From Treponema sp. (GTDB lineage: Bacteria; Spirochaetota; Spirochaetia; Treponematales; Treponemataceae), in assembly GCA_024687165.1 (NCBI GenBank), contig JAILEY010000004.1, positions 1 to 51,512 of the forward strand: a stretch of DNA of 51,512 nucleotides. The letters are read 5' to 3'. This document shows positions 1 through 51,512 of the stretch, in pieces (the first letter of the stretch is position 1; each line of letters begins with the position of its first letter). The notes under the pieces were generated by a model. It saw only the letters and a program-made list of their open reading frames with translations. It ran no database searches and was not told where the DNA came from. A program made the position numbers and the translations under genes.

Positions 1-90
1 AAAAACATTTGCTGTATTTTTGTATCCATCTGAAGTATTCAGGTAGTGCGCAACAATTTCAGCTTTCTTTTCTAAATTCAATTTAGACAT
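1..90 (-). CDS. IS3-family transposase OrfA, N-terminal fragment
   Basis: Thirty codons are visible from an ATG at 90, beginning MSKLNLEKKAEIVAHYLN and running off the left edge. A short basic, helix-forming start fits the N-terminal helix-turn-helix of IS3/IS150 OrfA proteins, which bind the terminal repeats. The start is supported by GGAGG 13 bases upstream and by its position immediately inside the insertion-sequence end. The fragment is too short for firm family assignment, so the call relies mainly on the adjacent terminal repeat. Nothing shows whether the full gene is intact. Confidence 0.6.
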   Translation of the reverse strand, partial: MSKLNLEKKAEIVAHYLNTSDGYKNTANVF

Positions 91-139
91 AAAAAAAGTG
101 TACCTCCAAAAATTGTCTCCAACTTTTGGGGTACACTTC
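1..139 (-). mobile_element. End of an IS3-family (IS150-like) insertion sequence, truncated by the window edge
   Basis: On the minus strand the segment reads from a terminal repeat (TGTACCCCAAAAGTTGGAGA, with the rest of the end at 114-135) into a Shine-Dalgarno site GGAGG (103-107) and an orfA start at 90. A terminus of the form TGTACCCCAAAAGTTGGAGACA directly before a small helix-turn-helix ORF is typical of the IS150 branch of IS3. Only one end is visible, so neither the other end nor the target duplication can be judged. A second GTGTACCTCCAAA motif at 98-110 is a degenerate inverted echo of the terminus. Confidence 0.7.
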
Positions 140-161
140 AAAATCAGATTCTGCCTTTTTT

Positions 162-695
162 TTATTGGGCTCTTTTGAATTCTATATAGTTTGAGCCGTC
201 TCCGGAAAAATCCATCTTCATAATCTTTTTATCAGTTGAAATATAAACTGGTGTTGTAAAAAAATCTTTGTCGCTGTATTTAAATTTTTCACTTATTTTT
301 CGTGTTTTAATTTTTATTGTTTTTTTATCTGCACTGATTGAATAAAGCTGATAGAGCTTCTTTTTGTACCTGTTTTCAAAGATTGAAATTAATTCGTCCG
401 GAAACTGAGACGGTGAAGAAAGAATGAAAGTTATTTCTGATGAATTAGTAATTGCTGTAGTGCCGTTTATTTTTGTCTTTTCGATTGTAAGACTCAGTGT
501 AAGTTTTATGTCTTTTGCGCAGCCGGTTGAACTTATTTCTGAACCAAGCATTTCTTCAGCTGCTTCTTCCGGAAGTTCAATTACTGCTTTCCATGTTCCG
601 TAGATTTGATTTGGTATTGTTACAGTTTTAAAATTCTGAGCATATAGATTTATAACTAAAGCTGCTAAAAAAAATATTGCAAAAACTTTTTTCAT
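162..695 (-). CDS. Secreted 177-aa protein, paralogue of its upstream neighbour
   Basis: The first 19 or so residues (MKKVFAIFFLAALVINLYAQ) are a cleavable Sec signal peptide ending in an A-Q site, so the mature protein is probably periplasmic or on the outer membrane. The mature part starts with a motif IYGTWKAVIELPEE, matched by LYGKWEGNVEIPAE in the next gene upstream (785-1318). Both proteins are 177 aa, so they look like a tandem duplication. A G-x-W motif followed by alternating beta-like segments recalls lipocalin-type small barrels, but that is only a resemblance. GGAT lies upstream of the ATG. I do not recognise the family and assign no function. A terminator-like hairpin separates it from the paralogue. 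Confidence 0.8.
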   Translation of the reverse strand: MKKVFAIFFLAALVINLYAQNFKTVTIPNQIYGTWKAVIELPEEAAEEMLGSEISSTGCAKDIKLTLSLTIEKTKINGTTAITNSSEITFILSSPSQFPDELISIFENRYKKKLYQLYSISADKKTIKIKTRKISEKFKYSDKDFFTTPVYISTDKKIMKMDFSGDGSNYIEFKRAQ

Positions 696-722
696 CTGAT
701 GAATCCTTTTTAAATAAAAAAA

Positions 723-759
723 ACTGTCCGGAAATTTGTGATTTTAAGTCCCGGGCAGT
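723..759 (-). terminator. Rho-independent terminator between the two paralogues
   Basis: On the minus strand ACTGCCCGG (751-759) pairs with CCGGACAGT (723-731), with one mismatch, and is followed by a run of T residues (complement of the A-rich 713-722). It would end transcripts of the 785-1318 gene before its paralogue. Confidence 0.75.
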
Positions 760-784
760 CTTTTGTTTTCAAAAAATAAATTGA

Positions 785-1318
785 TTATTTTTTGTTCATT
801 GTTATTGTCATTCCTGCATCTGGAATCAAAATTTTGATTGTCTTCTTGTCTTTTGACATAAGAATCTGCTGTTCAAATAACTCATCATTTGATACTTCAT
901 CTTCCTCTTCCTGTACTGAAGATTTAAGAATAAGAGTTGTTTCGTCTTTGCTGAGTTCGTAATTTGCGAACATTAAACCTTCACCGCATGCATCAAGAAG
1001 CTCGTCGCGGATTTCTTCGTCAATGCCGTCTGCTTTGTATACTTTTACAGTGAGAGTCATTTTCATCTTCATTTTTGTTGAGTTCTTATCTGAACCTTTT
1101 TTGAAAACGAATTCAACAGGTGCAGTCATTGAAATTTCATGGCCTTTTGTATCCTGTTCTCCAAGCATTGAACTGAGCATTTCAGCCGGAATCTCAACGT
1201 TTCCTTCCCATTTGCCGTATAACTTTTTAGCTTCTGTAACTTCAGAAAAATCCTGGTCCTGTGCAAATGCGCATACTGTGATGAATGCAATTGCAAACAA
1301 TGTAAATAATTTTTTCAT
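785..1318 (-). CDS. Secreted 177-aa protein, first of two tandem paralogues
   Basis: It starts with a clear signal peptide (MKKLFTLFAIAFITVCAFAQ) and continues into LYGKWEGNVEIPAEMLSSML, the same opening as the downstream 177-aa gene. The mature chain is acidic and lysine-rich and has alternating polar and hydrophobic stretches that suggest beta strands (for example KMKMKMTLTVKVY). A GGAG site lies a few bases upstream of the ATG, which supports this start. The family is not recognised; a lipocalin-like fold is possible from the G-x-W motif near the start of the mature protein. It lies downstream of two HAD phosphatase genes on the same strand, but nothing ties it to them functionally. Confidence 0.8.
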   Translation of the reverse strand: MKKLFTLFAIAFITVCAFAQDQDFSEVTEAKKLYGKWEGNVEIPAEMLSSMLGEQDTKGHEISMTAPVEFVFKKGSDKNSTKMKMKMTLTVKVYKADGIDEEIRDELLDACGEGLMFANYELSKDETTLILKSSVQEEEDEVSNDELFEQQILMSKDKKTIKILIPDAGMTITMNKK

Positions 1319-1350
1319 TTAATTCTCCTTGTGAAAAAAAATACACGTTA

Positions 1351-1935
1351 TTATAGTAGATTGAAAATCTTTTGTCTAAGGTCTGCTGAATTTTTATATT
1401 GAATTGCTGTAATTCCAATTCCTGCGGCAGCTTCAACATTTTCAATTCTATCGTCGATGAATACCGTATTTTCTGCTGATGCTTCTTCTGCTTTAAGAAT
1501 CAGTCTGTAAAAATCCGGATCCGGTTTTGCAACTCCCATGAAGCAGGAAGCATAAGTCTGGTCAAAAATGCTGTAATCTCCGTTTTCAACATGGTTTGCG
1601 TAGTGTCCGCTGATTGTATTTGTTCCGCAGACAACTCTATGTCCTTTTTTCTTTAATTCTTCTATTAATTCTACAGTCTCCTGAATAAGAACCGGGTGAA
1701 AAAGGTAGTGAAACCAGTCGGTGAAAACTTTTATTCCGCATCTTTTGTTGAATTCTTTCCAAAAGCCGGCGGTATCAATTTCTCCGATTGTGCATTTGTG
1801 AAAAAGACTGTCTTTTGTATCTTTCCCATAAATTGATTCGAATTCTTCCTTTTTAAGTCCCAGTATCTCAGAAATTTTTCCGGTACCTTTCCATGTGTTA
1901 CAGCATACGCCGCCCATGTCAAAAATAAAAAGCAT
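1351..1935 (-). CDS. HAD-superfamily hydrolase, YihX/HAD-IA type
   Basis: Its 194 aa match a subfamily IA haloacid-dehalogenase-like phosphatase. Motif I is FIFDMGGVCCN, where the first Asp is the nucleophile and Gly replaces the usual second Asp, as in several HAD-IA members. A Thr/Asn-containing motif II (VVCGTNTISGHY) and an acidic motif III (VFIDDRIENVEAAAGIG) follow. The arrangement resembles YihX-like sugar-phosphate or epoxide-hydrolase-like HADs, but the substrate cannot be read from sequence. The start is supported by GGAG about 9 bases upstream. It lies 23 bp after another HAD gene on the same strand, so the two are probably co-transcribed and may act on related phosphorylated metabolites. 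Confidence 0.85.
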   Translation of the reverse strand: MLFIFDMGGVCCNTWKGTGKISEILGLKKEEFESIYGKDTKDSLFHKCTIGEIDTAGFWKEFNKRCGIKVFTDWFHYLFHPVLIQETVELIEELKKKGHRVVCGTNTISGHYANHVENGDYSIFDQTYASCFMGVAKPDPDFYRLILKAEEASAENTVFIDDRIENVEAAAGIGITAIQYKNSADLRQKIFNLL

Positions 1936-1958
1936 TTTATACTCCTGAGGTTACAAAA

Positions 1959-2600
1959 TTATTTTCTGATAAGTCGTTTTAAATCGCTGAATTTTTTTAG
2001 TTCTTCTATGTAATGCCGTGTTCTGCCAAAGCCGTAAGATGCCCAGATAAACGGAATGCCCGCCTGCCTGCATGCTTCTGCGTCTCCATCTGTATCTCCA
2101 ATGTATACAGGAGATTGAAGACCGTTTCTTGAACAAAGCATAAGTATATTTTCTGATTTTGATTTTCCGGTGCGGCCGCAGCATTCAAAATCCTTGATAT
2201 AGGGTTCAAGTCCTGTTTTTTTGAGTGTGAGTTCTATATATCCGTCCTGACAGTTGCTTACAATGAAGAAATTTTCATACGGATACAGATCTTTTATAGT
2301 TTCTACAACATCAGGATAAGTAATATCGAGGCTGCATTTTTCCAGTTCAATCTGTTCTTCCGTGCAGCAGTATGAAATCAGTATGTCTCTTTCTGAAGTG
2401 TTCAGATTCGGCCATAAATCCCTTGCAATTTCATCCATAGGTTTGCCGAATTCCTGCTGTAGAATCTGTGCATTTACTTTTTTTGCTTTAAATTTTGAAT
2501 TTTCAATTGCTTTATTCCATGCAATCGATACTATTCCTGTCGTGTTCCAAATTGTCCCGTCTATATCCAGGATTATTCCGTCAAATGAGTTGTTTTTCAT
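1959..2600 (-). CDS. HAD-superfamily phosphatase, phosphoglycolate-phosphatase-like
   Basis: Its 213 aa carry all HAD motifs: the nucleophile loop ILDIDGTIW near residue 10, motif II FIVSNCQDGYIE near residue 115, and the acidic motif III YIGDTDGDAEACRQAG near residue 165. The insertion between motifs I and II is the alpha-helical C1 cap of Gph/PGMB-type enzymes. Such proteins hydrolyse small phosphomonoesters in the cytoplasm; the exact substrate is unknown. It is the first gene of a minus-strand group, divergent from the ABC binding-protein gene, with about 145 bp between the starts. It differs from its HAD neighbour in having the full D-x-D-G-T motif. Confidence 0.87.
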   Translation of the reverse strand: MKNNSFDGIILDIDGTIWNTTGIVSIAWNKAIENSKFKAKKVNAQILQQEFGKPMDEIARDLWPNLNTSERDILISYCCTEEQIELEKCSLDITYPDVVETIKDLYPYENFFIVSNCQDGYIELTLKKTGLEPYIKDFECCGRTGKSKSENILMLCSRNGLQSPVYIGDTDGDAEACRQAGIPFIWASYGFGRTRHYIEELKKFSDLKRLIRK

Positions 2601-2651
2601 AGATAACAGTATAGTATGAAATTAAAAAAATGCAAAAAATAAAAAAAAATT

Positions 2652-2679
2652 GTTGCAAAATAATAATCATGATGTATAA
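2652..2679 (+). promoter_or_regulatory. Sigma-70-type promoter of the ABC binding-protein gene
   Basis: TTGCAA (2652-2657) and TATAAT (2674-2679) are separated by 16 bp. The predicted start of transcription, about 2686, leaves a leader of about 60 nt before the ATG at 2747. Confidence 0.65.
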
Positions 2680-2746
2680 TTTGAATATAACCTTGAAATT
2701 GTAACTAAGGTTTTTTATGCAGTACTAATGAAGGAGGCAATTGCAT

Positions 2747-4042
2747 ATGAAAAAGTTAGTAGCAGCAGTGATGGCAGCAGCTATGGTATCAGGCGCTTTC
2801 GTTTCTTGTAAAAAGAATGCGAAGGTAAAATCAAACATCTCTAACGGTGGTAAAGTTCTTAATATTTACTGCTGGAACGATGAATTCAAAACACGCTTCG
2901 ACACATACGTAAGAGCAGAAATTGAAGCTAAGGGTGTAACAGTTAACTTCATCCAGGCTCCAAACCAGGACGGTGTTTACCGCCAGAAGCTCGATGCAGC
3001 TCTCGAAGCAGCATCTACAGCAAAAGCTGAAGATAAGATTGATATGTTCCTCGTAGAAGCAGACTACGCTCTCGCTTACGTTGACACACCATTTACAGTT
3101 CCTGTAAAGGATCTTGGAATCACAGATTCTGATCTCGCAAACCAGTTCAAGTATACAAAAGACATCATGACAGACGGACAGGGTGTTCTTAAAGGTGTTT
3201 CTTGGCAGGGTTGTCCAGGTGGATTCTGCTATCGTCGTTCAATCGCTAAGGCTGTTCTCGGAACAGACGAACCAGAAGAAGTACAGAAAGCACTTTCTGA
3301 CTGGGACAAGTTCGACAAAGTTGCAGCAGATGCAAAAGCAAAGGGATACTTCATGCTCTCTGGATTTGATGATGCATTCCGCGTATTCTCTGACAACGTT
3401 AAGACTCCATGGGTAACAAACAAGAAGATCACTATGGATCCAATGATCAAGAGATGGATCGATCAGACAAAGACATACACAGACAAGGGATACAACAACA
3501 AGGCTTCACTCTGGTCTGCAGAAAGCACAAAGGGTATGGCAAAGAATGGTAAAGTATTCGGTTACTTCGGACCAGCTTGGTTCATCGACTTCTGTATGAA
3601 CAAAGAAGCTTCTGGAGACTGGGCATTCTGTAACGGTCCAATGGGATTCTCTTGGGGTGGAACTTGGATTTGTGCAGCAAACGGTACAGACAATGCTGAC
3701 GAAATCAAGACAATCATGAAGAAGCTTACATGTGACAAAGACACAATGGTTAGAATTGCAAAGGAATACAATGACTTTACAAACAACGAACCAGCTATGA
3801 ACGAAGTAGCAGCTGATCCATCATACCACAACGAATTCCTTGGTGGACAGAACCACATGGCATTCTTCGTTAAGTCTGCAGCTTCTATCAAGAAGGAAAA
3901 CATCACAAAGTACGATCAGGAATGTACAGAAGAAATCATGGCAGCTATGTCTGACTACTTCAACGGACTTGTTGACTACGATACTGCTTTGAACAACTTC
4001 TACGACAAAGTTGAAAAGCGCTGTCCAGGTGTTACAAGATAA
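2747..4042 (+). CDS. Carbohydrate-type ABC transporter substrate-binding lipoprotein
   Basis: The 431-aa protein starts MKKLVAAVMAAAMVSGAF and ends its signal peptide in a lipobox FVSC, so it is lipid-anchored. The mature region (KVLNIYCWNDEFKTRF, then VNFIQAPNQDGVYRQKL) is typical of family-1 solute-binding proteins for sugars or oligosaccharides. An in-frame TTG lies at 2741, but AGGAGG (2732-2737) is nine bases from the ATG at 2747, so I chose the ATG. Two permease genes follow after two hairpins; no ATPase is encoded here, so a shared MsmK/UgpC-type ATPase elsewhere is likely. Codon choice is more biased than in neighbours (AAG, AAC, ATC, TTC), as expected of a very highly expressed gene. 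The ligand cannot be inferred. Confidence 0.92.
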   Translation: MKKLVAAVMAAAMVSGAFVSCKKNAKVKSNISNGGKVLNIYCWNDEFKTRFDTYVRAEIEAKGVTVNFIQAPNQDGVYRQKLDAALEAASTAKAEDKIDMFLVEADYALAYVDTPFTVPVKDLGITDSDLANQFKYTKDIMTDGQGVLKGVSWQGCPGGFCYRRSIAKAVLGTDEPEEVQKALSDWDKFDKVAADAKAKGYFMLSGFDDAFRVFSDNVKTPWVTNKKITMDPMIKRWIDQTKTYTDKGYNNKASLWSAESTKGMAKNGKVFGYFGPAWFIDFCMNKEASGDWAFCNGPMGFSWGGTWICAANGTDNADEIKTIMKKLTCDKDTMVRIAKEYNDFTNNEPAMNEVAADPSYHNEFLGGQNHMAFFVKSAASIKKENITKYDQECTEEIMAAMSDYFNGLVDYDTALNNFYDKVEKRCPGVTR

Positions 4043-4058
4043 GTTTTAGAATGTATTT

Positions 4059-4083
4059 AACCGGTAAAGTTTCTTTGCCGGTT
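4059..4083 (+). terminator. Stem-loop just after the binding-protein gene
   Basis: AACCGGTAAAG (4059-4069) pairs with CTTTGCCGGTT (4073-4083) with one wobble. No strong T-run follows, so it may protect the 3' end of the binding-protein mRNA rather than terminate. Confidence 0.5.
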
Positions 4084-4114
4084 TCTACAGATCTAATATC
4101 GATTCGATGGAAAG

Positions 4115-4146
4115 AATGCCGTCTTTCTTGGACGGCATTTTTTTTT
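4115..4146 (+). terminator. Rho-independent terminator between binding protein and permeases
   Basis: AATGCCGTC (4115-4123) pairs perfectly with GACGGCATT (4131-4139) and is followed by about nine T. Partial read-through here would give much more binding protein than permease, a common stoichiometry for ABC importers. Confidence 0.85.
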
Positions 4147-4222
4147 ATACAATTTTCATAAAAAAGTTTGCGTTGTACTATGCTCCAAATATGTTAGCTC
4201 GTACATAATTTTAGAGGATAAT

Positions 4223-5254
4223 ATGGATAATACGACAGAAATTAAAACTGGTGCAAAATTAAAAAAGCGTCATTCAGTTTCATATGATAACTGGGGATAT
4301 GCTTTTATTTCACCGTTCTTTATTATATATATCATTTTTTCACTCATTCCACTGTTGACAACTTTCATTTACAGTATGTTTGAATACTACAAAGAAGGTC
4401 TTGGTGTTTGGGTTGGTCCAAACTTTGTTGGTTTGAATAATTTTAAGCTTCTTTTTACAGCTCAGAATAGCCATATTGGTAAATTCCTTGGTAATACAAT
4501 ATTCATGTGGTTGATTGGATTTATCCCACAGATTATTGTTTCTCTTGTTCTTGCCGTTTGGTTCACAAATACTGAACTTAACCTCAAGGGTCAGAGATTT
4601 TTTAAGACAGTAATTTATTTGCCTAACCTGATCATGGCTGCTGCATTTGCTATGCTTGTGTATGCACTCTTTTCAGATGAAGGTCCTGTTAATAAAATTC
4701 TTATGTCAACTGTTGATAAGTTGAATGGCGTTAAATATGTATATGACAGCGAAGGTTATATCGTAGATAAAGTTGTTCCTGAGGGAGTTAAAGCAGCTAC
4801 AGCTGTAAGATTCTTTGCAAGTGTAGGCTGGACAAGAACTCTTATCGCAGGTATGAACTTCCTTATGTGGTACGGAAATACTACAATCCTTCTTATGGCT
4901 GGTGTTATGGGAATTGATAACAGCTTGTTTGAAGCAGCACGTATTGACGGGGCTTCTCCTGGACAGGTTTTCTTCAAGATCACTATGCCATTGCTTCTTC
5001 CAATCTTTGTATACGTATTTATTACTTCTTTGATTGGTGGTATCCAGATGTTCGATGTTCCACAGATTGTTACAAATGGTAAGGGTAGACCTAACGATAC
5101 AACAATGACACTTATCATGGACTTGAACATGTACCTTAAGAAGAAAGATTACGGTACTTCGGGTGCTATGTCCGTTGTATTGTTCGCTATGACTGCTGTT
5201 TTGAGTGGATTTGTTTATAAGTCTACAATGAGCAAATACCAGAATAAGCGCTAG
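4223..5254 (+). CDS. ABC sugar transporter permease, MalF/UgpA type
   Basis: This 343-aa inner-membrane protein has about six transmembrane segments, starting with ISPFFIIYIIFSLIPLLTTF. The cytoplasmic coupling helix is the EAA loop EAARIDGASPGQVFF-KITMPLL near residue 240, which docks on the ATPase. It is the first permease of the pair and would form the pore together with the next gene. A soluble insertion near residues 160-190 (YVYDSEGYIVDKVVPEG) enlarges one loop. GAGG lies a few bases before the ATG. It starts 180 bp after the binding-protein stop and ends 11 bp before the second permease. Confidence 0.92.
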   Translation: MDNTTEIKTGAKLKKRHSVSYDNWGYAFISPFFIIYIIFSLIPLLTTFIYSMFEYYKEGLGVWVGPNFVGLNNFKLLFTAQNSHIGKFLGNTIFMWLIGFIPQIIVSLVLAVWFTNTELNLKGQRFFKTVIYLPNLIMAAAFAMLVYALFSDEGPVNKILMSTVDKLNGVKYVYDSEGYIVDKVVPEGVKAATAVRFFASVGWTRTLIAGMNFLMWYGNTTILLMAGVMGIDNSLFEAARIDGASPGQVFFKITMPLLLPIFVYVFITSLIGGIQMFDVPQIVTNGKGRPNDTTMTLIMDLNMYLKKKDYGTSGAMSVVLFAMTAVLSGFVYKSTMSKYQNKR

Positions 5255-5265
5255 GAGGATTTCAG

Positions 5266-6168
5266 ATGGATAACGTAAAAACAAATACTAATGAAATTGT
5301 TACTGGCGAAAAAATCAGAAGTCAGTCACAGATGATTGCAGCACGCAGATTCTTTGCATATACAGTACTTGTGATTCTTGCAATTATTTCTTTGTTCCCG
5401 TTCATTATTATGATTATTAACTCTACTCGTGAACATCTTAAAATCATGGGTGGATTTACTCTTATTCCTGGTGGAAAGCTTTATGCAAACTACCATGACC
5501 TTCTGGTAAAATACAGAACTTCTTATCCGGTTATTTCGGGTATGAGAAACTCTTTGTTTGTTTCTGCATGTGTTGCTATTGTAACTACATACTTCTCATG
5601 TGCTACTGCATATGGTATTTACATGTATAACTTCAAGGGAAAGAGCTTTGTATTTAAGTTTATTCTTGCAATCATGATGGTTCCTACACAGGTTTCTACT
5701 CTTGGTTTCTTGGATTTGATTACAAACATGGGATTGATGAACTCATTCCTTCCTTTGATTATTCCTTCAATTGCAGCTCCAATCGTTTTCTTCTACATGT
5801 ATCAGTCAATGGAAGCAACATTGCCTTATTCAATTGTTGAAGCAGCACGTGTTGACGGTTGTAATGAATTCCGTACATTTAACACAATCGTTATTCCAAT
5901 GATGAAACCTGCACTCGCTGTTCAGCTTATCTTCGCATTCGTTTCAACATGGAATAACTACTTCGTTCCAGCTCTTGTTCTTTCAGACAAGGATAAGTTT
6001 ACAGTTCCAATGGTTATTGCCTTTGTTCGTAACGCAGACTACATGAATCAGAACTATGGTGTTCTTTATGCTCTTATGACAATGACAATTCTCCCATTGA
6101 TTATTATTTACCTGTTTGTTTCAAAATACATCATCGGTGGTGTTACTTCTGGTGGTGTTAAGGAATAA
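5266..6168 (+). CDS. ABC sugar transporter permease, MalG/UgpE type
   Basis: This 300-aa protein has about six membrane segments (for example FFAYTVLVILAIISLFPFI) and the EAA motif VEAARVDGCNEFRTFNTIVI near residue 195, which contacts the transporter ATPase. The motif and length fit the MalG/UgpE half of carbohydrate importers. AGGAGG sits nine bases before the ATG, and the gene follows the MalF-type partner by 11 bp, so the two are translated from one mRNA. A rho-independent terminator follows at 6241-6274. The substrate is unknown. Confidence 0.92.
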   Translation: MDNVKTNTNEIVTGEKIRSQSQMIAARRFFAYTVLVILAIISLFPFIIMIINSTREHLKIMGGFTLIPGGKLYANYHDLLVKYRTSYPVISGMRNSLFVSACVAIVTTYFSCATAYGIYMYNFKGKSFVFKFILAIMMVPTQVSTLGFLDLITNMGLMNSFLPLIIPSIAAPIVFFYMYQSMEATLPYSIVEAARVDGCNEFRTFNTIVIPMMKPALAVQLIFAFVSTWNNYFVPALVLSDKDKFTVPMVIAFVRNADYMNQNYGVLYALMTMTILPLIIIYLFVSKYIIGGVTSGGVKE

Positions 6169-6240
6169 TATTCCAGACGAACTTCTTGTGTTTCTTGAGG
6201 GGAGATTCGTCATATAAACGAGCTTTGAAACACATTTTTG

Positions 6241-6274
6241 ACCGGGTTGATTAAGTTCAATCCGGTTTTTTTTT
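6241..6274 (+). terminator. Rho-independent terminator of the ABC importer operon
   Basis: ACCGGGTTGA (6241-6250) pairs with TCAATCCGGT (6257-6266) with one G-T wobble, followed by about nine T. Confidence 0.85.
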
Positions 6275-6327
6275 GCTTTAATTTTGAATTATTATTAGAT
6301 CAAATTTTGAATTATAATGAATATAAT

Positions 6328-6416
6328 AAAATTGGCGCGAAGGAGTGTTGAGCAGGACGAAAATATACTGTTCAGCATCGGTTTTGGAATGCTCAACACG
6401 ACTGGAAGCCAATTTT
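6328..6416 (+). repeat. Structured repeat, copy A (P3/P4 deleted)
   Basis: The terminal stem P1 is AAAATTGGC (6328-6336) with GCCAATTTT (6408-6416). The inner stem P2 is GTGTTGAGCA (6345-6354) with TGCTCAACAC (6390-6399), a perfect 10 bp. The core matches copy C (48235-48396, opposite strand) on both sides of a missing segment: it runs from an AAAATATACTGTT stretch directly into CAGCATCGGTTTTGG. In copy C the P3 and P4 hairpins lie between those points. The 25 bp upstream of P1 also resembles the flanks of copies B and C. It occupies much of the 325-bp space between the importer operon and the metal repressor. Confidence 0.75.
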
Positions 6417-6458
6417 TTATAGAATCATAAATTTAGTAATATATACAAAGGAAATTTA

Positions 6459-6487
6459 TTGACAATCATATAAATAGATGCTTAAAT
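6459..6487 (+). promoter_or_regulatory. Sigma-70-type promoter of the metal repressor/P-ATPase operon
   Basis: TTGACA (6459-6464), a 17-bp spacer and TTAAAT (6482-6487). The predicted transcription start is about 6494, which is the A of the repressor ATG, so the mRNA would be leaderless. Confidence 0.65.
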
Positions 6488-6499
6488 GATTATATGATT
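6464..6499 (+). promoter_or_regulatory. Putative ArsR-family operator overlapping promoter and start codon
   Basis: AATCATATAA (6464-6473) is an inverted match to TTATATGATT (6490-6499), giving perfect 10-bp arms around a 16-bp centre. AT-rich arms with ATAT steps are typical of ArsR/SmtB operators. Bound repressor would cover the -10 box and the ATG at 6494, giving autorepression relieved by metal. Confidence 0.65.
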
Positions 6500-6787
6500 A
6501 TTAGTGATAATGAAGAAATTCTCTGCGATCTTGCAGAACTTTTTAAGATTTTTGGTGATTCTACAAGAATCAAGATTTTGTATTCTCTTCTTGAAAAAGA
6601 TATGAATGTAACAGAAATTGCAGAGTCTTTGAATATGACACAGCCTGCAATCAGTCAGCAGCTGAGGGTTTTGAAGCTGAATGATCTTGTAAAATTTCGT
6701 CGTGACGGTAAAAGTATAATTTACAGTCTTGCGGATGAACATGTAAAAATCATTCTGAATATCGGCCTTGAACATCTTGGAGAATAA
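6494..6787 (+). CDS. ArsR/SmtB-family metal-sensing repressor
   Basis: This 97-aa winged-helix protein has the ArsR DNA-recognition region MNVTEIAESLNMTQPAISQQ followed by the wing. The last helix carries D-E-H near residue 81 and E-H near residue 94 (DEHVKIILNIGLEHLGE), matching the alpha-5 (CzrA/SmtB) Zn-binding site; no alpha-3 CxC site is seen, so Zn or Co is more likely than As or Cd. The P-type ATPase gene follows one base after the stop, so the repressor should control its own operon through the palindrome over its start. No Shine-Dalgarno site precedes the ATG, in line with a leaderless mRNA. Confidence 0.88.
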   Translation: MIISDNEEILCDLAELFKIFGDSTRIKILYSLLEKDMNVTEIAESLNMTQPAISQQLRVLKLNDLVKFRRDGKSIIYSLADEHVKIILNIGLEHLGE

Positions 6788-6788
6788 T

Positions 6789-8813
6789 ATGTGCAAATAC
6801 TGCGGTCATAATCACGAACATGAGCACGATGAGCATCATTCTCATCACGAACATAATCATCATGAGTGTCACTGTGAAAATCATAATCACCATGAACATC
6901 ATCACCATCATCATGAGCATGAGGAAGATGAAGAATTTTCTCTTAAAAATGTAATTCTCTGCATAATTCTATTTGCATCGGGTCTTCTTTGTGAGCACTT
7001 AAAAATCAATGCACCTGTATTTGTTAAATATCAGAAAGCTGCATCTCTTTTAATGTATTTTTTTGCTTATATGCTTGTTGGAAAAGATGTTCTTAAGGAA
7101 GCTGTTGAAAGTCTTTTTAAAGGCAGATGCTTTAATGAAGAATTTTTGATGTCTGTTGCAACAATCGGCGCAATTGTTACCGGTGAATATGCTGAGGCTG
7201 TTGCTGTAATGCTTTTGTTCCAGATCGGGGAGTTCCTTGAGGATAAGGCAAATGGCAAAACTGAAAAATCTATAGAATCACTTCTGGACATTCGCTCAGA
7301 CACGGCAATTCTGCTTCGTGATGGAAAAGAAGAAGTTGTTGCGGCTCAGGATGTTAAATCAGGGGATATTATAATTGTTAAGCCTGGAATGAGAGTCCCT
7401 CTTGACGGAATAATTGAAAGCGGGAAGACCTTTGTTGATACATCTGCATTGACGGGGGAAAGTGTTCCAAAAGAACTTTGTGAAGGAAATGAAATTCTCA
7501 GTGGCTTTATAAACAGCAGCAGTGTAATTCAGATAAAAGTAACAAAAGAGTTTTCTCAGAGTACTGTCAGTAGAATTCTTGATATGGTAAAGGATTCGCA
7601 GGAAAAGAAGAGCAGAAGTGAAAAGTTTATTTCAAAATTTGCAAAGGTTTATACTCCGATTGTATGTATTCTTGCAGTTGCCGTTGCTATTTTGCCTCCG
7701 TTTGTTTCAGGTGCAGATAGAATGACGTGGATTTACAGAGCCTGTGAAATGCTTGTTGTATCCTGTCCTTGTGCTCTTGTAATTTCTGTTCCATTAAGCT
7801 TTTTCAGTGGAATCGGTCTTTTTTCAAAAAACGGAATACTTGTGAAAGGTTCAAATTATATTGATGCGCTTTCAAAAGTTAAGGTTGTTGTCTGTGATAA
7901 AACAGGAACTCTTACAAAAGGTGTTTTTGAAGTTACTGAAGTTCATCCTGCAGTAGATTCAATTTCAGCTGAAGAACTTGTTGCACTTGCGGCTCATGCA
8001 GAATATTACAGTGAGCATCCTGTTTCTGTTTCCCTTAAAAATAATCACAAGTGCAGTGAATGTGGAAAGTTGACTGTAAAAGAAGCAGAAGAAATCAGCG
8101 GGCATGGAATTAAGGTTATGCTTGAAGGAAGACAGGTCCTTTGTGGAAATAAAAAACTTATGCAGAAGGATGCTGTTGAAGGCTTTGTTGCAGCTGAAAG
8201 AAAATCCGGGGAAACTGTTGTTTATGTTGCACAGGATAAAAAATATCTCGGGTATATCGTAATCAGTGACATTCTGAAAGAGGATTCTGCAGAAGCTGTT
8301 TTGTCCCTTAAAAAAGCAGGTGTTTCAAAAGTTGTAATGCTGACGGGAGACAGTGAAAATGCTGCTTCAGCAATAAGTGAAAAACTTGGCCTTGACGGAT
8401 ATTATGCTGAGCTTTTGCCGGTTGATAAAGTTTCTAAAGTTGAAAAACTGATTTCAGAAAATAATGGAAAAGTTCTTTTTGCAGGCGACGGAATCAATGA
8501 TGCACCTGTTCTTTCAAGAAGTGACGTTGGAGTTGCAATGGGTGCTTTGGGAAGTGATGCTGCGATTGAAGCCGCTGATGTTGTAATCATGGACGATAAA
8601 ATCAGCAGAATTGCCCTTGCTTTACGACTTGCAAAGAAAACCATGAAAAACGTGCATGAAAACATAGTTTTTGCAATCGGTGTTAAAGTACTGATTCTTG
8701 GACTTTGTGTTTCAGGATTTGCCAACATGTGGACTGCAGTCTTTGGCGATGTTGGCGTAACCCTTCTTGCAGTGATGAATTCCATGAGATTGTTGAAAAA
8801 GAAGAAGGTGTGA
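6789..8813 (+). CDS. Heavy-metal P1B-type ATPase, Zn/Cd/Co exporter, with His-rich N-terminus
   Basis: The 675-aa inner-membrane pump carries the P1B signature CPC (SCPCALVISVP), the phosphorylation loop DKTGTLT, the actuator motif TGES and the hinge GDGINDAP. It starts CKYCGHNHEHEHDEHH and continues into about 45 residues very rich in His, Cys and Glu, in place of the usual GMTCxxC HMA domain. Such a tail probably binds Zn-type metals. An in-frame TTG lies at 6768, but GGAG (6779-6782) is correctly spaced for the ATG at 6789. It is coupled to the ArsR-type gene with a one-base gap, so metal efflux under that repressor is a well-supported inference; the metal itself is not proven. Confidence 0.92.
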   Translation: MCKYCGHNHEHEHDEHHSHHEHNHHECHCENHNHHEHHHHHHEHEEDEEFSLKNVILCIILFASGLLCEHLKINAPVFVKYQKAASLLMYFFAYMLVGKDVLKEAVESLFKGRCFNEEFLMSVATIGAIVTGEYAEAVAVMLLFQIGEFLEDKANGKTEKSIESLLDIRSDTAILLRDGKEEVVAAQDVKSGDIIIVKPGMRVPLDGIIESGKTFVDTSALTGESVPKELCEGNEILSGFINSSSVIQIKVTKEFSQSTVSRILDMVKDSQEKKSRSEKFISKFAKVYTPIVCILAVAVAILPPFVSGADRMTWIYRACEMLVVSCPCALVISVPLSFFSGIGLFSKNGILVKGSNYIDALSKVKVVVCDKTGTLTKGVFEVTEVHPAVDSISAEELVALAAHAEYYSEHPVSVSLKNNHKCSECGKLTVKEAEEISGHGIKVMLEGRQVLCGNKKLMQKDAVEGFVAAERKSGETVVYVAQDKKYLGYIVISDILKEDSAEAVLSLKKAGVSKVVMLTGDSENAASAISEKLGLDGYYAELLPVDKVSKVEKLISENNGKVLFAGDGINDAPVLSRSDVGVAMGALGSDAAIEAADVVIMDDKISRIALALRLAKKTMKNVHENIVFAIGVKVLILGLCVSGFANMWTAVFGDVGVTLLAVMNSMRLLKKKKV

Positions 8814-8819
8814 TATAAT
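8790..8819 (+). promoter_or_regulatory. Putative promoter of pth inside the end of the P-ATPase gene
   Basis: TATAAT (8814-8819) follows TTGTTG (8790-8795) with an 18-bp spacer; TTGAAA at 8793 is an alternative at 15 bp. It would start transcription only a few bases before the pth ATG at 8828. Confidence 0.4.
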
Positions 8820-8827
8820 CTGAGTCT

Positions 8828-9481
8828 ATGATTCAGTTGATAGCATTTTTAGGTAATTATGGCAGGGAATATGAAGGTACAAGGCATAATGTTGCCTGGC
8901 TTTTTGCGGATTCTCTGCCTTTTTTTAACAGACTTTCGTGGCAGAATAAATTTAAGTCGGATTTTGCCACTGCAGATTACGAGAATGTTGCGTCGTGGAT
9001 GTGTGATGCGGGATTTTTGAAAAGACGCGACAATGGTTCTCTCCCGCTGACTGCAGATTTTCCAAAGAAACTTTATTTTATGAAGCCTCTAACATACATG
9101 AATTTAAGCGGCGATGCGATTGTTGAGGCTGCACATTTTTATAAAATCAATCCTGATGAAATTCTTGTTGTGCATGATGAAATTGAACTTGCGATTGGAA
9201 TTGCCAGTTTAAAATGGAGCGGCGGTCTTGGCGGACACAACGGCTTACGATCAACAAAAGCAACTTTAGGAACTGCTGATTTCTGGCGTTTGAGATTTGG
9301 GGTCGGAAAACCTTCAAATGGAAATGTTGCAGATTATGTGCTTGGAAAATTCACGGAAGATGAAAGAATAATTCTTGCTCAGGAATTTGCGGTTGTTCAC
9401 CAGCTTTTTGCAAAAATCCTTACCGCAAAAGATATGAAAAACCTGATTCCTGAATGGGGTAAGAAAAAAATTGTTGAATGA
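8828..9481 (+). CDS. pth: Peptidyl-tRNA hydrolase
   Basis: This cytoplasmic esterase releases tRNA from stalled peptidyl-tRNAs. The family's key features are visible: the Asn of FLGNYG, the catalytic His of GTRHNVAW, the KPLTYMNLSG strand, the Asp of VVHDEIEL, and the GGHNGLRS loop with its Asn. At 217 aa it is somewhat longer than usual (about 190) because of an insertion around residues 45-75 (SWMCDAGFLKRRDNG). It starts 14 bp after the P-ATPase stop and overlaps mazG by 11 bp, suggesting translational coupling to that gene. Confidence 0.92.
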   Translation: MIQLIAFLGNYGREYEGTRHNVAWLFADSLPFFNRLSWQNKFKSDFATADYENVASWMCDAGFLKRRDNGSLPLTADFPKKLYFMKPLTYMNLSGDAIVEAAHFYKINPDEILVVHDEIELAIGIASLKWSGGLGGHNGLRSTKATLGTADFWRLRFGVGKPSNGNVADYVLGKFTEDERIILAQEFAVVHQLFAKILTAKDMKNLIPEWGKKKIVE

Positions 9482-10295
9482 TTCTGAACTGACGCTTAAA
9501 CTTGAAAGTCTGTCTGCTCAGGCGGCTGCATTTAACAGACTTTGCGAGATAATGAAGAGGCTTCGAAGTAAAACAGGCTGTTCCTGGGATAAAGCTCAGA
9601 CGCCACAAACTTTACGGCAGACTTTCATTGAAGAAACCTTTGAAACAATTGATGCAATAAATGATGATGATGCACTTCATGTTCGTGAAGAGCTTGGTGA
9701 TGTATTTTTTAATCTTGTGTTCATTGCAGAATGTTATAGTGAGCAGGGGAAATTTACTGCCGCAGATTCGTTGAATGAAGTGTGTGAAAAGCTTGTGCGT
9801 CGCCATCCTCATGTGTTTGATGATTCTCCTGCGAAAACTGTGGAGCAGGTTGTAAATCAGTGGGAAAATATAAAGCAGAATGTTGAGGGAAGAAAAACTG
9901 AAAGCATAATTGATTCTGTTCCGAAAGGTTTTCCTCCGCTGCTTCGTGCCGTAAAAATACTGAAAAAATGTGCAAAATCAGGATTTGACTGGCGTTCCGT
10001 TGAACAGACAGCGTCAAAAGTTTTAGAAGAGTATTCTGAAGTTGAGCAGGAGTTTAAGAAGGAAAAAATCAACAGAAATGCACTTGAAGAAGAACTTGGG
10101 GATTTTCTTTTTGCATCTGTAAATCTTTGCAGAAAGCTTGATGTAGATCCGAATGCTGCCCTTGAAAAAGCGATACAAAAATTTAGTAAACGTTTTAAGT
10201 ATGTTGAAAAATCCATGAAAGAGCATGAAATCAGTTTTTCAGCGGAAAATGATGATAAAATGCTTGAATTCTGGAAAGAAGCTAAAAAGCTTTGA
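9471..10295 (+). CDS. mazG: MazG nucleoside triphosphate pyrophosphohydrolase
   Basis: The 274-aa protein hydrolyses non-canonical or excess (d)NTPs to NMP and pyrophosphate. The N-terminal MazG motif GCSWDKAQTPQTLRQTFIEE is followed by the Mg-binding EETFE ... EELGDVFFNL glutamates and aspartate, and a second, weaker repeat appears near residues 190-225 (EEYSEVEQEF ... EEELGDFLF). This two-domain layout matches full-length bacterial MazG. The gene begins with TTG (9471, or 9474) inside the end of pth; no ATG is available nearby. Overlap with pth implies co-translation of two housekeeping clean-up enzymes. Confidence 0.9.
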   Translation: MLNDSELTLKLESLSAQAAAFNRLCEIMKRLRSKTGCSWDKAQTPQTLRQTFIEETFETIDAINDDDALHVREELGDVFFNLVFIAECYSEQGKFTAADSLNEVCEKLVRRHPHVFDDSPAKTVEQVVNQWENIKQNVEGRKTESIIDSVPKGFPPLLRAVKILKKCAKSGFDWRSVEQTASKVLEEYSEVEQEFKKEKINRNALEEELGDFLFASVNLCRKLDVDPNAALEKAIQKFSKRFKYVEKSMKEHEISFSAENDDKMLEFWKEAKKL

Positions 10296-10376
10296 TAAAG
10301 GCATGAAATCCCTTTTAAGTTGAAAATTTAAGAGTTTTTTAGTATTATAAATTTTATATTTTATATTGGAGATAAA

Positions 10377-10970
10377 ATGAACGTTATTTTAAATGAAAAT
10401 GAGGATGAAAAGAAGAAAGAAACTCCAGCAGATCCTCTTATGGAAAAATTCATTAAGACAAGACAAATTATTATGAGCGGCGAAGTTTGTGAAGAACTTG
10501 CTGAAAAAATTGTTAAGCAGCTTTTGATTATGGAAGCAGACAGTGATAAACCGATTTATTTCTACATTGATTCCCCTGGAGGAGATGTAAACGCAGGTTT
10601 CGCAATTTTTGATACAATCAGATTTATCAATGCACCTGTTTATACTATCGGTATGGGCCTTGTTGCTTCTGCAGCTGCACTTATTCTTCTTGCAGCTCCA
10701 AAAGAAAGACGTCTTGGTTTCAAAAACAGCGCATATCTTATTCATCAGCCTTCAAGCGGAATGAAAGGTGTTGCTACAGACATTGAAATTCATGCAAATG
10801 AAATTGCAAAGACAAAGGCTAAAATCAATCAGATTATTGCTGAAGAAACTGGAACTCCTCTGGAAAAAGTTACAAATGATACAGATCGTGACTACTGGCT
10901 CAATGCAGACGAAGCTGTTTCTTATGGGCTTATCAGCAAGGTGATTACAAAAAGAAGCGATTTGCAGTAG
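10377..10970 (+). CDS. clpP: ATP-dependent Clp protease proteolytic subunit
   Basis: The 197-aa protein forms the barrel peptidase of ClpXP/ClpAP. The oxyanion loop SPGGDVNAGFAI, the catalytic Ser within GLVASAAALILL, the catalytic His within LIHQPSSG and the Asp region DTDRDYWLNADEA are all present. The Ser motif (VASAA) differs from the more common AASMGA, as in divergent second ClpP copies that many spirochaetes carry, so this may not be the only clpP of the genome. Start ATG 10377 follows GGAGAT by a few bases. No clpX follows; a GNAT protein gene starts 3 bp later. Confidence 0.9.
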   Translation: MNVILNENEDEKKKETPADPLMEKFIKTRQIIMSGEVCEELAEKIVKQLLIMEADSDKPIYFYIDSPGGDVNAGFAIFDTIRFINAPVYTIGMGLVASAAALILLAAPKERRLGFKNSAYLIHQPSSGMKGVATDIEIHANEIAKTKAKINQIIAEETGTPLEKVTNDTDRDYWLNADEAVSYGLISKVITKRSDLQ

Positions 10971-10973
10971 TTT

Positions 10974-11888
10974 ATGACATTTGCTCTGACGGATTCCCTG
11001 ACAGATCAGATTCTCTTTTGCATGGAAAATCAGGAATCTGTTTACGCAGTTGATGCGGCTGAAGGGAAAACTGTAGAGATACAAAATGATGCTGAGGCTG
11101 ATGAGGAAAATATTTATTCAATTCCGTCGTGGACCAGTGATGACGGTTTTGAACTTATGGAAGCTTTTGCAAACAGTCTTCATCATCCGATGGCAAAAAA
11201 TGAATTAAAAACTGTACTGGCGAGCAGAAGGGGGATATTTAAGAATTTTAAAAACGTATTAAAAGCATATCCGGAAGTAGAAAAAAAGTGGTTTCTTTTC
11301 AAAAATAAGGAAATGAAATCGCATGTTGCTGCCTGGTATAATGACTTGTGCGTGTCCTGGGGTTTGGAACAGCTTGAGCAGGTTTCTTCAGATTCAGAAG
11401 ATACAGATGAACTTGTTGAAGATGATTTTGAATTTTCCGAATACGATTCTTTGAAGGACGGAGAAAGCGTTGAGCGTGCAAGAAGATTTTTTAGAGAGGA
11501 ACTGATAGAGCAGTATTTTGCAGAGGCTGGAAGTTCGGCTGCGTTTTTGCATGAAAATCTTTCAACTTTTGCTAAAGAGGATGAAAAATCGGGCTTTGTA
11601 TGCAGATCAATTTCATCTGATTTTTTGGGCTGTGCATTAGTTTCAAGAAGTCCTGAGCCTGCAAAAAAAACCGTTGTGTTTACAGATTTTTTTGTAGTTC
11701 AGAATTACCGCGGACTTGGAATAGGTAAAAAATTGCTTGAAAATTGCCTTTCGATTTTAAAACAGCGCGGAATTCAATTTGTAATATTTTCAAATTCAAT
11801 TATGCCGGAATCAATGGAATCTCTTTTAATTCAGTTTCCGTTTGAAAAAAAAGATTTCGGGTTTATTTTAGATTTACTTAAGGAGTAA
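10974..11888 (+). CDS. GNAT-family N-acetyltransferase with a long N-terminal region
   Basis: The C-terminal 110 residues hold a GNAT fold; the acetyl-CoA pyrophosphate-binding motif is QNYRGLGIGKKLLE near residue 245. The N-terminal 180 residues are helical and acidic and not recognised. The annotated ATG is 3 bp after clpP and lacks a clear Shine-Dalgarno site. An internal ATG at 11024 is an alternative start, so the true N-terminus is uncertain. The acceptor could be a protein, amino acid or antibiotic-like amine; sequence gives no hint. It sits in an apparent operon between clpP and an RNA-binding protein. Confidence 0.75.
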   Translation: MTFALTDSLTDQILFCMENQESVYAVDAAEGKTVEIQNDAEADEENIYSIPSWTSDDGFELMEAFANSLHHPMAKNELKTVLASRRGIFKNFKNVLKAYPEVEKKWFLFKNKEMKSHVAAWYNDLCVSWGLEQLEQVSSDSEDTDELVEDDFEFSEYDSLKDGESVERARRFFREELIEQYFAEAGSSAAFLHENLSTFAKEDEKSGFVCRSISSDFLGCALVSRSPEPAKKTVVFTDFFVVQNYRGLGIGKKLLENCLSILKQRGIQFVIFSNSIMPESMESLLIQFPFEKKDFGFILDLLKE

Positions 11889-11892
11889 AAAA

Positions 11893-12723
11893 ATGGCTTA
11901 TAATAATAACCGTGAATTTTCAGTTAATGAAGAACAGATCGCAGCTTTTTTGAAGGATGCTGTAAGTCGTGTGGAAAATGCCAGTGAGGCTGATGTTAAG
12001 GTTTTGAACCAGATTAAGAAGCTTTTCAAGAAGAATGTTCCATTTTCACGCAGAAGTTATGTTGCTGCATATTTGATTAAAAATGCAAATCTCGGATTCA
12101 GAAGCAACCGCTTTAATAACCGCAATGATAGATTCAACCGCAATGAACGCTCAGATCGTAGTGAACGCTTTAACAACAATTCTTCACGCGAAGACAAGCA
12201 TGCTTCATCAGAAGAAAAGGCTCCAAGAGTAACAATCGATGCATCTGTTGCAGGAACAATTTTTATCAGCGTAGGAAGAAGCCGCGGCGTATTCCCAAGA
12301 GATCTTGTTGGGCTTCTTGTAAGTGTTGCAGGTTTTGACCGCTCAAGAATCGGTGAAATCCGTGTTCTTTCAAATTATTCATTCGTTCAGCTTTTTGCAG
12401 AAGATTGTGAAAAAGCAATTAAAGCTCTTGACGGATATGAATATCGTGGACGTAAGCTCAGCGTAAGCTTTTCAAAGAAAAAGGAAGAAGCAGAAAATAC
12501 AGCAGCTTCAGTTGTAGAATCAGACGATACAATTCCTGCAAATGTTTCAAACGAAGGACATGCAGATAACTATTCAAACTCAGAAGAATCAAAACTCGCA
12601 GCAGAACAGAGAGATTTCGCAGCAAGCATGAGCTCATCTATAGCAAGTGATGAAAAACCATATTCTCAGACTTCTGATGATGGTCAGGTTAGATCTCACT
12701 TTGGTGACGGTGCTGCATATTGA
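11893..12723 (+). CDS. Stand-alone DbpA-type RNA-binding protein
   Basis: Residues about 112-200 (APRVTIDASVAGTIFISVGR ... YEYRGRKLSVSFSKKK) match the DbpA/CsdA C-terminal RNA-binding domain, an RRM-like fold normally attached to DEAD-box helicases. Here no helicase core is present. The N-terminal 70 residues are helical, and a linker rich in Arg and Asn (RNDRFNRNERSDRSERF) resembles an unstructured RNA-binding segment; the last 70 residues are acidic and serine-rich. A role in rRNA or mRNA folding, perhaps partnering a separate helicase, is plausible. AGGAG precedes the ATG and the next gene overlaps its stop. Confidence 0.82.
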   Translation: MAYNNNREFSVNEEQIAAFLKDAVSRVENASEADVKVLNQIKKLFKKNVPFSRRSYVAAYLIKNANLGFRSNRFNNRNDRFNRNERSDRSERFNNNSSREDKHASSEEKAPRVTIDASVAGTIFISVGRSRGVFPRDLVGLLVSVAGFDRSRIGEIRVLSNYSFVQLFAEDCEKAIKALDGYEYRGRKLSVSFSKKKEEAENTAASVVESDDTIPANVSNEGHADNYSNSEESKLAAEQRDFAASMSSSIASDEKPYSQTSDDGQVRSHFGDGAAY

Positions 12724-13385
12724 TCACTGTAGTTCATACAGGGCCTCTTGATGTTAATACTTGCATAGTAGAGCTCGGAGGCTCTTCAGTTTTTATTGTA
12801 GATCCTGCAAATTCTTCTTTTTCCGGTGATGAAAATAAGCTTGTGCAGTATTTGAACGGCAGAAAGCTTGATGTAGTTGCAATCGTTCTGACTCACGGAC
12901 ATTTTGATCACGTTGCAGGAATTTCTGTACTGAAAAAAGCATTTCCATCTGCTAAAATCCTCATTCATTCAAAAGACGCAAAATATATTGGAAAGGATTC
13001 TAAAATTGCTCAGGGGGAACTTTTGTCCTGCGGCGGTTTTAGTGAATTTTTGCCCTATGTTTTATCTTTGGCGGAAGCTGATGATTTTATGGAAGATGGT
13101 AAAAATCTTTCTGATTATGTAAAATGCAGCGGACTTGAAGATTGGGTGATTTATAATACTCCGGGGCATACAAAAGGAAGTGTCTGCCTTTATAATGAAA
13201 AACAGAAAATTCTGATTTCCGGGGATACAGTTTTTTATCATTCCTGCGGACGAACTGATTTTCCTGATGGAAGTGATGAAGAGATGAAAGAGAGTCTTGC
13301 GTTTTTAAAAGAAAAAATCCCGGGCGAAACTCTTGTCTACCCGGGACATGGTTATGCTGGTTTTGAATACAGCAAAAATTTTTAG
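12720..13385 (+). CDS. Metallo-beta-lactamase-fold hydrolase (glyoxalase II-like)
   Basis: This 221-aa MBL-fold enzyme has the dinuclear metal motif THGHFDHVAG near residue 60, the distal His in TPGHTKGSVC, the Asp in ISGDTVF and the last His in YPGHGY. The pattern is that of hydroxyacylglutathione hydrolase-related (YcbL/GloB-like) thioester hydrolases, but the C-terminal glutathione-binding domain is absent, so the substrate is open. It starts with TTG overlapping the stop of the RNA-binding gene. Its stop overlaps the convergent ftsH stop by four bases. Confidence 0.85.
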   Translation: MITVVHTGPLDVNTCIVELGGSSVFIVDPANSSFSGDENKLVQYLNGRKLDVVAIVLTHGHFDHVAGISVLKKAFPSAKILIHSKDAKYIGKDSKIAQGELLSCGGFSEFLPYVLSLAEADDFMEDGKNLSDYVKCSGLEDWVIYNTPGHTKGSVCLYNEKQKILISGDTVFYHSCGRTDFPDGSDEEMKESLAFLKEKIPGETLVYPGHGYAGFEYSKNF

Positions 13386-15427
13386 TCTTTTTTAGCTGCT
13401 GCCTTTTTTGTAGTTTTTGGCTTTTTTTCAGCTTTTGTTTTTGTACTTTTATCTTCAAGCTGCTTGCAGTGACCTTCTGCTTTTAAAAGCTCCTGGAATT
13501 CTTTTCCTTCCATTGTTTCTTTTTCAATAAGCTGAGTGCTTATTACGTTCAGAAGTTCTTTGTGAGCTTTAAGAAGCTTGATTACATATTTGTAGCGGCT
13601 GTCCATGAGACGTGCTATTTCTTCATCAATGAATTTCTGTGTTTCTTCACTGAATTCGCGGACAAGAACAGGTTCAGCCCCTGGATTTCCAAGAACGCCT
13701 TTTCCAAGTGTCATGTTCTTGAATTTGTCGCTCATACCAAAATCAACAATCATGCGGCGTATAATTTCTGTTGCGCGTGCAATGTCGTTTGAGGCACCTG
13801 TTGAAATATCTCCAAGCATAATTTCTTCTGCAGCACGACCTCCAAGAAGAGTATCGATTTCGTTGATCATGTCCTGCTTTGTCTGGAAGTTCTTTTCTTC
13901 CTGTTCACGGTACTGAGTGAAACCTCCTACGCCATGGCTTCTAGGAACAACTGTTATTTTGTTCACCGGAGGATAATCTGGTGTAAATGCACCTACAAGT
14001 GCATGTCCTGTTTCGTGAACTGCAACAAGCTTTATTTCCTTTGCATTGTCTTTTCTGCTTTTCTTTTTAAGACCAATGCTGACTTTGTCTATTGCATCGT
14101 TAAAGTCAGACATCGTAACTTTTTTGTGACCGTTGCGTACTGCAAGAAGTGCTGCTTCATTTACAACGTTTGCAAGATCTGCTCCTGCAAACCCTGTAGT
14201 TCCATGGGCAACTGATTCAAAGTCTACACTTTCATCAATCTTTACGTTCTTTGCGTGAATTTTAATAATTTCTTCGCGGCCCTTTACATCAGGCTTTTCT
14301 ACAGGAACATGGCGATCAAATCGTCCCGGGCGAAGAAGGGCAGGATCAAGTATATCTGCACGGTTTGTTGCTGCAAGAATAATGAGTCCTTTTTCGTTGT
14401 CAAATCCGTCCATTTCTACAAGAAGCTGATTGAGAGTCTGTTCTCGCTCATCATTTCCTCCGCCGAATCCGTTGATTCTGCTTTTTCCAAGAGCATCAAT
14501 TTCATCAATGAATACGATACACGGAGCTTTTTCTCTTGCCTGCTTAAATAAATCTCTTACACGGCTTGCACCAACACCTACGAACATTTCTACAAAGTCA
14601 GAACCGCTGATTCTAAAGAACGGAACTCCAGCTTCACCTGCAACTGCACGTGCAAGAAGAGTTTTACCTGTTCCCGGAGGTCCTACAAGAAGAACACCCT
14701 TTGGAATTTTACCTCCGATGTCAGTATATTTCTTAGGTTCTTTCAGAAAATCAACAACTTCAATGAGCTCTTCTTTTGCTTCATCAACGCCTGCAACATC
14801 TGAAAATCTTGTCTTAACTTTTCCTTCATCAATTGCCTTAGATCTTCCGTTACCGCCGATTATTGAACCGATGCCGCCTGCTCCTCCACCAATTTTGCGG
14901 AAAATCAGGAACCAGATCAGCATTATGATTACCATCGGGATAATGAAGCTTGTGAGAATCGAAATAAAGTAATTGTTTGATTTTGGCACAAACTTGTATT
15001 CAACATTGCGTGCATCAAGAAGCTTGAAGAAATCTTCCAGAAGAACGCCGTTTGTTTTATAGATGCCGCTTTTGTCCTGTGAAGAACTCTGTAATAAATC
15101 AAAACCGGATGATTTTTTGTTTTTCTGTGCCAGCGCTGTTTCTGTATATCCGATGAAAATATTTTCGGAAATTTCAACACGGACAATTTTTCCCTGTTCA
15201 ATGAGATTTCTGAATTCAGAATAGTCAATAAGTTCTTCTGTTTTATTTCCTAAGAAAGAATTTGCAATAAGAAGAACAGCAGAAACTACCAGAAGAATTC
15301 CCCAGAAAGGAAATTTCTTTCCCGGCTTTTTACCAGGACCTTTTTTTTCTTTGTTGTCGTCTACATTTAATTTGAAAAAATCGTATGGATCATTTTCATT
15401 CTTTTTCTTGTCGTCTTTTTCACTCAT
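13382..15427 (-). CDS. ftsH: ATP-dependent zinc metalloprotease FtsH
   Basis: The 681-aa membrane-anchored AAA+ protease degrades misfolded membrane proteins and short-lived regulators. Visible features are two membrane segments ([20 protein letters not shown] and [20 protein letters not shown]) around a periplasmic domain, Walker A GPPGTGKT, Walker [13 protein letters not shown], the second region of homology with its Arg finger (RPGRFDRHV) and the zinc site HETGH. An upstream ATG exists at 15463, but the sequence from MSEKDDKKK at 15427 is the more typical FtsH start; neither has a clear Shine-Dalgarno. The tail is rich in Lys and Ala. It converges on the metallo-hydrolase gene, and the stops overlap. 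Confidence 0.95.
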
Positions 15428-15515
15428 AAAACAAATATAAATGATTTTGTAAAATTTTTCCATTTAAAAAGAAATATTTAATAAATTTTAATGATTTTTT
15501 TCTCCGTAATATTTC

Positions 15516-15543
15516 TAATATCAGTTTTTTAATATGCCGATAA
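15516..15543 (+). promoter_or_regulatory. Sigma-28 (FliA) promoter of the fliS operon
   Basis: GCCGATAA (15536-15543) is an exact match to the sigma-28 -10 element, preceded at the right distance by TAATATCA (15516-15523), a partial match to TAAAGTTT. Transcription would start near 15550, ruling out the upstream in-frame ATG at 15534 as the fliS start. Confidence 0.75.
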
Positions 15544-15572
15544 TTAGAAGACAGAAATGGAGGTATGAAAAA

Positions 15573-16028
15573 ATGGCTTACAATGCAAATCCTTACGGCG
15601 GTTTGAACGCTTATCGTGAAGTTGGTGTAAAGACTGCGAGTCAGGGAAAACTTATTGTAATGCTTTATGAGGGTGCGGTATCAAATCTGGAAAAGGCAAA
15701 AAATCTGATAGGCCCTGATGGAAAAATCGCTGCAAACCACATAGAGTCATACGGAAATTACATTCAGAAAGCAATGGATATTATTTCTGAACTTGAAGCT
15801 AGTCTTGATATGACAAAAGGTGGAGAAATTGCAAAAAATCTTATGTCTTTATACATATATTTCAATAAGCAGCTTCTTGAAGTAACAATCAGTCATGAAG
15901 TAAGCAAAATAGAATTTGTAATGAACATGATGAATGAGCTTCATGAGTCCTGGGTTAGTGCTTCTGCAAGTACAGCAAATACAACAAAAATGACGCCGGG
16001 AATTTCTTCATTGAATATTACAGGCTGA
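15573..16028 (+). CDS. fliS: Flagellar export chaperone FliS
   Basis: The 151-aa protein starts MAYNANPYGGLNAYREVGVK, followed by the helical FliS core (GKLIVMLYEGAVSNLEKA). FliS holds flagellin in the cytoplasm and delivers it to the type III export gate; in spirochaetes the filaments stay periplasmic. Length and order of helices fit the family (about 130-150 aa). GGAGG lies upstream of the ATG at 15573, and the sigma-28 promoter overlaps the earlier ATG at 15534, so 15573 is the start. It leads an operon with a FlgN-like gene and a TetR gene. Confidence 0.92.
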   Translation: MAYNANPYGGLNAYREVGVKTASQGKLIVMLYEGAVSNLEKAKNLIGPDGKIAANHIESYGNYIQKAMDIISELEASLDMTKGGEIAKNLMSLYIYFNKQLLEVTISHEVSKIEFVMNMMNELHESWVSASASTANTTKMTPGISSLNITG

Positions 16029-16044
16029 TAATAAGGAGGGGATG

Positions 16045-16527
16045 ATGGAAAATCTTTCGCGTGAAGAAGTTGAAGAGAGAGTTGCAATCATTAAAAGATT
16101 TAAAAAGCTTCTTGAACAGCAGCGCACAAAATTTCAGGAATATTTAAAAGTTCTTGAATGTCAGGAAAGTAAAATTTCACAGGAAGATGCTGAGGCTTTG
16201 CTTTCTCATACAGAACTTGAAACTCAGATTGTTGCAAGCATCGGTTCTCTGCAGAAAGTGATTGTTCCAATGCAGGAGCTTTACACAAAATCAAAGGCTG
16301 CAACTTATAATCCTGCTGATGTAATTCCGATTTCAAAACTTCAGAATGAATTGAAGTCTTTGCAGAGTCAGGTTCTTGAACAGAATGAGAAAAATAGAAT
16401 TCTTTTGAGAGTTCACATGGATCAGCTTAAAAAGCAGATTACAGAATTTAAAAATCCATATAGAAATCTTGGTTCGGTGTATAAAAAAACTGCAACTGCC
16501 GGATCAAGAATTCAGGTTGAGTGTTAA
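16045..16527 (+). CDS. FlgN-like flagellar export chaperone
   Basis: A 160-aa, nearly all-helical protein with long heptad-like stretches (EEVEERVAIIKRFKKLLEQQ and KLQNELKSLQSQVLEQNEKN). The conserved C-terminal pattern in this position, including NPYRNLGSVYKK, is reminiscent of FlgN proteins, which guide hook-associated proteins FlgK and FlgL to the export gate. Two ATGs at 16042 and 16045 are possible; AGGAGG at 16034-16039 is better spaced for 16045. Its place right after fliS supports the flagellar role, but the call rests more on context than on sequence motifs. Confidence 0.68.
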   Translation: MENLSREEVEERVAIIKRFKKLLEQQRTKFQEYLKVLECQESKISQEDAEALLSHTELETQIVASIGSLQKVIVPMQELYTKSKAATYNPADVIPISKLQNELKSLQSQVLEQNEKNRILLRVHMDQLKKQITEFKNPYRNLGSVYKKTATAGSRIQVEC

Positions 16528-17151
16528 ATGCCTGCAACAAAGAAAATTACAAAGCAAATGATTATCGATGCCGGTTTTGAAATCTTTAGGAAAGAAGGTT
16601 TTGAGGCTGTAACTGCACGAGCTATTGCAAAAAAAATCAACTGTTCGACTCAGCCGATATATCTTGAATATAAAAATATGACGGATTTAAAGTCTGAACT
16701 GATTGAGCGCGTTGTTAAGCTTCAGTCTGATTTATTTGAAGAATTGATGCAGAAAAATTCCGGAGATATGACCTTCAGAGTTTATGGAACTGCATTGCTC
16801 AAGTTTGCGCAGGAAGAGCCTTTCTTGTATAGGCAGATTTATCTTGCTGACGGAAATTTTGGTAAGAAGGTTGATTCTTTGCGAGAAGAAAAAGTTCTTG
16901 ATATTATTGAGACTGAATGTGGATTCCCAAAGGTAACTGCAGTGGAATTTAAAAATTTTATGCAGGTTTATCTTCATGGGCTGGCATTTGAAATTTGTTC
17001 AGGGTATAAAACTTATACTGATGAAGAAATTCATCTTGAGCTTGGAAAAATGTTTATGGGTGCAATTGCTTTGTACGGAATACCTTCTATGCTTCAGAAA
17101 GATGCTGTTTTCATGGGTAAATATCACGGAATGCTTAACGGATTAAAATAA
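16528..17151 (+). CDS. TetR-family transcriptional regulator
   Basis: The 207-aa protein starts with a TetR helix-turn-helix (IIDAGFEIFRKEGFEAVTAR followed by AIAKKINCSTQPIYLEY), and the rest is a helical ligand-binding and dimer domain. The ATG directly abuts the stop codon of the FlgN-like gene, so it is co-translated with flagellar chaperones and probably under sigma-28 control, unusual for a TetR protein. Target genes and ligand are unknown. No promoter is visible between it and the flagellar genes. Confidence 0.85.
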   Translation: MPATKKITKQMIIDAGFEIFRKEGFEAVTARAIAKKINCSTQPIYLEYKNMTDLKSELIERVVKLQSDLFEELMQKNSGDMTFRVYGTALLKFAQEEPFLYRQIYLADGNFGKKVDSLREEKVLDIIETECGFPKVTAVEFKNFMQVYLHGLAFEICSGYKTYTDEEIHLELGKMFMGAIALYGIPSMLQKDAVFMGKYHGMLNGLK

Positions 17152-17180
17152 AAAAAAATATTAAAAAATGATTTTTGCTA

Positions 17181-17209
17181 TTGACATAAAGATGTGAATT
17201 ACATATACT
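17181..17209 (+). promoter_or_regulatory. Sigma-70 promoter of tRNA-Asp
   Basis: TTGACA (17181-17186), a 17-bp spacer and TATACT (17204-17209), a near-consensus promoter whose start would fall about 7 bp before the tRNA. Confidence 0.8.
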
Positions 17210-17222
17210 ATGAACATCTTAA

Positions 17223-17296
17223 GGGGTGTTAGCGAAGCTGGTTATCGCGCTGGCCTGTCACGCCGGAGACCACGGGTTCGAGTCCCGTACATCCCG
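17223..17296 (+). tRNA. tRNA-Asp (anticodon GTC)
   Basis: The acceptor arms GGGGTGT (17223-17229) and ACATCCC (17289-17295) pair with one G-U. The anticodon stem-loop has loop CTGTCAC (anticodon GTC), and the T-arm is CGGGTTCGAGTCCCG. Discriminator base G fits tRNA-Asp. The CCA end is not encoded, as in many spirochaetes. Confidence 0.93.
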
Positions 17297-17300
17297 AAGT

Positions 17301-17333
17301 AAGCATCAGTCTAATGACTGGTGCTTTTTTTTT
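17301..17333 (+). terminator. Rho-independent terminator of tRNA-Asp
   Basis: AAGCATCAGTC (17301-17311) pairs with GACTGGTGCTT (17316-17326) with one wobble, followed by about nine T. Confidence 0.88.
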
Positions 17334-17346
17334 CTGTAGGGAATAA

Positions 17347-19002
17347 ATGATGATAAAAAAAGTATTTATAATTGGACATAAAAATCCTGATACGGATTCT
17401 GTTGTTGCGGCAACAGCTTATGCGGATTTAAAGCAGCGTCTTGGACATTCTGAATATATTGCAGCACGTGCAGGTAAGCTTGCTCCTCAGACGGAATATA
17501 TTTTCAAGAGATTTAACATTGAGCCTCCTGTTTACATTCCGGATTTAATTCCGCGAACAGAATTTTTTATGCACCATCATTTTCAGAAAGTTGATGAAGG
17601 AGTTTCTTTGTGGGAAGCCGTTGATAAAATGATTTCTACAAATGCAGCTGTCCTTCCGATTGTAAATGTTGACGGAACTTATCAGGGGCTTTTGAACTGC
17701 AATGCGTTTGCTTTAAATTCATTCAGAATTCTTAATCCGAAGAAAGACGATATTTTTCTTACAAGCATTAACCTCATCGAAAAAACTCTTCGTGCAACTA
17801 CAATTGTTGGTTTTGATGACAGTGAAGATTTTTTCAGATGCTCTATCATGGTTGGTGATGATGATGTTGAAACTTTCAAAAAACTTCTTGAAGAAAAAGC
17901 TAGTGAAAATATTGTTGTAATCACAGGTGACCGTGAAGATATTCAGCGTCTTTCCATTGAATCAAAAGTTCGTGCTGTAATCGTTACAAAGGATTATGTA
18001 GTTAGCAAGGATCTTCGTGAACTTGCCAAGCAGAATCATGTTGCAATTTTAAGCGGCCATGACAGTACGATTGCAACTGTTATGCTGATTGAATATTCTT
18101 CTCCTGTAAGTTCACTTGCGGATACAAAAGTTCTTCCTGTCAAAGCCAGCGATACTCTTGCAAAAATTAAGATTCAGCTTACAGAAAGTCCTTCAAGATG
18201 TCTTCCTGTTGTTGATGATGATTACAAGGTAATCGGTATAATCAATGAAAGTGATCTTTTACATGAACCGAATGTTCAGGTTATTCTTGTAGATCATAAT
18301 GAACCGAGTCAGGCTGTTGAAGGTCTTGAAAATTATGTCATTCAGGAAATTATCGATCATCACAGAATCAATACTTTTACGACAAAGCTTCCAATCAACT
18401 TTATAAATAAAACTGTTGGTTCTACAAGTACGATTATTGCAAATCTGTATAAGGAAAAACGCATTTCAATTCCAAAGGATATTGCTTCACTTTTGCTCTG
18501 CGGAATTTTGAGTGATACACTTATTCTTCAGTCTGCAACTACAACGGAAGAAGATGAACTTACTGCAGAATATTTAAGTAATATTACTGAGCTTGACATC
18601 AAGACTCTTGGAAATGAGATTATCAAGAGTGGAAGCAGAATTGGCGGACGTACAGCAGAAGAAGTTATTCATCAGGATATGAAAGCATATTCAGATGGAA
18701 AATTTAAATATACTGTAAGCCAGATTGAAGTTGACAGTACACATGAAATTTTTGAGCGCAAAAAAGAATTCTTGGATAAACTTGAAGAAGAACGTCATGC
18801 ATCAGGTGATTTATTTCATGCACTTCTTGTAACTGACATTACGGTGCTTAGTTCTGTAATGTTTGTTGCAGGAGATAGCAAGTTTGAATCAGTTTTGAAT
18901 TTTCCGAAGAAGGAAAATCATATTTATTACATGAAGGATATTGTTTCAAGAAAGAAGCAGCTGATTCCGCTTTTGTCAGAACTTACTGAAAAAATTGATT
19001 AG
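17347..19002 (+). CDS. Manganese-dependent inorganic pyrophosphatase with CBS and DRTGG domains
   Basis: This 551-aa family II pyrophosphatase hydrolyses the PPi made in biosynthesis. The DHH motifs are visible: GHKNPDTDSV at residue 9, VDHNE near 318 and the signature IDHHRI near 337. Between the first and second motifs lie a CBS domain, a DRTGG-like region (ENIVVITGDREDIQRLSI) and a second CBS domain (SPSRCLPVVDDDYKVIGI). CBS-PPases of this plan bind adenine nucleotides, inhibited by AMP or ADP and in some cases activated by ATP or diadenosine polyphosphates. The C-terminal DHHA2 domain closes the active site. ATG at 17347 or 17350 are equally possible. It stands alone with its own terminator. 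Confidence 0.9.
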   Translation: MMIKKVFIIGHKNPDTDSVVAATAYADLKQRLGHSEYIAARAGKLAPQTEYIFKRFNIEPPVYIPDLIPRTEFFMHHHFQKVDEGVSLWEAVDKMISTNAAVLPIVNVDGTYQGLLNCNAFALNSFRILNPKKDDIFLTSINLIEKTLRATTIVGFDDSEDFFRCSIMVGDDDVETFKKLLEEKASENIVVITGDREDIQRLSIESKVRAVIVTKDYVVSKDLRELAKQNHVAILSGHDSTIATVMLIEYSSPVSSLADTKVLPVKASDTLAKIKIQLTESPSRCLPVVDDDYKVIGIINESDLLHEPNVQVILVDHNEPSQAVEGLENYVIQEIIDHHRINTFTTKLPINFINKTVGSTSTIIANLYKEKRISIPKDIASLLLCGILSDTLILQSATTTEEDELTAEYLSNITELDIKTLGNEIIKSGSRIGGRTAEEVIHQDMKAYSDGKFKYTVSQIEVDSTHEIFERKKEFLDKLEEERHASGDLFHALLVTDITVLSSVMFVAGDSKFESVLNFPKKENHIYYMKDIVSRKKQLIPLLSELTEKID

Positions 19003-19015
19003 TTAAAAATGAAAC

Positions 19016-19059
19016 GGCTGGCACAGAGTTTTAGATGAAAATTGTGCCGGCCTTTTTTT
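19016..19059 (+). terminator. Rho-independent terminator of the pyrophosphatase gene
   Basis: GGCTGGCACA (19016-19025) pairs with TGTGCCGGCC (19043-19052), one wobble, followed by seven T. It lies between convergent genes. Confidence 0.82.
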
Positions 19060-19061
19060 AT

Positions 19062-19412
19062 TTAGTATTTTTTGATTACTGCCATAATCTGATCCTGAAC
19101 AGGCTTAACTTCAATAAGCTTTTCTTTTGCTGCTGCAGTATTTCCTGCTCTCAGATCGTTTACAATTTCTGTGTATGCTTCAAAAAGCGGAGTGATCGAA
19201 AGATTTCCCATGTTTCCTTTAAGTGTGTGTGCTTTCTGTATAGCCTGGCTGATATCTCCTGCATCGATGTGCGGAATGATGTCGCTGTTTGTGTTGAGGG
19301 AATCAGGTACCTTTTTGTACATCATTTCCAGAAGCTGGGCATTACCCATGAATCTTGCCATTGCTGAATCAACGTCTACGCCAAGTGCTACCAACTGTTC
19401 AAAAAGTTCCAT
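19062..19412 (-). CDS. Histidine phosphotransfer (Hpt) domain protein
   Basis: The 116-aa single-domain protein has the Hpt signature KAHTLKGNMGNLSI near residue 67, in which the His accepts a phosphoryl group from a response-regulator receiver domain. The start MELFEQLVALGVDVDSAM at 19412 is preceded by GGAG in the right place; a longer reading frame reaches 19457 but lacks a ribosome site. No kinase or regulator gene is next to it, so it probably serves a hybrid kinase encoded elsewhere, and its target pathway is unknown. Confidence 0.87.
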   Translation of the reverse strand: MELFEQLVALGVDVDSAMARFMGNAQLLEMMYKKVPDSLNTNSDIIPHIDAGDISQAIQKAHTLKGNMGNLSITPLFEAYTEIVNDLRAGNTAAAKEKLIEVKPVQDQIMAVIKKY

Positions 19413-19602
19413 ATTTTTACTCCAGTTTTTTCTATTACTTTCTAGATTATAAGTCACAATAAGTTTTATTTCAATTTTTATTTTTATTGCGTCTTATAAA
19501 TTAGAAAATGATAACTAATTTTTTATTGTTTTATTGAACTTGAAATTTTCAATGGCTTTAAGTAAATTTTACGGAAATGAATAATTAAATCAGAGGTAAA
19601 AA

Positions 19603-20535
19603 GTGATAGAAGTTTCCAGTTTGTGCAGAAAATTTGGTGATTTTTGCGCTGTTGACAATGTCAGTTTTTCAATTGAAACCGGTGAAATCGTAGGGCTTCT
19701 TGGTCCAAACGGTGCCGGTAAAACAACAACCATGAGAATGATAACAGGCTTCCTTGAGCCAACGTCCGGATGTGTTAAAATTGACGGTCTTGATGTAACG
19801 GAATTTCCTGTTCAAACAAAAGCAAAAATAGGTTACATGAGTGAAAGTGCTCCGATGTACAAGGATATGATTGTTGCTGATTATCTGAAGTACGTGGCAG
19901 AAATTCAGAGACAGAATGCAGCAGAAAAAATTCCTCATCTTGCAGAAATCTGCGGATTAAAGGAAGTGATGCATAAAAATATTTCTGATTTAAGCCGCGG
20001 AAATAAACAGCGTGTCGGTCTTGCTCATGCACTTATGGGAGATCCTGAAATTCTTATTCTTGACGAGCCTACAAGTGGCCTTGATCCGAATCAGGTGCAG
20101 GAAGTAAGAAATCTTATAAAAGAAATAGGAAAAACACGAACTGTAATAATTTCTACTCATATTTTGAGTGAAGTTGAAATGTTGTGCAATCGTGTAATAA
20201 TCATTTCTTCCGGAAAAAAAGTTGCAGATGGTCCGACAGGAGAACTTCTTGAGCATTATGGATCATCAAACGTAATCAGCATCATTCTTGAAAATGCATC
20301 AGAGCAGTCAGTTAAAGAAAAAATTTCTGCCGTAGATGGAGCTACTGCCGTGTCCATAAAATCAGAAGGAAATAAACTTTATGTTTCTGTTTCTGTAAAA
20401 GACGGAAAAGAAATCCGCGGAGCAGTTGCAAAAGTCTGTGTAGAAAACGGCTGGAATCTTCTTGAGCTTGTTCTTAGAAAAAATACTCTTGAAGATGTAT
20501 TTAGAATTCTTACAAATGGAGGAGCGGAAAAATGA
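19603..20535 (+). CDS. ABC transporter ATP-binding protein, GldA-like
   Basis: This 310-aa cytoplasmic ATPase has Walker A GPNGAGKTT near residue 35, the signature LSRGNKQRVGLAHA near 130, and Walker B ILILDEPTSGLDP near 152. The C-terminal 80 residues resemble the ABC-2/GldA-type extension. It begins with GTG preceded by GAGG. It overlaps the following permease gene by four bases and is followed by a GldG-type protein and a DUF4340 protein; this four-gene order is found in Bacteroidetes gliding loci and in many non-gliding bacteria, so a gliding role should not be assumed here. Confidence 0.88.
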   Translation: MIEVSSLCRKFGDFCAVDNVSFSIETGEIVGLLGPNGAGKTTTMRMITGFLEPTSGCVKIDGLDVTEFPVQTKAKIGYMSESAPMYKDMIVADYLKYVAEIQRQNAAEKIPHLAEICGLKEVMHKNISDLSRGNKQRVGLAHALMGDPEILILDEPTSGLDPNQVQEVRNLIKEIGKTRTVIISTHILSEVEMLCNRVIIISSGKKVADGPTGELLEHYGSSNVISIILENASEQSVKEKISAVDGATAVSIKSEGNKLYVSVSVKDGKEIRGAVAKVCVENGWNLLELVLRKNTLEDVFRILTNGGAEK

Positions 20536-21275
20536 ATCTTACCGGAAAAATTAAAAAATCGGCTCTTATTACAATAACAAAACGAGAACTTGTTTCATAT
20601 TTTACAAGTCCTGTTGCTTACATCGTAGGTGCTCTTTTTCTTCTTGCATCGGGCATTTTGTTTTTTACAACTTTCTTTTTGCAGGACAGGGCTGATTTAA
20701 GATCTTTCTTTGAAATTCTTCCAATTCTCTTCAGCTTTTTTATTCCTGCAATGACGATGAGAATTTTCAGTGAAGAAAAAAATTCTGGAACGATTGAAAT
20801 GCTTGTTACGCTTCCTGTCCGTACAAGTGACATTGTTCTTGGAAAATATATTTCAGTTTTTATTTCAAGCATTGTGCTTCTTTTACCAACTGTTTCATAC
20901 GCTGTAACCTGTGCATGCTTTGCTGAAACTTCAATGGATAAAGGACCTGTAATCGGTGGATTTGCCGGTGCTTTGTTTTTATCTGCAGCATTCTGTTCAA
21001 TCGGGATGTTTGCATCTTCAATTACAAAGAATCAGATAATTGCATTTTTTGCAGCATTTGCAGTTTCAATTTTTCTGACGATGCTCCCAAGTTTTTCTTA
21101 TTTTATGCCGTCGTCATTTATCAGCTTTGCAACTTTCATAAGTACTAACAGCCATTTTGATTCAATTTCAAAAGGTGTAATCGACAGTCGCGATATAATT
21201 TATTTTTTGAGCATGACTGTGGTGTTCATTACGGCTACAGTTCGTTCAGTCAACAACAGCAGAAGGAGAGGTTAA
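20532..21275 (+). CDS. ABC-2 type permease, GldF-like
   Basis: This 247-aa protein has six membrane spans (for example TSPVAYIVGALFLLASGILF) and the ABC-2 motif FSEEKNSGTIEMLVTLPV on a cytoplasmic loop. It overlaps the ATPase gene by four bases (ATGA) and ends one base before the next gene, so all are made together. It presumably forms a dimer with the ATPase and a complex with the downstream GldG-type protein. The transported or remodelled substrate is not known for this family. Confidence 0.87.
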   Translation: MNLTGKIKKSALITITKRELVSYFTSPVAYIVGALFLLASGILFFTTFFLQDRADLRSFFEILPILFSFFIPAMTMRIFSEEKNSGTIEMLVTLPVRTSDIVLGKYISVFISSIVLLLPTVSYAVTCACFAETSMDKGPVIGGFAGALFLSAAFCSIGMFASSITKNQIIAFFAAFAVSIFLTMLPSFSYFMPSSFISFATFISTNSHFDSISKGVIDSRDIIYFLSMTVVFITATVRSVNNSRRRG

Positions 21276-21276
21276 G

Positions 21277-23349
21277 ATGAAACAGACAAATAAAATTTTT
21301 GCATTTTTAAAATCTCCTTCAAGTGATTTTTTTCTTTTCCTTGTTGCAGTAATTCTTTTAAATCTTGTTGCATCAAAATTATTTTTCAGAATTGATTTAA
21401 CATCTTCAAAAGCATATACACTTTCTGCCTCAAGTCGTGAAGCTGTTGCAAATCTTGAAGAGCCGCTGAATATCAAGGTTTTCTTTTCAAAAGGATTAAA
21501 GGCTCCCTATTCAAATGTTCAGCAGTACCTGAAAGATCTTCTTGCTGAGTATAAGGCTGCAGGAAATAAAATGCTGAAAATCGATTATGTGGATATGTCT
21601 AAAACTGATGAGGCTGAAAAAAATGCGCGCAGTTATGGAATCCCAATGGTGCGGATTCAGGAAATAAAAAATAATGACTTTGAAGAAAAAAGCGTTTACA
21701 TGGGAATTGCAGTTTCTTACGCAGATCAGATTGAATCAATCGGTGCTGTTACAAGTACAGAAGGCTTGGAGTATGACCTTACTACTGCTATAAATAAAGT
21801 TGTTTCAGATGCAAATATTCTTGCAGGTCGTGGAGATGAAGTAAAACTTACATTTTATAAATCTCAATTGCTTAAGCCTTATGTTTCCGCTTTTGATTCT
21901 ATAGATTCTGATATTGAAGATGCTGTGCGGGTTGTAAACAGGCAGTTCCAGAATATGATTAAGCTTGAAAAGATTTCTCCTGCTCAGGATGAAATTGAAA
22001 TGCTTGAGAAAAAATTTGGAATCCCTGTATTTGTTGCAAAAGGAGAGTACGCAACGCTGTCCCTTGTTCTTTCATGCGGAGATAAAGCAGTTGTTGTTCC
22101 TTTAAATCTTGCAAAGGATTTTTACGGCCATCTTGTTTCTGTTAATACAAAAGATGTTCTCGTTGAAAATCTGCCTTTGTATGTGAAGGGGCTTTTTAAG
22201 AACACAACGATTGCATACTCTACAGGTCACGGTGAACATTCAATAGAAAATCCGGAAGAGAGTGCAAAGTTTAAAGCTCTTCTTGAAGATATTTATTATC
22301 TGAAAAGTATTGCGCTTGCTGATGAAGAAATTCCTCCTGCAGTTCAGACTCTGATTATAAACGGACCAAAAACTGCTTTTTCAGAATTTGAACTTTATAA
22401 AATAGATCAGTTCCTGATGAAGGGCGGTTCACTTATGCTCTTTGTTGATTCAAATATTGCAGGTGAACAGAGCAATCCGTATGAGCCTCCGGTTTATTCA
22501 GAAGTTGATACGGGACTTTCAAAGCTTCTTTTAAAATATGGAATTTCAGTTGGAAAAGATTTTGTGATGGATAAAAAATGTTATGTAAGTTCTGATTCTT
22601 ATAATGGAAAAATGAATTACTTTTTTGCTCCGTCACTTTCAAAGGAACAGCTTGAACAACAGCATTCAATTTCTAAAAATCTTGGATACCTTGTTTTCTT
22701 TAAGGCTGCTTCTGTTGATATTTCAGAAGTTTTGAAAAATAAAGAAGTTAAAACAACTGTGCTTGCACGAACTTCTCCTAACTCATGGGAACAGTCAGCG
22801 GGTGAAGGCTTTGTAATGTATCCGAAGTATATTTATCCTCCTGCAGATCCGGCAAAATTTGCAGTAAGAAATCTTGCTGTAATTGCAGAAGGAAAATTTG
22901 AAAGTGCATTTCCTGCAGAAGTAAAAAAAGATGCTGAAGATGAAAAATCAGAAATCAAAACAAATTCTCATATTGCAAAAAGTGTCAGAAAGGGAAAGAT
23001 TTTTCTTTGTGGAACTTCAAGCGTTACAACTTCAGAAATTCTTCCTCAGAATTTAAAAAATCCGACTGCATACTTTTTCAGAAATGCGGTTGATTATGTA
23101 AATGGAAATGAAGACTATTGTCTGATGCGCACAAAAACTTTAGATTTGAATGTTCTTAAAAAAGCTTCCGGAAAAAATGCAGAGTCATTCAATCGTTCTG
23201 TGGAAGCCGCAAAGAACTTTAATAAATTTGGTCTTGCTGTAATTGTTGCAATTGCCGGGGTGCTTGTTTTTGTCGCAAGAAAAAAGAGACGCGAAGAGAT
23301 AAGACTGCAGTACAGCTTAAAATCAAATGCGGAGGAAAAGAATGACTGA
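21277..23349 (+). CDS. GldG-like ABC-associated membrane protein
   Basis: The 690-aa protein has one N-terminal membrane helix (residues about 14-30, FFLFLVAVILLNLVASKLFF), a large extracytoplasmic region and a C-terminal helix (FGLAVIVAIAGVLVFVARK). The region LTSSKAYTLSASSREAVANL followed by NIKVFFSKGLKAPYSNVQQY matches the conserved start of the ABC_transp_aux (GldG) domain. The adjacent ABC-2 permease supports this. In gliding bacteria GldG works with GldA and GldF; its role in spirochaetes is undefined. Its last codons overlap the following DUF4340 gene by eight bases. Confidence 0.84.
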   Translation: MKQTNKIFAFLKSPSSDFFLFLVAVILLNLVASKLFFRIDLTSSKAYTLSASSREAVANLEEPLNIKVFFSKGLKAPYSNVQQYLKDLLAEYKAAGNKMLKIDYVDMSKTDEAEKNARSYGIPMVRIQEIKNNDFEEKSVYMGIAVSYADQIESIGAVTSTEGLEYDLTTAINKVVSDANILAGRGDEVKLTFYKSQLLKPYVSAFDSIDSDIEDAVRVVNRQFQNMIKLEKISPAQDEIEMLEKKFGIPVFVAKGEYATLSLVLSCGDKAVVVPLNLAKDFYGHLVSVNTKDVLVENLPLYVKGLFKNTTIAYSTGHGEHSIENPEESAKFKALLEDIYYLKSIALADEEIPPAVQTLIINGPKTAFSEFELYKIDQFLMKGGSLMLFVDSNIAGEQSNPYEPPVYSEVDTGLSKLLLKYGISVGKDFVMDKKCYVSSDSYNGKMNYFFAPSLSKEQLEQQHSISKNLGYLVFFKAASVDISEVLKNKEVKTTVLARTSPNSWEQSAGEGFVMYPKYIYPPADPAKFAVRNLAVIAEGKFESAFPAEVKKDAEDEKSEIKTNSHIAKSVRKGKIFLCGTSSVTTSEILPQNLKNPTAYFFRNAVDYVNGNEDYCLMRTKTLDLNVLKKASGKNAESFNRSVEAAKNFNKFGLAVIVAIAGVLVFVARKKRREEIRLQYSLKSNAEEKND

Positions 23350-23908
23350 TCTTTTGAAAAGAAAAATTTCATTGATTTCAGCAATTGTTGTTCTGTTTGT
23401 TGTTTATATTGTGCAGTTAATTTTTGAGAATACAGACAGATCAAGAGTTGTAACGGTAAAAAAAGAAATAGATTGTATAAGAGTTTTTAGCAGTGATGAG
23501 GAAAAGCTTTGTGTTCAGAAAAAAGGAACTGAATGGTCTCTGGAAAATTCTGATTCACTCGTTCAGAAATATAAAGCTGATGCTTTTGTAAATTCGCTGA
23601 AGGAAATAAAAATACTTGATGCCGTTTCTAAAAAGACTGATGATGCAGAACGTTACGGACTTGATAAAACTTCTGCATTGAAACTTGTAGCGTTTAGTAG
23701 CGGGGAAATTGTACGTACTGTTTTAGTAGGAAAAAAATCTTCTACAGGAAATCAGGAGTACGTAATTCTTGATGATGAAAAAGAAATAAGTCTTTCACAG
23801 GGAAGCTTCCGTTCAATTTTTGAAGTAGACTCTGAAAGCATAATCGTTAAAAAAGAAGAACCTGCCCCTGCTGACGGTGCGCCGCTTGAAACTCCTGTCG
23901 TAGAATAA
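23342..23908 (+). CDS. DUF4340 protein, last gene of the GldAFG-like operon
   Basis: A 188-aa protein starts with an N-terminal membrane anchor (ISLISAIVVLFVVYIVQLIF) and is otherwise extracytoplasmic. The pattern WSLENSDSLVQKYKADAFVNSL ... YGLDKTSALKLVAF, split here into parts of fewer than 20 residues in practice, is typical of DUF4340 repeats: a small domain with a variable linker and a Y-G-L-D turn. Only one repeat is present where many members have two or more. The ATG at 23342 has GGAGG eight bases upstream; the earlier ATG at 23327 overlaps that site and is not favoured. It is translationally coupled to the GldG-like gene. Confidence 0.8.
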   Translation: MTDLLKRKISLISAIVVLFVVYIVQLIFENTDRSRVVTVKKEIDCIRVFSSDEEKLCVQKKGTEWSLENSDSLVQKYKADAFVNSLKEIKILDAVSKKTDDAERYGLDKTSALKLVAFSSGEIVRTVLVGKKSSTGNQEYVILDDEKEISLSQGSFRSIFEVDSESIIVKKEEPAPADGAPLETPVVE

Positions 23909-23944
23909 AAAAAATGGAGCCCCGGATTTTTTCTGGGACTCCAT
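23905..23944 (-). terminator. Rho-independent terminator of purC
   Basis: On the minus strand ATGGAG and CCCAGA (from 23944) pair with TCCGGG and CTCCAT (to 23914) with one mismatch, followed by about nine T (23905-23913). It lies between convergent genes. Confidence 0.78.
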
Positions 23945-23966
23945 GGCTTTAATTCAAAAACTAAAA

Positions 23967-24812
23967 TTAGTTGTGGCAGATTTTAGTCTGACATTCGCGG
24001 TAGATTTTGCTTGTTGCTTCTACAACGTCTGCTGGAATTGACTTAATATTTGGATCTCCTGCAAGATTGTTTGCCTTGAGCCAGTCGCGCACAAACTGCT
24101 TGTCGTATGAAGCAGGACTTCCGCCTACCTGATATTTTGAAAGATCCCAGAAGCGGCTTGAGTCTGGAGTAAGAACTTCATCTGCAAGAATAAGTTCTCC
24201 TTTTTCATCAAGACCGAATTCAAATTTTGTATCAGCAATGATGATTCCGTTTTTGTATGCATGCTCGTAGCACTTCTTGTAAACTGCAAGTGCTGCTTTT
24301 TCAATCTTTGTTCCAAGTTCTTCACCAAGATCTTTCTTCATGTATTCGAGAGTAACGTTGATGTCGTGACCTTCAGCTGCTTTTGTAGATGGAGTAACGA
24401 TTGGTTCTGCAAGTTTTTCTGCTTCCTTGTATTCCTTGTCAAAGCTGTGTCCTAGGAATGGTTCACCTTTTTTGTAAGCTTCATACATAGAACCGAACAT
24501 ATATCCGCGTACAATTACTTCATATGGAATCATCTTGAGCTTCTTAACAAGAATTGTGCGTCCTTCGTATTCAGGTTTCTGGAATTCTGCAGGCATGTCC
24601 TTCAAATTCGAAGAAATCATGTGGCTTTTTACAATGTCCTTTGTGTATTCAAACCAGAAGTTTGAAAGAGCATTAAGAACCTTTCCTTTGTCTGTAATCA
24701 TTGTAGGAAGAATAACATCGAATGCAGAGATGCGGTCTGTTGTTACAATAACCATTCTTCCATCTTCAAGATCGTAAACTTCACGAACTTTTCCACTGAT
24801 AATCTTTTTCAT
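23967..24812 (-). CDS. purC: Phosphoribosylaminoimidazole-succinocarboxamide synthase
   Basis: This 281-aa SAICAR synthetase joins aspartate to CAIR with ATP in purine synthesis. The start MKKIISGKVREVYDLEDGR holds the nucleotide-binding GKVRE..D motif, and TTDRISAFDVILPT follows. The C-terminal part carries LADEVLTPDSSRFWDLSKY, the substrate-binding signature of the family. It stands alone without other pur genes, and no purine riboswitch is visible upstream. Length fits the longer bacterial/yeast-type PurC (about 280-300 aa). Confidence 0.94.
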   Translation of the reverse strand: MKKIISGKVREVYDLEDGRMVIVTTDRISAFDVILPTMITDKGKVLNALSNFWFEYTKDIVKSHMISSNLKDMPAEFQKPEYEGRTILVKKLKMIPYEVIVRGYMFGSMYEAYKKGEPFLGHSFDKEYKEAEKLAEPIVTPSTKAAEGHDINVTLEYMKKDLGEELGTKIEKAALAVYKKCYEHAYKNGIIIADTKFEFGLDEKGELILADEVLTPDSSRFWDLSKYQVGGSPASYDKQFVRDWLKANNLAGDPNIKSIPADVVEATSKIYRECQTKICHN

Positions 24813-24827
24813 AAGAACCTCAAAAAA

Positions 24828-25403
24828 TTATAATTTAATGCTTACTCCGCCTTTAATTACGAGGGGATAGCCTAATTCCAGATTAAATCCGATTGATTCA
24901 GAAAAATAATATGATGCGCCGAGTGCAAAGTGACTGTAGAGACTGAGTTTTGTGTGATCTTCAGTTCTGTCAGCATATTCTTCTTCCCATGATTCCCTCA
25001 TGAAACCGAATTTGTGCACAACGTATAAATCAAGTTTTTCCGGTGGAAACTGAATGTGGTACTTTACATTTGCACCTGTGTATAACATGTTATTTGTAAG
25101 ATCGAAGTTATGATTTGAATAACCGTATCTTGCCCATCCGATATTTGCGCCGAATGAAAATGGAAGAACCCAGATTTTGTGAACGTATTCTCCGGAAACT
25201 TCAAGAGAAGGCCAGAACCATCCGTCGTTGTATCTGAGTGGATCTGAATGGATTCCTGTTCCGATATTAAGAAGAAAGTCTCCGTTTTCAAGTCCGCCAC
25301 CATAGTTACACCAGCATTTTGACCAGTCGAATTCTTTAGCAAAAGCTGATGTTGAAACTGCTAAAAGCAGGGTGATGATTATTTTTTTTATTGTCTTTTT
25401 CAT
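24828..25403 (-). CDS. Probable outer-membrane beta-barrel protein
   Basis: The 191-aa protein has a signal peptide (MKKTIKKIIITLLLAVSTSA, cleaved after FA). The mature part is rich in aromatic and glycine residues with alternating strands (ALGASYYFSESIGFNLELGY, KIWVLPFSFGANIGW), fitting an eight-strand barrel. It ends in VSIKL, not the classical terminal Phe. Cysteine pair CWC lies at the mature N-terminus (WSKCWCNYG). I do not recognise a named family. It ends 15 bp before purC on the same strand but is unlikely to be functionally linked. Confidence 0.72.
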   Translation of the reverse strand: MKKTIKKIIITLLLAVSTSAFAKEFDWSKCWCNYGGGLENGDFLLNIGTGIHSDPLRYNDGWFWPSLEVSGEYVHKIWVLPFSFGANIGWARYGYSNHNFDLTNNMLYTGANVKYHIQFPPEKLDLYVVHKFGFMRESWEEEYADRTEDHTKLSLYSHFALGASYYFSESIGFNLELGYPLVIKGGVSIKL

Positions 25404-25491
25404 GGCTCTAATTTACTAGAATTATATGTTTTTTTCAATTAAACTCGCTGGAGGAAATTAACAAAAGTGTAGTGGTTGCTTGAAAAAATAT

Positions 25492-25592
25492 ATAAATCAA
25501 TTCTCAGTGGAAATTCATCCCGAAAAAAGGCTTCCTCCCTGTAGTCGTGCAGAATTTTTTTTCGGACTGGATCCCCGCTTCCATTGATTTAT
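25492..25592. repeat. 101-bp palindromic element in the 284-bp gap before the cysteine-cluster gene
   Basis: ATAAATCAAT (25492-25501) and ATTGATTTAT (25583-25592) are perfect inverted ends. Inside, CCGAAAAAA (25520-25528) pairs with TTTTTTCGG (25557-25565). The nesting is like that of the structured repeats elsewhere in the window, but the conserved loop motifs are absent, so I treat it as separate. The rest of 25404-25687 is AT-rich, with a small ATTCC/GGAAT hairpin near 25645. Confidence 0.6.
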
Positions 25593-25687
25593 GATTTTAC
25601 TTTTAAATTAAACATTTTGATTTTTTTATTCCTGTTATTCCATTTTTGGAATAATTTTATAATTCTAAAATCATCTGGGGAAAGTGA

Positions 25688-26155
25688 GTGGAAATTTTTA
25701 ATAAAAACGGATTGAAGTTTAAATGTCAGAGGTGTTCTGCCTGCTGCGGAAAAAGTCCCGGGTTTGTGTTTCTCTCAAAAAAGGATCTGGAAAAGCTCTG
25801 TGATTTCTTTTCAATGAAGCCGGCTGAATTTGTAGAAAAATACTGCAGATGGACTGTCTATTACGAAGGAAAAACAGTGCTTGCTCTTTTTGAACAGAAA
25901 AATTATGACTGTGTTCTCTGGAATAATGGCTGCAGTGCCTATGAAGCCCGCCCTGTTCAGTGCCGTACTTATCCATTTTGGGACTGGATGATAAAGAGTG
26001 AAGAAATGTGGAATGAGTGTGCCGCGGATTGTCCTGGAATGAATCAGGGACCTTTACATTCTGCAGAGGAAATCCTTTTGCAGGCGGAAGAATATGTGCA
26101 GAATGAACCAATTACTCTTGAAGAATATAATAGCCTTAATTTCGAATTGTTATAG
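25688..26155 (+). CDS. YkgJ-type cysteine-cluster protein
   Basis: The 155-aa protein carries the CxxCxxCC-type cluster (FKCQRCSACCGKSPG) near residue 11, later Cys residues at GCSAYEARPVQCRTYPFW and ECAADCPG. The R-P-x-x-C-R-x-Y-P signature is diagnostic of the YkgJ (zinc/iron-chelating) family, whose members bind a metal and whose role remains poorly defined. It starts with GTG preceded by GGGGAAAG. The last codons (NFELL) and stop fall in sequence shared with flanks of the structured repeats; a solo repeat stem just downstream acts as its terminator. Confidence 0.87.
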   Translation: MEIFNKNGLKFKCQRCSACCGKSPGFVFLSKKDLEKLCDFFSMKPAEFVEKYCRWTVYYEGKTVLALFEQKNYDCVLWNNGCSAYEARPVQCRTYPFWDWMIKSEEMWNECAADCPGMNQGPLHSAEEILLQAEEYVQNEPITLEEYNSLNFELL

Positions 26156-26162
26156 ATATGAT

Positions 26163-26195
26163 AAAATTGGCGCGACTGGGAGCCAATTTTTTTAA
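26163..26195 (+). repeat. Structured repeat, copy B (solo P1 stem), also a terminator
   Basis: AAAATTGGC (26163-26171) pairs perfectly with GCCAATTTT (26182-26190) around GCGACTGGGA, followed by further T. The P1 stem and both junction motifs (GCG and ACTGGGA) match the termini of copies A and C with everything inside deleted. The upstream 25 bp, including the end of the preceding gene, also match their flanks. As it stands it is a good rho-independent terminator. The remaining space to alaS at 26348 is AT-rich with no other clear signal. Confidence 0.72.
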
Positions 26196-26347
26196 CTTTT
26201 AGAGAAATTTGAAGTTAGGGTTAATAATCTTTATGGTCAGATTTAGTGTCTGTAAAGTCCTTGAAACTCCTTATTTATATTGAATTTAATGTGCTTATCA
26301 TTTATTATTAGTTACTTATATTTAAAGAAAAATACAGTGGGAAAATT

Positions 26348-28165
26348 ATGACAGCTAATGAATTGCGCTCAAAGTATATTGAGTTTTTTAAGTCAAAGAA
26401 TCATGCAGAAATTTCAGGACAGTCACTTATTCCTGAAAATGACCCTTCAGTTCTTTTTACAACAGCCGGAATGCATCCGCTTGTTCCTTATCTTCTTGGA
26501 GAAAAGCATCCTGCGGGAACACGCCTTACAGATTATCAGAAATGCGTTCGTACAGGTGATATTGATGAAGTAGGTGACCCAAGCCACCTTACATGTTTTG
26601 AAATGCTTGGAAACTGGTCTCTTGGAGATTATTTTAAAAAAGAATCAATTTCATTTTCATATGAATTCCTTACAAGCAAAGACTGGCTCGCTCTTGATCC
26701 AAGAAAGATTTCAGTAACTGTTTTTGCTGGAGATGAAAATGCTCCACGTGATGAAGAAGCAGCTTCTTACTGGAAAGAAGTTGGAATGCCTGAAGATAAG
26801 ATTGCATATCTTCCTGCAAGCGATAACTGGTGGGCAGCAGGTCCTACAGGTCCATGTGGTCCTGATACAGAAATTTTCTACTGGGTTGGAGAAGGACTTC
26901 CACCACAGGGATCAAATAAAGGAACTGACAGCGCAAACTGGATGGAAATCTGGAATAACGTTTTCATGCAGTTCGAACGCAAGGATGAAAAAACTCTCGT
27001 TCCTCTTCCAAAAAAGAATGTAGATACAGGTATGGGACTTGAGCGCACAAACTGTATTCTTCAGGGAAAGACTTCTGTTTACCTTACAGAAGTTTTCCAG
27101 CCAATCATCGCTGTAATTGAAAAGCTTGCAAATTATAAATATGGAACAGATGAAGTAAAAGACCGCAGTGTACGTATCATCGCAGACCACAGCCGTTCTT
27201 CTGTATTCATCCTCGGTGATCAGAAAGGCGTAACTCCATCAAATCTTGGAGCAGGATATGTTCTGCGCCGTCTTATTCGCCGCGCAGTTCGTGAAGGAAT
27301 GAAACTCGGTATCGACATAGCATTCCTTGCAGAAATTGCAGAAGCAGTAATTGCAAACTTCAAGTGTGCTTATCCTGAACTTGAACAGAATGCACAGAAG
27401 GTAAAATCTGAACTTACACAGGAAGAAGCAAAATTCCGTGATGCACTTAAAAATGGTGAAAAAGAATTCCAGAAGATGCTTCCAAATCTTATGAAGAACC
27501 CAAAGAAGGAAGTAAGCGGTAAAGTTGCATTCCGTCTTTTTGATACATTCGGGTTCCCTCTTGAACTTACAATGGAACTTGCTGCAGAAAACGGATTTAC
27601 GGTTGATACAGAAGGATTTAAAGAAGCTGAACGTAAGCATAAGGAAGCTTCAAAATCACTTGATGCAGGTGCTGCAAAAGGTGGTCTTGCAGAACAGTCT
27701 GATGTTACAACAAAATATCATACTGCAACACATCTTCTTCAGCAGGCTCTCATTAATGTTCTTGGTGATCAGGTTGCACAGAAGGGATCAAATATCAACA
27801 ATGAACGAATGAGATTTGACTTTACTTTTGAACGTCCAATGACAAAGGAAGAAATCCAGAAGGTTCAGGATATTGTTAATGAACAGATTAAGGCAGATCT
27901 TCCTGTAACAATGGAAATCATGTCGCTGGAAAATGCAAAAAAAGAAGGTGCACGTGCATTGTTTACAAATAAATACGGTGAAGATGTAAAGGTTTACACA
28001 ATCGGAGCTAAAGACAACTGGTTCAGCAAGGAAGTTTGTGGTGGGCCTCATGTTCAGCATACAGCTCAGATCGGTGATTTTAAGATTGAAAAGGAACAGT
28101 CATCTTCTGCAGGTGTACGTCGTATTCGTGCAACAATCAGCGGAGGACTTCCATTGGATAAATAA
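26348..28165 (+). CDS. alaS: Alanyl-tRNA synthetase, short form without C-Ala domain
   Basis: The 605-aa enzyme attaches alanine to tRNA-Ala. The class II core begins with LRSKYIEFFKSKNHA and contains FTTAGMHPLVPYLLG, CFEMLGNWSLGDYF and the motif 3 region around GAGYVLRRLIRRAVREG. An editing domain follows with its zinc ligands HTATHLL near residue 460 and CGGPHVQHTAQIG near 567. The protein then stops, about 270 residues short of the usual 875, so the C-Ala dimerisation and tRNA-elbow domain is missing. Short AlaRS proteins are known in spirochaetes, so this is lineage-typical and not a broken gene. No T-box leader is visible. Confidence 0.94.
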   Translation: MTANELRSKYIEFFKSKNHAEISGQSLIPENDPSVLFTTAGMHPLVPYLLGEKHPAGTRLTDYQKCVRTGDIDEVGDPSHLTCFEMLGNWSLGDYFKKESISFSYEFLTSKDWLALDPRKISVTVFAGDENAPRDEEAASYWKEVGMPEDKIAYLPASDNWWAAGPTGPCGPDTEIFYWVGEGLPPQGSNKGTDSANWMEIWNNVFMQFERKDEKTLVPLPKKNVDTGMGLERTNCILQGKTSVYLTEVFQPIIAVIEKLANYKYGTDEVKDRSVRIIADHSRSSVFILGDQKGVTPSNLGAGYVLRRLIRRAVREGMKLGIDIAFLAEIAEAVIANFKCAYPELEQNAQKVKSELTQEEAKFRDALKNGEKEFQKMLPNLMKNPKKEVSGKVAFRLFDTFGFPLELTMELAAENGFTVDTEGFKEAERKHKEASKSLDAGAAKGGLAEQSDVTTKYHTATHLLQQALINVLGDQVAQKGSNINNERMRFDFTFERPMTKEEIQKVQDIVNEQIKADLPVTMEIMSLENAKKEGARALFTNKYGEDVKVYTIGAKDNWFSKEVCGGPHVQHTAQIGDFKIEKEQSSSAGVRRIRATISGGLPLDK

Positions 28166-28231
28166 TATGGGAGCTGTAACTATTCCGTAAGATTTAATGT
28201 TTACAGAATAAAAGTTACGGATCACCATATT
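28164..28231 (+). repeat. Long imperfect hairpin between alaS and the SurA-like gene
   Basis: AATATGG (28164-28170) pairs with CCATATT (28225-28231); inside, GTAACT pairs with AGTTAC and ATTC/GTAA pair with TTAC/GAAT. The structure spans almost the whole intergenic gap and begins inside the alaS stop codon. No T-run follows, so it may be an mRNA-processing or stability element. Confidence 0.6.
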
Positions 28232-28254
28232 AATCATTTTCAGGGAGAATAAAA

Positions 28255-29337
28255 ATGAAAAAGATAATTTCAAATGTAATTATTTCGGCATTGTTTGCTG
28301 TTTCAGCATTTGCACAGAATGATTTACAGCCACTTGCTGTAGTTAAACTCAATAAATCAGAAACTATTACCCTTAAGCAGCTTAAATCAAGGGTAACATT
28401 CTTTGAAAAGCAGTACGCTCTTAAAGGAAATATTACTGTTGATCAGAAGAAGCAGATTCTTGATACAATGATTTCAGAAAAGCTTGTAATGCAGGCAGCA
28501 ACAAAAGAAGGCATCGCAGTTACAGACAGCCAGGTTAATGCAGCATTCCTTAACAACTTCAGTCAGCAGCTTGGAGTTCAGGTTACAGAAAGTCAGCTTT
28601 CAGATATCGTAAAAAAGAATACTGGAAAAACACTTGATGAATATATCAAGGAAAACAGCGGAATGTCTGTATCAGATTACAAGTCATATCTTAAAAATCA
28701 GCTTACAGTTCAGAATTATGTTTATGCAAAAAAGCAGAACGAGCTTAAAAATGTTTCTGCAACAGATGAAGAAATCCGCAAAGCATATGACATGAACAAA
28801 GCATCATTTGTCAGAAGCGATACAGTTAAGCTTTTCCTCGTTATGATTCCAAAAGGAAATGATGTTGAAGCTTCGAGATCACTCGCAAAAAATCTCCGCG
28901 ATGAATATTCAAAATCTCCTGCATCTGCTGCAGAAATCAAATCTTCTGCTGACAATGGGAAAAAATACAGCGCAGGTGAACTTATTGTTGTAAAGAATGA
29001 ACAGCAGGCAAAAATGCTCGGCTGGTCTATGGATAAAATGCAGGAACTTTTTGATAAGAAAGAAAAGTTTATCAGTGAACTTACAGAAACAAATACAGAT
29101 TTCCAGTTCTACGCAGTCCTTAACAAGTATGATGCAAAAATGCTTACACTCAGCGATGTAGTTCAGCCTGGAACAACTGTTACAGTTTATGATTTCATCA
29201 AGGGAAACCTCACTTCTCAGAAGCAGAGTCAGTTCCTTGCTCAGTCAGCAGTTGAGATTTCAAAGGCTCTTGATACACCTGCAAATGTAGATAGAAAGAA
29301 GACTGGTGATGATCTCACTAAACTTCTTGAATGGTAA
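28255..29337 (+). CDS. SurA/PpiC-like periplasmic chaperone
   Basis: The 360-aa protein begins with a signal peptide (MKKIISNVIISALFAVSAFA). The next 150 residues have the SurA N-terminal fold (VTVDQKKQ-like QKKQILDTMISEKLVMQAAT), which binds unfolded outer-membrane proteins. The region from about 170 resembles a parvulin-type PPIase domain (NKASFVRSDTVKLFLVMIP), but catalytic motifs such as the H/D/C residues are not evident, so it may be chaperone only. GGGAGA precedes the ATG. It sits between alaS and nusB. Confidence 0.78.
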   Translation: MKKIISNVIISALFAVSAFAQNDLQPLAVVKLNKSETITLKQLKSRVTFFEKQYALKGNITVDQKKQILDTMISEKLVMQAATKEGIAVTDSQVNAAFLNNFSQQLGVQVTESQLSDIVKKNTGKTLDEYIKENSGMSVSDYKSYLKNQLTVQNYVYAKKQNELKNVSATDEEIRKAYDMNKASFVRSDTVKLFLVMIPKGNDVEASRSLAKNLRDEYSKSPASAAEIKSSADNGKKYSAGELIVVKNEQQAKMLGWSMDKMQELFDKKEKFISELTETNTDFQFYAVLNKYDAKMLTLSDVVQPGTTVTVYDFIKGNLTSQKQSQFLAQSAVEISKALDTPANVDRKKTGDDLTKLLEW

Positions 29338-29387
29338 TTGAACGGCGGTTTTCTAAAAATCGTAAACTTATTTTGGAGTATTAAAAA

Positions 29388-29840
29388 GTGTCACGAAGAA
29401 ATGGCAGAATTTTAGCAGTTCAGGCTTTGTATTCATACGATCTTGGAAAGATTCCACTGGAAGAACTTCTTGAATTTGAATGGACAAATGATAATCCTGT
29501 GGAAGAAACAGAGCCGTCTGCAGAAACAACAGAAAATGCATCCGGGGTTCAAAGCGAAGCTAGAGATTATGCACGCATTGTCATTTCCGGCACTGTAGAA
29601 CATCTTGCAGAAATCGATGCACAGATTAAAAGTCATCTTACAGGAAAATGGGATTTTGACAGAGTGAATAAAGTAACTGTTGCTATTCTTAGAATGAGCG
29701 TTTATTCATTGATGTTCCAGAAAGACGTAAATCCTTCCATCGTAATTGATGAGGCTGTAAGTATTTCAAAAGATTTCGGTACGGATGATTCATACAAATT
29801 CATCAACGCAATATTAGACAATATCCGCAAGGGATTATAA
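29388..29840 (+). CDS. nusB: Transcription antitermination factor NusB
   Basis: The 150-aa protein starts SRRNGRILAVQALYSYDLG and ends with the conserved NusB pattern VNPSIVIDEAVSISKDFG followed by KFINAILDNIRK. NusB binds boxA RNA with NusE (S10) to allow rRNA antitermination. An acidic insertion of about 25 residues (NPVEETEPSAETTENASG) sits after helix 1. The start codon is GTG, with TGGAG ten bases upstream. The stop overlaps the ATG of the next gene by one base, implying coupling. Confidence 0.92.
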   Translation: MSRRNGRILAVQALYSYDLGKIPLEELLEFEWTNDNPVEETEPSAETTENASGVQSEARDYARIVISGTVEHLAEIDAQIKSHLTGKWDFDRVNKVTVAILRMSVYSLMFQKDVNPSIVIDEAVSISKDFGTDDSYKFINAILDNIRKGL

Positions 29841-31660
29841 TGAAAAGACGCAGTGTTCTTGTAATTTCAGTTTCTGTAATTTTACTCGCAGCGCTGTGTC
29901 TTTTTTTCTGTTCAAAATGCAACACTAAAGCTAGTGGTTTATCTTTTACAGCCAGCCTTGATATGATTGACCGTGCAATTTCGCAGGGATCAACGCGGGA
30001 TGCTGTAGAAGAACTTAAAAAACTTGAAAAACGTGCCTACAGCAGTTTTGAGCGGCTTTCAATTTACAAGCGTTACATGCTGCTTTCTGAAAAAGAAAGT
30101 GCTGAACGTGTTCTTAAAAATGGTCTTGAAAAACTTCCGAATAATTCAGAATTAAGGGCTGTTTATGCAAATTTCCTTATAAGACAGAATAAAGTTTCTG
30201 CTGCAAAAAAGCATGCGGAGCTTTTAAAAGAAACAAAATATGCTTCACTTCTGTCTGAATGTGAAATCTTTGAACAGCTTGAAAAAAATAAAAAAGAAAA
30301 TCTTGATGCAAAAGAAGAATTTTCAGCCTTCAGATTTATTCCGCTTTACAGAGCCGCATTTGAAACTTCCGGAAATTCAAAATGGATTTTTAATGCTGCT
30401 TCCCTTTTGATGAAAAATGGAATGTACCGGCAGGCCGCTGAATTTTATCCGCAGAAGATTGAAAGTTTTTCAGAGGTTTATTTCTGGGCAGGTGTTTTCT
30501 TTGATGCAGGACTATATTCACAGTCTCTTGAAGTTTGTGAATCATCAGCTTCACTTGCTTCTGCAATATTGAATCAGAAGGAAACTGTTGATTCCTTAAA
30601 GCCGCAGATTGAAGTTTTAAAATCAGACTGTTATTACATTCTTGGTGATGAAGAAAAATGTAATGAGATAAGAAAAAATTTTCTTTCCTCTGAAGATCTG
30701 ACAAAAGTTCCGCCTTCAGTTTTTGTAAATGAATCTTTACTGGAACAGAAAAATGATAATTATGCAGATGCCTACAAACATCTTGAATGCTGCATGAATC
30801 TTTATCCTTCGTATTTTCCGTCGCTTCAGGTTTATGCAAAATATGCTCTTGATATAAATGCACGTACAGAAAGTTCGCTTGCTCAGCAGTTGAGAAGTTC
30901 AGGTTTAAGAACTCTTGAGATGGAACGATTTGATGCTGCTCCAAAAATTTCTGAAAAGGATCTTTCGTTGTATGTTGATTCAAAACGCGGAACTTATTCA
31001 GATCCAGTGATTGACGTGCTTGAGCATAGAATTCAGAAAATAATCGATTTAAGAAATGACAGAAATAAAAATATAAGCGGCTACTACAAAATCCTTGAAC
31101 GATATAGTGATGTAACTCCAAAATTCCCGGAAGAATGTACGGACTATATTGTTCACAGCCTGATTGAAAAACACTGGGAAAAAGAAGCTGAATCAATTTT
31201 TAATGATTATATTGAAGAAAGATATAACGTTGATATGATGAGCGAGCCTGGAAAATTTAATCTCTGGGAGCTGGAAGTTGCAGCGTGGTATGCGGCTGTT
31301 GAAGGAAAGTTTGAAAAAGCTCAGTTTCTGCTTGAACATATCGTGAACAGTTACGGCGGATATTCTGAGGTTGTAAATTCTTTTGCAAAAAATGAAAGCG
31401 TCATGCGGTCTCTCGTAAATCTTGCGGTAATTTATGCAAGCTGTGACCGTTATCAGGATGCACTTGAAGCTTTAAATATTGCATCAAGCCGTGCGACAGA
31501 TTCAAAAGTAAAAGCAGAAATTCTTTTCAGGATTGCAGATCTTCAGTATTCATTGGGAGATGATAAATCTGCAAATAGAGCATTGAAGTATTGTCTCAGT
31601 TTAAATCCGGAGCATAAAGATGCCCGTTTATTAATGAAAAAAATCAGCAGCAAAATTTGA
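29840..31660 (+). CDS. TPR-repeat protein with N-terminal membrane anchor or lipobox
   Basis: The 606-aa protein begins with MKRRSVLVISVSVILLAALC, continuing FFCSKC; Cys residues near positions 20, 24 and 27 could act as a lipobox, so an envelope location is likely. The rest is helical with repeated TPR-like pairs (for example EKLPNNSELRAVYANFLIRQ, ALKYCLSLNPEHKDARLLMK). No enzyme motif is seen. TPR proteins usually scaffold complexes. It is coupled to nusB by a one-base TAATG overlap, but a shared function is not obvious. Confidence 0.75.
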   Translation: MKRRSVLVISVSVILLAALCLFFCSKCNTKASGLSFTASLDMIDRAISQGSTRDAVEELKKLEKRAYSSFERLSIYKRYMLLSEKESAERVLKNGLEKLPNNSELRAVYANFLIRQNKVSAAKKHAELLKETKYASLLSECEIFEQLEKNKKENLDAKEEFSAFRFIPLYRAAFETSGNSKWIFNAASLLMKNGMYRQAAEFYPQKIESFSEVYFWAGVFFDAGLYSQSLEVCESSASLASAILNQKETVDSLKPQIEVLKSDCYYILGDEEKCNEIRKNFLSSEDLTKVPPSVFVNESLLEQKNDNYADAYKHLECCMNLYPSYFPSLQVYAKYALDINARTESSLAQQLRSSGLRTLEMERFDAAPKISEKDLSLYVDSKRGTYSDPVIDVLEHRIQKIIDLRNDRNKNISGYYKILERYSDVTPKFPEECTDYIVHSLIEKHWEKEAESIFNDYIEERYNVDMMSEPGKFNLWELEVAAWYAAVEGKFEKAQFLLEHIVNSYGGYSEVVNSFAKNESVMRSLVNLAVIYASCDRYQDALEALNIASSRATDSKVKAEILFRIADLQYSLGDDKSANRALKYCLSLNPEHKDARLLMKKISSKI

Positions 31661-31726
31661 CTTTTGAAATGAAAATTATTATTTTTATTGTATAAATAGT
31701 ATCAATGATTTTTATAGGAGATAAAT

Positions 31727-31999
31727 ATGAAAGTTAAACCATTAGCAGACCGTGTACTTGTTAAGCAGGTTGCAGCTGAAACTAAAACAGCCAGCGGACT
31801 TATTATTCCGGATACAGCCCAGGAAAAAACACAGGCAGCAGTTGTTGAAGCAATCGGGCCTGGAACAGAAAAAGAAAAAATCACTGTAAAGCCTGGTGAC
31901 AAAATTCTTTATGACAAATATGCCGGTACAACAATCAAAGTTGACGGAGAAGATTATCTTATTCTTAAGAACTGCGACATCATTGCTATCGTTGAGTAA
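31727..31999 (+). CDS. groS: Co-chaperonin GroES
   Basis: The 90-aa protein starts MKVKPLADRVLVKQV; the mobile loop region ETKTASGLIIPDTAQEKTQ is what grips GroEL, and GDKILYDKYAGTTIKVDGED completes the fold. It forms the lid of the chaperonin. AGGAG precedes the ATG. groEL is not adjacent, and no CIRCE element (HrcA operator) is visible upstream, so heat-shock control, if any, uses another signal. A terminator follows and the sigma-factor gene comes next. Confidence 0.95.
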   Translation: MKVKPLADRVLVKQVAAETKTASGLIIPDTAQEKTQAAVVEAIGPGTEKEKITVKPGDKILYDKYAGTTIKVDGEDYLILKNCDIIAIVE

Positions 32000-32028
32000 T
32001 TTTGACGCAATTTTAAGATTTTTGAGAG

Positions 32029-32058
32029 ACGCTGTGTCATTTTGATGCAGCGTTTTTT
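32029..32058 (+). terminator. Rho-independent terminator of groES
   Basis: ACGCTG (32029-32034) pairs with CAGCGT (32048-32053), extended inward by TGTCA/TGATG with wobbles, followed by six T. Confidence 0.78.
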
Positions 32059-32133
32059 GTTTTTAAACGAACTGTATCTTTTTTACCCGCTTTATAAATC
32101 AAATTTATTGAATTTTTCGCATTTTATGTATTT

Positions 32134-32149
32134 TGGCACAGTATCTGCT
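32134..32149 (+). promoter_or_regulatory. Sigma-54 (-24/-12) promoter of the RpoS-like sigma-factor gene
   Basis: TGGCAC (32134-32139) and CTGCT (32145-32149) match the RpoN consensus TGGCACG-N4-TTGCW at 14 of its specified and spaced positions, with the GG and GC doublets at the right distance. Transcription would start near 32160, about 26 nt before the ATG at 32186. No better sigma-70 spacing is present. Confidence 0.72.
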
Positions 32150-32185
32150 ATATATTAATCAACTACGATATTCAAGGAGACTAAT

Positions 32186-33040
32186 ATGGCAGTAACTAAA
32201 AGAAACAGCAGCGAACTTGTTAGAATGCATCTTAACGAAGTAAAAAGATATCCGCTTTTGTCTGAAGAAGAAGAATTTGATCTTGCGGAAAAAGCAAAGA
32301 AGGGCGATAAGACTGCAAAAGATAAGCTTTTAACAAGCAACATGCGTTTTGTAATTAAAGTTGCAGCTCAGTACAGAAACAGAGGTCTTGATTTTGAGGA
32401 TCTTATAAGCGAAGGTTATCTTGGTCTTATTCGTGCAGTAGAACATTTTGATGCAAAAAAAGGCTATCACTTTATTTCATATGCAGTCTGGTGGATTCGT
32501 CAGGGGATTCTTAAGGCTATTTCAGAACTTGCAAATCCGATCCGTCTTCCTGTAAATAAAGTTGCATCAGTTTATGAAATTAAAAAGGTTCAGTCTCAGA
32601 TTAATCTTGATGGAACAAAAACTGAAGAGCAGGAGCTTGAAGAAATTGCTGATTATCTTGGAATGACAAAATACCATGTTCGCGAAATGCTTAATCTTTC
32701 ACGCGATATGATCAGCCTTGATTCACCGGTTGCAGTTGATGCAGATACTTCTCTTGCAGATACAATTGTTGCAACAGAATATAAATCTCCAGAAGAGTTT
32801 ATTGTTGAACAGTCGATGAATGCTGATATCAACAAGGTGCTTGGAACTCTTGATGAAAAATCTGCACAGATTATTTCTTTGCGCTACGGATTGAATGGTC
32901 TTGGTGAAGGTGGAACTTTGAAGGAAGTCGGTGAAAAAATGAATTTGAGCCGCGAAAGAGTTCGTCAGATTGAAAAAAATGCACTGGCAAAACTCAAAGA
33001 AGAAAAAAGATCTTCACTCCTTAAAGATTATGTAGCTTAA
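32186..33040 (+). CDS. rpoS: Group-2 (RpoS-like) RNA polymerase sigma factor
   Basis: This 284-aa sigma-70-family protein lacks region 1.1 and so is an alternative (group 2) factor. Region 1.2 begins ELVRMHLNEVKRYPLLSEEE; region 2 includes LLTSNMRFVIKVAAQYRNRG and the -10 reading helix SYAVWWIRQGILKAI. Region 3 has IRLPVNKVASVYEIKKV, and region 4.2 the helix-turn-helix LKEVGEKMNLSRERVRQIEK. AGGAG precedes the ATG. A -24/-12 promoter lies directly upstream, so expression probably needs RpoN and an enhancer-binding activator, as for Borrelia rpoS. The symbol is provisional; the regulon is unknown. Confidence 0.85.
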   Translation: MAVTKRNSSELVRMHLNEVKRYPLLSEEEEFDLAEKAKKGDKTAKDKLLTSNMRFVIKVAAQYRNRGLDFEDLISEGYLGLIRAVEHFDAKKGYHFISYAVWWIRQGILKAISELANPIRLPVNKVASVYEIKKVQSQINLDGTKTEEQELEEIADYLGMTKYHVREMLNLSRDMISLDSPVAVDADTSLADTIVATEYKSPEEFIVEQSMNADINKVLGTLDEKSAQIISLRYGLNGLGEGGTLKEVGEKMNLSRERVRQIEKNALAKLKEEKRSSLLKDYVA

Positions 33041-35153
33041 TCTGATTATAAGCATCGAGTCTTGCTTCTTTTAGAAGTTGAGCGTCCCTGGCAAAATCAG
33101 CAATGGCAAGAGTTAAATATCCTGACTGTGCCGTTCCGCTGAGTTCTCCAGGGCCTCTTAATTTTAAATCTTCTTCTGCAATCTTAAATCCGTCTGTTGT
33201 TTCATGAAGTGCCTTGAGTCTGGCAATTCCCGCTTCAGTAATATTTTTGTCGTATGTGAGGAAACAGTATGACTGCAGGCTATTTCTTCCGACGCGTCCT
33301 CTCAACTGATGAAGCTCAGAAAGTGCAAACCGGTTTGCGTGTTCAATTACTATGCACGTTGCATTTGCTACATCCACTCCAACTTCAACGACTGTTGTTG
33401 CAACAAGAATTTTTATTGAGCCGTTTTTAAATTCCTCAAGGATTTTGTGCTGCTCATCGTCATCAATTCTTCCGTGGACTAAAGCACATTTGTATTCAGG
33501 ATAAACCTGCTGTGAAAGAAACTTAAACATCTCTTCAGCACTTTTGAGATTTTTATCATCAGTTTCTGCGTCACCTATTCGTGGGTAAACAAAATATGCC
33601 TGGTGTCCTGCAGCAAGTTCTTTTCTGACTGCTTCATAAACATTCCGCTCATTTCCAAAAACAGTTAGATATGTTTTTACCGGCAGTCTTCCTTTCGGCA
33701 TTGATTTTATTGTGCTTACATCCAGGTCTCCGAATGCAGTTAAGGCAAGAGTCTGCGGAATCGGGGTTGCACTCATCATTAAAAGATCTGGTGAATGTGA
33801 AACTGAATTAAAGGTTTTTCTTCCTTTTGCGATTATGCTTTCGCGTTGAGTAACTCCGAATTTGTGCTGCTCATCAATTATTGCAAGCTGAAGTTTTTTA
33901 TACATTACGTTCTGACTGAACAGCGCATGAGTTCCGGCAACAAAATCAATCGTTCCGTCCCGCAGTGAATTTACAAGAATTTCCCTTCCCCGGGATTTTA
34001 AATTCCCTGTAAGAAAGGCGACACGAACTCCAAGAGACTCAAGAAGCTTTGCTGCATTTTCCGCATGCTGTTTTGCAAGAAGTTCCGTCGGAGCTAAAAG
34101 AGCAACTTGTCCACCGTAGTCAATAATCCTAAGTGCCGCAAGAAAACTCACAAGCGTCTTCCCCGAACCGACATCTCCCTGAAGAAGACGTTGCATACTG
34201 TAGCCGTTTTGAATCTCATCGCTTGACTCTCCCAGATTCAAGTTCATCATGTTGTTGAGGAATTTCTGACTTTTATCTATGTCTGCATTTATCTGCAGTG
34301 CAACTTTTTTCTGATCTTCTGTAAGTTCAAAGGGAAGTCTCTCCAGAAGCTGTTTTTGGCGCGGTGAAAAATCTTCCTGTTCAGAAAATGACTCAGGCTG
34401 AATATTTTCATCCGGCAGTGAGCCCCTATGTTCCAGTGCGCGAAGAAGCATTTTATATTCGAAGAAATAAAGCTCCTCATAAATTAAAGAGTTTTTTGCT
34501 TCGTTTAGTTTCTGTATGTTTTCCGGGTTATGAATCTGTATTATTGCCTGACTTTTTGAAATCAATTTTCTTTCGCTGATTATATTTTCCGGAAGATCGT
34601 TGTTTATTGTTTTTGCGTATAATTTTAATGCTGAAGAAACTGCCTTTTTATAGACCTTTTGAGTAAGGCCTTCTGTAAGCGGATAGATCGGAAAAATTTT
34701 GCTGTCTGGAAGTGTGAAATTTTCAAACTGAGAAAGTTCTCCATCTGGTGCAAGTTGTTCTGCGTCAAAAGAAGTGCACTGAAGCTCATTGTATTTAACT
34801 TCGAATTTTCCGCATACGCTGATTATGCTTCCCTGTGGCAATGATTTTTCAAGAAACGGTCTGTTGAATGCAATGAGCCATGCGTTTGCAGTTCCGTCTG
34901 TTACTGCAATTTTAAGCGTCCTCATTTTACCAAAGCCAAACCACTGGTGTGACATTACTTTGCAGACTGTGTGAACTTTTGAAAATGCATAATCTTTAAG
35001 CGATGTGCGTTTTGTTCTGTCTTCGTAGTCGCGGGGAAAAATTGAAAGAAGATCTGCAACTGTAAAAATATTGAGCTTAGCAAATTGTCTTGCTGTTGCA
35101 GGACCAACTCCACCAAGGCTTTCTACAGTTGCTGTAAGTTCACTCAGTTTCAT
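33021..35153 (-). CDS. recG: ATP-dependent DNA helicase RecG
   Basis: The 710-aa superfamily 2 helicase rescues stalled replication forks and branch-migrates junctions. It begins with the wedge/OB region LGGVGPATARQFAKLNIFTV, then Walker A LLQGDVGSGKTLVSF near residue 330, the DEQH box AIIDEQHKFGVTQRES near 425 and the SF2 motif VI QLRGRVGRNSLQSYC near 635. The length is normal. Its last 20 bp overlap the end of the convergent sigma-factor gene. It is preceded by yggT on the same strand with a 3-bp gap. Confidence 0.93.
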   Translation of the reverse strand: MKLSELTATVESLGGVGPATARQFAKLNIFTVADLLSIFPRDYEDRTKRTSLKDYAFSKVHTVCKVMSHQWFGFGKMRTLKIAVTDGTANAWLIAFNRPFLEKSLPQGSIISVCGKFEVKYNELQCTSFDAEQLAPDGELSQFENFTLPDSKIFPIYPLTEGLTQKVYKKAVSSALKLYAKTINNDLPENIISERKLISKSQAIIQIHNPENIQKLNEAKNSLIYEELYFFEYKMLLRALEHRGSLPDENIQPESFSEQEDFSPRQKQLLERLPFELTEDQKKVALQINADIDKSQKFLNNMMNLNLGESSDEIQNGYSMQRLLQGDVGSGKTLVSFLAALRIIDYGGQVALLAPTELLAKQHAENAAKLLESLGVRVAFLTGNLKSRGREILVNSLRDGTIDFVAGTHALFSQNVMYKKLQLAIIDEQHKFGVTQRESIIAKGRKTFNSVSHSPDLLMMSATPIPQTLALTAFGDLDVSTIKSMPKGRLPVKTYLTVFGNERNVYEAVRKELAAGHQAYFVYPRIGDAETDDKNLKSAEEMFKFLSQQVYPEYKCALVHGRIDDDEQHKILEEFKNGSIKILVATTVVEVGVDVANATCIVIEHANRFALSELHQLRGRVGRNSLQSYCFLTYDKNITEAGIARLKALHETTDGFKIAEEDLKLRGPGELSGTAQSGYLTLAIADFARDAQLLKEARLDAYNQIKLHNL

Positions 35154-35156
35154 TAA

Positions 35157-35759
35157 TTAAAGAGGCAGGCGAATTATAATTTCAAAAAGAACGTTGTAGC
35201 AGATTGTCAGTCCGACTTTAAATGCAACAAGTACAAGACACGAAATGATAAGTGCAAGCTTGTATGAAATCGGTCTGCCTAAAGAAAAAATCTTTGCGAT
35301 TCTATAAACAAACGGACAGATTGAACGGTCGATTGCATCAGTTATAAATCCGCCGGATCTGTTGTCTCCTCTGAGAAGAATCATAATAAGACGAACTACA
35401 AAAAGAATGAGAATAAAAATGATCAGTGAGTCTAAAATTGCAAAAACAATATTGAGTGCCATTCCAAGAAGAGTGCGTATAGTAAGATAACCACCTCTTG
35501 AAAGTCCATCGCAGATTGAATTTCCTGCGCTTAAAAGACAGAGTGCAAGTGCCGGTGAAAAATCAAAACTTCCAAACTGAAGCCATCTTATTCCGCGGAA
35601 AAGATTTAAATATGGATCACAAATGGCTGAAAGAAACTGTCCGAATCTTGAATATGAAAGCCCAGGAATCCATGTAAGAATTATTCTGATAAAACAGATT
35701 GTTGAATATAAAGAAAATGCTTTTGCAAGTAAACTGAAAAATTCTGATAAAATGTTCAT
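35157..35759 (-). CDS. YggT-family membrane protein
   Basis: This 200-aa inner-membrane protein shows two copies of a YggT-like half: LYSTICFIRIILTWIPGL followed by FGQFLSAICDPYLNLFRG, and later LIIFILILFVVRLIMILLRG with FITDAIDRSICPFVYRIA. The I-x-D-P-Y-L-x-x-F-R signature of the first half is diagnostic; the second half keeps D-x-x-I-C-P. YggT proteins have been linked to osmotic tolerance and, in Gram-positives and chloroplasts, to cell division or membrane organisation, but the molecular role is not established. It is upstream of recG on the same strand. Confidence 0.83.
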   Translation of the reverse strand: MNILSEFFSLLAKAFSLYSTICFIRIILTWIPGLSYSRFGQFLSAICDPYLNLFRGIRWLQFGSFDFSPALALCLLSAGNSICDGLSRGGYLTIRTLLGMALNIVFAILDSLIIFILILFVVRLIMILLRGDNRSGGFITDAIDRSICPFVYRIAKIFSLGRPISYKLALIISCLVLVAFKVGLTICYNVLFEIIIRLPL

Positions 35760-35872
35760 ATATTAAGGATACTAAAATTGTGAGTTATGTGCAACTTTTG
35801 CGGATTGAAATTATAACTGCTGACATTTTTCTTTCCATATAATAAACTTGCTTTGTGGAGTTTATAAAAGTT

Positions 35873-38407
35873 ATGAAGTCGATTTTTAAATTAGCTATAC
35901 ATCTTTCTAGGGGGGGGCAATTCGGATTTAAATTTTTTGCCGCTCTGATTTTTAGCACGATTTTTTATTCCTGCAGTAATTTTGTTGATTCAAGTAAAGT
36001 TGAAAAGAACGATTCAAAATCAAACGTTGTAGAATTTTCCGGAAAATTGATTTACAGCGCACTCCCGGGAAAAATTGCACAGATACTTAAAATTCCAGCA
36101 CAGACAGATAAAGAAAATTTTAGAACTGCATTTCCTTCGATACCGACTGAGAATCTTGATTTTGAAATTAAAGCAGTTAACGCTGATGACAATACTGAAG
36201 TTTATACAGGTGAAACTGTAACTGACGGCGAAAGTGTAAAATATAAAATCGGTATTCCCGCTGCAGATTCAGAGAAAAAATATAAGATTGAAGTAAGTCT
36301 TGCAATTAAACTTTTTGATACACGCTACGAAATTTTAAAAGGCAAAATTGAGAATGTTAAAATCAGCAATTTGAAAACTGTTATAAATCAGAATATTATT
36401 CTTTCTGTACCTCAAGACAGCAGTGAGTTTGGAATTCTTGATCTTGAAGTTGACTGTACCGGCACAGAAGTAAAATCTGCAAGGGCATCTGTAAATTATA
36501 ATGATCATGAAAGCTCTTATATTCCTGCAATAAATAATTCCGGAAAAATGCGTTTCCTTTTTGGAGAAATTACAGAGGATGAATTAGAAGATGGAATGCC
36601 TGAAGGTTCTCATAAAGTAAAATTTGATTTTTATTCATCGACTAACTGCACTGGTGTTTCGCTTTATTCTTTTACAGAATGTATAAATATTTTTTCGGCA
36701 TTAACAACCGATACCTGGGTGCAGAACGGAGACGAACCGTGGTTTGTTACAACAACAGACGGTGACGGAAAAAAGACAACAGTCTGCAAAATAACAAATG
36801 AAATGATTGAAGAGCACAAGCTTACAGAAATTTATGTTGACCCGAGTGTTGTTTCATCAGGAAGCGGAAATTTCTTCAGTCCAAAGAAAACTTTTGATGA
36901 AGCTGTTGCATTGCTCAAAGATGAAAATAAAGATTATACGATTTATATAAACGGGACTCTTGAAGGTTCAGGAGTAAAAATTCCGGATTCAATAAATGCA
37001 AAATCTCTTACGCTCTGTGGAAAAAGAGGTTTGGATGCATACGGAAATCCGCAGGATTCTTTAGTAGTAGACAACGTAACATATGATGCAACTGTTTTGG
37101 TTATATCAAGTACTGTTCCTGTAACTATAAAAAATCTTTTAATTAAGGATGGTTGTATTGATGATGGACACTCTAGCGGCATACGATTGCAGAGTGGAGA
37201 AAACCTCACGCTTGCTGATGGTGCTCAATTAAAAAATAACTATGCGGGATATAATGGTGGAGCGATAGATGGAACATTCAAAATGAAAGGTTCAGCCTAT
37301 ATTCCAGCCGGTGTTGATGGTGTGATTGGTGCTGGCAAAAATGATGTTTATCTTCCGACCGGTACAACCATCAAAATTGCGGGAAAACTTACCCCTCCTG
37401 CTGAATGTACAGACGGTATTGTTGCAACAATTACGCCGTCAAGTTATACTCCGGGCAAACAGCTTATTGAACTTGAAGATGGTGTAACAGACACAACGAT
37501 TGAAGAGGCGGCAAAGCATTTTACAGTAACGCCTGAAACTTCAAGCTCTGATCTTTTCTTCCTTGGAACTGACGGAAAACTGATTACGCCTGTAATGTTT
37601 GATAACGGTTCTTATGTTACAGGATCAGACTCAAGTGTTTTGCATGAAGGCACTTATTATAAGGTTGTAAATTACAGCTATCTGAATCATGACAATTTGA
37701 AAATGTCTGTTTCAAATCCGTATGGCGATGAACTTCCTTTGTCAACAACTATTGATGGTGAAACTCCGATTACAGGTGCAATTAGTGCAAGGGTACTTTC
37801 TGACGGATACCACACAATTACAACAACATTGACTCGCCCGGACGGCACAACTGAAAGCGGAACAAAACGAATTTACGTAAAGATTAAGCCGGTGAAAGTT
37901 ACGATTGGAACAATAGAAGTGTATTTCGACACTCATGGCGAGGGCGCTCATGGCGGCGGAAATGCAATTATAAGCGGAGAGGAAAGACCAGACCCACCAC
38001 ATTATATGTATATTGAAGGCGACGCATATCCTAATGAAGCGGACAAGAAAAAAACTTGCAGAACTGTAAGACTTAACTCTAATGATGGAAGCACTAGCAA
38101 TGGTAATAATGCTGTTACATACAGATATAATCCTGATTCAGAAAATAATTTTGTTTATCTTACGGAAAAGACCAGTAACTTCTATTTTTACACAAATATG
38201 GCGCACTGCACTTATTCGGGTCTTGATCTTTGTCAGATAAGAAGAGAAGATACCACTACAACAAGAGCGTTAAGCGAGATAAAAAAGACAGAGACAGGTA
38301 AAAGACATTTTGCTACAGGCGATGTTAATTGGGATGGAGTTCATGTTAGTGGCGGTGGATGTCCACGCGGATATTATTCTTTTGATGTTATTCCAACTGA
38401 TGATTAA
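35873..38407 (+). CDS. Large surface lipoprotein with beta-helix-like region and a G8 tract
   Basis: The 844-aa protein has an N-terminal signal region ending in a lipobox near residue 34 (IFYSC), so it is lipid-anchored, probably at the cell surface. Residues about 320-510 (VDPSVVSSGSGNFFSPKKTF, then NAKSLTLCGKRGLDA and ADGAQLKNNYAGYNGGAIDG) look like a right-handed beta-helix of the polymorphic membrane protein type. A GTG at 35855 is an alternative start; ATG 35873 gives a better signal peptide. Eight consecutive G at 35910-35917 encode R-G-G before the lipobox, so a one-base length change would shut off the protein. No function can be assigned. A perfect terminator follows. Confidence 0.8.
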   Translation: MKSIFKLAIHLSRGGQFGFKFFAALIFSTIFYSCSNFVDSSKVEKNDSKSNVVEFSGKLIYSALPGKIAQILKIPAQTDKENFRTAFPSIPTENLDFEIKAVNADDNTEVYTGETVTDGESVKYKIGIPAADSEKKYKIEVSLAIKLFDTRYEILKGKIENVKISNLKTVINQNIILSVPQDSSEFGILDLEVDCTGTEVKSARASVNYNDHESSYIPAINNSGKMRFLFGEITEDELEDGMPEGSHKVKFDFYSSTNCTGVSLYSFTECINIFSALTTDTWVQNGDEPWFVTTTDGDGKKTTVCKITNEMIEEHKLTEIYVDPSVVSSGSGNFFSPKKTFDEAVALLKDENKDYTIYINGTLEGSGVKIPDSINAKSLTLCGKRGLDAYGNPQDSLVVDNVTYDATVLVISSTVPVTIKNLLIKDGCIDDGHSSGIRLQSGENLTLADGAQLKNNYAGYNGGAIDGTFKMKGSAYIPAGVDGVIGAGKNDVYLPTGTTIKIAGKLTPPAECTDGIVATITPSSYTPGKQLIELEDGVTDTTIEEAAKHFTVTPETSSSDLFFLGTDGKLITPVMFDNGSYVTGSDSSVLHEGTYYKVVNYSYLNHDNLKMSVSNPYGDELPLSTTIDGETPITGAISARVLSDGYHTITTTLTRPDGTTESGTKRIYVKIKPVKVTIGTIEVYFDTHGEGAHGGGNAIISGEERPDPPHYMYIEGDAYPNEADKKKTCRTVRLNSNDGSTSNGNNAVTYRYNPDSENNFVYLTEKTSNFYFYTNMAHCTYSGLDLCQIRREDTTTTRALSEIKKTETGKRHFATGDVNWDGVHVSGGGCPRGYYSFDVIPTDD
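35910..35917 (+). repeat. G8 homopolymer in the signal region of the surface lipoprotein
   Basis: Eight G in a row lie 37 bases after the ATG, before the lipobox. With eight the reading frame is open; seven or nine would frame-shift. Poly-G tracts of this length are known to vary in length in treponemes. Confidence 0.85.
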
Positions 38408-38420
38408 TCTTTTCTAAATG

Positions 38421-38457
38421 CACTCCCAACTGCTTTATACAGTTGGGAGTGTTTATT
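38421..38457. terminator. Terminator of the surface lipoprotein gene
   Basis: CACTCCCAACTG (38421-38432) pairs perfectly with CAGTTGGGAGTG (38440-38451), followed by GTTTATTT. It lies between convergent genes and could serve both, though the T-run is better on the plus strand. Confidence 0.85.
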
Positions 38458-39314
38458 TAAGCATTTACAGAAGTTTGCTTTTGAATCTCAAGTACTTTTT
38501 CAACTGGAAGAGAAACCAGTTTTGCAATTTTTTCGATTGAGAGATTCATTTCAAGAGCATTTTTTATTGTTTCCACAGCTTTCTGTTGGGCACCGATATT
38601 TTTCCCTTCTTCCAAACCTATAGTTATTCCGGCTTCTTTTCCATTTTCATAATCATAAGTTCTTTGTCGTTCCCAATCCATATACTGCTTCTTCCACTGT
38701 GTATTTTTCTTGGCTTCTTCCGTAAGTTGCGCAAGACGTTCAGTAAACTTATTACTGGGCTTTCTTCCGATAACAAGTTCCAAAAATGCTTTCTGCTTTT
38801 CGTTTAGTATTTTATCACAGTTTTTTGCAACAAAAAAGTATTTGTATGCGCGGTCATTCAGTTTTATTAAATGGTTTTCGCGGCATAAATTTTCAAAATG
38901 ATAGCATGGTAAGCCTTTTTCAAAAATGTCTGTAATGCAGATAAAGATTACGTATGAATCTTTGAGTTCTTTATACTTCTGCCCGGATTGCAGAGTATCT
39001 ACATCTATGCATCCTTGATAATAACGCGAGCGTTCTGGAAGTTCTTTAGTATCTGCAGCCTGCATTTCCAAGTTAAATGCCTGAGTGTTGTTTTTTGCAT
39101 AAACATCAAGGCGGATTACTTTGCTTCCATAATCAGTTTCAATTGTTTCTTCTCCGTGCATTTCTATATGGTCTAATTCCATTTCCAGCAGTGTTTCAAG
39201 TAATTCCTTGCATACGTCTGGATTGTTCCGCATAACCTTATAAAAAATAAAGTTGTTGGCAAGAGTTGCTCGTTCCCATTTCTGTTCTGGTGTAAGTTTT
39301 TCTTCGTCTTTCAT
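38457..39314 (-). CDS. Rpn-family (YhgA-like) PD-(D/E)XK nuclease/transposase
   Basis: The 285-aa protein has the catalytic core of the Rpn/PDDEXK_2 family: RLDVYAKNNTQAFNLEMQAA near residue 75 gives D-x(n)-E-x-Q, followed by RSRYYQGCIDVDTLQSGQKY. The C-terminal part (about residues 215-285) is a charged, coiled-coil tail with GKEAGITIGLEEGKNIGAQQ. Rpn proteins are Mg-dependent nucleases that promote recombination and are often annotated as transposases. Many genomes have several copies. No terminal inverted repeats are seen here. Three GGATGAAA boxes, 22-23 bp apart, lie upstream on its strand. Confidence 0.86.
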   Translation of the reverse strand: MKDEEKLTPEQKWERATLANNFIFYKVMRNNPDVCKELLETLLEMELDHIEMHGEETIETDYGSKVIRLDVYAKNNTQAFNLEMQAADTKELPERSRYYQGCIDVDTLQSGQKYKELKDSYVIFICITDIFEKGLPCYHFENLCRENHLIKLNDRAYKYFFVAKNCDKILNEKQKAFLELVIGRKPSNKFTERLAQLTEEAKKNTQWKKQYMDWERQRTYDYENGKEAGITIGLEEGKNIGAQQKAVETIKNALEMNLSIEKIAKLVSLPVEKVLEIQKQTSVNA

Positions 39315-39415
39315 TTTTTTGCCTCCATATACTTATTAACCGCAGACATGCAAAAAAATTCAGTTCGTGAGAAAAAAAATAAAAAAATGTGAAAAATTAA
39401 AAAGTCTTAAAAAAT

Positions 39416-39468
39416 TTTCATCCGGTTGAAACTTTTATTTCATCCTGAAAAAAAATAAAATTTCATCC
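39416..39468 (-). promoter_or_regulatory. Three phased GGATGAAA boxes upstream of the Rpn-type gene
   Basis: TTTCATCC (GGATGAAA on the minus strand) occurs at 39416-39423, 39438-39445 and 39461-39468, spaced 22 and 23 bp, about two helical turns. They lie 100-155 bp before the Rpn-type start and between its promoter region and the dnaE terminator. An activator site is possible; no known consensus is recognised. Confidence 0.4.
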
Positions 39469-39507
39469 GGAGAATTTTTTAAAACGTACGGAGTTTTTGG
39501 GTAAAAT

Positions 39508-39534
39508 ATAAGGAGAAACAGAGTGTCTCCTTAT
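39508..39534 (-). terminator. Rho-independent terminator of dnaE
   Basis: ATAAGGAGA (minus, from 39534) pairs with TCTCCTTAT (to 39508), a perfect 9-bp stem right after the dnaE stop, followed on the minus strand by ATTTT. Confidence 0.7.
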
Positions 39535-39540
39535 CAATAT

Positions 39541-42500
39541 TTACTCAAACCAGACGTCTTTTACTTTTGGATATTCCTTAAGCTGATCTGCAAGTTCACT
39601 GCTGTTTGGAACTGTAAGCTGAGCATTTGCCTTAACAATGTAAGTTTTTCCTGCAACATCAAGATGAAAGAATACATGGCAGTTCCCGTTTTCACCAAAT
39701 AGAAAATCACGAAGGGGTGCAATTTCTTTTATGCTGTTGAATCCCTGTGCAAGCTGAATGTGCATCGTGGTAATCGATTTTTTCTGCAGTGTAGAAATAT
39801 CTTCTATTGAATCTACAGTGAAGCTTGGAGTTTCTCTTGGCTGTTCAACGGTGCCCATGTTGACTTTACCTTTAAATGCATATACTTCTTCATTTTTGAT
39901 TCTTGGTCCTAGCTGTTCCCAAACCTTTGGGAAGAAAGTGATTTCAATTGAATCTTTAAAATCTGCAAGTTTTGCAAATGCCATCTGGGTGCCTTTTTTT
40001 GTCATTATAACCCTGAGCCCCTGAAGCATTCCGATTGCAATATAGCTTGTGCCGCTGTTTCTCATTGACCAGGAATTTCTTCCGCTTGAAGCTGCTGATT
40101 GTAGTTCTGCAAAAGCCTGCTTTCCCTGATGAAGAATTGTTTCACTGTTGCAGGTTGCGCAGGTTTCAATAATTTTTCTGTAATCATCAAGAGGGTGCCC
40201 TGAAACAAAACATCCGATGAGCTCTTTTTCCATGTTGAGCATTTCCATTTTTGGCAGCTCTTCACATTCTTCAAATTTAAAATCCGTAAATTCTTTGATT
40301 CCTGCATCTTCAAAAAGGCTTGCCTGACCGTATGCATTTCCGCTTCTTTTTTTATCTTCGTAGGCAATAGCTGCTTCATAGTTTAAAAGAAGTGTTGCTC
40401 TGTTTTTGTCCAGATGATCAAATCCGCCTGTCTTAATGAGAACTTCAATTGCTTTTTTGTTGATGCACTGGCGCGGAGGAAGTTTATTTCCAAGCTCATC
40501 AACTCCTTCTTCCTTGAGTGCGGTACATCGTTCCACAAAATTCATGAAGCTTGTGTAAGGTCCGTTTGCTTCTCGCTCTTTAACGATTGCACTTGCGGCT
40601 CCTTCACCCATTCCCTTTATTCCTTTAAGACCGAAAACAATGTGTCCGTCTACAACATCAAAAATTTCTGCTGAACGGTTTACATCCGGTGGATCTACAG
40701 GGATTCCCATTTTTTTAGCTTCTTCAATATAAACCGGAAGAGTATCTGTTGAAGTAATTTCATTTGTTAAGTTTGCAGCCATGAACTCAGCGGCGTAGTG
40801 ACATTTGAGGTAACCTGTTCTGTAGGCAAGAACCGTGTATGCTGCTGCATGAGATTTATTGAAACCGTAGTTTGCGAACGGAATCATGATTTCAAAAATT
40901 TCGTCGGCGTGTTCTTTTGTGAATCCTTCTTTTATGGCACCTTCTTCAAATTCTGCTTTTTTACCCATGAGAACATCAAGTTTTTTCTTTCCCATGGCAC
41001 GTCGAAGCATGTCGGCACCACCGAGTGAAAATCCTGCGATTCGCTGTGAAACCTGCATGATCTGTTCCTGGTAAACCATAACGCCGTAGGTTTCTTTTAG
41101 AATTCCTTCAAGACATGGGTCAGGATATTTTACTGTGCTTGGATCATTTTTTCCGTCTACGAAAGTCTGAATGTAATCCATTGGTCCCGGGCGGTAAAGT
41201 GCGTTCATTGCAACGAGGTCAGTAATCTGTCGTGGCTGAAGTGCGCGCATCCATTTCTGCATTCCCGGAGATTCAAACTGGAAGATTGCAACTGTGTCTC
41301 CTCTCGAGAATAATTTGTAAGTTTCTTCATCTGTGTCCGGAACATTGCTTACAGAAAATTCCGGAGTTCCTTCAGGGCGGTGTTTGTTGATGATGTCTTC
41401 CGCATATCTTATGAGTGAAAGCGTCTTTAATCCCAGGTAGTCAAATTTAACAAGTCCACAAGGTTCGATGATGTCCATTGTGTACTGAACGGCAACTTCT
41501 CCTGTTTTGTTATCTTTAAAAATCGGTGCCCAGTCAGGAAGCGGAGTAAGACCGATAACCATTCCCGAAGCATGAAGTCCAGTGTTTCTGATACAACCTT
41601 CAAGTTTAAGTGCAAGCTCAAAAAGCTTTGTGTAACGCGGATCGTCTTTGTAAGGAATCAGCTGGCCGCCATCAGGGAATTTTTCGCTCGGCGGATTAAA
41701 ACAGTCTTTGAGTTTAGCTTTAGGATTGTCCGGAACACAGGCTTTAAGCATGTTTACTTCATTGAGCGGGATTTCAAGAATTCGGCCTACATCAGCAATA
41801 CAGTTCTTCGGCTTGAGTGTACCAAAAGTTACAATATGTCCTACGTTTTCCGGATGATAAAGATCCTGAGTGTGCTTGATGATATCCTGTCTGAAATCGA
41901 AATCCATATCAACGTCAAAGTCCGGCATGGAAACACGTTCAGGATTCAGAAAGCGCTCAAAAATCAGACCGAATTTAAATGGGTCAATATCTGTAATTCC
42001 CATGCAGTAAGCAACAAGAGAACCTGCACCGGAACCTCGGCCTGGACCAATAGGCATGTACGGCTTTTCTACTTTATTAACATTGTCGTAAGTGCTTTTT
42101 GACCAGTTGATGAATTCCCAAACGATAAGGAAGTAACCTGAAAATCCCATTGAGAAAATAATTCCGATTTCATATTCTGCACGTGCACGAATTTCCGCAG
42201 TTATTTCCGGGTATCTTTTTTTTAGACCTTTTTCAACAATGTAGCGCACATAATCATTCTGGTTTGCCTGATAGTCTTCGCCGTGAGTTTGAAATTCTAC
42301 AGGGAGTTCAAATCGCGGAAGTGTGCCCTTAAGTTCTGGTGTTGAATACTGATGAATCGTAAGGTCGCACATCGATGCAATTTTGAGTGTGTTGTCCATT
42401 GCTTCCTGAATGACGCTTTCATCAATTCCCGGAATTCCAACAAGAACTTTTTTCATTTCTGCTTCAGTCTTTAAATAGAATTCAGGACCTCCCATCGGTA

Positions 42501-43269
42501 CTGTATCTTTAAGAGGCTTTTTAAATCCGATTGCCTTAAGTGCATTCTGTGCTTCAGCATCTTCCTTGTTTATATAATGAACGTCGTTTGTAAGAACAAG
42601 AGGAATGTCCAGATCGTGTGCAAGCTTTACAAGTTTTGGAGCAACTTCAATCTGATCTTCAAGTCCGTGATTTTGAATTTCAATGTAGTAGCTGTCTTTA
42701 CCAAAAAGATTCTGATATTTTTTTGCAACCTCGTAAGCTTCTTCATCGCGCCCATTTAACAGAAGCTGCGGAATTTCACCGGCAATACATGCAGAACAGC
42801 AGATGAGTCCTTCGTGGTATTTTTCAAGAAGTTCAAAATCGATTCTAGGGCGTTTGTAAAATCCGTCGGTAAATGCGATTGAAGAAAGCCAGCTCATGTT
42901 TTTGTAGCCGGTCTGATTTTTGCAAAGAAGAATCAGGTGAAAGTAGTAGCCGTGTCTTCCGTTGCGTCCGTATGGAATCTGTTCGTGTTCTGTGTGTTTT
43001 CCGTATGCAATGTAAAATTCTTCACCAACAATCGGGTTGATTCCGTTTGCGTGGCAGAGATGCTCAAAGTTTAAAACGCCGAACATGTTGCCGTGGTCTG
43101 TAAGTGCGAGTGCGCTCATGTTTAATTCTTTTGCGCGGTGAACAAGGTCGTGAACTTTTGCGTGGCCGTCAAGAAGAGAATAGTCTGAGTGAACGTGGAG
43201 GTGTACGAAATTTGAAACAGGAACACCTTCATTTTCTATGTCTTTGAATTTCTCAAACCAGTCAGCCAT
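39541..43269 (-). CDS. dnaE: DNA polymerase III alpha subunit
   Basis: The 1242-aa replicative polymerase has an N-terminal PHP domain (HLHVHSDYSLLDGHAKVHDL), the palm with catalytic aspartates in MPDFDVDMDFDFRQDI near residue 455, PGRGSGAGSLVAYCMGITDI near 415, the fingers (VPDTDEETYKLFSRGDTVAI), helix-hairpin-helix (VFGLKGIKGMGEGAASAIV near 905) and a C-terminal OB fold. Length and order are those of DnaE1. GGAG precedes the ATG. It diverges from polA; the 480-bp space between holds three structured repeats, two of them oriented as dnaE, so a long dnaE leader could carry them. Confidence 0.95.
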   Translation of the reverse strand: MADWFEKFKDIENEGVPVSNFVHLHVHSDYSLLDGHAKVHDLVHRAKELNMSALALTDHGNMFGVLNFEHLCHANGINPIVGEEFYIAYGKHTEHEQIPYGRNGRHGYYFHLILLCKNQTGYKNMSWLSSIAFTDGFYKRPRIDFELLEKYHEGLICCSACIAGEIPQLLLNGRDEEAYEVAKKYQNLFGKDSYYIEIQNHGLEDQIEVAPKLVKLAHDLDIPLVLTNDVHYINKEDAEAQNALKAIGFKKPLKDTVPMGGPEFYLKTEAEMKKVLVGIPGIDESVIQEAMDNTLKIASMCDLTIHQYSTPELKGTLPRFELPVEFQTHGEDYQANQNDYVRYIVEKGLKKRYPEITAEIRARAEYEIGIIFSMGFSGYFLIVWEFINWSKSTYDNVNKVEKPYMPIGPGRGSGAGSLVAYCMGITDIDPFKFGLIFERFLNPERVSMPDFDVDMDFDFRQDIIKHTQDLYHPENVGHIVTFGTLKPKNCIADVGRILEIPLNEVNMLKACVPDNPKAKLKDCFNPPSEKFPDGGQLIPYKDDPRYTKLFELALKLEGCIRNTGLHASGMVIGLTPLPDWAPIFKDNKTGEVAVQYTMDIIEPCGLVKFDYLGLKTLSLIRYAEDIINKHRPEGTPEFSVSNVPDTDEETYKLFSRGDTVAIFQFESPGMQKWMRALQPRQITDLVAMNALYRPGPMDYIQTFVDGKNDPSTVKYPDPCLEGILKETYGVMVYQEQIMQVSQRIAGFSLGGADMLRRAMGKKKLDVLMGKKAEFEEGAIKEGFTKEHADEIFEIMIPFANYGFNKSHAAAYTVLAYRTGYLKCHYAAEFMAANLTNEITSTDTLPVYIEEAKKMGIPVDPPDVNRSAEIFDVVDGHIVFGLKGIKGMGEGAASAIVKEREANGPYTSFMNFVERCTALKEEGVDELGNKLPPRQCINKKAIEVLIKTGGFDHLDKNRATLLLNYEAAIAYEDKKRSGNAYGQASLFEDAGIKEFTDFKFEECEELPKMEMLNMEKELIGCFVSGHPLDDYRKIIETCATCNSETILHQGKQAFAELQSAASSGRNSWSMRNSGTSYIAIGMLQGLRVIMTKKGTQMAFAKLADFKDSIEITFFPKVWEQLGPRIKNEEVYAFKGKVNMGTVEQPRETPSFTVDSIEDISTLQKKSITTMHIQLAQGFNSIKEIAPLRDFLFGENGNCHVFFHLDVAGKTYIVKANAQLTVPNSSELADQLKEYPKVKDVWFE

Positions 43270-43293
43270 CTGCCACTCCGTATATTAATTAGT

Positions 43294-43433
43294 AAAAGAA
43301 AATTACTTCCGTCGTGATCCGGCTGCCCAAAACCGGGGCATAAGCCCCTTGACGCGTTATCCGGCAAGGAAACTATCATTCCGTATAACGAGTCATTTCG
43401 GTCAGCCGTCTCACTCCTCGCGTAATTTCTTTT
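43294..43433 (-). repeat. Structured repeat, copy D1 (full length)
   Basis: Terminal stem P1: AAAATTAC and AAAAG at the left (43294-43306) pair with GTAATTT and CTTTT at the right (43422-43433). P2: CGGCTG (43320-43325) with CAGCCG (43403-43408). P4: GGGGC and GCCCC around tetraloop ATAA (43335-43348). P3: CGTTATCCGG (43355-43364) with CCGTATAACG (43381-43390), one mismatch, closing a 16-nt loop CAAGGAAACTATCATT. The loop matches that of copy D2 at 14 of 16 positions although the stems differ. It lies 25 bp before the dnaE start. Confidence 0.78.
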
Positions 43434-43450
43434 TAATTTATATGAAACAT

Positions 43451-43582
43451 AAAGTTACTCCCAGTCAAAAACAATCTGACGGCACCGCTAGCTAGCGTCG
43501 CTGGACACGCAGCGCGGTAAGGAAACTATCGTTCCACGCTGCGAGTCCTGCCGCCATCTTGTTTTTCCCTTCGCGTAATTTT
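43451..43582 (-). repeat. Structured repeat, copy D2 (full length)
   Basis: P1: AAAGTTAC (43451-43458) with GTAATTTT (43575-43582), and pairing extends several bases outward (AAACAT with ATGTTTT). P2: AAAAACAA with TTGTTTTT and TGCCGTCA with TGGCGGCA (minus strand). P3: CGCAGCGCGG (43508-43517) with CCACGCTGCG (43534-43543), with a U-G pair on the minus strand, closing TAAGGAAACTATCGTT. Both D copies also keep a GAC/GTC pair and a single mismatch just below P3. P4 is CGCT-AGCT-AGCG. Confidence 0.78.
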
Positions 43583-43603
43583 ATGTTTTGTATAAAATGT
43601 ACA

Positions 43604-43628
43604 GAAAATTACGACGGGAGTAATTTTC
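43604..43628 (+). repeat. Structured repeat, copy E (solo P1 stem)
   Basis: GAAAATTAC (43604-43612) pairs perfectly with GTAATTTTC (43620-43628) around GACGGGA. The stem has the P1 sequence of D1/D2, and the loop is the remnant of the right junction motif, with the interior deleted, as in copy B. The rest of 43629-43749 is AT-rich and presumably holds the polA promoter, which I cannot place with confidence. Confidence 0.65.
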
Positions 43629-43749
43629 TATATGAAGAATATTTAAAATAATCCTGCGAGAATTTAGCATAAAATTTGAAAAAATTATAGGGGCGGTCCG
43701 ATCGTTTTAGTTGAATGACATGTGTTTTTTTTTATGCTAAAATCAGTCC

Positions 43750-46557
43750 ATGAGCACAAAAGATAATACAGTTTATATTCTTGATTCTTACGGTCTGATT
43801 TACAGAGCTTATTTTGCACTTATGAATCATCCTTTAACAAATGCAGCGGGTGATAATATCAGTGCCGTCGTGATTTTTTTTAATAATTTAAAGGCACTTC
43901 TTGATAAATATAAAGTCGGCTATATTGCAGCGGCTTTTGATTCACGTACAAAAACCTTCAGACATGATCTTTATCCTGAATACAAAGCAAATCGTGCAAA
44001 GACTCCAGAAGATCTTCATGCTCAGGTTCCGGTGATTGAAGAAATTTTAAATGCACTTAATGTTCCTGTTTTAAGGTGCGACGGTTTTGAGGCTGATGAT
44101 ATAATCGCTCTTGTTGCAAAAAAATGTGCTGAAGAAAAAAGACCGTGCAGAATTTTAAGCGGAGACAAAGATCTTCTTCAGCTTGTTACAGAAAATTGTA
44201 AGGAAATGCAGCCGGATAAAACAAGCGGCGGATGGGAAACTGTAGGAATTGAAGAAGTAAACGCAAAGTGGGGAATCGGGCCTGAAAAAATTCTGGACTA
44301 TCTTTCACTTGTTGGTGACACTGCTGATAATGTTCCGGGCGTAAAAGGCGTCGGTGAAAAAACTGCACTTAAGCTTCTTGGAGAATACGGATGCCTTGAC
44401 GGGATTTATGAACATGCTGCGGAAATCAAAGGTGCTCTTGGAGAAAAAATCCGCGGTGATAAAGACAATGCATATTTTTCAAAAAAGCTGATTGAATTGT
44501 GCACTGATCTTCCTGTTGAAATCAATTTTGAAGATTTTACAACTGATAACCTTGATTATAAAAAGGCTGCAGAAAAACTTGATTATTACGGCGCAAAGAA
44601 AACTTCAAAAGCTTATGCTTCAATGGGCAGTGCAAAATCGGACGGAAATACAGAAGTTGCAAGTGCAGAAAATTCTGATACAACTGAAGCAGAATCCGAA
44701 GAATCTGAAAATTCAATAATACAGGTTATGCAGAACAAGGGCAGTTATAAAGCCGTAACAAAACTTTCGGATCTTGAAAATTTTGTAAATGAAATTCTTG
44801 CGGATGAAAAAAAAGTATTTGCTTTTGACACGGAGACAACCGGGCTCAACACTCATTCAGACGATCTTGTGGGTTTCAGCTTGTGCCACAAAAAAGGAGA
44901 GGGAATTTATGTTCCTGTGATCCTTGCAGGCGGAATGTTTGCACCTGAAACTATAAGCAAAAAAGACTGCCTTGTTCAGCTTGAACGTCTTTTCCAGAAT
45001 GAAGAATTAACTGCTGTTTTACACAATGCAAAATTTGATCTTGAAATTTTATATTCAAACGGAATGAATAAAAAAGCAAAATGTAAAATCTTTGATACTA
45101 TGATTGCTGCCTGGCTCTTAAATCCTGGTGAAAACGGGAAATCACCTTTTGCCCTTGAAACTCTTGGAGAAAAACTTCTTGGGCTTAAAGGAATTGAGTT
45201 TAAAGATCTTGTTCAAAAAGGGCAGACATTTATTGATGTTCCTCTTGAAAAAGCTGCAGATTATGGAGCAGAAGATTCTGATTTTACTTACCAGCTTTAT
45301 GAAATTCTTTCTGTTAAAATAGTAGAAAAAAAACTCGGCGATCTTTTTTACAACATGGAAATGAAGGTTCTTCCGATTCTTGTTGATATGGAACGTGAAG
45401 GAATTTATCTTGATGTTTTGACTTTAAACGAATTCAGTCTTGAACTTAAAAAGCTTATCGATGAAAAAGAAGCTGAGATTTATAAAGAAGCAGGACATGA
45501 ATTTAATATTTCTTCTCCAAAGCAGTTGCAGACAGTTCTTTTTGAAGAGCGCGGATTGCCTCACGGGAAAAAAACAAAGACCGGCTACAGCACAGATGAA
45601 AGTGTTCTTGAAGAACTTGCTCAGACCACTTTTGACACACTGCCTGCACTGATTCTTGAGTACCGCTCATATGCAAAGCTTTTCAGCACATACGTTGAGG
45701 CTCTTCCAAAACTCTGTGACAAAAATTCAAAGATTCATACTTCATTCATGCAGACTGGAACTGCAACAGGAAGACTTTCAAGTAAAGACCCGAACCTGCA
45801 GAATATTCCAATCCGCGATGAAAATGGCAGAAGAATTCGAAGTGCATTTAAAGCTGCAAATGGAAATGTTTTGATTTCTGCGGATTATGCTCAGATTGAA
45901 CTTGTTGTACTTGCCCATCTTAGTGGTGACAAAAATTTAAGTCAGTCCTTTATTGACGGAATCGATGTTCATAAATCTACAGCGGCTCTTATTTACAATA
46001 TAAAGGCAGAAGATGTAACAGCACAGCAGCGTAGATTTGCAAAAACTGTAAACTTCGGCGTTATGTACGGAATGAGTGCTTTCCGACTTGCAAAGGATCT
46101 TGATATCAGCAGAACGGAAGCAAAGAATTTTATTGATAAATATTTTGAAACTTATGCTGATGTTAAACGCTTCCTTGATCAGACAATTGTTGATGCAAAA
46201 GCAAACGGTTATGTTGAAACTGTAACAGGCCGCAGAAGATATATTCCTGAAATAAAAAATTCAAACAAGCTGATTCAGCAGGGTGCAGAAAGAGTTGCAG
46301 TAAATACTCCGATTCAGGGAACTGCCGCAGATATAGTAAAAACTGCAATGATAAAAGTTGTGTCAAAACTTGCAGAAGAAAAAATAAATGCAAAACTTCT
46401 TCTTCAGGTGCACGATGAATTGATTTTTGAATGTTCTGAAAATGAAGCGGAAAAAGCTGTTGAAATAATCCGCAGTGAAATGGAAGGTGCATTTAAATTA
46501 AATGTGCCGCTGAGAGTAAGCATTGAAAGCGGAAAAAGCTGGGGAGAATTCCACTAG
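43750..46557 (+). CDS. polA: DNA polymerase I
   Basis: This 935-aa enzyme repairs gaps and removes RNA primers. The 5'-3' exonuclease domain covers about residues 1-290 (SYGLIYRAYFALMNH, GFEADDIIAL, LVGDTADNVPGVKGVGEKTA). An intact 3'-5' proofreading domain follows (FAFDTETTGLNTHSDD near 358). Polymerase motifs are A (SADYAQIELVVLAHLSG near 715; V where E. coli has R), B (RRFAKTVNFGVMYG near 760) and C (LLQVHDELIFEC near 885). Its stop overlaps the GTG start of coaE (TAGTG). Confidence 0.95.
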   Translation: MSTKDNTVYILDSYGLIYRAYFALMNHPLTNAAGDNISAVVIFFNNLKALLDKYKVGYIAAAFDSRTKTFRHDLYPEYKANRAKTPEDLHAQVPVIEEILNALNVPVLRCDGFEADDIIALVAKKCAEEKRPCRILSGDKDLLQLVTENCKEMQPDKTSGGWETVGIEEVNAKWGIGPEKILDYLSLVGDTADNVPGVKGVGEKTALKLLGEYGCLDGIYEHAAEIKGALGEKIRGDKDNAYFSKKLIELCTDLPVEINFEDFTTDNLDYKKAAEKLDYYGAKKTSKAYASMGSAKSDGNTEVASAENSDTTEAESEESENSIIQVMQNKGSYKAVTKLSDLENFVNEILADEKKVFAFDTETTGLNTHSDDLVGFSLCHKKGEGIYVPVILAGGMFAPETISKKDCLVQLERLFQNEELTAVLHNAKFDLEILYSNGMNKKAKCKIFDTMIAAWLLNPGENGKSPFALETLGEKLLGLKGIEFKDLVQKGQTFIDVPLEKAADYGAEDSDFTYQLYEILSVKIVEKKLGDLFYNMEMKVLPILVDMEREGIYLDVLTLNEFSLELKKLIDEKEAEIYKEAGHEFNISSPKQLQTVLFEERGLPHGKKTKTGYSTDESVLEELAQTTFDTLPALILEYRSYAKLFSTYVEALPKLCDKNSKIHTSFMQTGTATGRLSSKDPNLQNIPIRDENGRRIRSAFKAANGNVLISADYAQIELVVLAHLSGDKNLSQSFIDGIDVHKSTAALIYNIKAEDVTAQQRRFAKTVNFGVMYGMSAFRLAKDLDISRTEAKNFIDKYFETYADVKRFLDQTIVDAKANGYVETVTGRRRYIPEIKNSNKLIQQGAERVAVNTPIQGTAADIVKTAMIKVVSKLAEEKINAKLLLQVHDELIFECSENEAEKAVEIIRSEMEGAFKLNVPLRVSIESGKSWGEFH

Positions 46558-47141
46558 TGATTCTTTGTGTTACAGGGCCGATGGCTGCAGGAAAAAATTA
46601 TGTTACAGCTCTTCTTGAAAAAAAAGGTTTTATCAGCATAGACGCAGATCTTGTTGGACACAAAGCCGTTGAAGAGTGTCGTGAAAAAATTCTTGAAACA
46701 TTCGGCTCAATCGCAGAAGAAAGAAAAATCCGCCTTCTGGATGAAAATAAAAAAATAATCCGCAGAAATCTTGGTGTACTTATTTTTGGAAACGATGAGC
46801 TTGTAAAAAAACAGGAGCAGATTGTTTATCCTTATATTACAGAGAAAATAGAAAAATTTATTGAAGAAAACAAAAATCAAAATGTGATTGTAAATGCAAC
46901 TGTGCTTTATAAAATCCCACTTGTAAAAAAAATGGATAAAATTCTTTATGTTGATGTTCCAGCAATCGTAAGATTTTTCCGCGCAAGAAAAAGAGATAAA
47001 ATGAAAATGCGGCAGATTCTTGCAAGATTCAAAAATCAGAAAAAACTTTTTAAATGTTATAAGGAAACAGGAGTTCCTGTAGTAAAAGTCAGAAACTGGA
47101 TGAGCTCCTTAAAAAAACTTGATTCTATTATAGAGCCTTAA
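46557..47141 (+). CDS. coaE: Dephospho-CoA kinase
   Basis: The 194-aa enzyme phosphorylates dephospho-CoA to give coenzyme A. The P-loop is GPMAAGKNYV, with Asn where most kinases have Ser or Thr; treponemal CoaE proteins are known to carry GKN. The substrate-binding FISIDADLVGHKAV and IVNATVLYKIP regions follow, with the LID-like RFFRARKRDKMK near residue 140. It starts with GTG overlapping the polA stop, so translation is coupled. The same polA-coaE order is common in spirochaetes. Confidence 0.88.
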   Translation: MILCVTGPMAAGKNYVTALLEKKGFISIDADLVGHKAVEECREKILETFGSIAEERKIRLLDENKKIIRRNLGVLIFGNDELVKKQEQIVYPYITEKIEKFIEENKNQNVIVNATVLYKIPLVKKMDKILYVDVPAIVRFFRARKRDKMKMRQILARFKNQKKLFKCYKETGVPVVKVRNWMSSLKKLDSIIEP

Positions 47142-47175
47142 AAATCACATCTTTTTAATAAATTCAAAAATCGCT

Positions 47176-47201
47176 TAACTATTGTTCTGATTTTCCGATA
47201 A
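47176..47201 (+). promoter_or_regulatory. Possible sigma-28 promoter of the SPOR-protein gene
   Basis: TCCGATAA (47194-47201) is one base from the FliA -10 box GCCGATAA. TAACTATT (47176-47183) is a fair -35 match with a 10-bp spacer, one less than ideal. Confidence 0.4.
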
Positions 47202-47258
47202 TAACCTTAAGGAATACCGGCTTTTGCTTAAATACTGAACGCCGGCAGGGGATAAATT

Positions 47259-48137
47259 ATGGAACAGAAAAGAACATTGTGGATTGTACTTGCATCAGGA
47301 ATTTTCCTGCTTGTTGTTTTTGGTGCAGCATGCATTTGGTCTTCTTCAGACTCAAACGGTGACGGTTCAGCTTTGGCCTATAAAAAAAGCGGTTCAATCT
47401 GGGTTGCTCCAAGCAGCGTTTCAATGAAATCTCAGACTTCATATACAGGTGATTATAGTCCGGTTGCAGAATCAAATACTGAAAAAACAGAATCAGAAAC
47501 TTCAATTGCAGACAATATTGAAACTCCTGCAGAAGGTGAAACTCAGCCTTCTGTACCTGATAATTTTGCACAGGGAATTGCACAGACAGAAAATTTAACA
47601 GTGATTGCAAACGGTCCTACAACAGTTTTTGCAATGGATAACGAACCTGCAGTAATCGCAAAAAATTCTGCAGCAGAAAAAGAAATTCGTGAAACAGGAA
47701 AAATCAACCGCATTCAGGAAAAAACATACATCGAAGATTCTGTAACTGTTGCCCCGGTTGAATCAAAGAAAAATGTTTCTTATGCAGAACCTGTTCGCAG
47801 CTCAGCACCAGCAAAAGCAACTCCTAAAAAAGCTGCTGCTCCTGCAAAACCGGCTGCAAAATCAGCACCTGTTACTGCAAAAGTTCCAGACAGATTCTGG
47901 GTTCAGGCTGCATCTTATTCATCAAAAAAGAATGCTGATGAAGCACGTGCAGTTCTTGATGAAAATAAAATTCAGTGTGAAGTGTTTACATACAGAGATT
48001 CATCAGACAAGATGTATTACCGCGTAAGAACTGGTCCTTACACAACAAAGAGTGAAGCTCAGTACTGGCAGAAGAGAATTAATTCGATTCCATTATTCTC
48101 AAAGAACAGCAGCTATATTACAAACTCATCAAAGTAA
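47259..48137 (+). CDS. SPOR-domain membrane protein
   Basis: The 292-aa protein has one N-terminal membrane helix (LWIVLASGIFLLVVFGAACI), a long low-complexity linker rich in Ala, Pro, Lys and Glu (KATPKKAAAPAKPAAKSAP) and a C-terminal SPOR domain (about residues 212-285: FWVQAASYSSKKNADEARAV, then YYRVRTGPYTTKSEAQYWQK). SPOR domains bind denuded glycan strands at the division septum. It is likely a cell-division or envelope protein in the periplasm. A terminator follows. A sigma-28-like box lies upstream. Confidence 0.88.
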   Translation: MEQKRTLWIVLASGIFLLVVFGAACIWSSSDSNGDGSALAYKKSGSIWVAPSSVSMKSQTSYTGDYSPVAESNTEKTESETSIADNIETPAEGETQPSVPDNFAQGIAQTENLTVIANGPTTVFAMDNEPAVIAKNSAAEKEIRETGKINRIQEKTYIEDSVTVAPVESKKNVSYAEPVRSSAPAKATPKKAAAPAKPAAKSAPVTAKVPDRFWVQAASYSSKKNADEARAVLDENKIQCEVFTYRDSSDKMYYRVRTGPYTTKSEAQYWQKRINSIPLFSKNSSYITNSSK

Positions 48138-48168
48138 ATAAGAAAAAAGTAATATAACTCCTTCATTA

Positions 48169-48201
48169 AGACATTCTGTGGGTGCAGGATGTCTTTTTTT
48201 T
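48169..48201 (+). terminator. Rho-independent terminator of the SPOR-protein gene
   Basis: AGACAT and CTG (48169-48178) pair with CAG and ATGTCT (48185-48194) with one mismatch, followed by eight T. Confidence 0.82.
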
Positions 48202-48234
48202 ATGCAATCCTGACATCGAGTTTTTCTACAGAGT

Positions 48235-48396
48235 TAATAAAATTGGCTTCCAGTCGCGTTGAGCAGTCCAAAACCGATGCTGTACAGCATCTATATGCTG
48301 TTTGTTGCAAAGTAACTATTAATTATGTCGCTATTGCGACTGCAAAAAACAGAATATTTTCGTCCTGCTCCACACTTCTTCGCGCCAATTTTATTA
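48235..48396 (-). repeat. Structured repeat, copy C (full length, perfect 13-bp terminal repeats)
   Basis: TAATAAAATTGGC (48235-48247) and GCCAATTTTATTA (48384-48396) form a perfect 13-bp P1. P4 is CAGCAT-CTAT-ATGCTG (48285-48300). P3 is CTGTTTGTTGCA (48298-48309) with TGCAAAAAACAG (48341-48352); its loop holds AAAGTAACTATTAATT, a match to the D1/D2 loop, and a side hairpin GTCGC-TATT-GCGAC (48327-48340). On the minus strand its termini match copy A closely. With the adjacent terminator it fills the 359-bp gap. Confidence 0.78.
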
Positions 48397-48429
48397 TATT
48401 TATAATAATTCGAAATTAAGTCTATGCGC

Positions 48430-48465
48430 AAAAAAAAATCCCGTGAACTTAAAAAGCCCACGGGA
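48430..48465 (-). terminator. Rho-independent terminator of the CIA30-like secreted protein gene
   Basis: On the minus strand TCCCGTG (48465-48459) pairs with CACGGGA (48445-48439), followed by nine T (complement of 48430-48438). Confidence 0.82.
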
Positions 48466-48496
48466 CGAATGAAAGTTTATGTTGTTAAAGCTGCTG

Positions 48497-49015
48497 CTAT
48501 TTCAAGATTTCAAGCTTTACAACTTCAAGACTGTAGCTGTCGATTGGCTGTCCGATTGTCTGGATTGAAACTGTTGTAATCTTTTTAACATCGAACTTTT
48601 TCTGTTTTCCCCATGATTCCTGAACAAGCTTTTTGAACGGAATTTCATAAGTTGTTTCTTTTTCTGTTGCCTTAAAAGTATATTCGTGGAAGCAGTAGTC
48701 GCTTCTGTCTGAAGTTTCAATGCGAACGTTATAATCTTTTCCGTCGCCTTTTACAGTCAGCTTTATTCCTTTTGCATTCTTAAGTTCTTCGATAAATGCA
48801 TCTTTGTCACCGATAAGAGTGATTCCTGCGAAACCGTACTGATACTTTGTTGTAACAGTTCCAGTAACTTTTGTTACACCGTTTTCAACAGTAACAGTTG
48901 CTGTACTTGAACCGCCGTTTCCGTCTGCGTCAGTATAAACACCCCATTCCTTCTGCTGTGCAAATACTGCTGAGCTCAATAAAGCAGCTGCGAGCAAAAC
49001 CATTAATTTTTTCAT
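48497..49015 (-). CDS. Secreted CIA30/CBM11-like protein
   Basis: The 172-aa protein has a signal peptide (MKKLMVLLAAALLSSAVFA, cleaved before QQ). The mature part (YGFAGITLIGDKDAFIEELK, LTVKGDGKDYNVRIETSD, then a final VSIQTIGQPIDSYSLEVVKL) looks like the galactose-binding-like jelly roll of CIA30 and CBM11 proteins, seen in secreted bacterial proteins of mostly unknown role. The upstream in-frame start at 49069 is rejected because AGGAGG lies eight bases before the ATG at 49015. It is monocistronic. Confidence 0.8.
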   Translation of the reverse strand: MKKLMVLLAAALLSSAVFAQQKEWGVYTDADGNGGSSTATVTVENGVTKVTGTVTTKYQYGFAGITLIGDKDAFIEELKNAKGIKLTVKGDGKDYNVRIETSDRSDYCFHEYTFKATEKETTYEIPFKKLVQESWGKQKKFDVKKITTVSIQTIGQPIDSYSLEVVKLEILK

Positions 49016-49083
49016 TTGTTCCTCCTGTAGAAAATCACTTTTATTTGCAGCAAGTGTTTTTCCATACAATAGGATACCATGAT

Positions 49084-49251
49084 TTGAAGAAATTGATAGA
49101 AAAATCTTACGAAAAATATAAAAAAAATGATGTGCAGTCTGCAGTGTCGTTCATGTCTGGCGTGTTATACAAGCTGAATAAGTATCTTTTAAAGTGTTTT
49201 ATACTATTTTACGACGGCTATACAGTAATGAAAGGGATTGCATTACTGTAG
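49084..49251 (+). CDS. Possible small protein, or remnant of a gene (TTG start)
   Basis: An open frame of 55 codons starts at a TTG with AGGAT a few bases upstream and encodes KKLIEKSYEKYKKNDVQSAV, then SFMSGVLYKLNKYLLKCFIL. The first 35 residues look like natural helical protein, not a random frame, but the tail is hydrophobic and non-specific. Its last codons run into the 23-bp tandem array. It may be a real small protein or the 3' end of a decayed gene. I do not recognise it. Confidence 0.25.
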   Translation: MKKLIEKSYEKYKKNDVQSAVSFMSGVLYKLNKYLLKCFILFYDGYTVMKGIALL

Positions 49252-49312
49252 TGTCAGGGAGTGCATTATTACAGTGTTAGGGAGTGTATTTGTGCAGTGA
49301 GAGGGAGTATAC
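49228..49312. repeat. Tandem array of 23-bp units (about 3.7 copies)
   Basis: Units begin at 49228, 49251, 49274 and 49297 (the last partial). The shared core is AGGGAGTG-x-ATT and a GTG at the unit boundary; copies differ at several positions. The array ends exactly where the next, unrelated 22-bp array begins. Confidence 0.8.
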
Positions 49313-49389
49313 TCTAGTTAGATTATACGGCTAATCTAGTTAGATTATTTAGAATATCTAGTTAGATTGTCTGGAATATCCAGTTAGGA
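49313..49389. repeat. Tandem array of 22-bp units (about 3.5 copies)
   Basis: Units begin at 49313, 49335, 49357 and 49379 (partial). Each starts TCTAGTTAGATT (TCCAGTTAGG in the last) followed by a variable 10 bp. It abuts the 23-bp array with no gap. From 49390 to the tRNA promoter nothing recognisable was found except AT-rich sequence. Confidence 0.85.
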
Positions 49390-49638
49390 AAATTACGTAA
49401 CTGCCTTTTAATATGACAGCGTAAAAACTGTATAAAAAGAAATGAATGACCTTTTATTTAGTTATGTATATAGAAGATTATCACGATTTAATAAAATTGT
49501 CAAAAAAGATGAAGTCTCTGGTTAATTTTTGCTCAGTCTGGAAATCTTGCTTTTGCTGCTTCACAGGCAATTATATTTCAATTTCTAGATCTTCCTGCAG
49601 AAACTGATGACGTAACTCTCTATATGTATATTCTGATA

Positions 49639-49668
49639 TTGACGAGAAAAGCCCTTTTCTGCTAAAAT
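49639..49668 (+). promoter_or_regulatory. Promoter of the CAT-anticodon tRNA
   Basis: TTGACG (49639-49644), an 18-bp spacer and TAAAAT (49663-49668), about 12 bp before the tRNA. Confidence 0.65.
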
Positions 49669-49680
49669 CGTCTCTACATC

Positions 49681-49753
49681 GGGCCATTAGCTCAGCGGTT
49701 AGAGCAGAGGACTCATAATCCTTTGGTCCTTGGTTCAAATCCAAGATGGCCCA
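49681..49753 (+). tRNA. tRNA with anticodon CAT (tRNA-Ile2 or elongator tRNA-Met)
   Basis: GGGCCAT (49681-49687) pairs with ATGGCCC (49746-49752); the D-arm is GCTCAGCGGTTAGAGC, the anticodon loop is CTCATAA, and the T-arm is TTGGTTCAAATCCAA. Discriminator A. The first base pair and the anticodon arm exclude an initiator. The sequence around the anticodon (GGACTCATAATCC then TTTGGTCC) resembles tRNA-Ile2 (lysidine-modified by TilS) at least as much as elongator Met. CCA is not encoded. The last 17 bases begin a 284-bp duplicated unit. Confidence 0.88.
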
Positions 49754-49845
49754 GTATTTTCGTAACGAAGTGAGAAAATACACTTAAATAATTACCTATA
49801 GGCCAAACGGTAGCGAAAGCGGACGTATGGCCCAGTGGAATGAGA

Positions 49846-49878
49846 GGATTTACAAAAAAAAATTGTAAATCCTTTTTT
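49846..49878 (+). terminator. Terminator downstream of the CAT tRNA, copy 1
   Basis: GGATTTACAA (49846-49855) pairs perfectly with TTGTAAATCC (49863-49872), followed by six T. Probably ends the tRNA transcript about 95 nt after the tRNA. Confidence 0.82.
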
Positions 49879-49906
49879 ATTTTAAATTATAAACAAGAAT
49901 AAATAC

Positions 49907-50029
49907 CTTGGATTTGAAGTGGAGTGAACGCGCCGACAGGCGAAGAGGCTGCAAGGATGTAGCCGGCAGTGAACGGAACCGGGCTGTAAGGAGCAAACAG
50001 GAGGTTTGTGACTGGAAGCCAAATCCAAG
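49907..50029 (+). repeat. tRNA-linked structured unit whose terminal stem copies the T-arm
   Basis: CTTGGATTTG (49907-49916, with the flanking C) pairs with CAAATCCAAG (50020-50029). The right arm equals the tRNA T-arm/acceptor sequence (49736-49745). Just inside the arms, GAAGTGGAGTGAACG and GTGACTGGAAG resemble the junction motifs of copies A-C (GCGAAGGAGTG and CGACTGGAAG). Internal hairpins include GGCTGCA/TGTAGCC and AACC/GGTT. A left-half copy occurs in unit 2. Confidence 0.6.
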
Positions 50030-50129
50030 ATGGCCCAGTATTTTCGTAACGAAGTGAGAAAATACATTTAAATAATTACCTATAGGCCAAACGGTAGCGA
50101 AAGCGGACGTATGGCCCAGTGGAATGAGA

Positions 50130-50160
50130 GGATTTACAAAAAAAATTGTAAATCCTTTTT
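50130..50160 (+). terminator. Terminator, copy 2 (in the duplicated unit)
   Basis: GGATTTACAA (50130-50139) pairs with TTGTAAATCC (50146-50155), followed by six T; same as the copy at 49846 with one fewer A in the loop. Confidence 0.8.
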
Positions 50161-50332
50161 TATTTTAAATTATAAACAAGAATAAATACCTTGGATTTGA
50201 AGTGGAGTGAACGCGCCGACAGGCGAAGGCTGCAAGGATGTAGCCGGCAGTGAACGGAAGTGGAGTGAACGCGCCTTTACTCCTCCCACAAAAATTTCCA
50301 CATTCGTTATAGAACATGCGTTATAAATCCGA

Positions 50333-50338
50333 TATAAT
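50333..50338 (+). promoter_or_regulatory. -10 box of the CT-repeat lipoprotein gene
   Basis: TATAAT at 50333-50338; the hexamer 17 bp upstream (TAGAAC) is a poor -35 match. It would start transcription about 8 bp before GGAG at 50352. Confidence 0.45.
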
Positions 50339-50374
50339 AATAGAACGATGTGGAGTTTTAATTATGGTTTTAAA

Positions 50375-51512
50375 ATGCAAAGAGAGAAAAGTAAAATCAA
50401 TTTTCCGTCTCTCTCTCACTCTCTCTTTAGTTTAATTTTCATTTTCTCTCTGACCTCCTGTGATTTTTTTCATGTAGGTGTTAAAGAATTTTTTGTTAAA
50501 TATACTGAGACTGCCGCAATCGAAAAAGACGTAAAATCAGATTCAATCGGGAAATCTTTGAGCGGCATAGACTGCATTGAAAGTAACGAAGATAAATCCA
50601 TAATTTTTTACCTTAGAAATCCGCAGGCTTACAGGCTTGAATTTTCATACACCTTTGACCACGAGGAAATTGCAGAACATTTTGATTCCTATGAAACTGA
50701 CGGTACAATTCTTTATGATCAGTCAGCAGACGGCTCTGTAATGACTATGACTTTTGCCCACTCTTTTCTGCATGAGCTTGAAATGGGCGCAATCGCAGAA
50801 TATGACGAAGACGGCAATCCGACCGGAAAATGCATAAAGGATATTTCGGGAATAATACACATCGTTGAATCAGAAACAAGGCGCGTGTTTGAATCTTACC
50901 ACCTTGAGCTTGCAGTAAACTCAGCGCCTCCAAGAATCCGTGGGGCAGTAATTCAACGTAACAAACCAAGTCCTGCACCATCGGGGGAAACTGCTTATTT
51001 TGTAGTCTGCTTTAATATCAAAAACTTAAACAACACAGTTCATCAGGCTGACACAAAAGATTTATACATTGGCAGTGAACTTTACCACGTTGATTTTTCA
51101 GGCGGGTCAATTGCAATCACTGACGAAGAAGGAAGCTCATCAAATTTAAAGCTTTCTACCACTGCGCCGACTTCGCTTTACAATGTTGACGGAGCAGATA
51201 CTGTTTTTGCTGCCGGAACTTCTGCTGAAGGTTTTGTTCCATTGTATTATACAACTGATATTAATGCAGATTCTGTTACAGCAGCGAATGCGGTTTCTTA
51301 TAAAATTCAGCTTAAAGATTTTGACGGCTTTGATACTGCTGTTACTGTTGCAAATGTTACAGATCGATTGCGTCCGCCTCAGGTAAATGTTAATGCGACA
51401 TCAACTGAGTATGCAGCAGATGATGTTACTGGAACCTTTGATTTAGTTATTTCTCACAGCGGTGAATGTTACCACAATGAAGAGGGTGTTGAAGTTGCAG
51501 GAGAGCCTGTTT
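50375..51512 (+). CDS. Surface lipoprotein, 3' end beyond the window; possibly frame-switched start
   Basis: An open frame runs from ATG 50375 to the window edge (379 codons). It starts MQREKSKINFPSLSHSLFSL and has a lipobox LTSC at residue 29-32, followed by DFFHVGVKEFFVKYTE and an extracytoplasmic region of Ig-like or beta-sandwich character (NSAPPRIRGAVIQRNK, LRPPQVNVNATSTEYAADD). This start has no Shine-Dalgarno site. GGAG (50352-50355) is ideally placed for a different ATG at 50364, whose frame stops at 50433 after 23 codons. The frames meet at a CT repeat (50408-50426): one CT unit fewer would join the good start to the lipoprotein. I do not recognise the family. Confidence 0.8.
   Translation, partial: MQREKSKINFPSLSHSLFSLIFIFSLTSCDFFHVGVKEFFVKYTETAAIEKDVKSDSIGKSLSGIDCIESNEDKSIIFYLRNPQAYRLEFSYTFDHEEIAEHFDSYETDGTILYDQSADGSVMTMTFAHSFLHELEMGAIAEYDEDGNPTGKCIKDISGIIHIVESETRRVFESYHLELAVNSAPPRIRGAVIQRNKPSPAPSGETAYFVVCFNIKNLNNTVHQADTKDLYIGSELYHVDFSGGSIAITDEEGSSSNLKLSTTAPTSLYNVDGADTVFAAGTSAEGFVPLYYTTDINADSVTAANAVSYKIQLKDFDGFDTAVTVANVTDRLRPPQVNVNATSTEYAADDVTGTFDLVISHSGECYHNEEGVEVAGEPV
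50408..50426 (+). repeat. CT dinucleotide repeat in the signal-peptide region
   Basis: (TC)5, one A, then (CT)4. It lies between two overlapping starts in different frames and before the lipobox; one unit less puts ATG 50364 in frame with the lipoprotein. Confidence 0.8.

Follow-up and report, generated by a model that had tools for sequence, protein, structure and literature searches.

Repeats in the dnaE-polA spacer of a Treponema belong to a family of branched, probably mobile DNA palindromes

The two repeats that lie between dnaE and polA in this Treponema, D1 and D2, are probably copies of a structured, MITE-like, non-autonomous mobile palindromic DNA element with a putative mobiliser acting in trans. 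They belong to a family of folding repeats, apparently undescribed, that is found between genes in about half of the sampled animal-gut Treponema species. An earlier note on this DNA had offered three options for the pair: an undescribed small RNA, a cis-regulator in a dnaE leader or an ssDNA-folding mobile element. The last fits best, given the dispersed copies, the differences in presence and orientation between genomes and the lack of G-U enrichment, while the small RNA and the dnaE leader are less favoured.

A branched fold and its distribution

The window, the whole stretch of 51,512 nucleotides that was analysed, contains D1 and D2 where the earlier note had placed them, both as full copies of one fold and, in the orientation of the family model, both on the plus strand. 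Three further copies had been missed, at 43604-43628, 48239-48392 and 6328-6416. The features that bear on the argument are as follows.

6328..6416, minus strand: degraded copy, P3/P4 interior lost (38.5 bits, E 1.9e-8)
38457..39314, minus strand: Rpn family recombination-promoting nuclease/putative transposase, downstream of dnaE (TIGR01784, PF12784)
39541..43269, minus strand: dnaE, upstream neighbour, outside the element (NF004226, 1217 bits)
43298..43430, plus strand: D1, full unit P1/P2/P4/P3, subtype with the GGGGCATAAGCCCC P4 hairpin (106 bits, model R1; ssDNA z -6.3)
43363..43382, plus strand: conserved P3 tip of D1, GGCAAGGAAACTATCATTCC (invariant or near-invariant columns, alignments A1 and A2)
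43450..43583, plus strand: D2, full unit, subtype with ACCGCTAGCTAGCGTCGCT (137 bits, model R1)
43516..43535, plus strand: conserved P3 tip of D2, GGTAAGGAAACTATCGTTCC (invariant or near-invariant columns, alignments A1 and A2)
43604..43628, minus strand: collapsed third unit, of which just the two P1 ends remain, AAAATTACTCCCGTCGTAATTTT (16.6 bits over model positions 1-136)
43750..46557, plus strand: polA, downstream neighbour, outside the element (NF004397, 1039 bits)
48239..48392, plus strand: additional copy, of the subtype whose P3 tip bears an extra hairpin (53.3 bits, E 1.3e-12)

Each unit spans 136-155 nt and consists of an outer stem, P1, and a long stem, P2, leading to a three-way junction with hairpins P4 and P3. 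P1 pairs AAAnTTAC with GTAAnTTT and varies in sequence with its complementarity kept, and P2 is fully variable in sequence. In the internal loop between them, YCC-R-GTC stands opposite TTCCCTCnCG. P4 is ACCGCTAGCTAGCGTCGCT in D2-type copies and GGGGCATAAGCCCC in D1-type copies, while P3 has a variable stem and a conserved tip, on which a third subtype bears an additional hairpin. The conserved unpaired motifs are YCC-R-GTC in the internal loop, ACCGCTAGCTAGCGTCGCT around P4 and GGAAACTATC at the P3 tip.

The fold of P1, P2, P3 and P4 that had been proposed from D1 and D2, with compensating stems and conserved loops, holds for the family to which they belong. The conserved P3 loop lies in a block, CGGYAAGGAAACTATCRTTCC, that is identical between D1 and D2 at 19 of 21 positions, and the GAC/GTC match described below P3 is present. 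The names given to the neighbouring genes are also correct by profile matches to dnaE and polA. Since these genes are divergent, the repeats lie upstream of both. As ssDNA, D1 has a folding energy of -30.5 kcal/mol, whereas 200 shuffles average -14.0 and none of them equals it; for the minus strand of the full 356-nt spacer block, z is -10.1. D2 is 88% identical to the copy at G000:C36. The collapsed unit and the start of D1 make up the inverted repeat I2, and next to D2 the collapsed unit gives the appearance of the usual convergent doublet; a comparable remnant is found in G034, where G207 holds a full unit.

How widespread is the family? A covariance model built from 17 sequences (eight copies of this genome plus copies from relatives) found 40 copies in this genome and 57, 31, 25, 23, 13 and 10 in six relatives, in each case among the first 150 candidates scored per genome. 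The search of the genus that the earlier note had proposed gave matches in 103 of 200 Treponema genomes, with no more than 16 candidates scored per genome. In a phylum sample of 393 genomes, matches were confined to this genus and two more genera of the same family. The exact 18-base core motif has at least 118 matches in named genomes, and those listed are all assigned to Treponema, Treponemataceae, Spirochaetaceae or Spirochaetia, mostly as MAGs from horses, cattle and other animals. A phage origin was considered and set aside, as the exact core motif gave no match in IMG/VR. No Rfam family matched the units at its gathering threshold, with several subtypes tried; at permissive thresholds the best match was TD-1, at 21 bits against a threshold of 64.5. 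The portions available of papers on MITEs, REPs and stem-loop repeats (PMC10969869, PMC3733652, PMC1590033, PMC3116915) contain no description of this family, which is weak evidence because coverage of subscription journals is thin. In the available part of a survey of microbiome RNAs, Treponema candidates are mentioned only upstream of ribosomal protein genes (PMC8040213).

Covariation of the stems and the scarcity of wobble pairs

The compensatory changes seen between D1 and D2 extend across the family, as 41 of 42 pairs show them in an alignment of 126 distinct copies, in which 92.8% of paired cells are standard. Doubly changed cells number 1300 in this alignment, compared with 390 after shuffling and 225-284 in slid registers, and the covariation score is 0.586, compared with 0.167 for shuffles and 0.09-0.11 for slid registers. 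Because this alignment was fitted to the model, it leans towards structure; alignments made with MAFFT only give the same answer, with 17 of 28 pairs doubly changed among the eight copies of this genome and 27 of 42 among 17 copies. The earlier note had named a large alignment without covariation as grounds for giving up the fold, and the large alignment does show covariation.

Where selection maintains an RNA fold, G-U pairs are usually plentiful on the transcribed strand and A-C pairs rare. The stems of the units, with 4868 cells, contain 70 G.T (1.4%), 114 A.C (2.3%) and 236 other mismatches, and the core helices, with 4266 cells, contain 44 G.T and 97 A.C. The control, 27 distinct tRNAs of the same loci, has 46 G.T among 579 paired cells (7.9%); its zero count of A.C is not informative, since the tRNA tool marks accepted pairs only. 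Neither strand of the units reaches the wobble level of RNA, and G-U does not stand well above A.C in the covarying stems. Watson-Crick pairing without an excess of G-U implies that constraint or correction acts on DNA. The wobble counts are thus our main evidence that pairing is maintained at the DNA level, whether because a folded single strand or a cruciform is selected for, because one arm is corrected from the other, or for both reasons. The modest excess of A.C would fit a weak contribution from minus-strand RNA or a few misaligned columns.

NEMIS, ERIC and comparable intergenic repeats have been proposed to work as RNA folds, and the units could likewise be a structured RNA made from the minus strand (a 3′-UTR element, an mRNA stabiliser, a terminator-like element or a small RNA) that has spread by duplication. 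We regard this as unlikely. The strong covariation is consistent with it, as are the A.C count in the core helices (A.C being G-U on the minus strand), the co-direction of the minus strand with genes in tandem contexts (43 to 20), the short distance from unit to stop codon (median 45 nt) and the 97-99% conservation of some orthologous units. Against it, minus-strand G-U amounts to just 2.3% of cells when tRNAs of the same loci have 7.9%, 50 of 146 copies lie in divergent spacers, sister species hold both orientations at the same spacer, and even permissive Rfam thresholds gave no match. The earlier suggestion that the minus strand would be favoured if the repeats are RNA keeps weak backing, from the A.C count and gene co-direction.

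Placement, mobility and the search for a mobiliser

The reading that we prefer, a mobile DNA element, also draws on where the copies lie. They are short, non-coding, numerous, dispersed and mainly intergenic, and the genes around them are ordinary housekeeping genes. Only 14 of 183 non-redundant units overlap an ORF of at least 100 aa, and several of these are probably chance ORFs. The 146 clearly intergenic units are distributed over 50 divergent, 33 convergent and 63 tandem spacers, compared with 90, 100 and 433, respectively, for spacers without units. Because the copies adjoin unrelated genes in all three spacer types, the proposal of a leader or cis-regulator specific to dnaE is unsupported.

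Orthologous spacers of sister species differ in whether they hold a unit. At one spacer (A1), G207 has a full unit, G034 a collapsed remnant and G107, G135, G191, G084, G180 and G190 none; at a second, the unit is missing in G180 and G135. Units also differ in orientation at orthologous spacers (L214/L033, L102/L080, L120/L185, L110/L071 and three G207 sites), with the units 94% alike once turned in L214/L033 and 91-95% alike in L120/L185. Compared base by base, four such pairs have immediate flanks too diverged to tell inversion in place from loss and re-insertion. No clean target-site duplication was found at five spacers compared with sister genomes, since these species are about 75-97% alike and their spacers turn over.

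Orthologous units in the same orientation are often more alike than the coding sequences that flank them, which may reflect constraint, local exchange or re-insertion. Two pairs, L136 5442-5593 with L165 5904-6055 and L092 3273-3423 with L143 6366-6516, have units 99% identical and coding flanks 84% and about 87% identical, respectively (83-89% across both pairs). Such identity is odd for an unconstrained mobile element, and the units may have a host function.

Neighbouring units within 400 bp of each other are arranged convergently in 8 cases, in tandem in 10 and divergently in none, with a convergent spacer of 40-41 nt in the pair from G162 and G029. Of the 25 units of G070, a single contig (L215, L216, G070:C1:25000-56000), 17 are no more than about 60 kb from position 0 and frequently form near-tandem pairs; this clustering is not general, as it is not seen in other near-complete genomes, G060 and G222.

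The units themselves lie inside site-specific inverted repeats. Complementarity between the two flanks is 63% at the first outer base, compared with 33% in mismatched controls, is still about 40% at bases 10-18 and fades over about 20 nt. Runs of at least seven complementary bases, with one mismatch allowed, occur at 12.4% of units and 0.6% of controls. This pattern would arise if the element preferred to insert at palindromes, for instance terminator hairpins, or else if copying had extended its arms. Outer inverted repeats 10-60 nt beyond the unit are common to the copies of one genome and differ between genomes, with arms CAGGGCTTCCGCATTATAAAC in L113 and L124, GGTCCGCGCGGGAAGACGC in L215 and GAATATCCCCTCACGGACA in L140, L148 and L086. 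Since copies within G070 and within G154 have outer arms in common, some of the arm can belong to the element itself.

These flanks bear on another explanation, that covariation is a by-product of re-templating of quasi-palindrome arms, through template switching or hairpin repair, with no selection for the fold. Perfect arms could come from hairpin-templated repair, and the nearly pure Watson-Crick pairing, the extension of complementarity into site-specific flanks and the collapsed units that keep only their outer arms would all fit. We nonetheless consider this explanation quite improbable, as simple arm correction explains neither the family-wide conservation of the unpaired motifs and of the asymmetric three-way junction nor how the units came to occupy tens of dispersed sites.

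If the units are mobile DNA, what moves them? The search turned up neither an autonomous copy nor a transposase bearing these ends, and no parent element appeared in the roughly 1.7 Mb of loci or beside the RAYT genes checked; the inverted ends (P1) covary between species. A composite transposon was also discounted, as the genes between unit pairs spaced about 3 kb from each other in this genome are ordinary.

Two groups of proteins were weighed as partners. RAYT (REP-associated tyrosine transposase) genes are typically flanked by REPs, and the units might be REPIN-like elements moved by the RAYTs of the genus. RAYT-like Y1 transposases of about 250 aa are indeed encoded in many unit-rich genomes (G162, G065, G157, G079, G161, G158, G159, G160, G010, G031 and G200), with matches to the NCBI RAYT model (58.7 and 48 bits) that fall short of its cut-off of 80, and the convergent doublets recall REPINs. 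However, a model search of the surroundings (about 3 kb) of some 28 RAYT genes found units near only one, about 3 kb away, so that no copy flanks any of these RAYT genes. This genome, with its 40 units, has a weak sub-threshold fragment of 22 bits as its RAYT match; the genomes with a match do not include G029, G154, G155, G156 and G108; and the units are 136-155 nt long, not 20-40, with no constant GTAG or CGTC tag. We therefore rejected these transposases as partner, and think it very unlikely that they move the units. The RAYT-like Y1 family itself (L233-L260; G161, G158, G159, G162 and others) is present in about two dozen Treponema genomes and is longer than the 146-position NCBI RAYT model.

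Less probable still is mobilisation by Rpn/PD-(D/E)XK putative transposases of the TIGR01784 family, which got its first name in T. denticola. One such gene lies in the window at 38457-39314, two in L340 each have a unit about 9 nt past the stop codon and one in L182 has a unit 52 nt past its stop. The remaining four full-length Rpn genes in the loci examined, that of the window included, have no adjacent unit, and nearly all units are without an Rpn neighbour. As three adjacencies among seven genes are not unusual in loci chosen for containing units, the Rpn nucleases were rejected as partner as well.

A putative mode of movement and comparison with known systems

How might a mobile DNA element of this form work? 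Its working form would be a folded DNA single strand, or a cruciform. An enzyme supplied in trans might bind the conserved unpaired motifs of the folded strand, with GGAAACTATC and CTAGCTAG as candidate protein contacts, and insert the element, presumably with a preference for palindromic spots in spacers. The mobile forms may include single units, tandem units and convergent doublets. It is possible, although we hold this only tentatively, that the units represent a new kind of mobile element, one that a putative enzyme recognises and moves as a branched ssDNA fold, that inserts at palindromic spots and switches orientation, and whose stems are free to change while their pairing is kept.

The family offers an unusually clean natural case in which base-pair covariation appears to act on DNA and not on RNA. 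It follows that covariation alone is no proof of a structured RNA. The ratio of G-U to A-C provides a simple test that separates DNA-level from RNA-level pairing. The mobiliser, if found, could be a new recombinase specific for folded DNA. Since the repeats occupy many promoter and terminator spacers, here that of dnaE and polA, they could also alter the expression of neighbouring genes.

Among known systems, integron attC sites are recombination sites recognised as a folded DNA strand, and they are similar to the units in length. Unlike attC sites, the units occur in both orientations beside housekeeping genes. Their aligned ends, by inspection, do not have the GTTRRRY/RYYYAAC (R′/R″) core boxes, and there are no cassette arrays, so an integron origin was dismissed. 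Terminal hairpins of the parvovirus type are T-shaped palindromes that occur in both orientations and have two small hairpins inside an outer stem; they are an analogy only and not a relative, as the units are internal chromosomal repeats with no linked replication protein or virus genome.

REPs and REPINs share with the units the character of extragenic DNA hairpins, inverted doublets and many copies, and Y1 transposases are present in the genus. REPs are described as 20-40 bp long with a GTAG or CGTC tag (PMC3733652), whereas the motif of the units that comes nearest to such a tag is YCC-R-GTC, which yields CGTC in D1-type copies only, and the units differ further in their greater length and in not flanking RAYT genes. 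The palindromic elements of Rickettsia (RPEs) are, like the units, palindromic repeats of about 100-150 bp with no known mobiliser. A notable trait of RPEs is that they insert in frame within genes (PMC10969869), and the units differ in being mostly intergenic.

MITEs also differ from the units in several respects. The units have no constant terminal inverted repeat, as P1 covaries between species; their interior branches at a three-way junction and has conserved loops; and neither a parent insertion sequence nor a clear target duplication was found in the loci examined. A review of such elements reports that the Correia element inverts, and that RUP, BOX and SPRITE cluster and insert into one another (PMC10969869). 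Like the MITEs known as Correia/NEMIS, ERIC, RUP and BOX, the units are short, non-coding and hairpin-forming, lie mainly in spacers and are present in tens to hundreds of copies.
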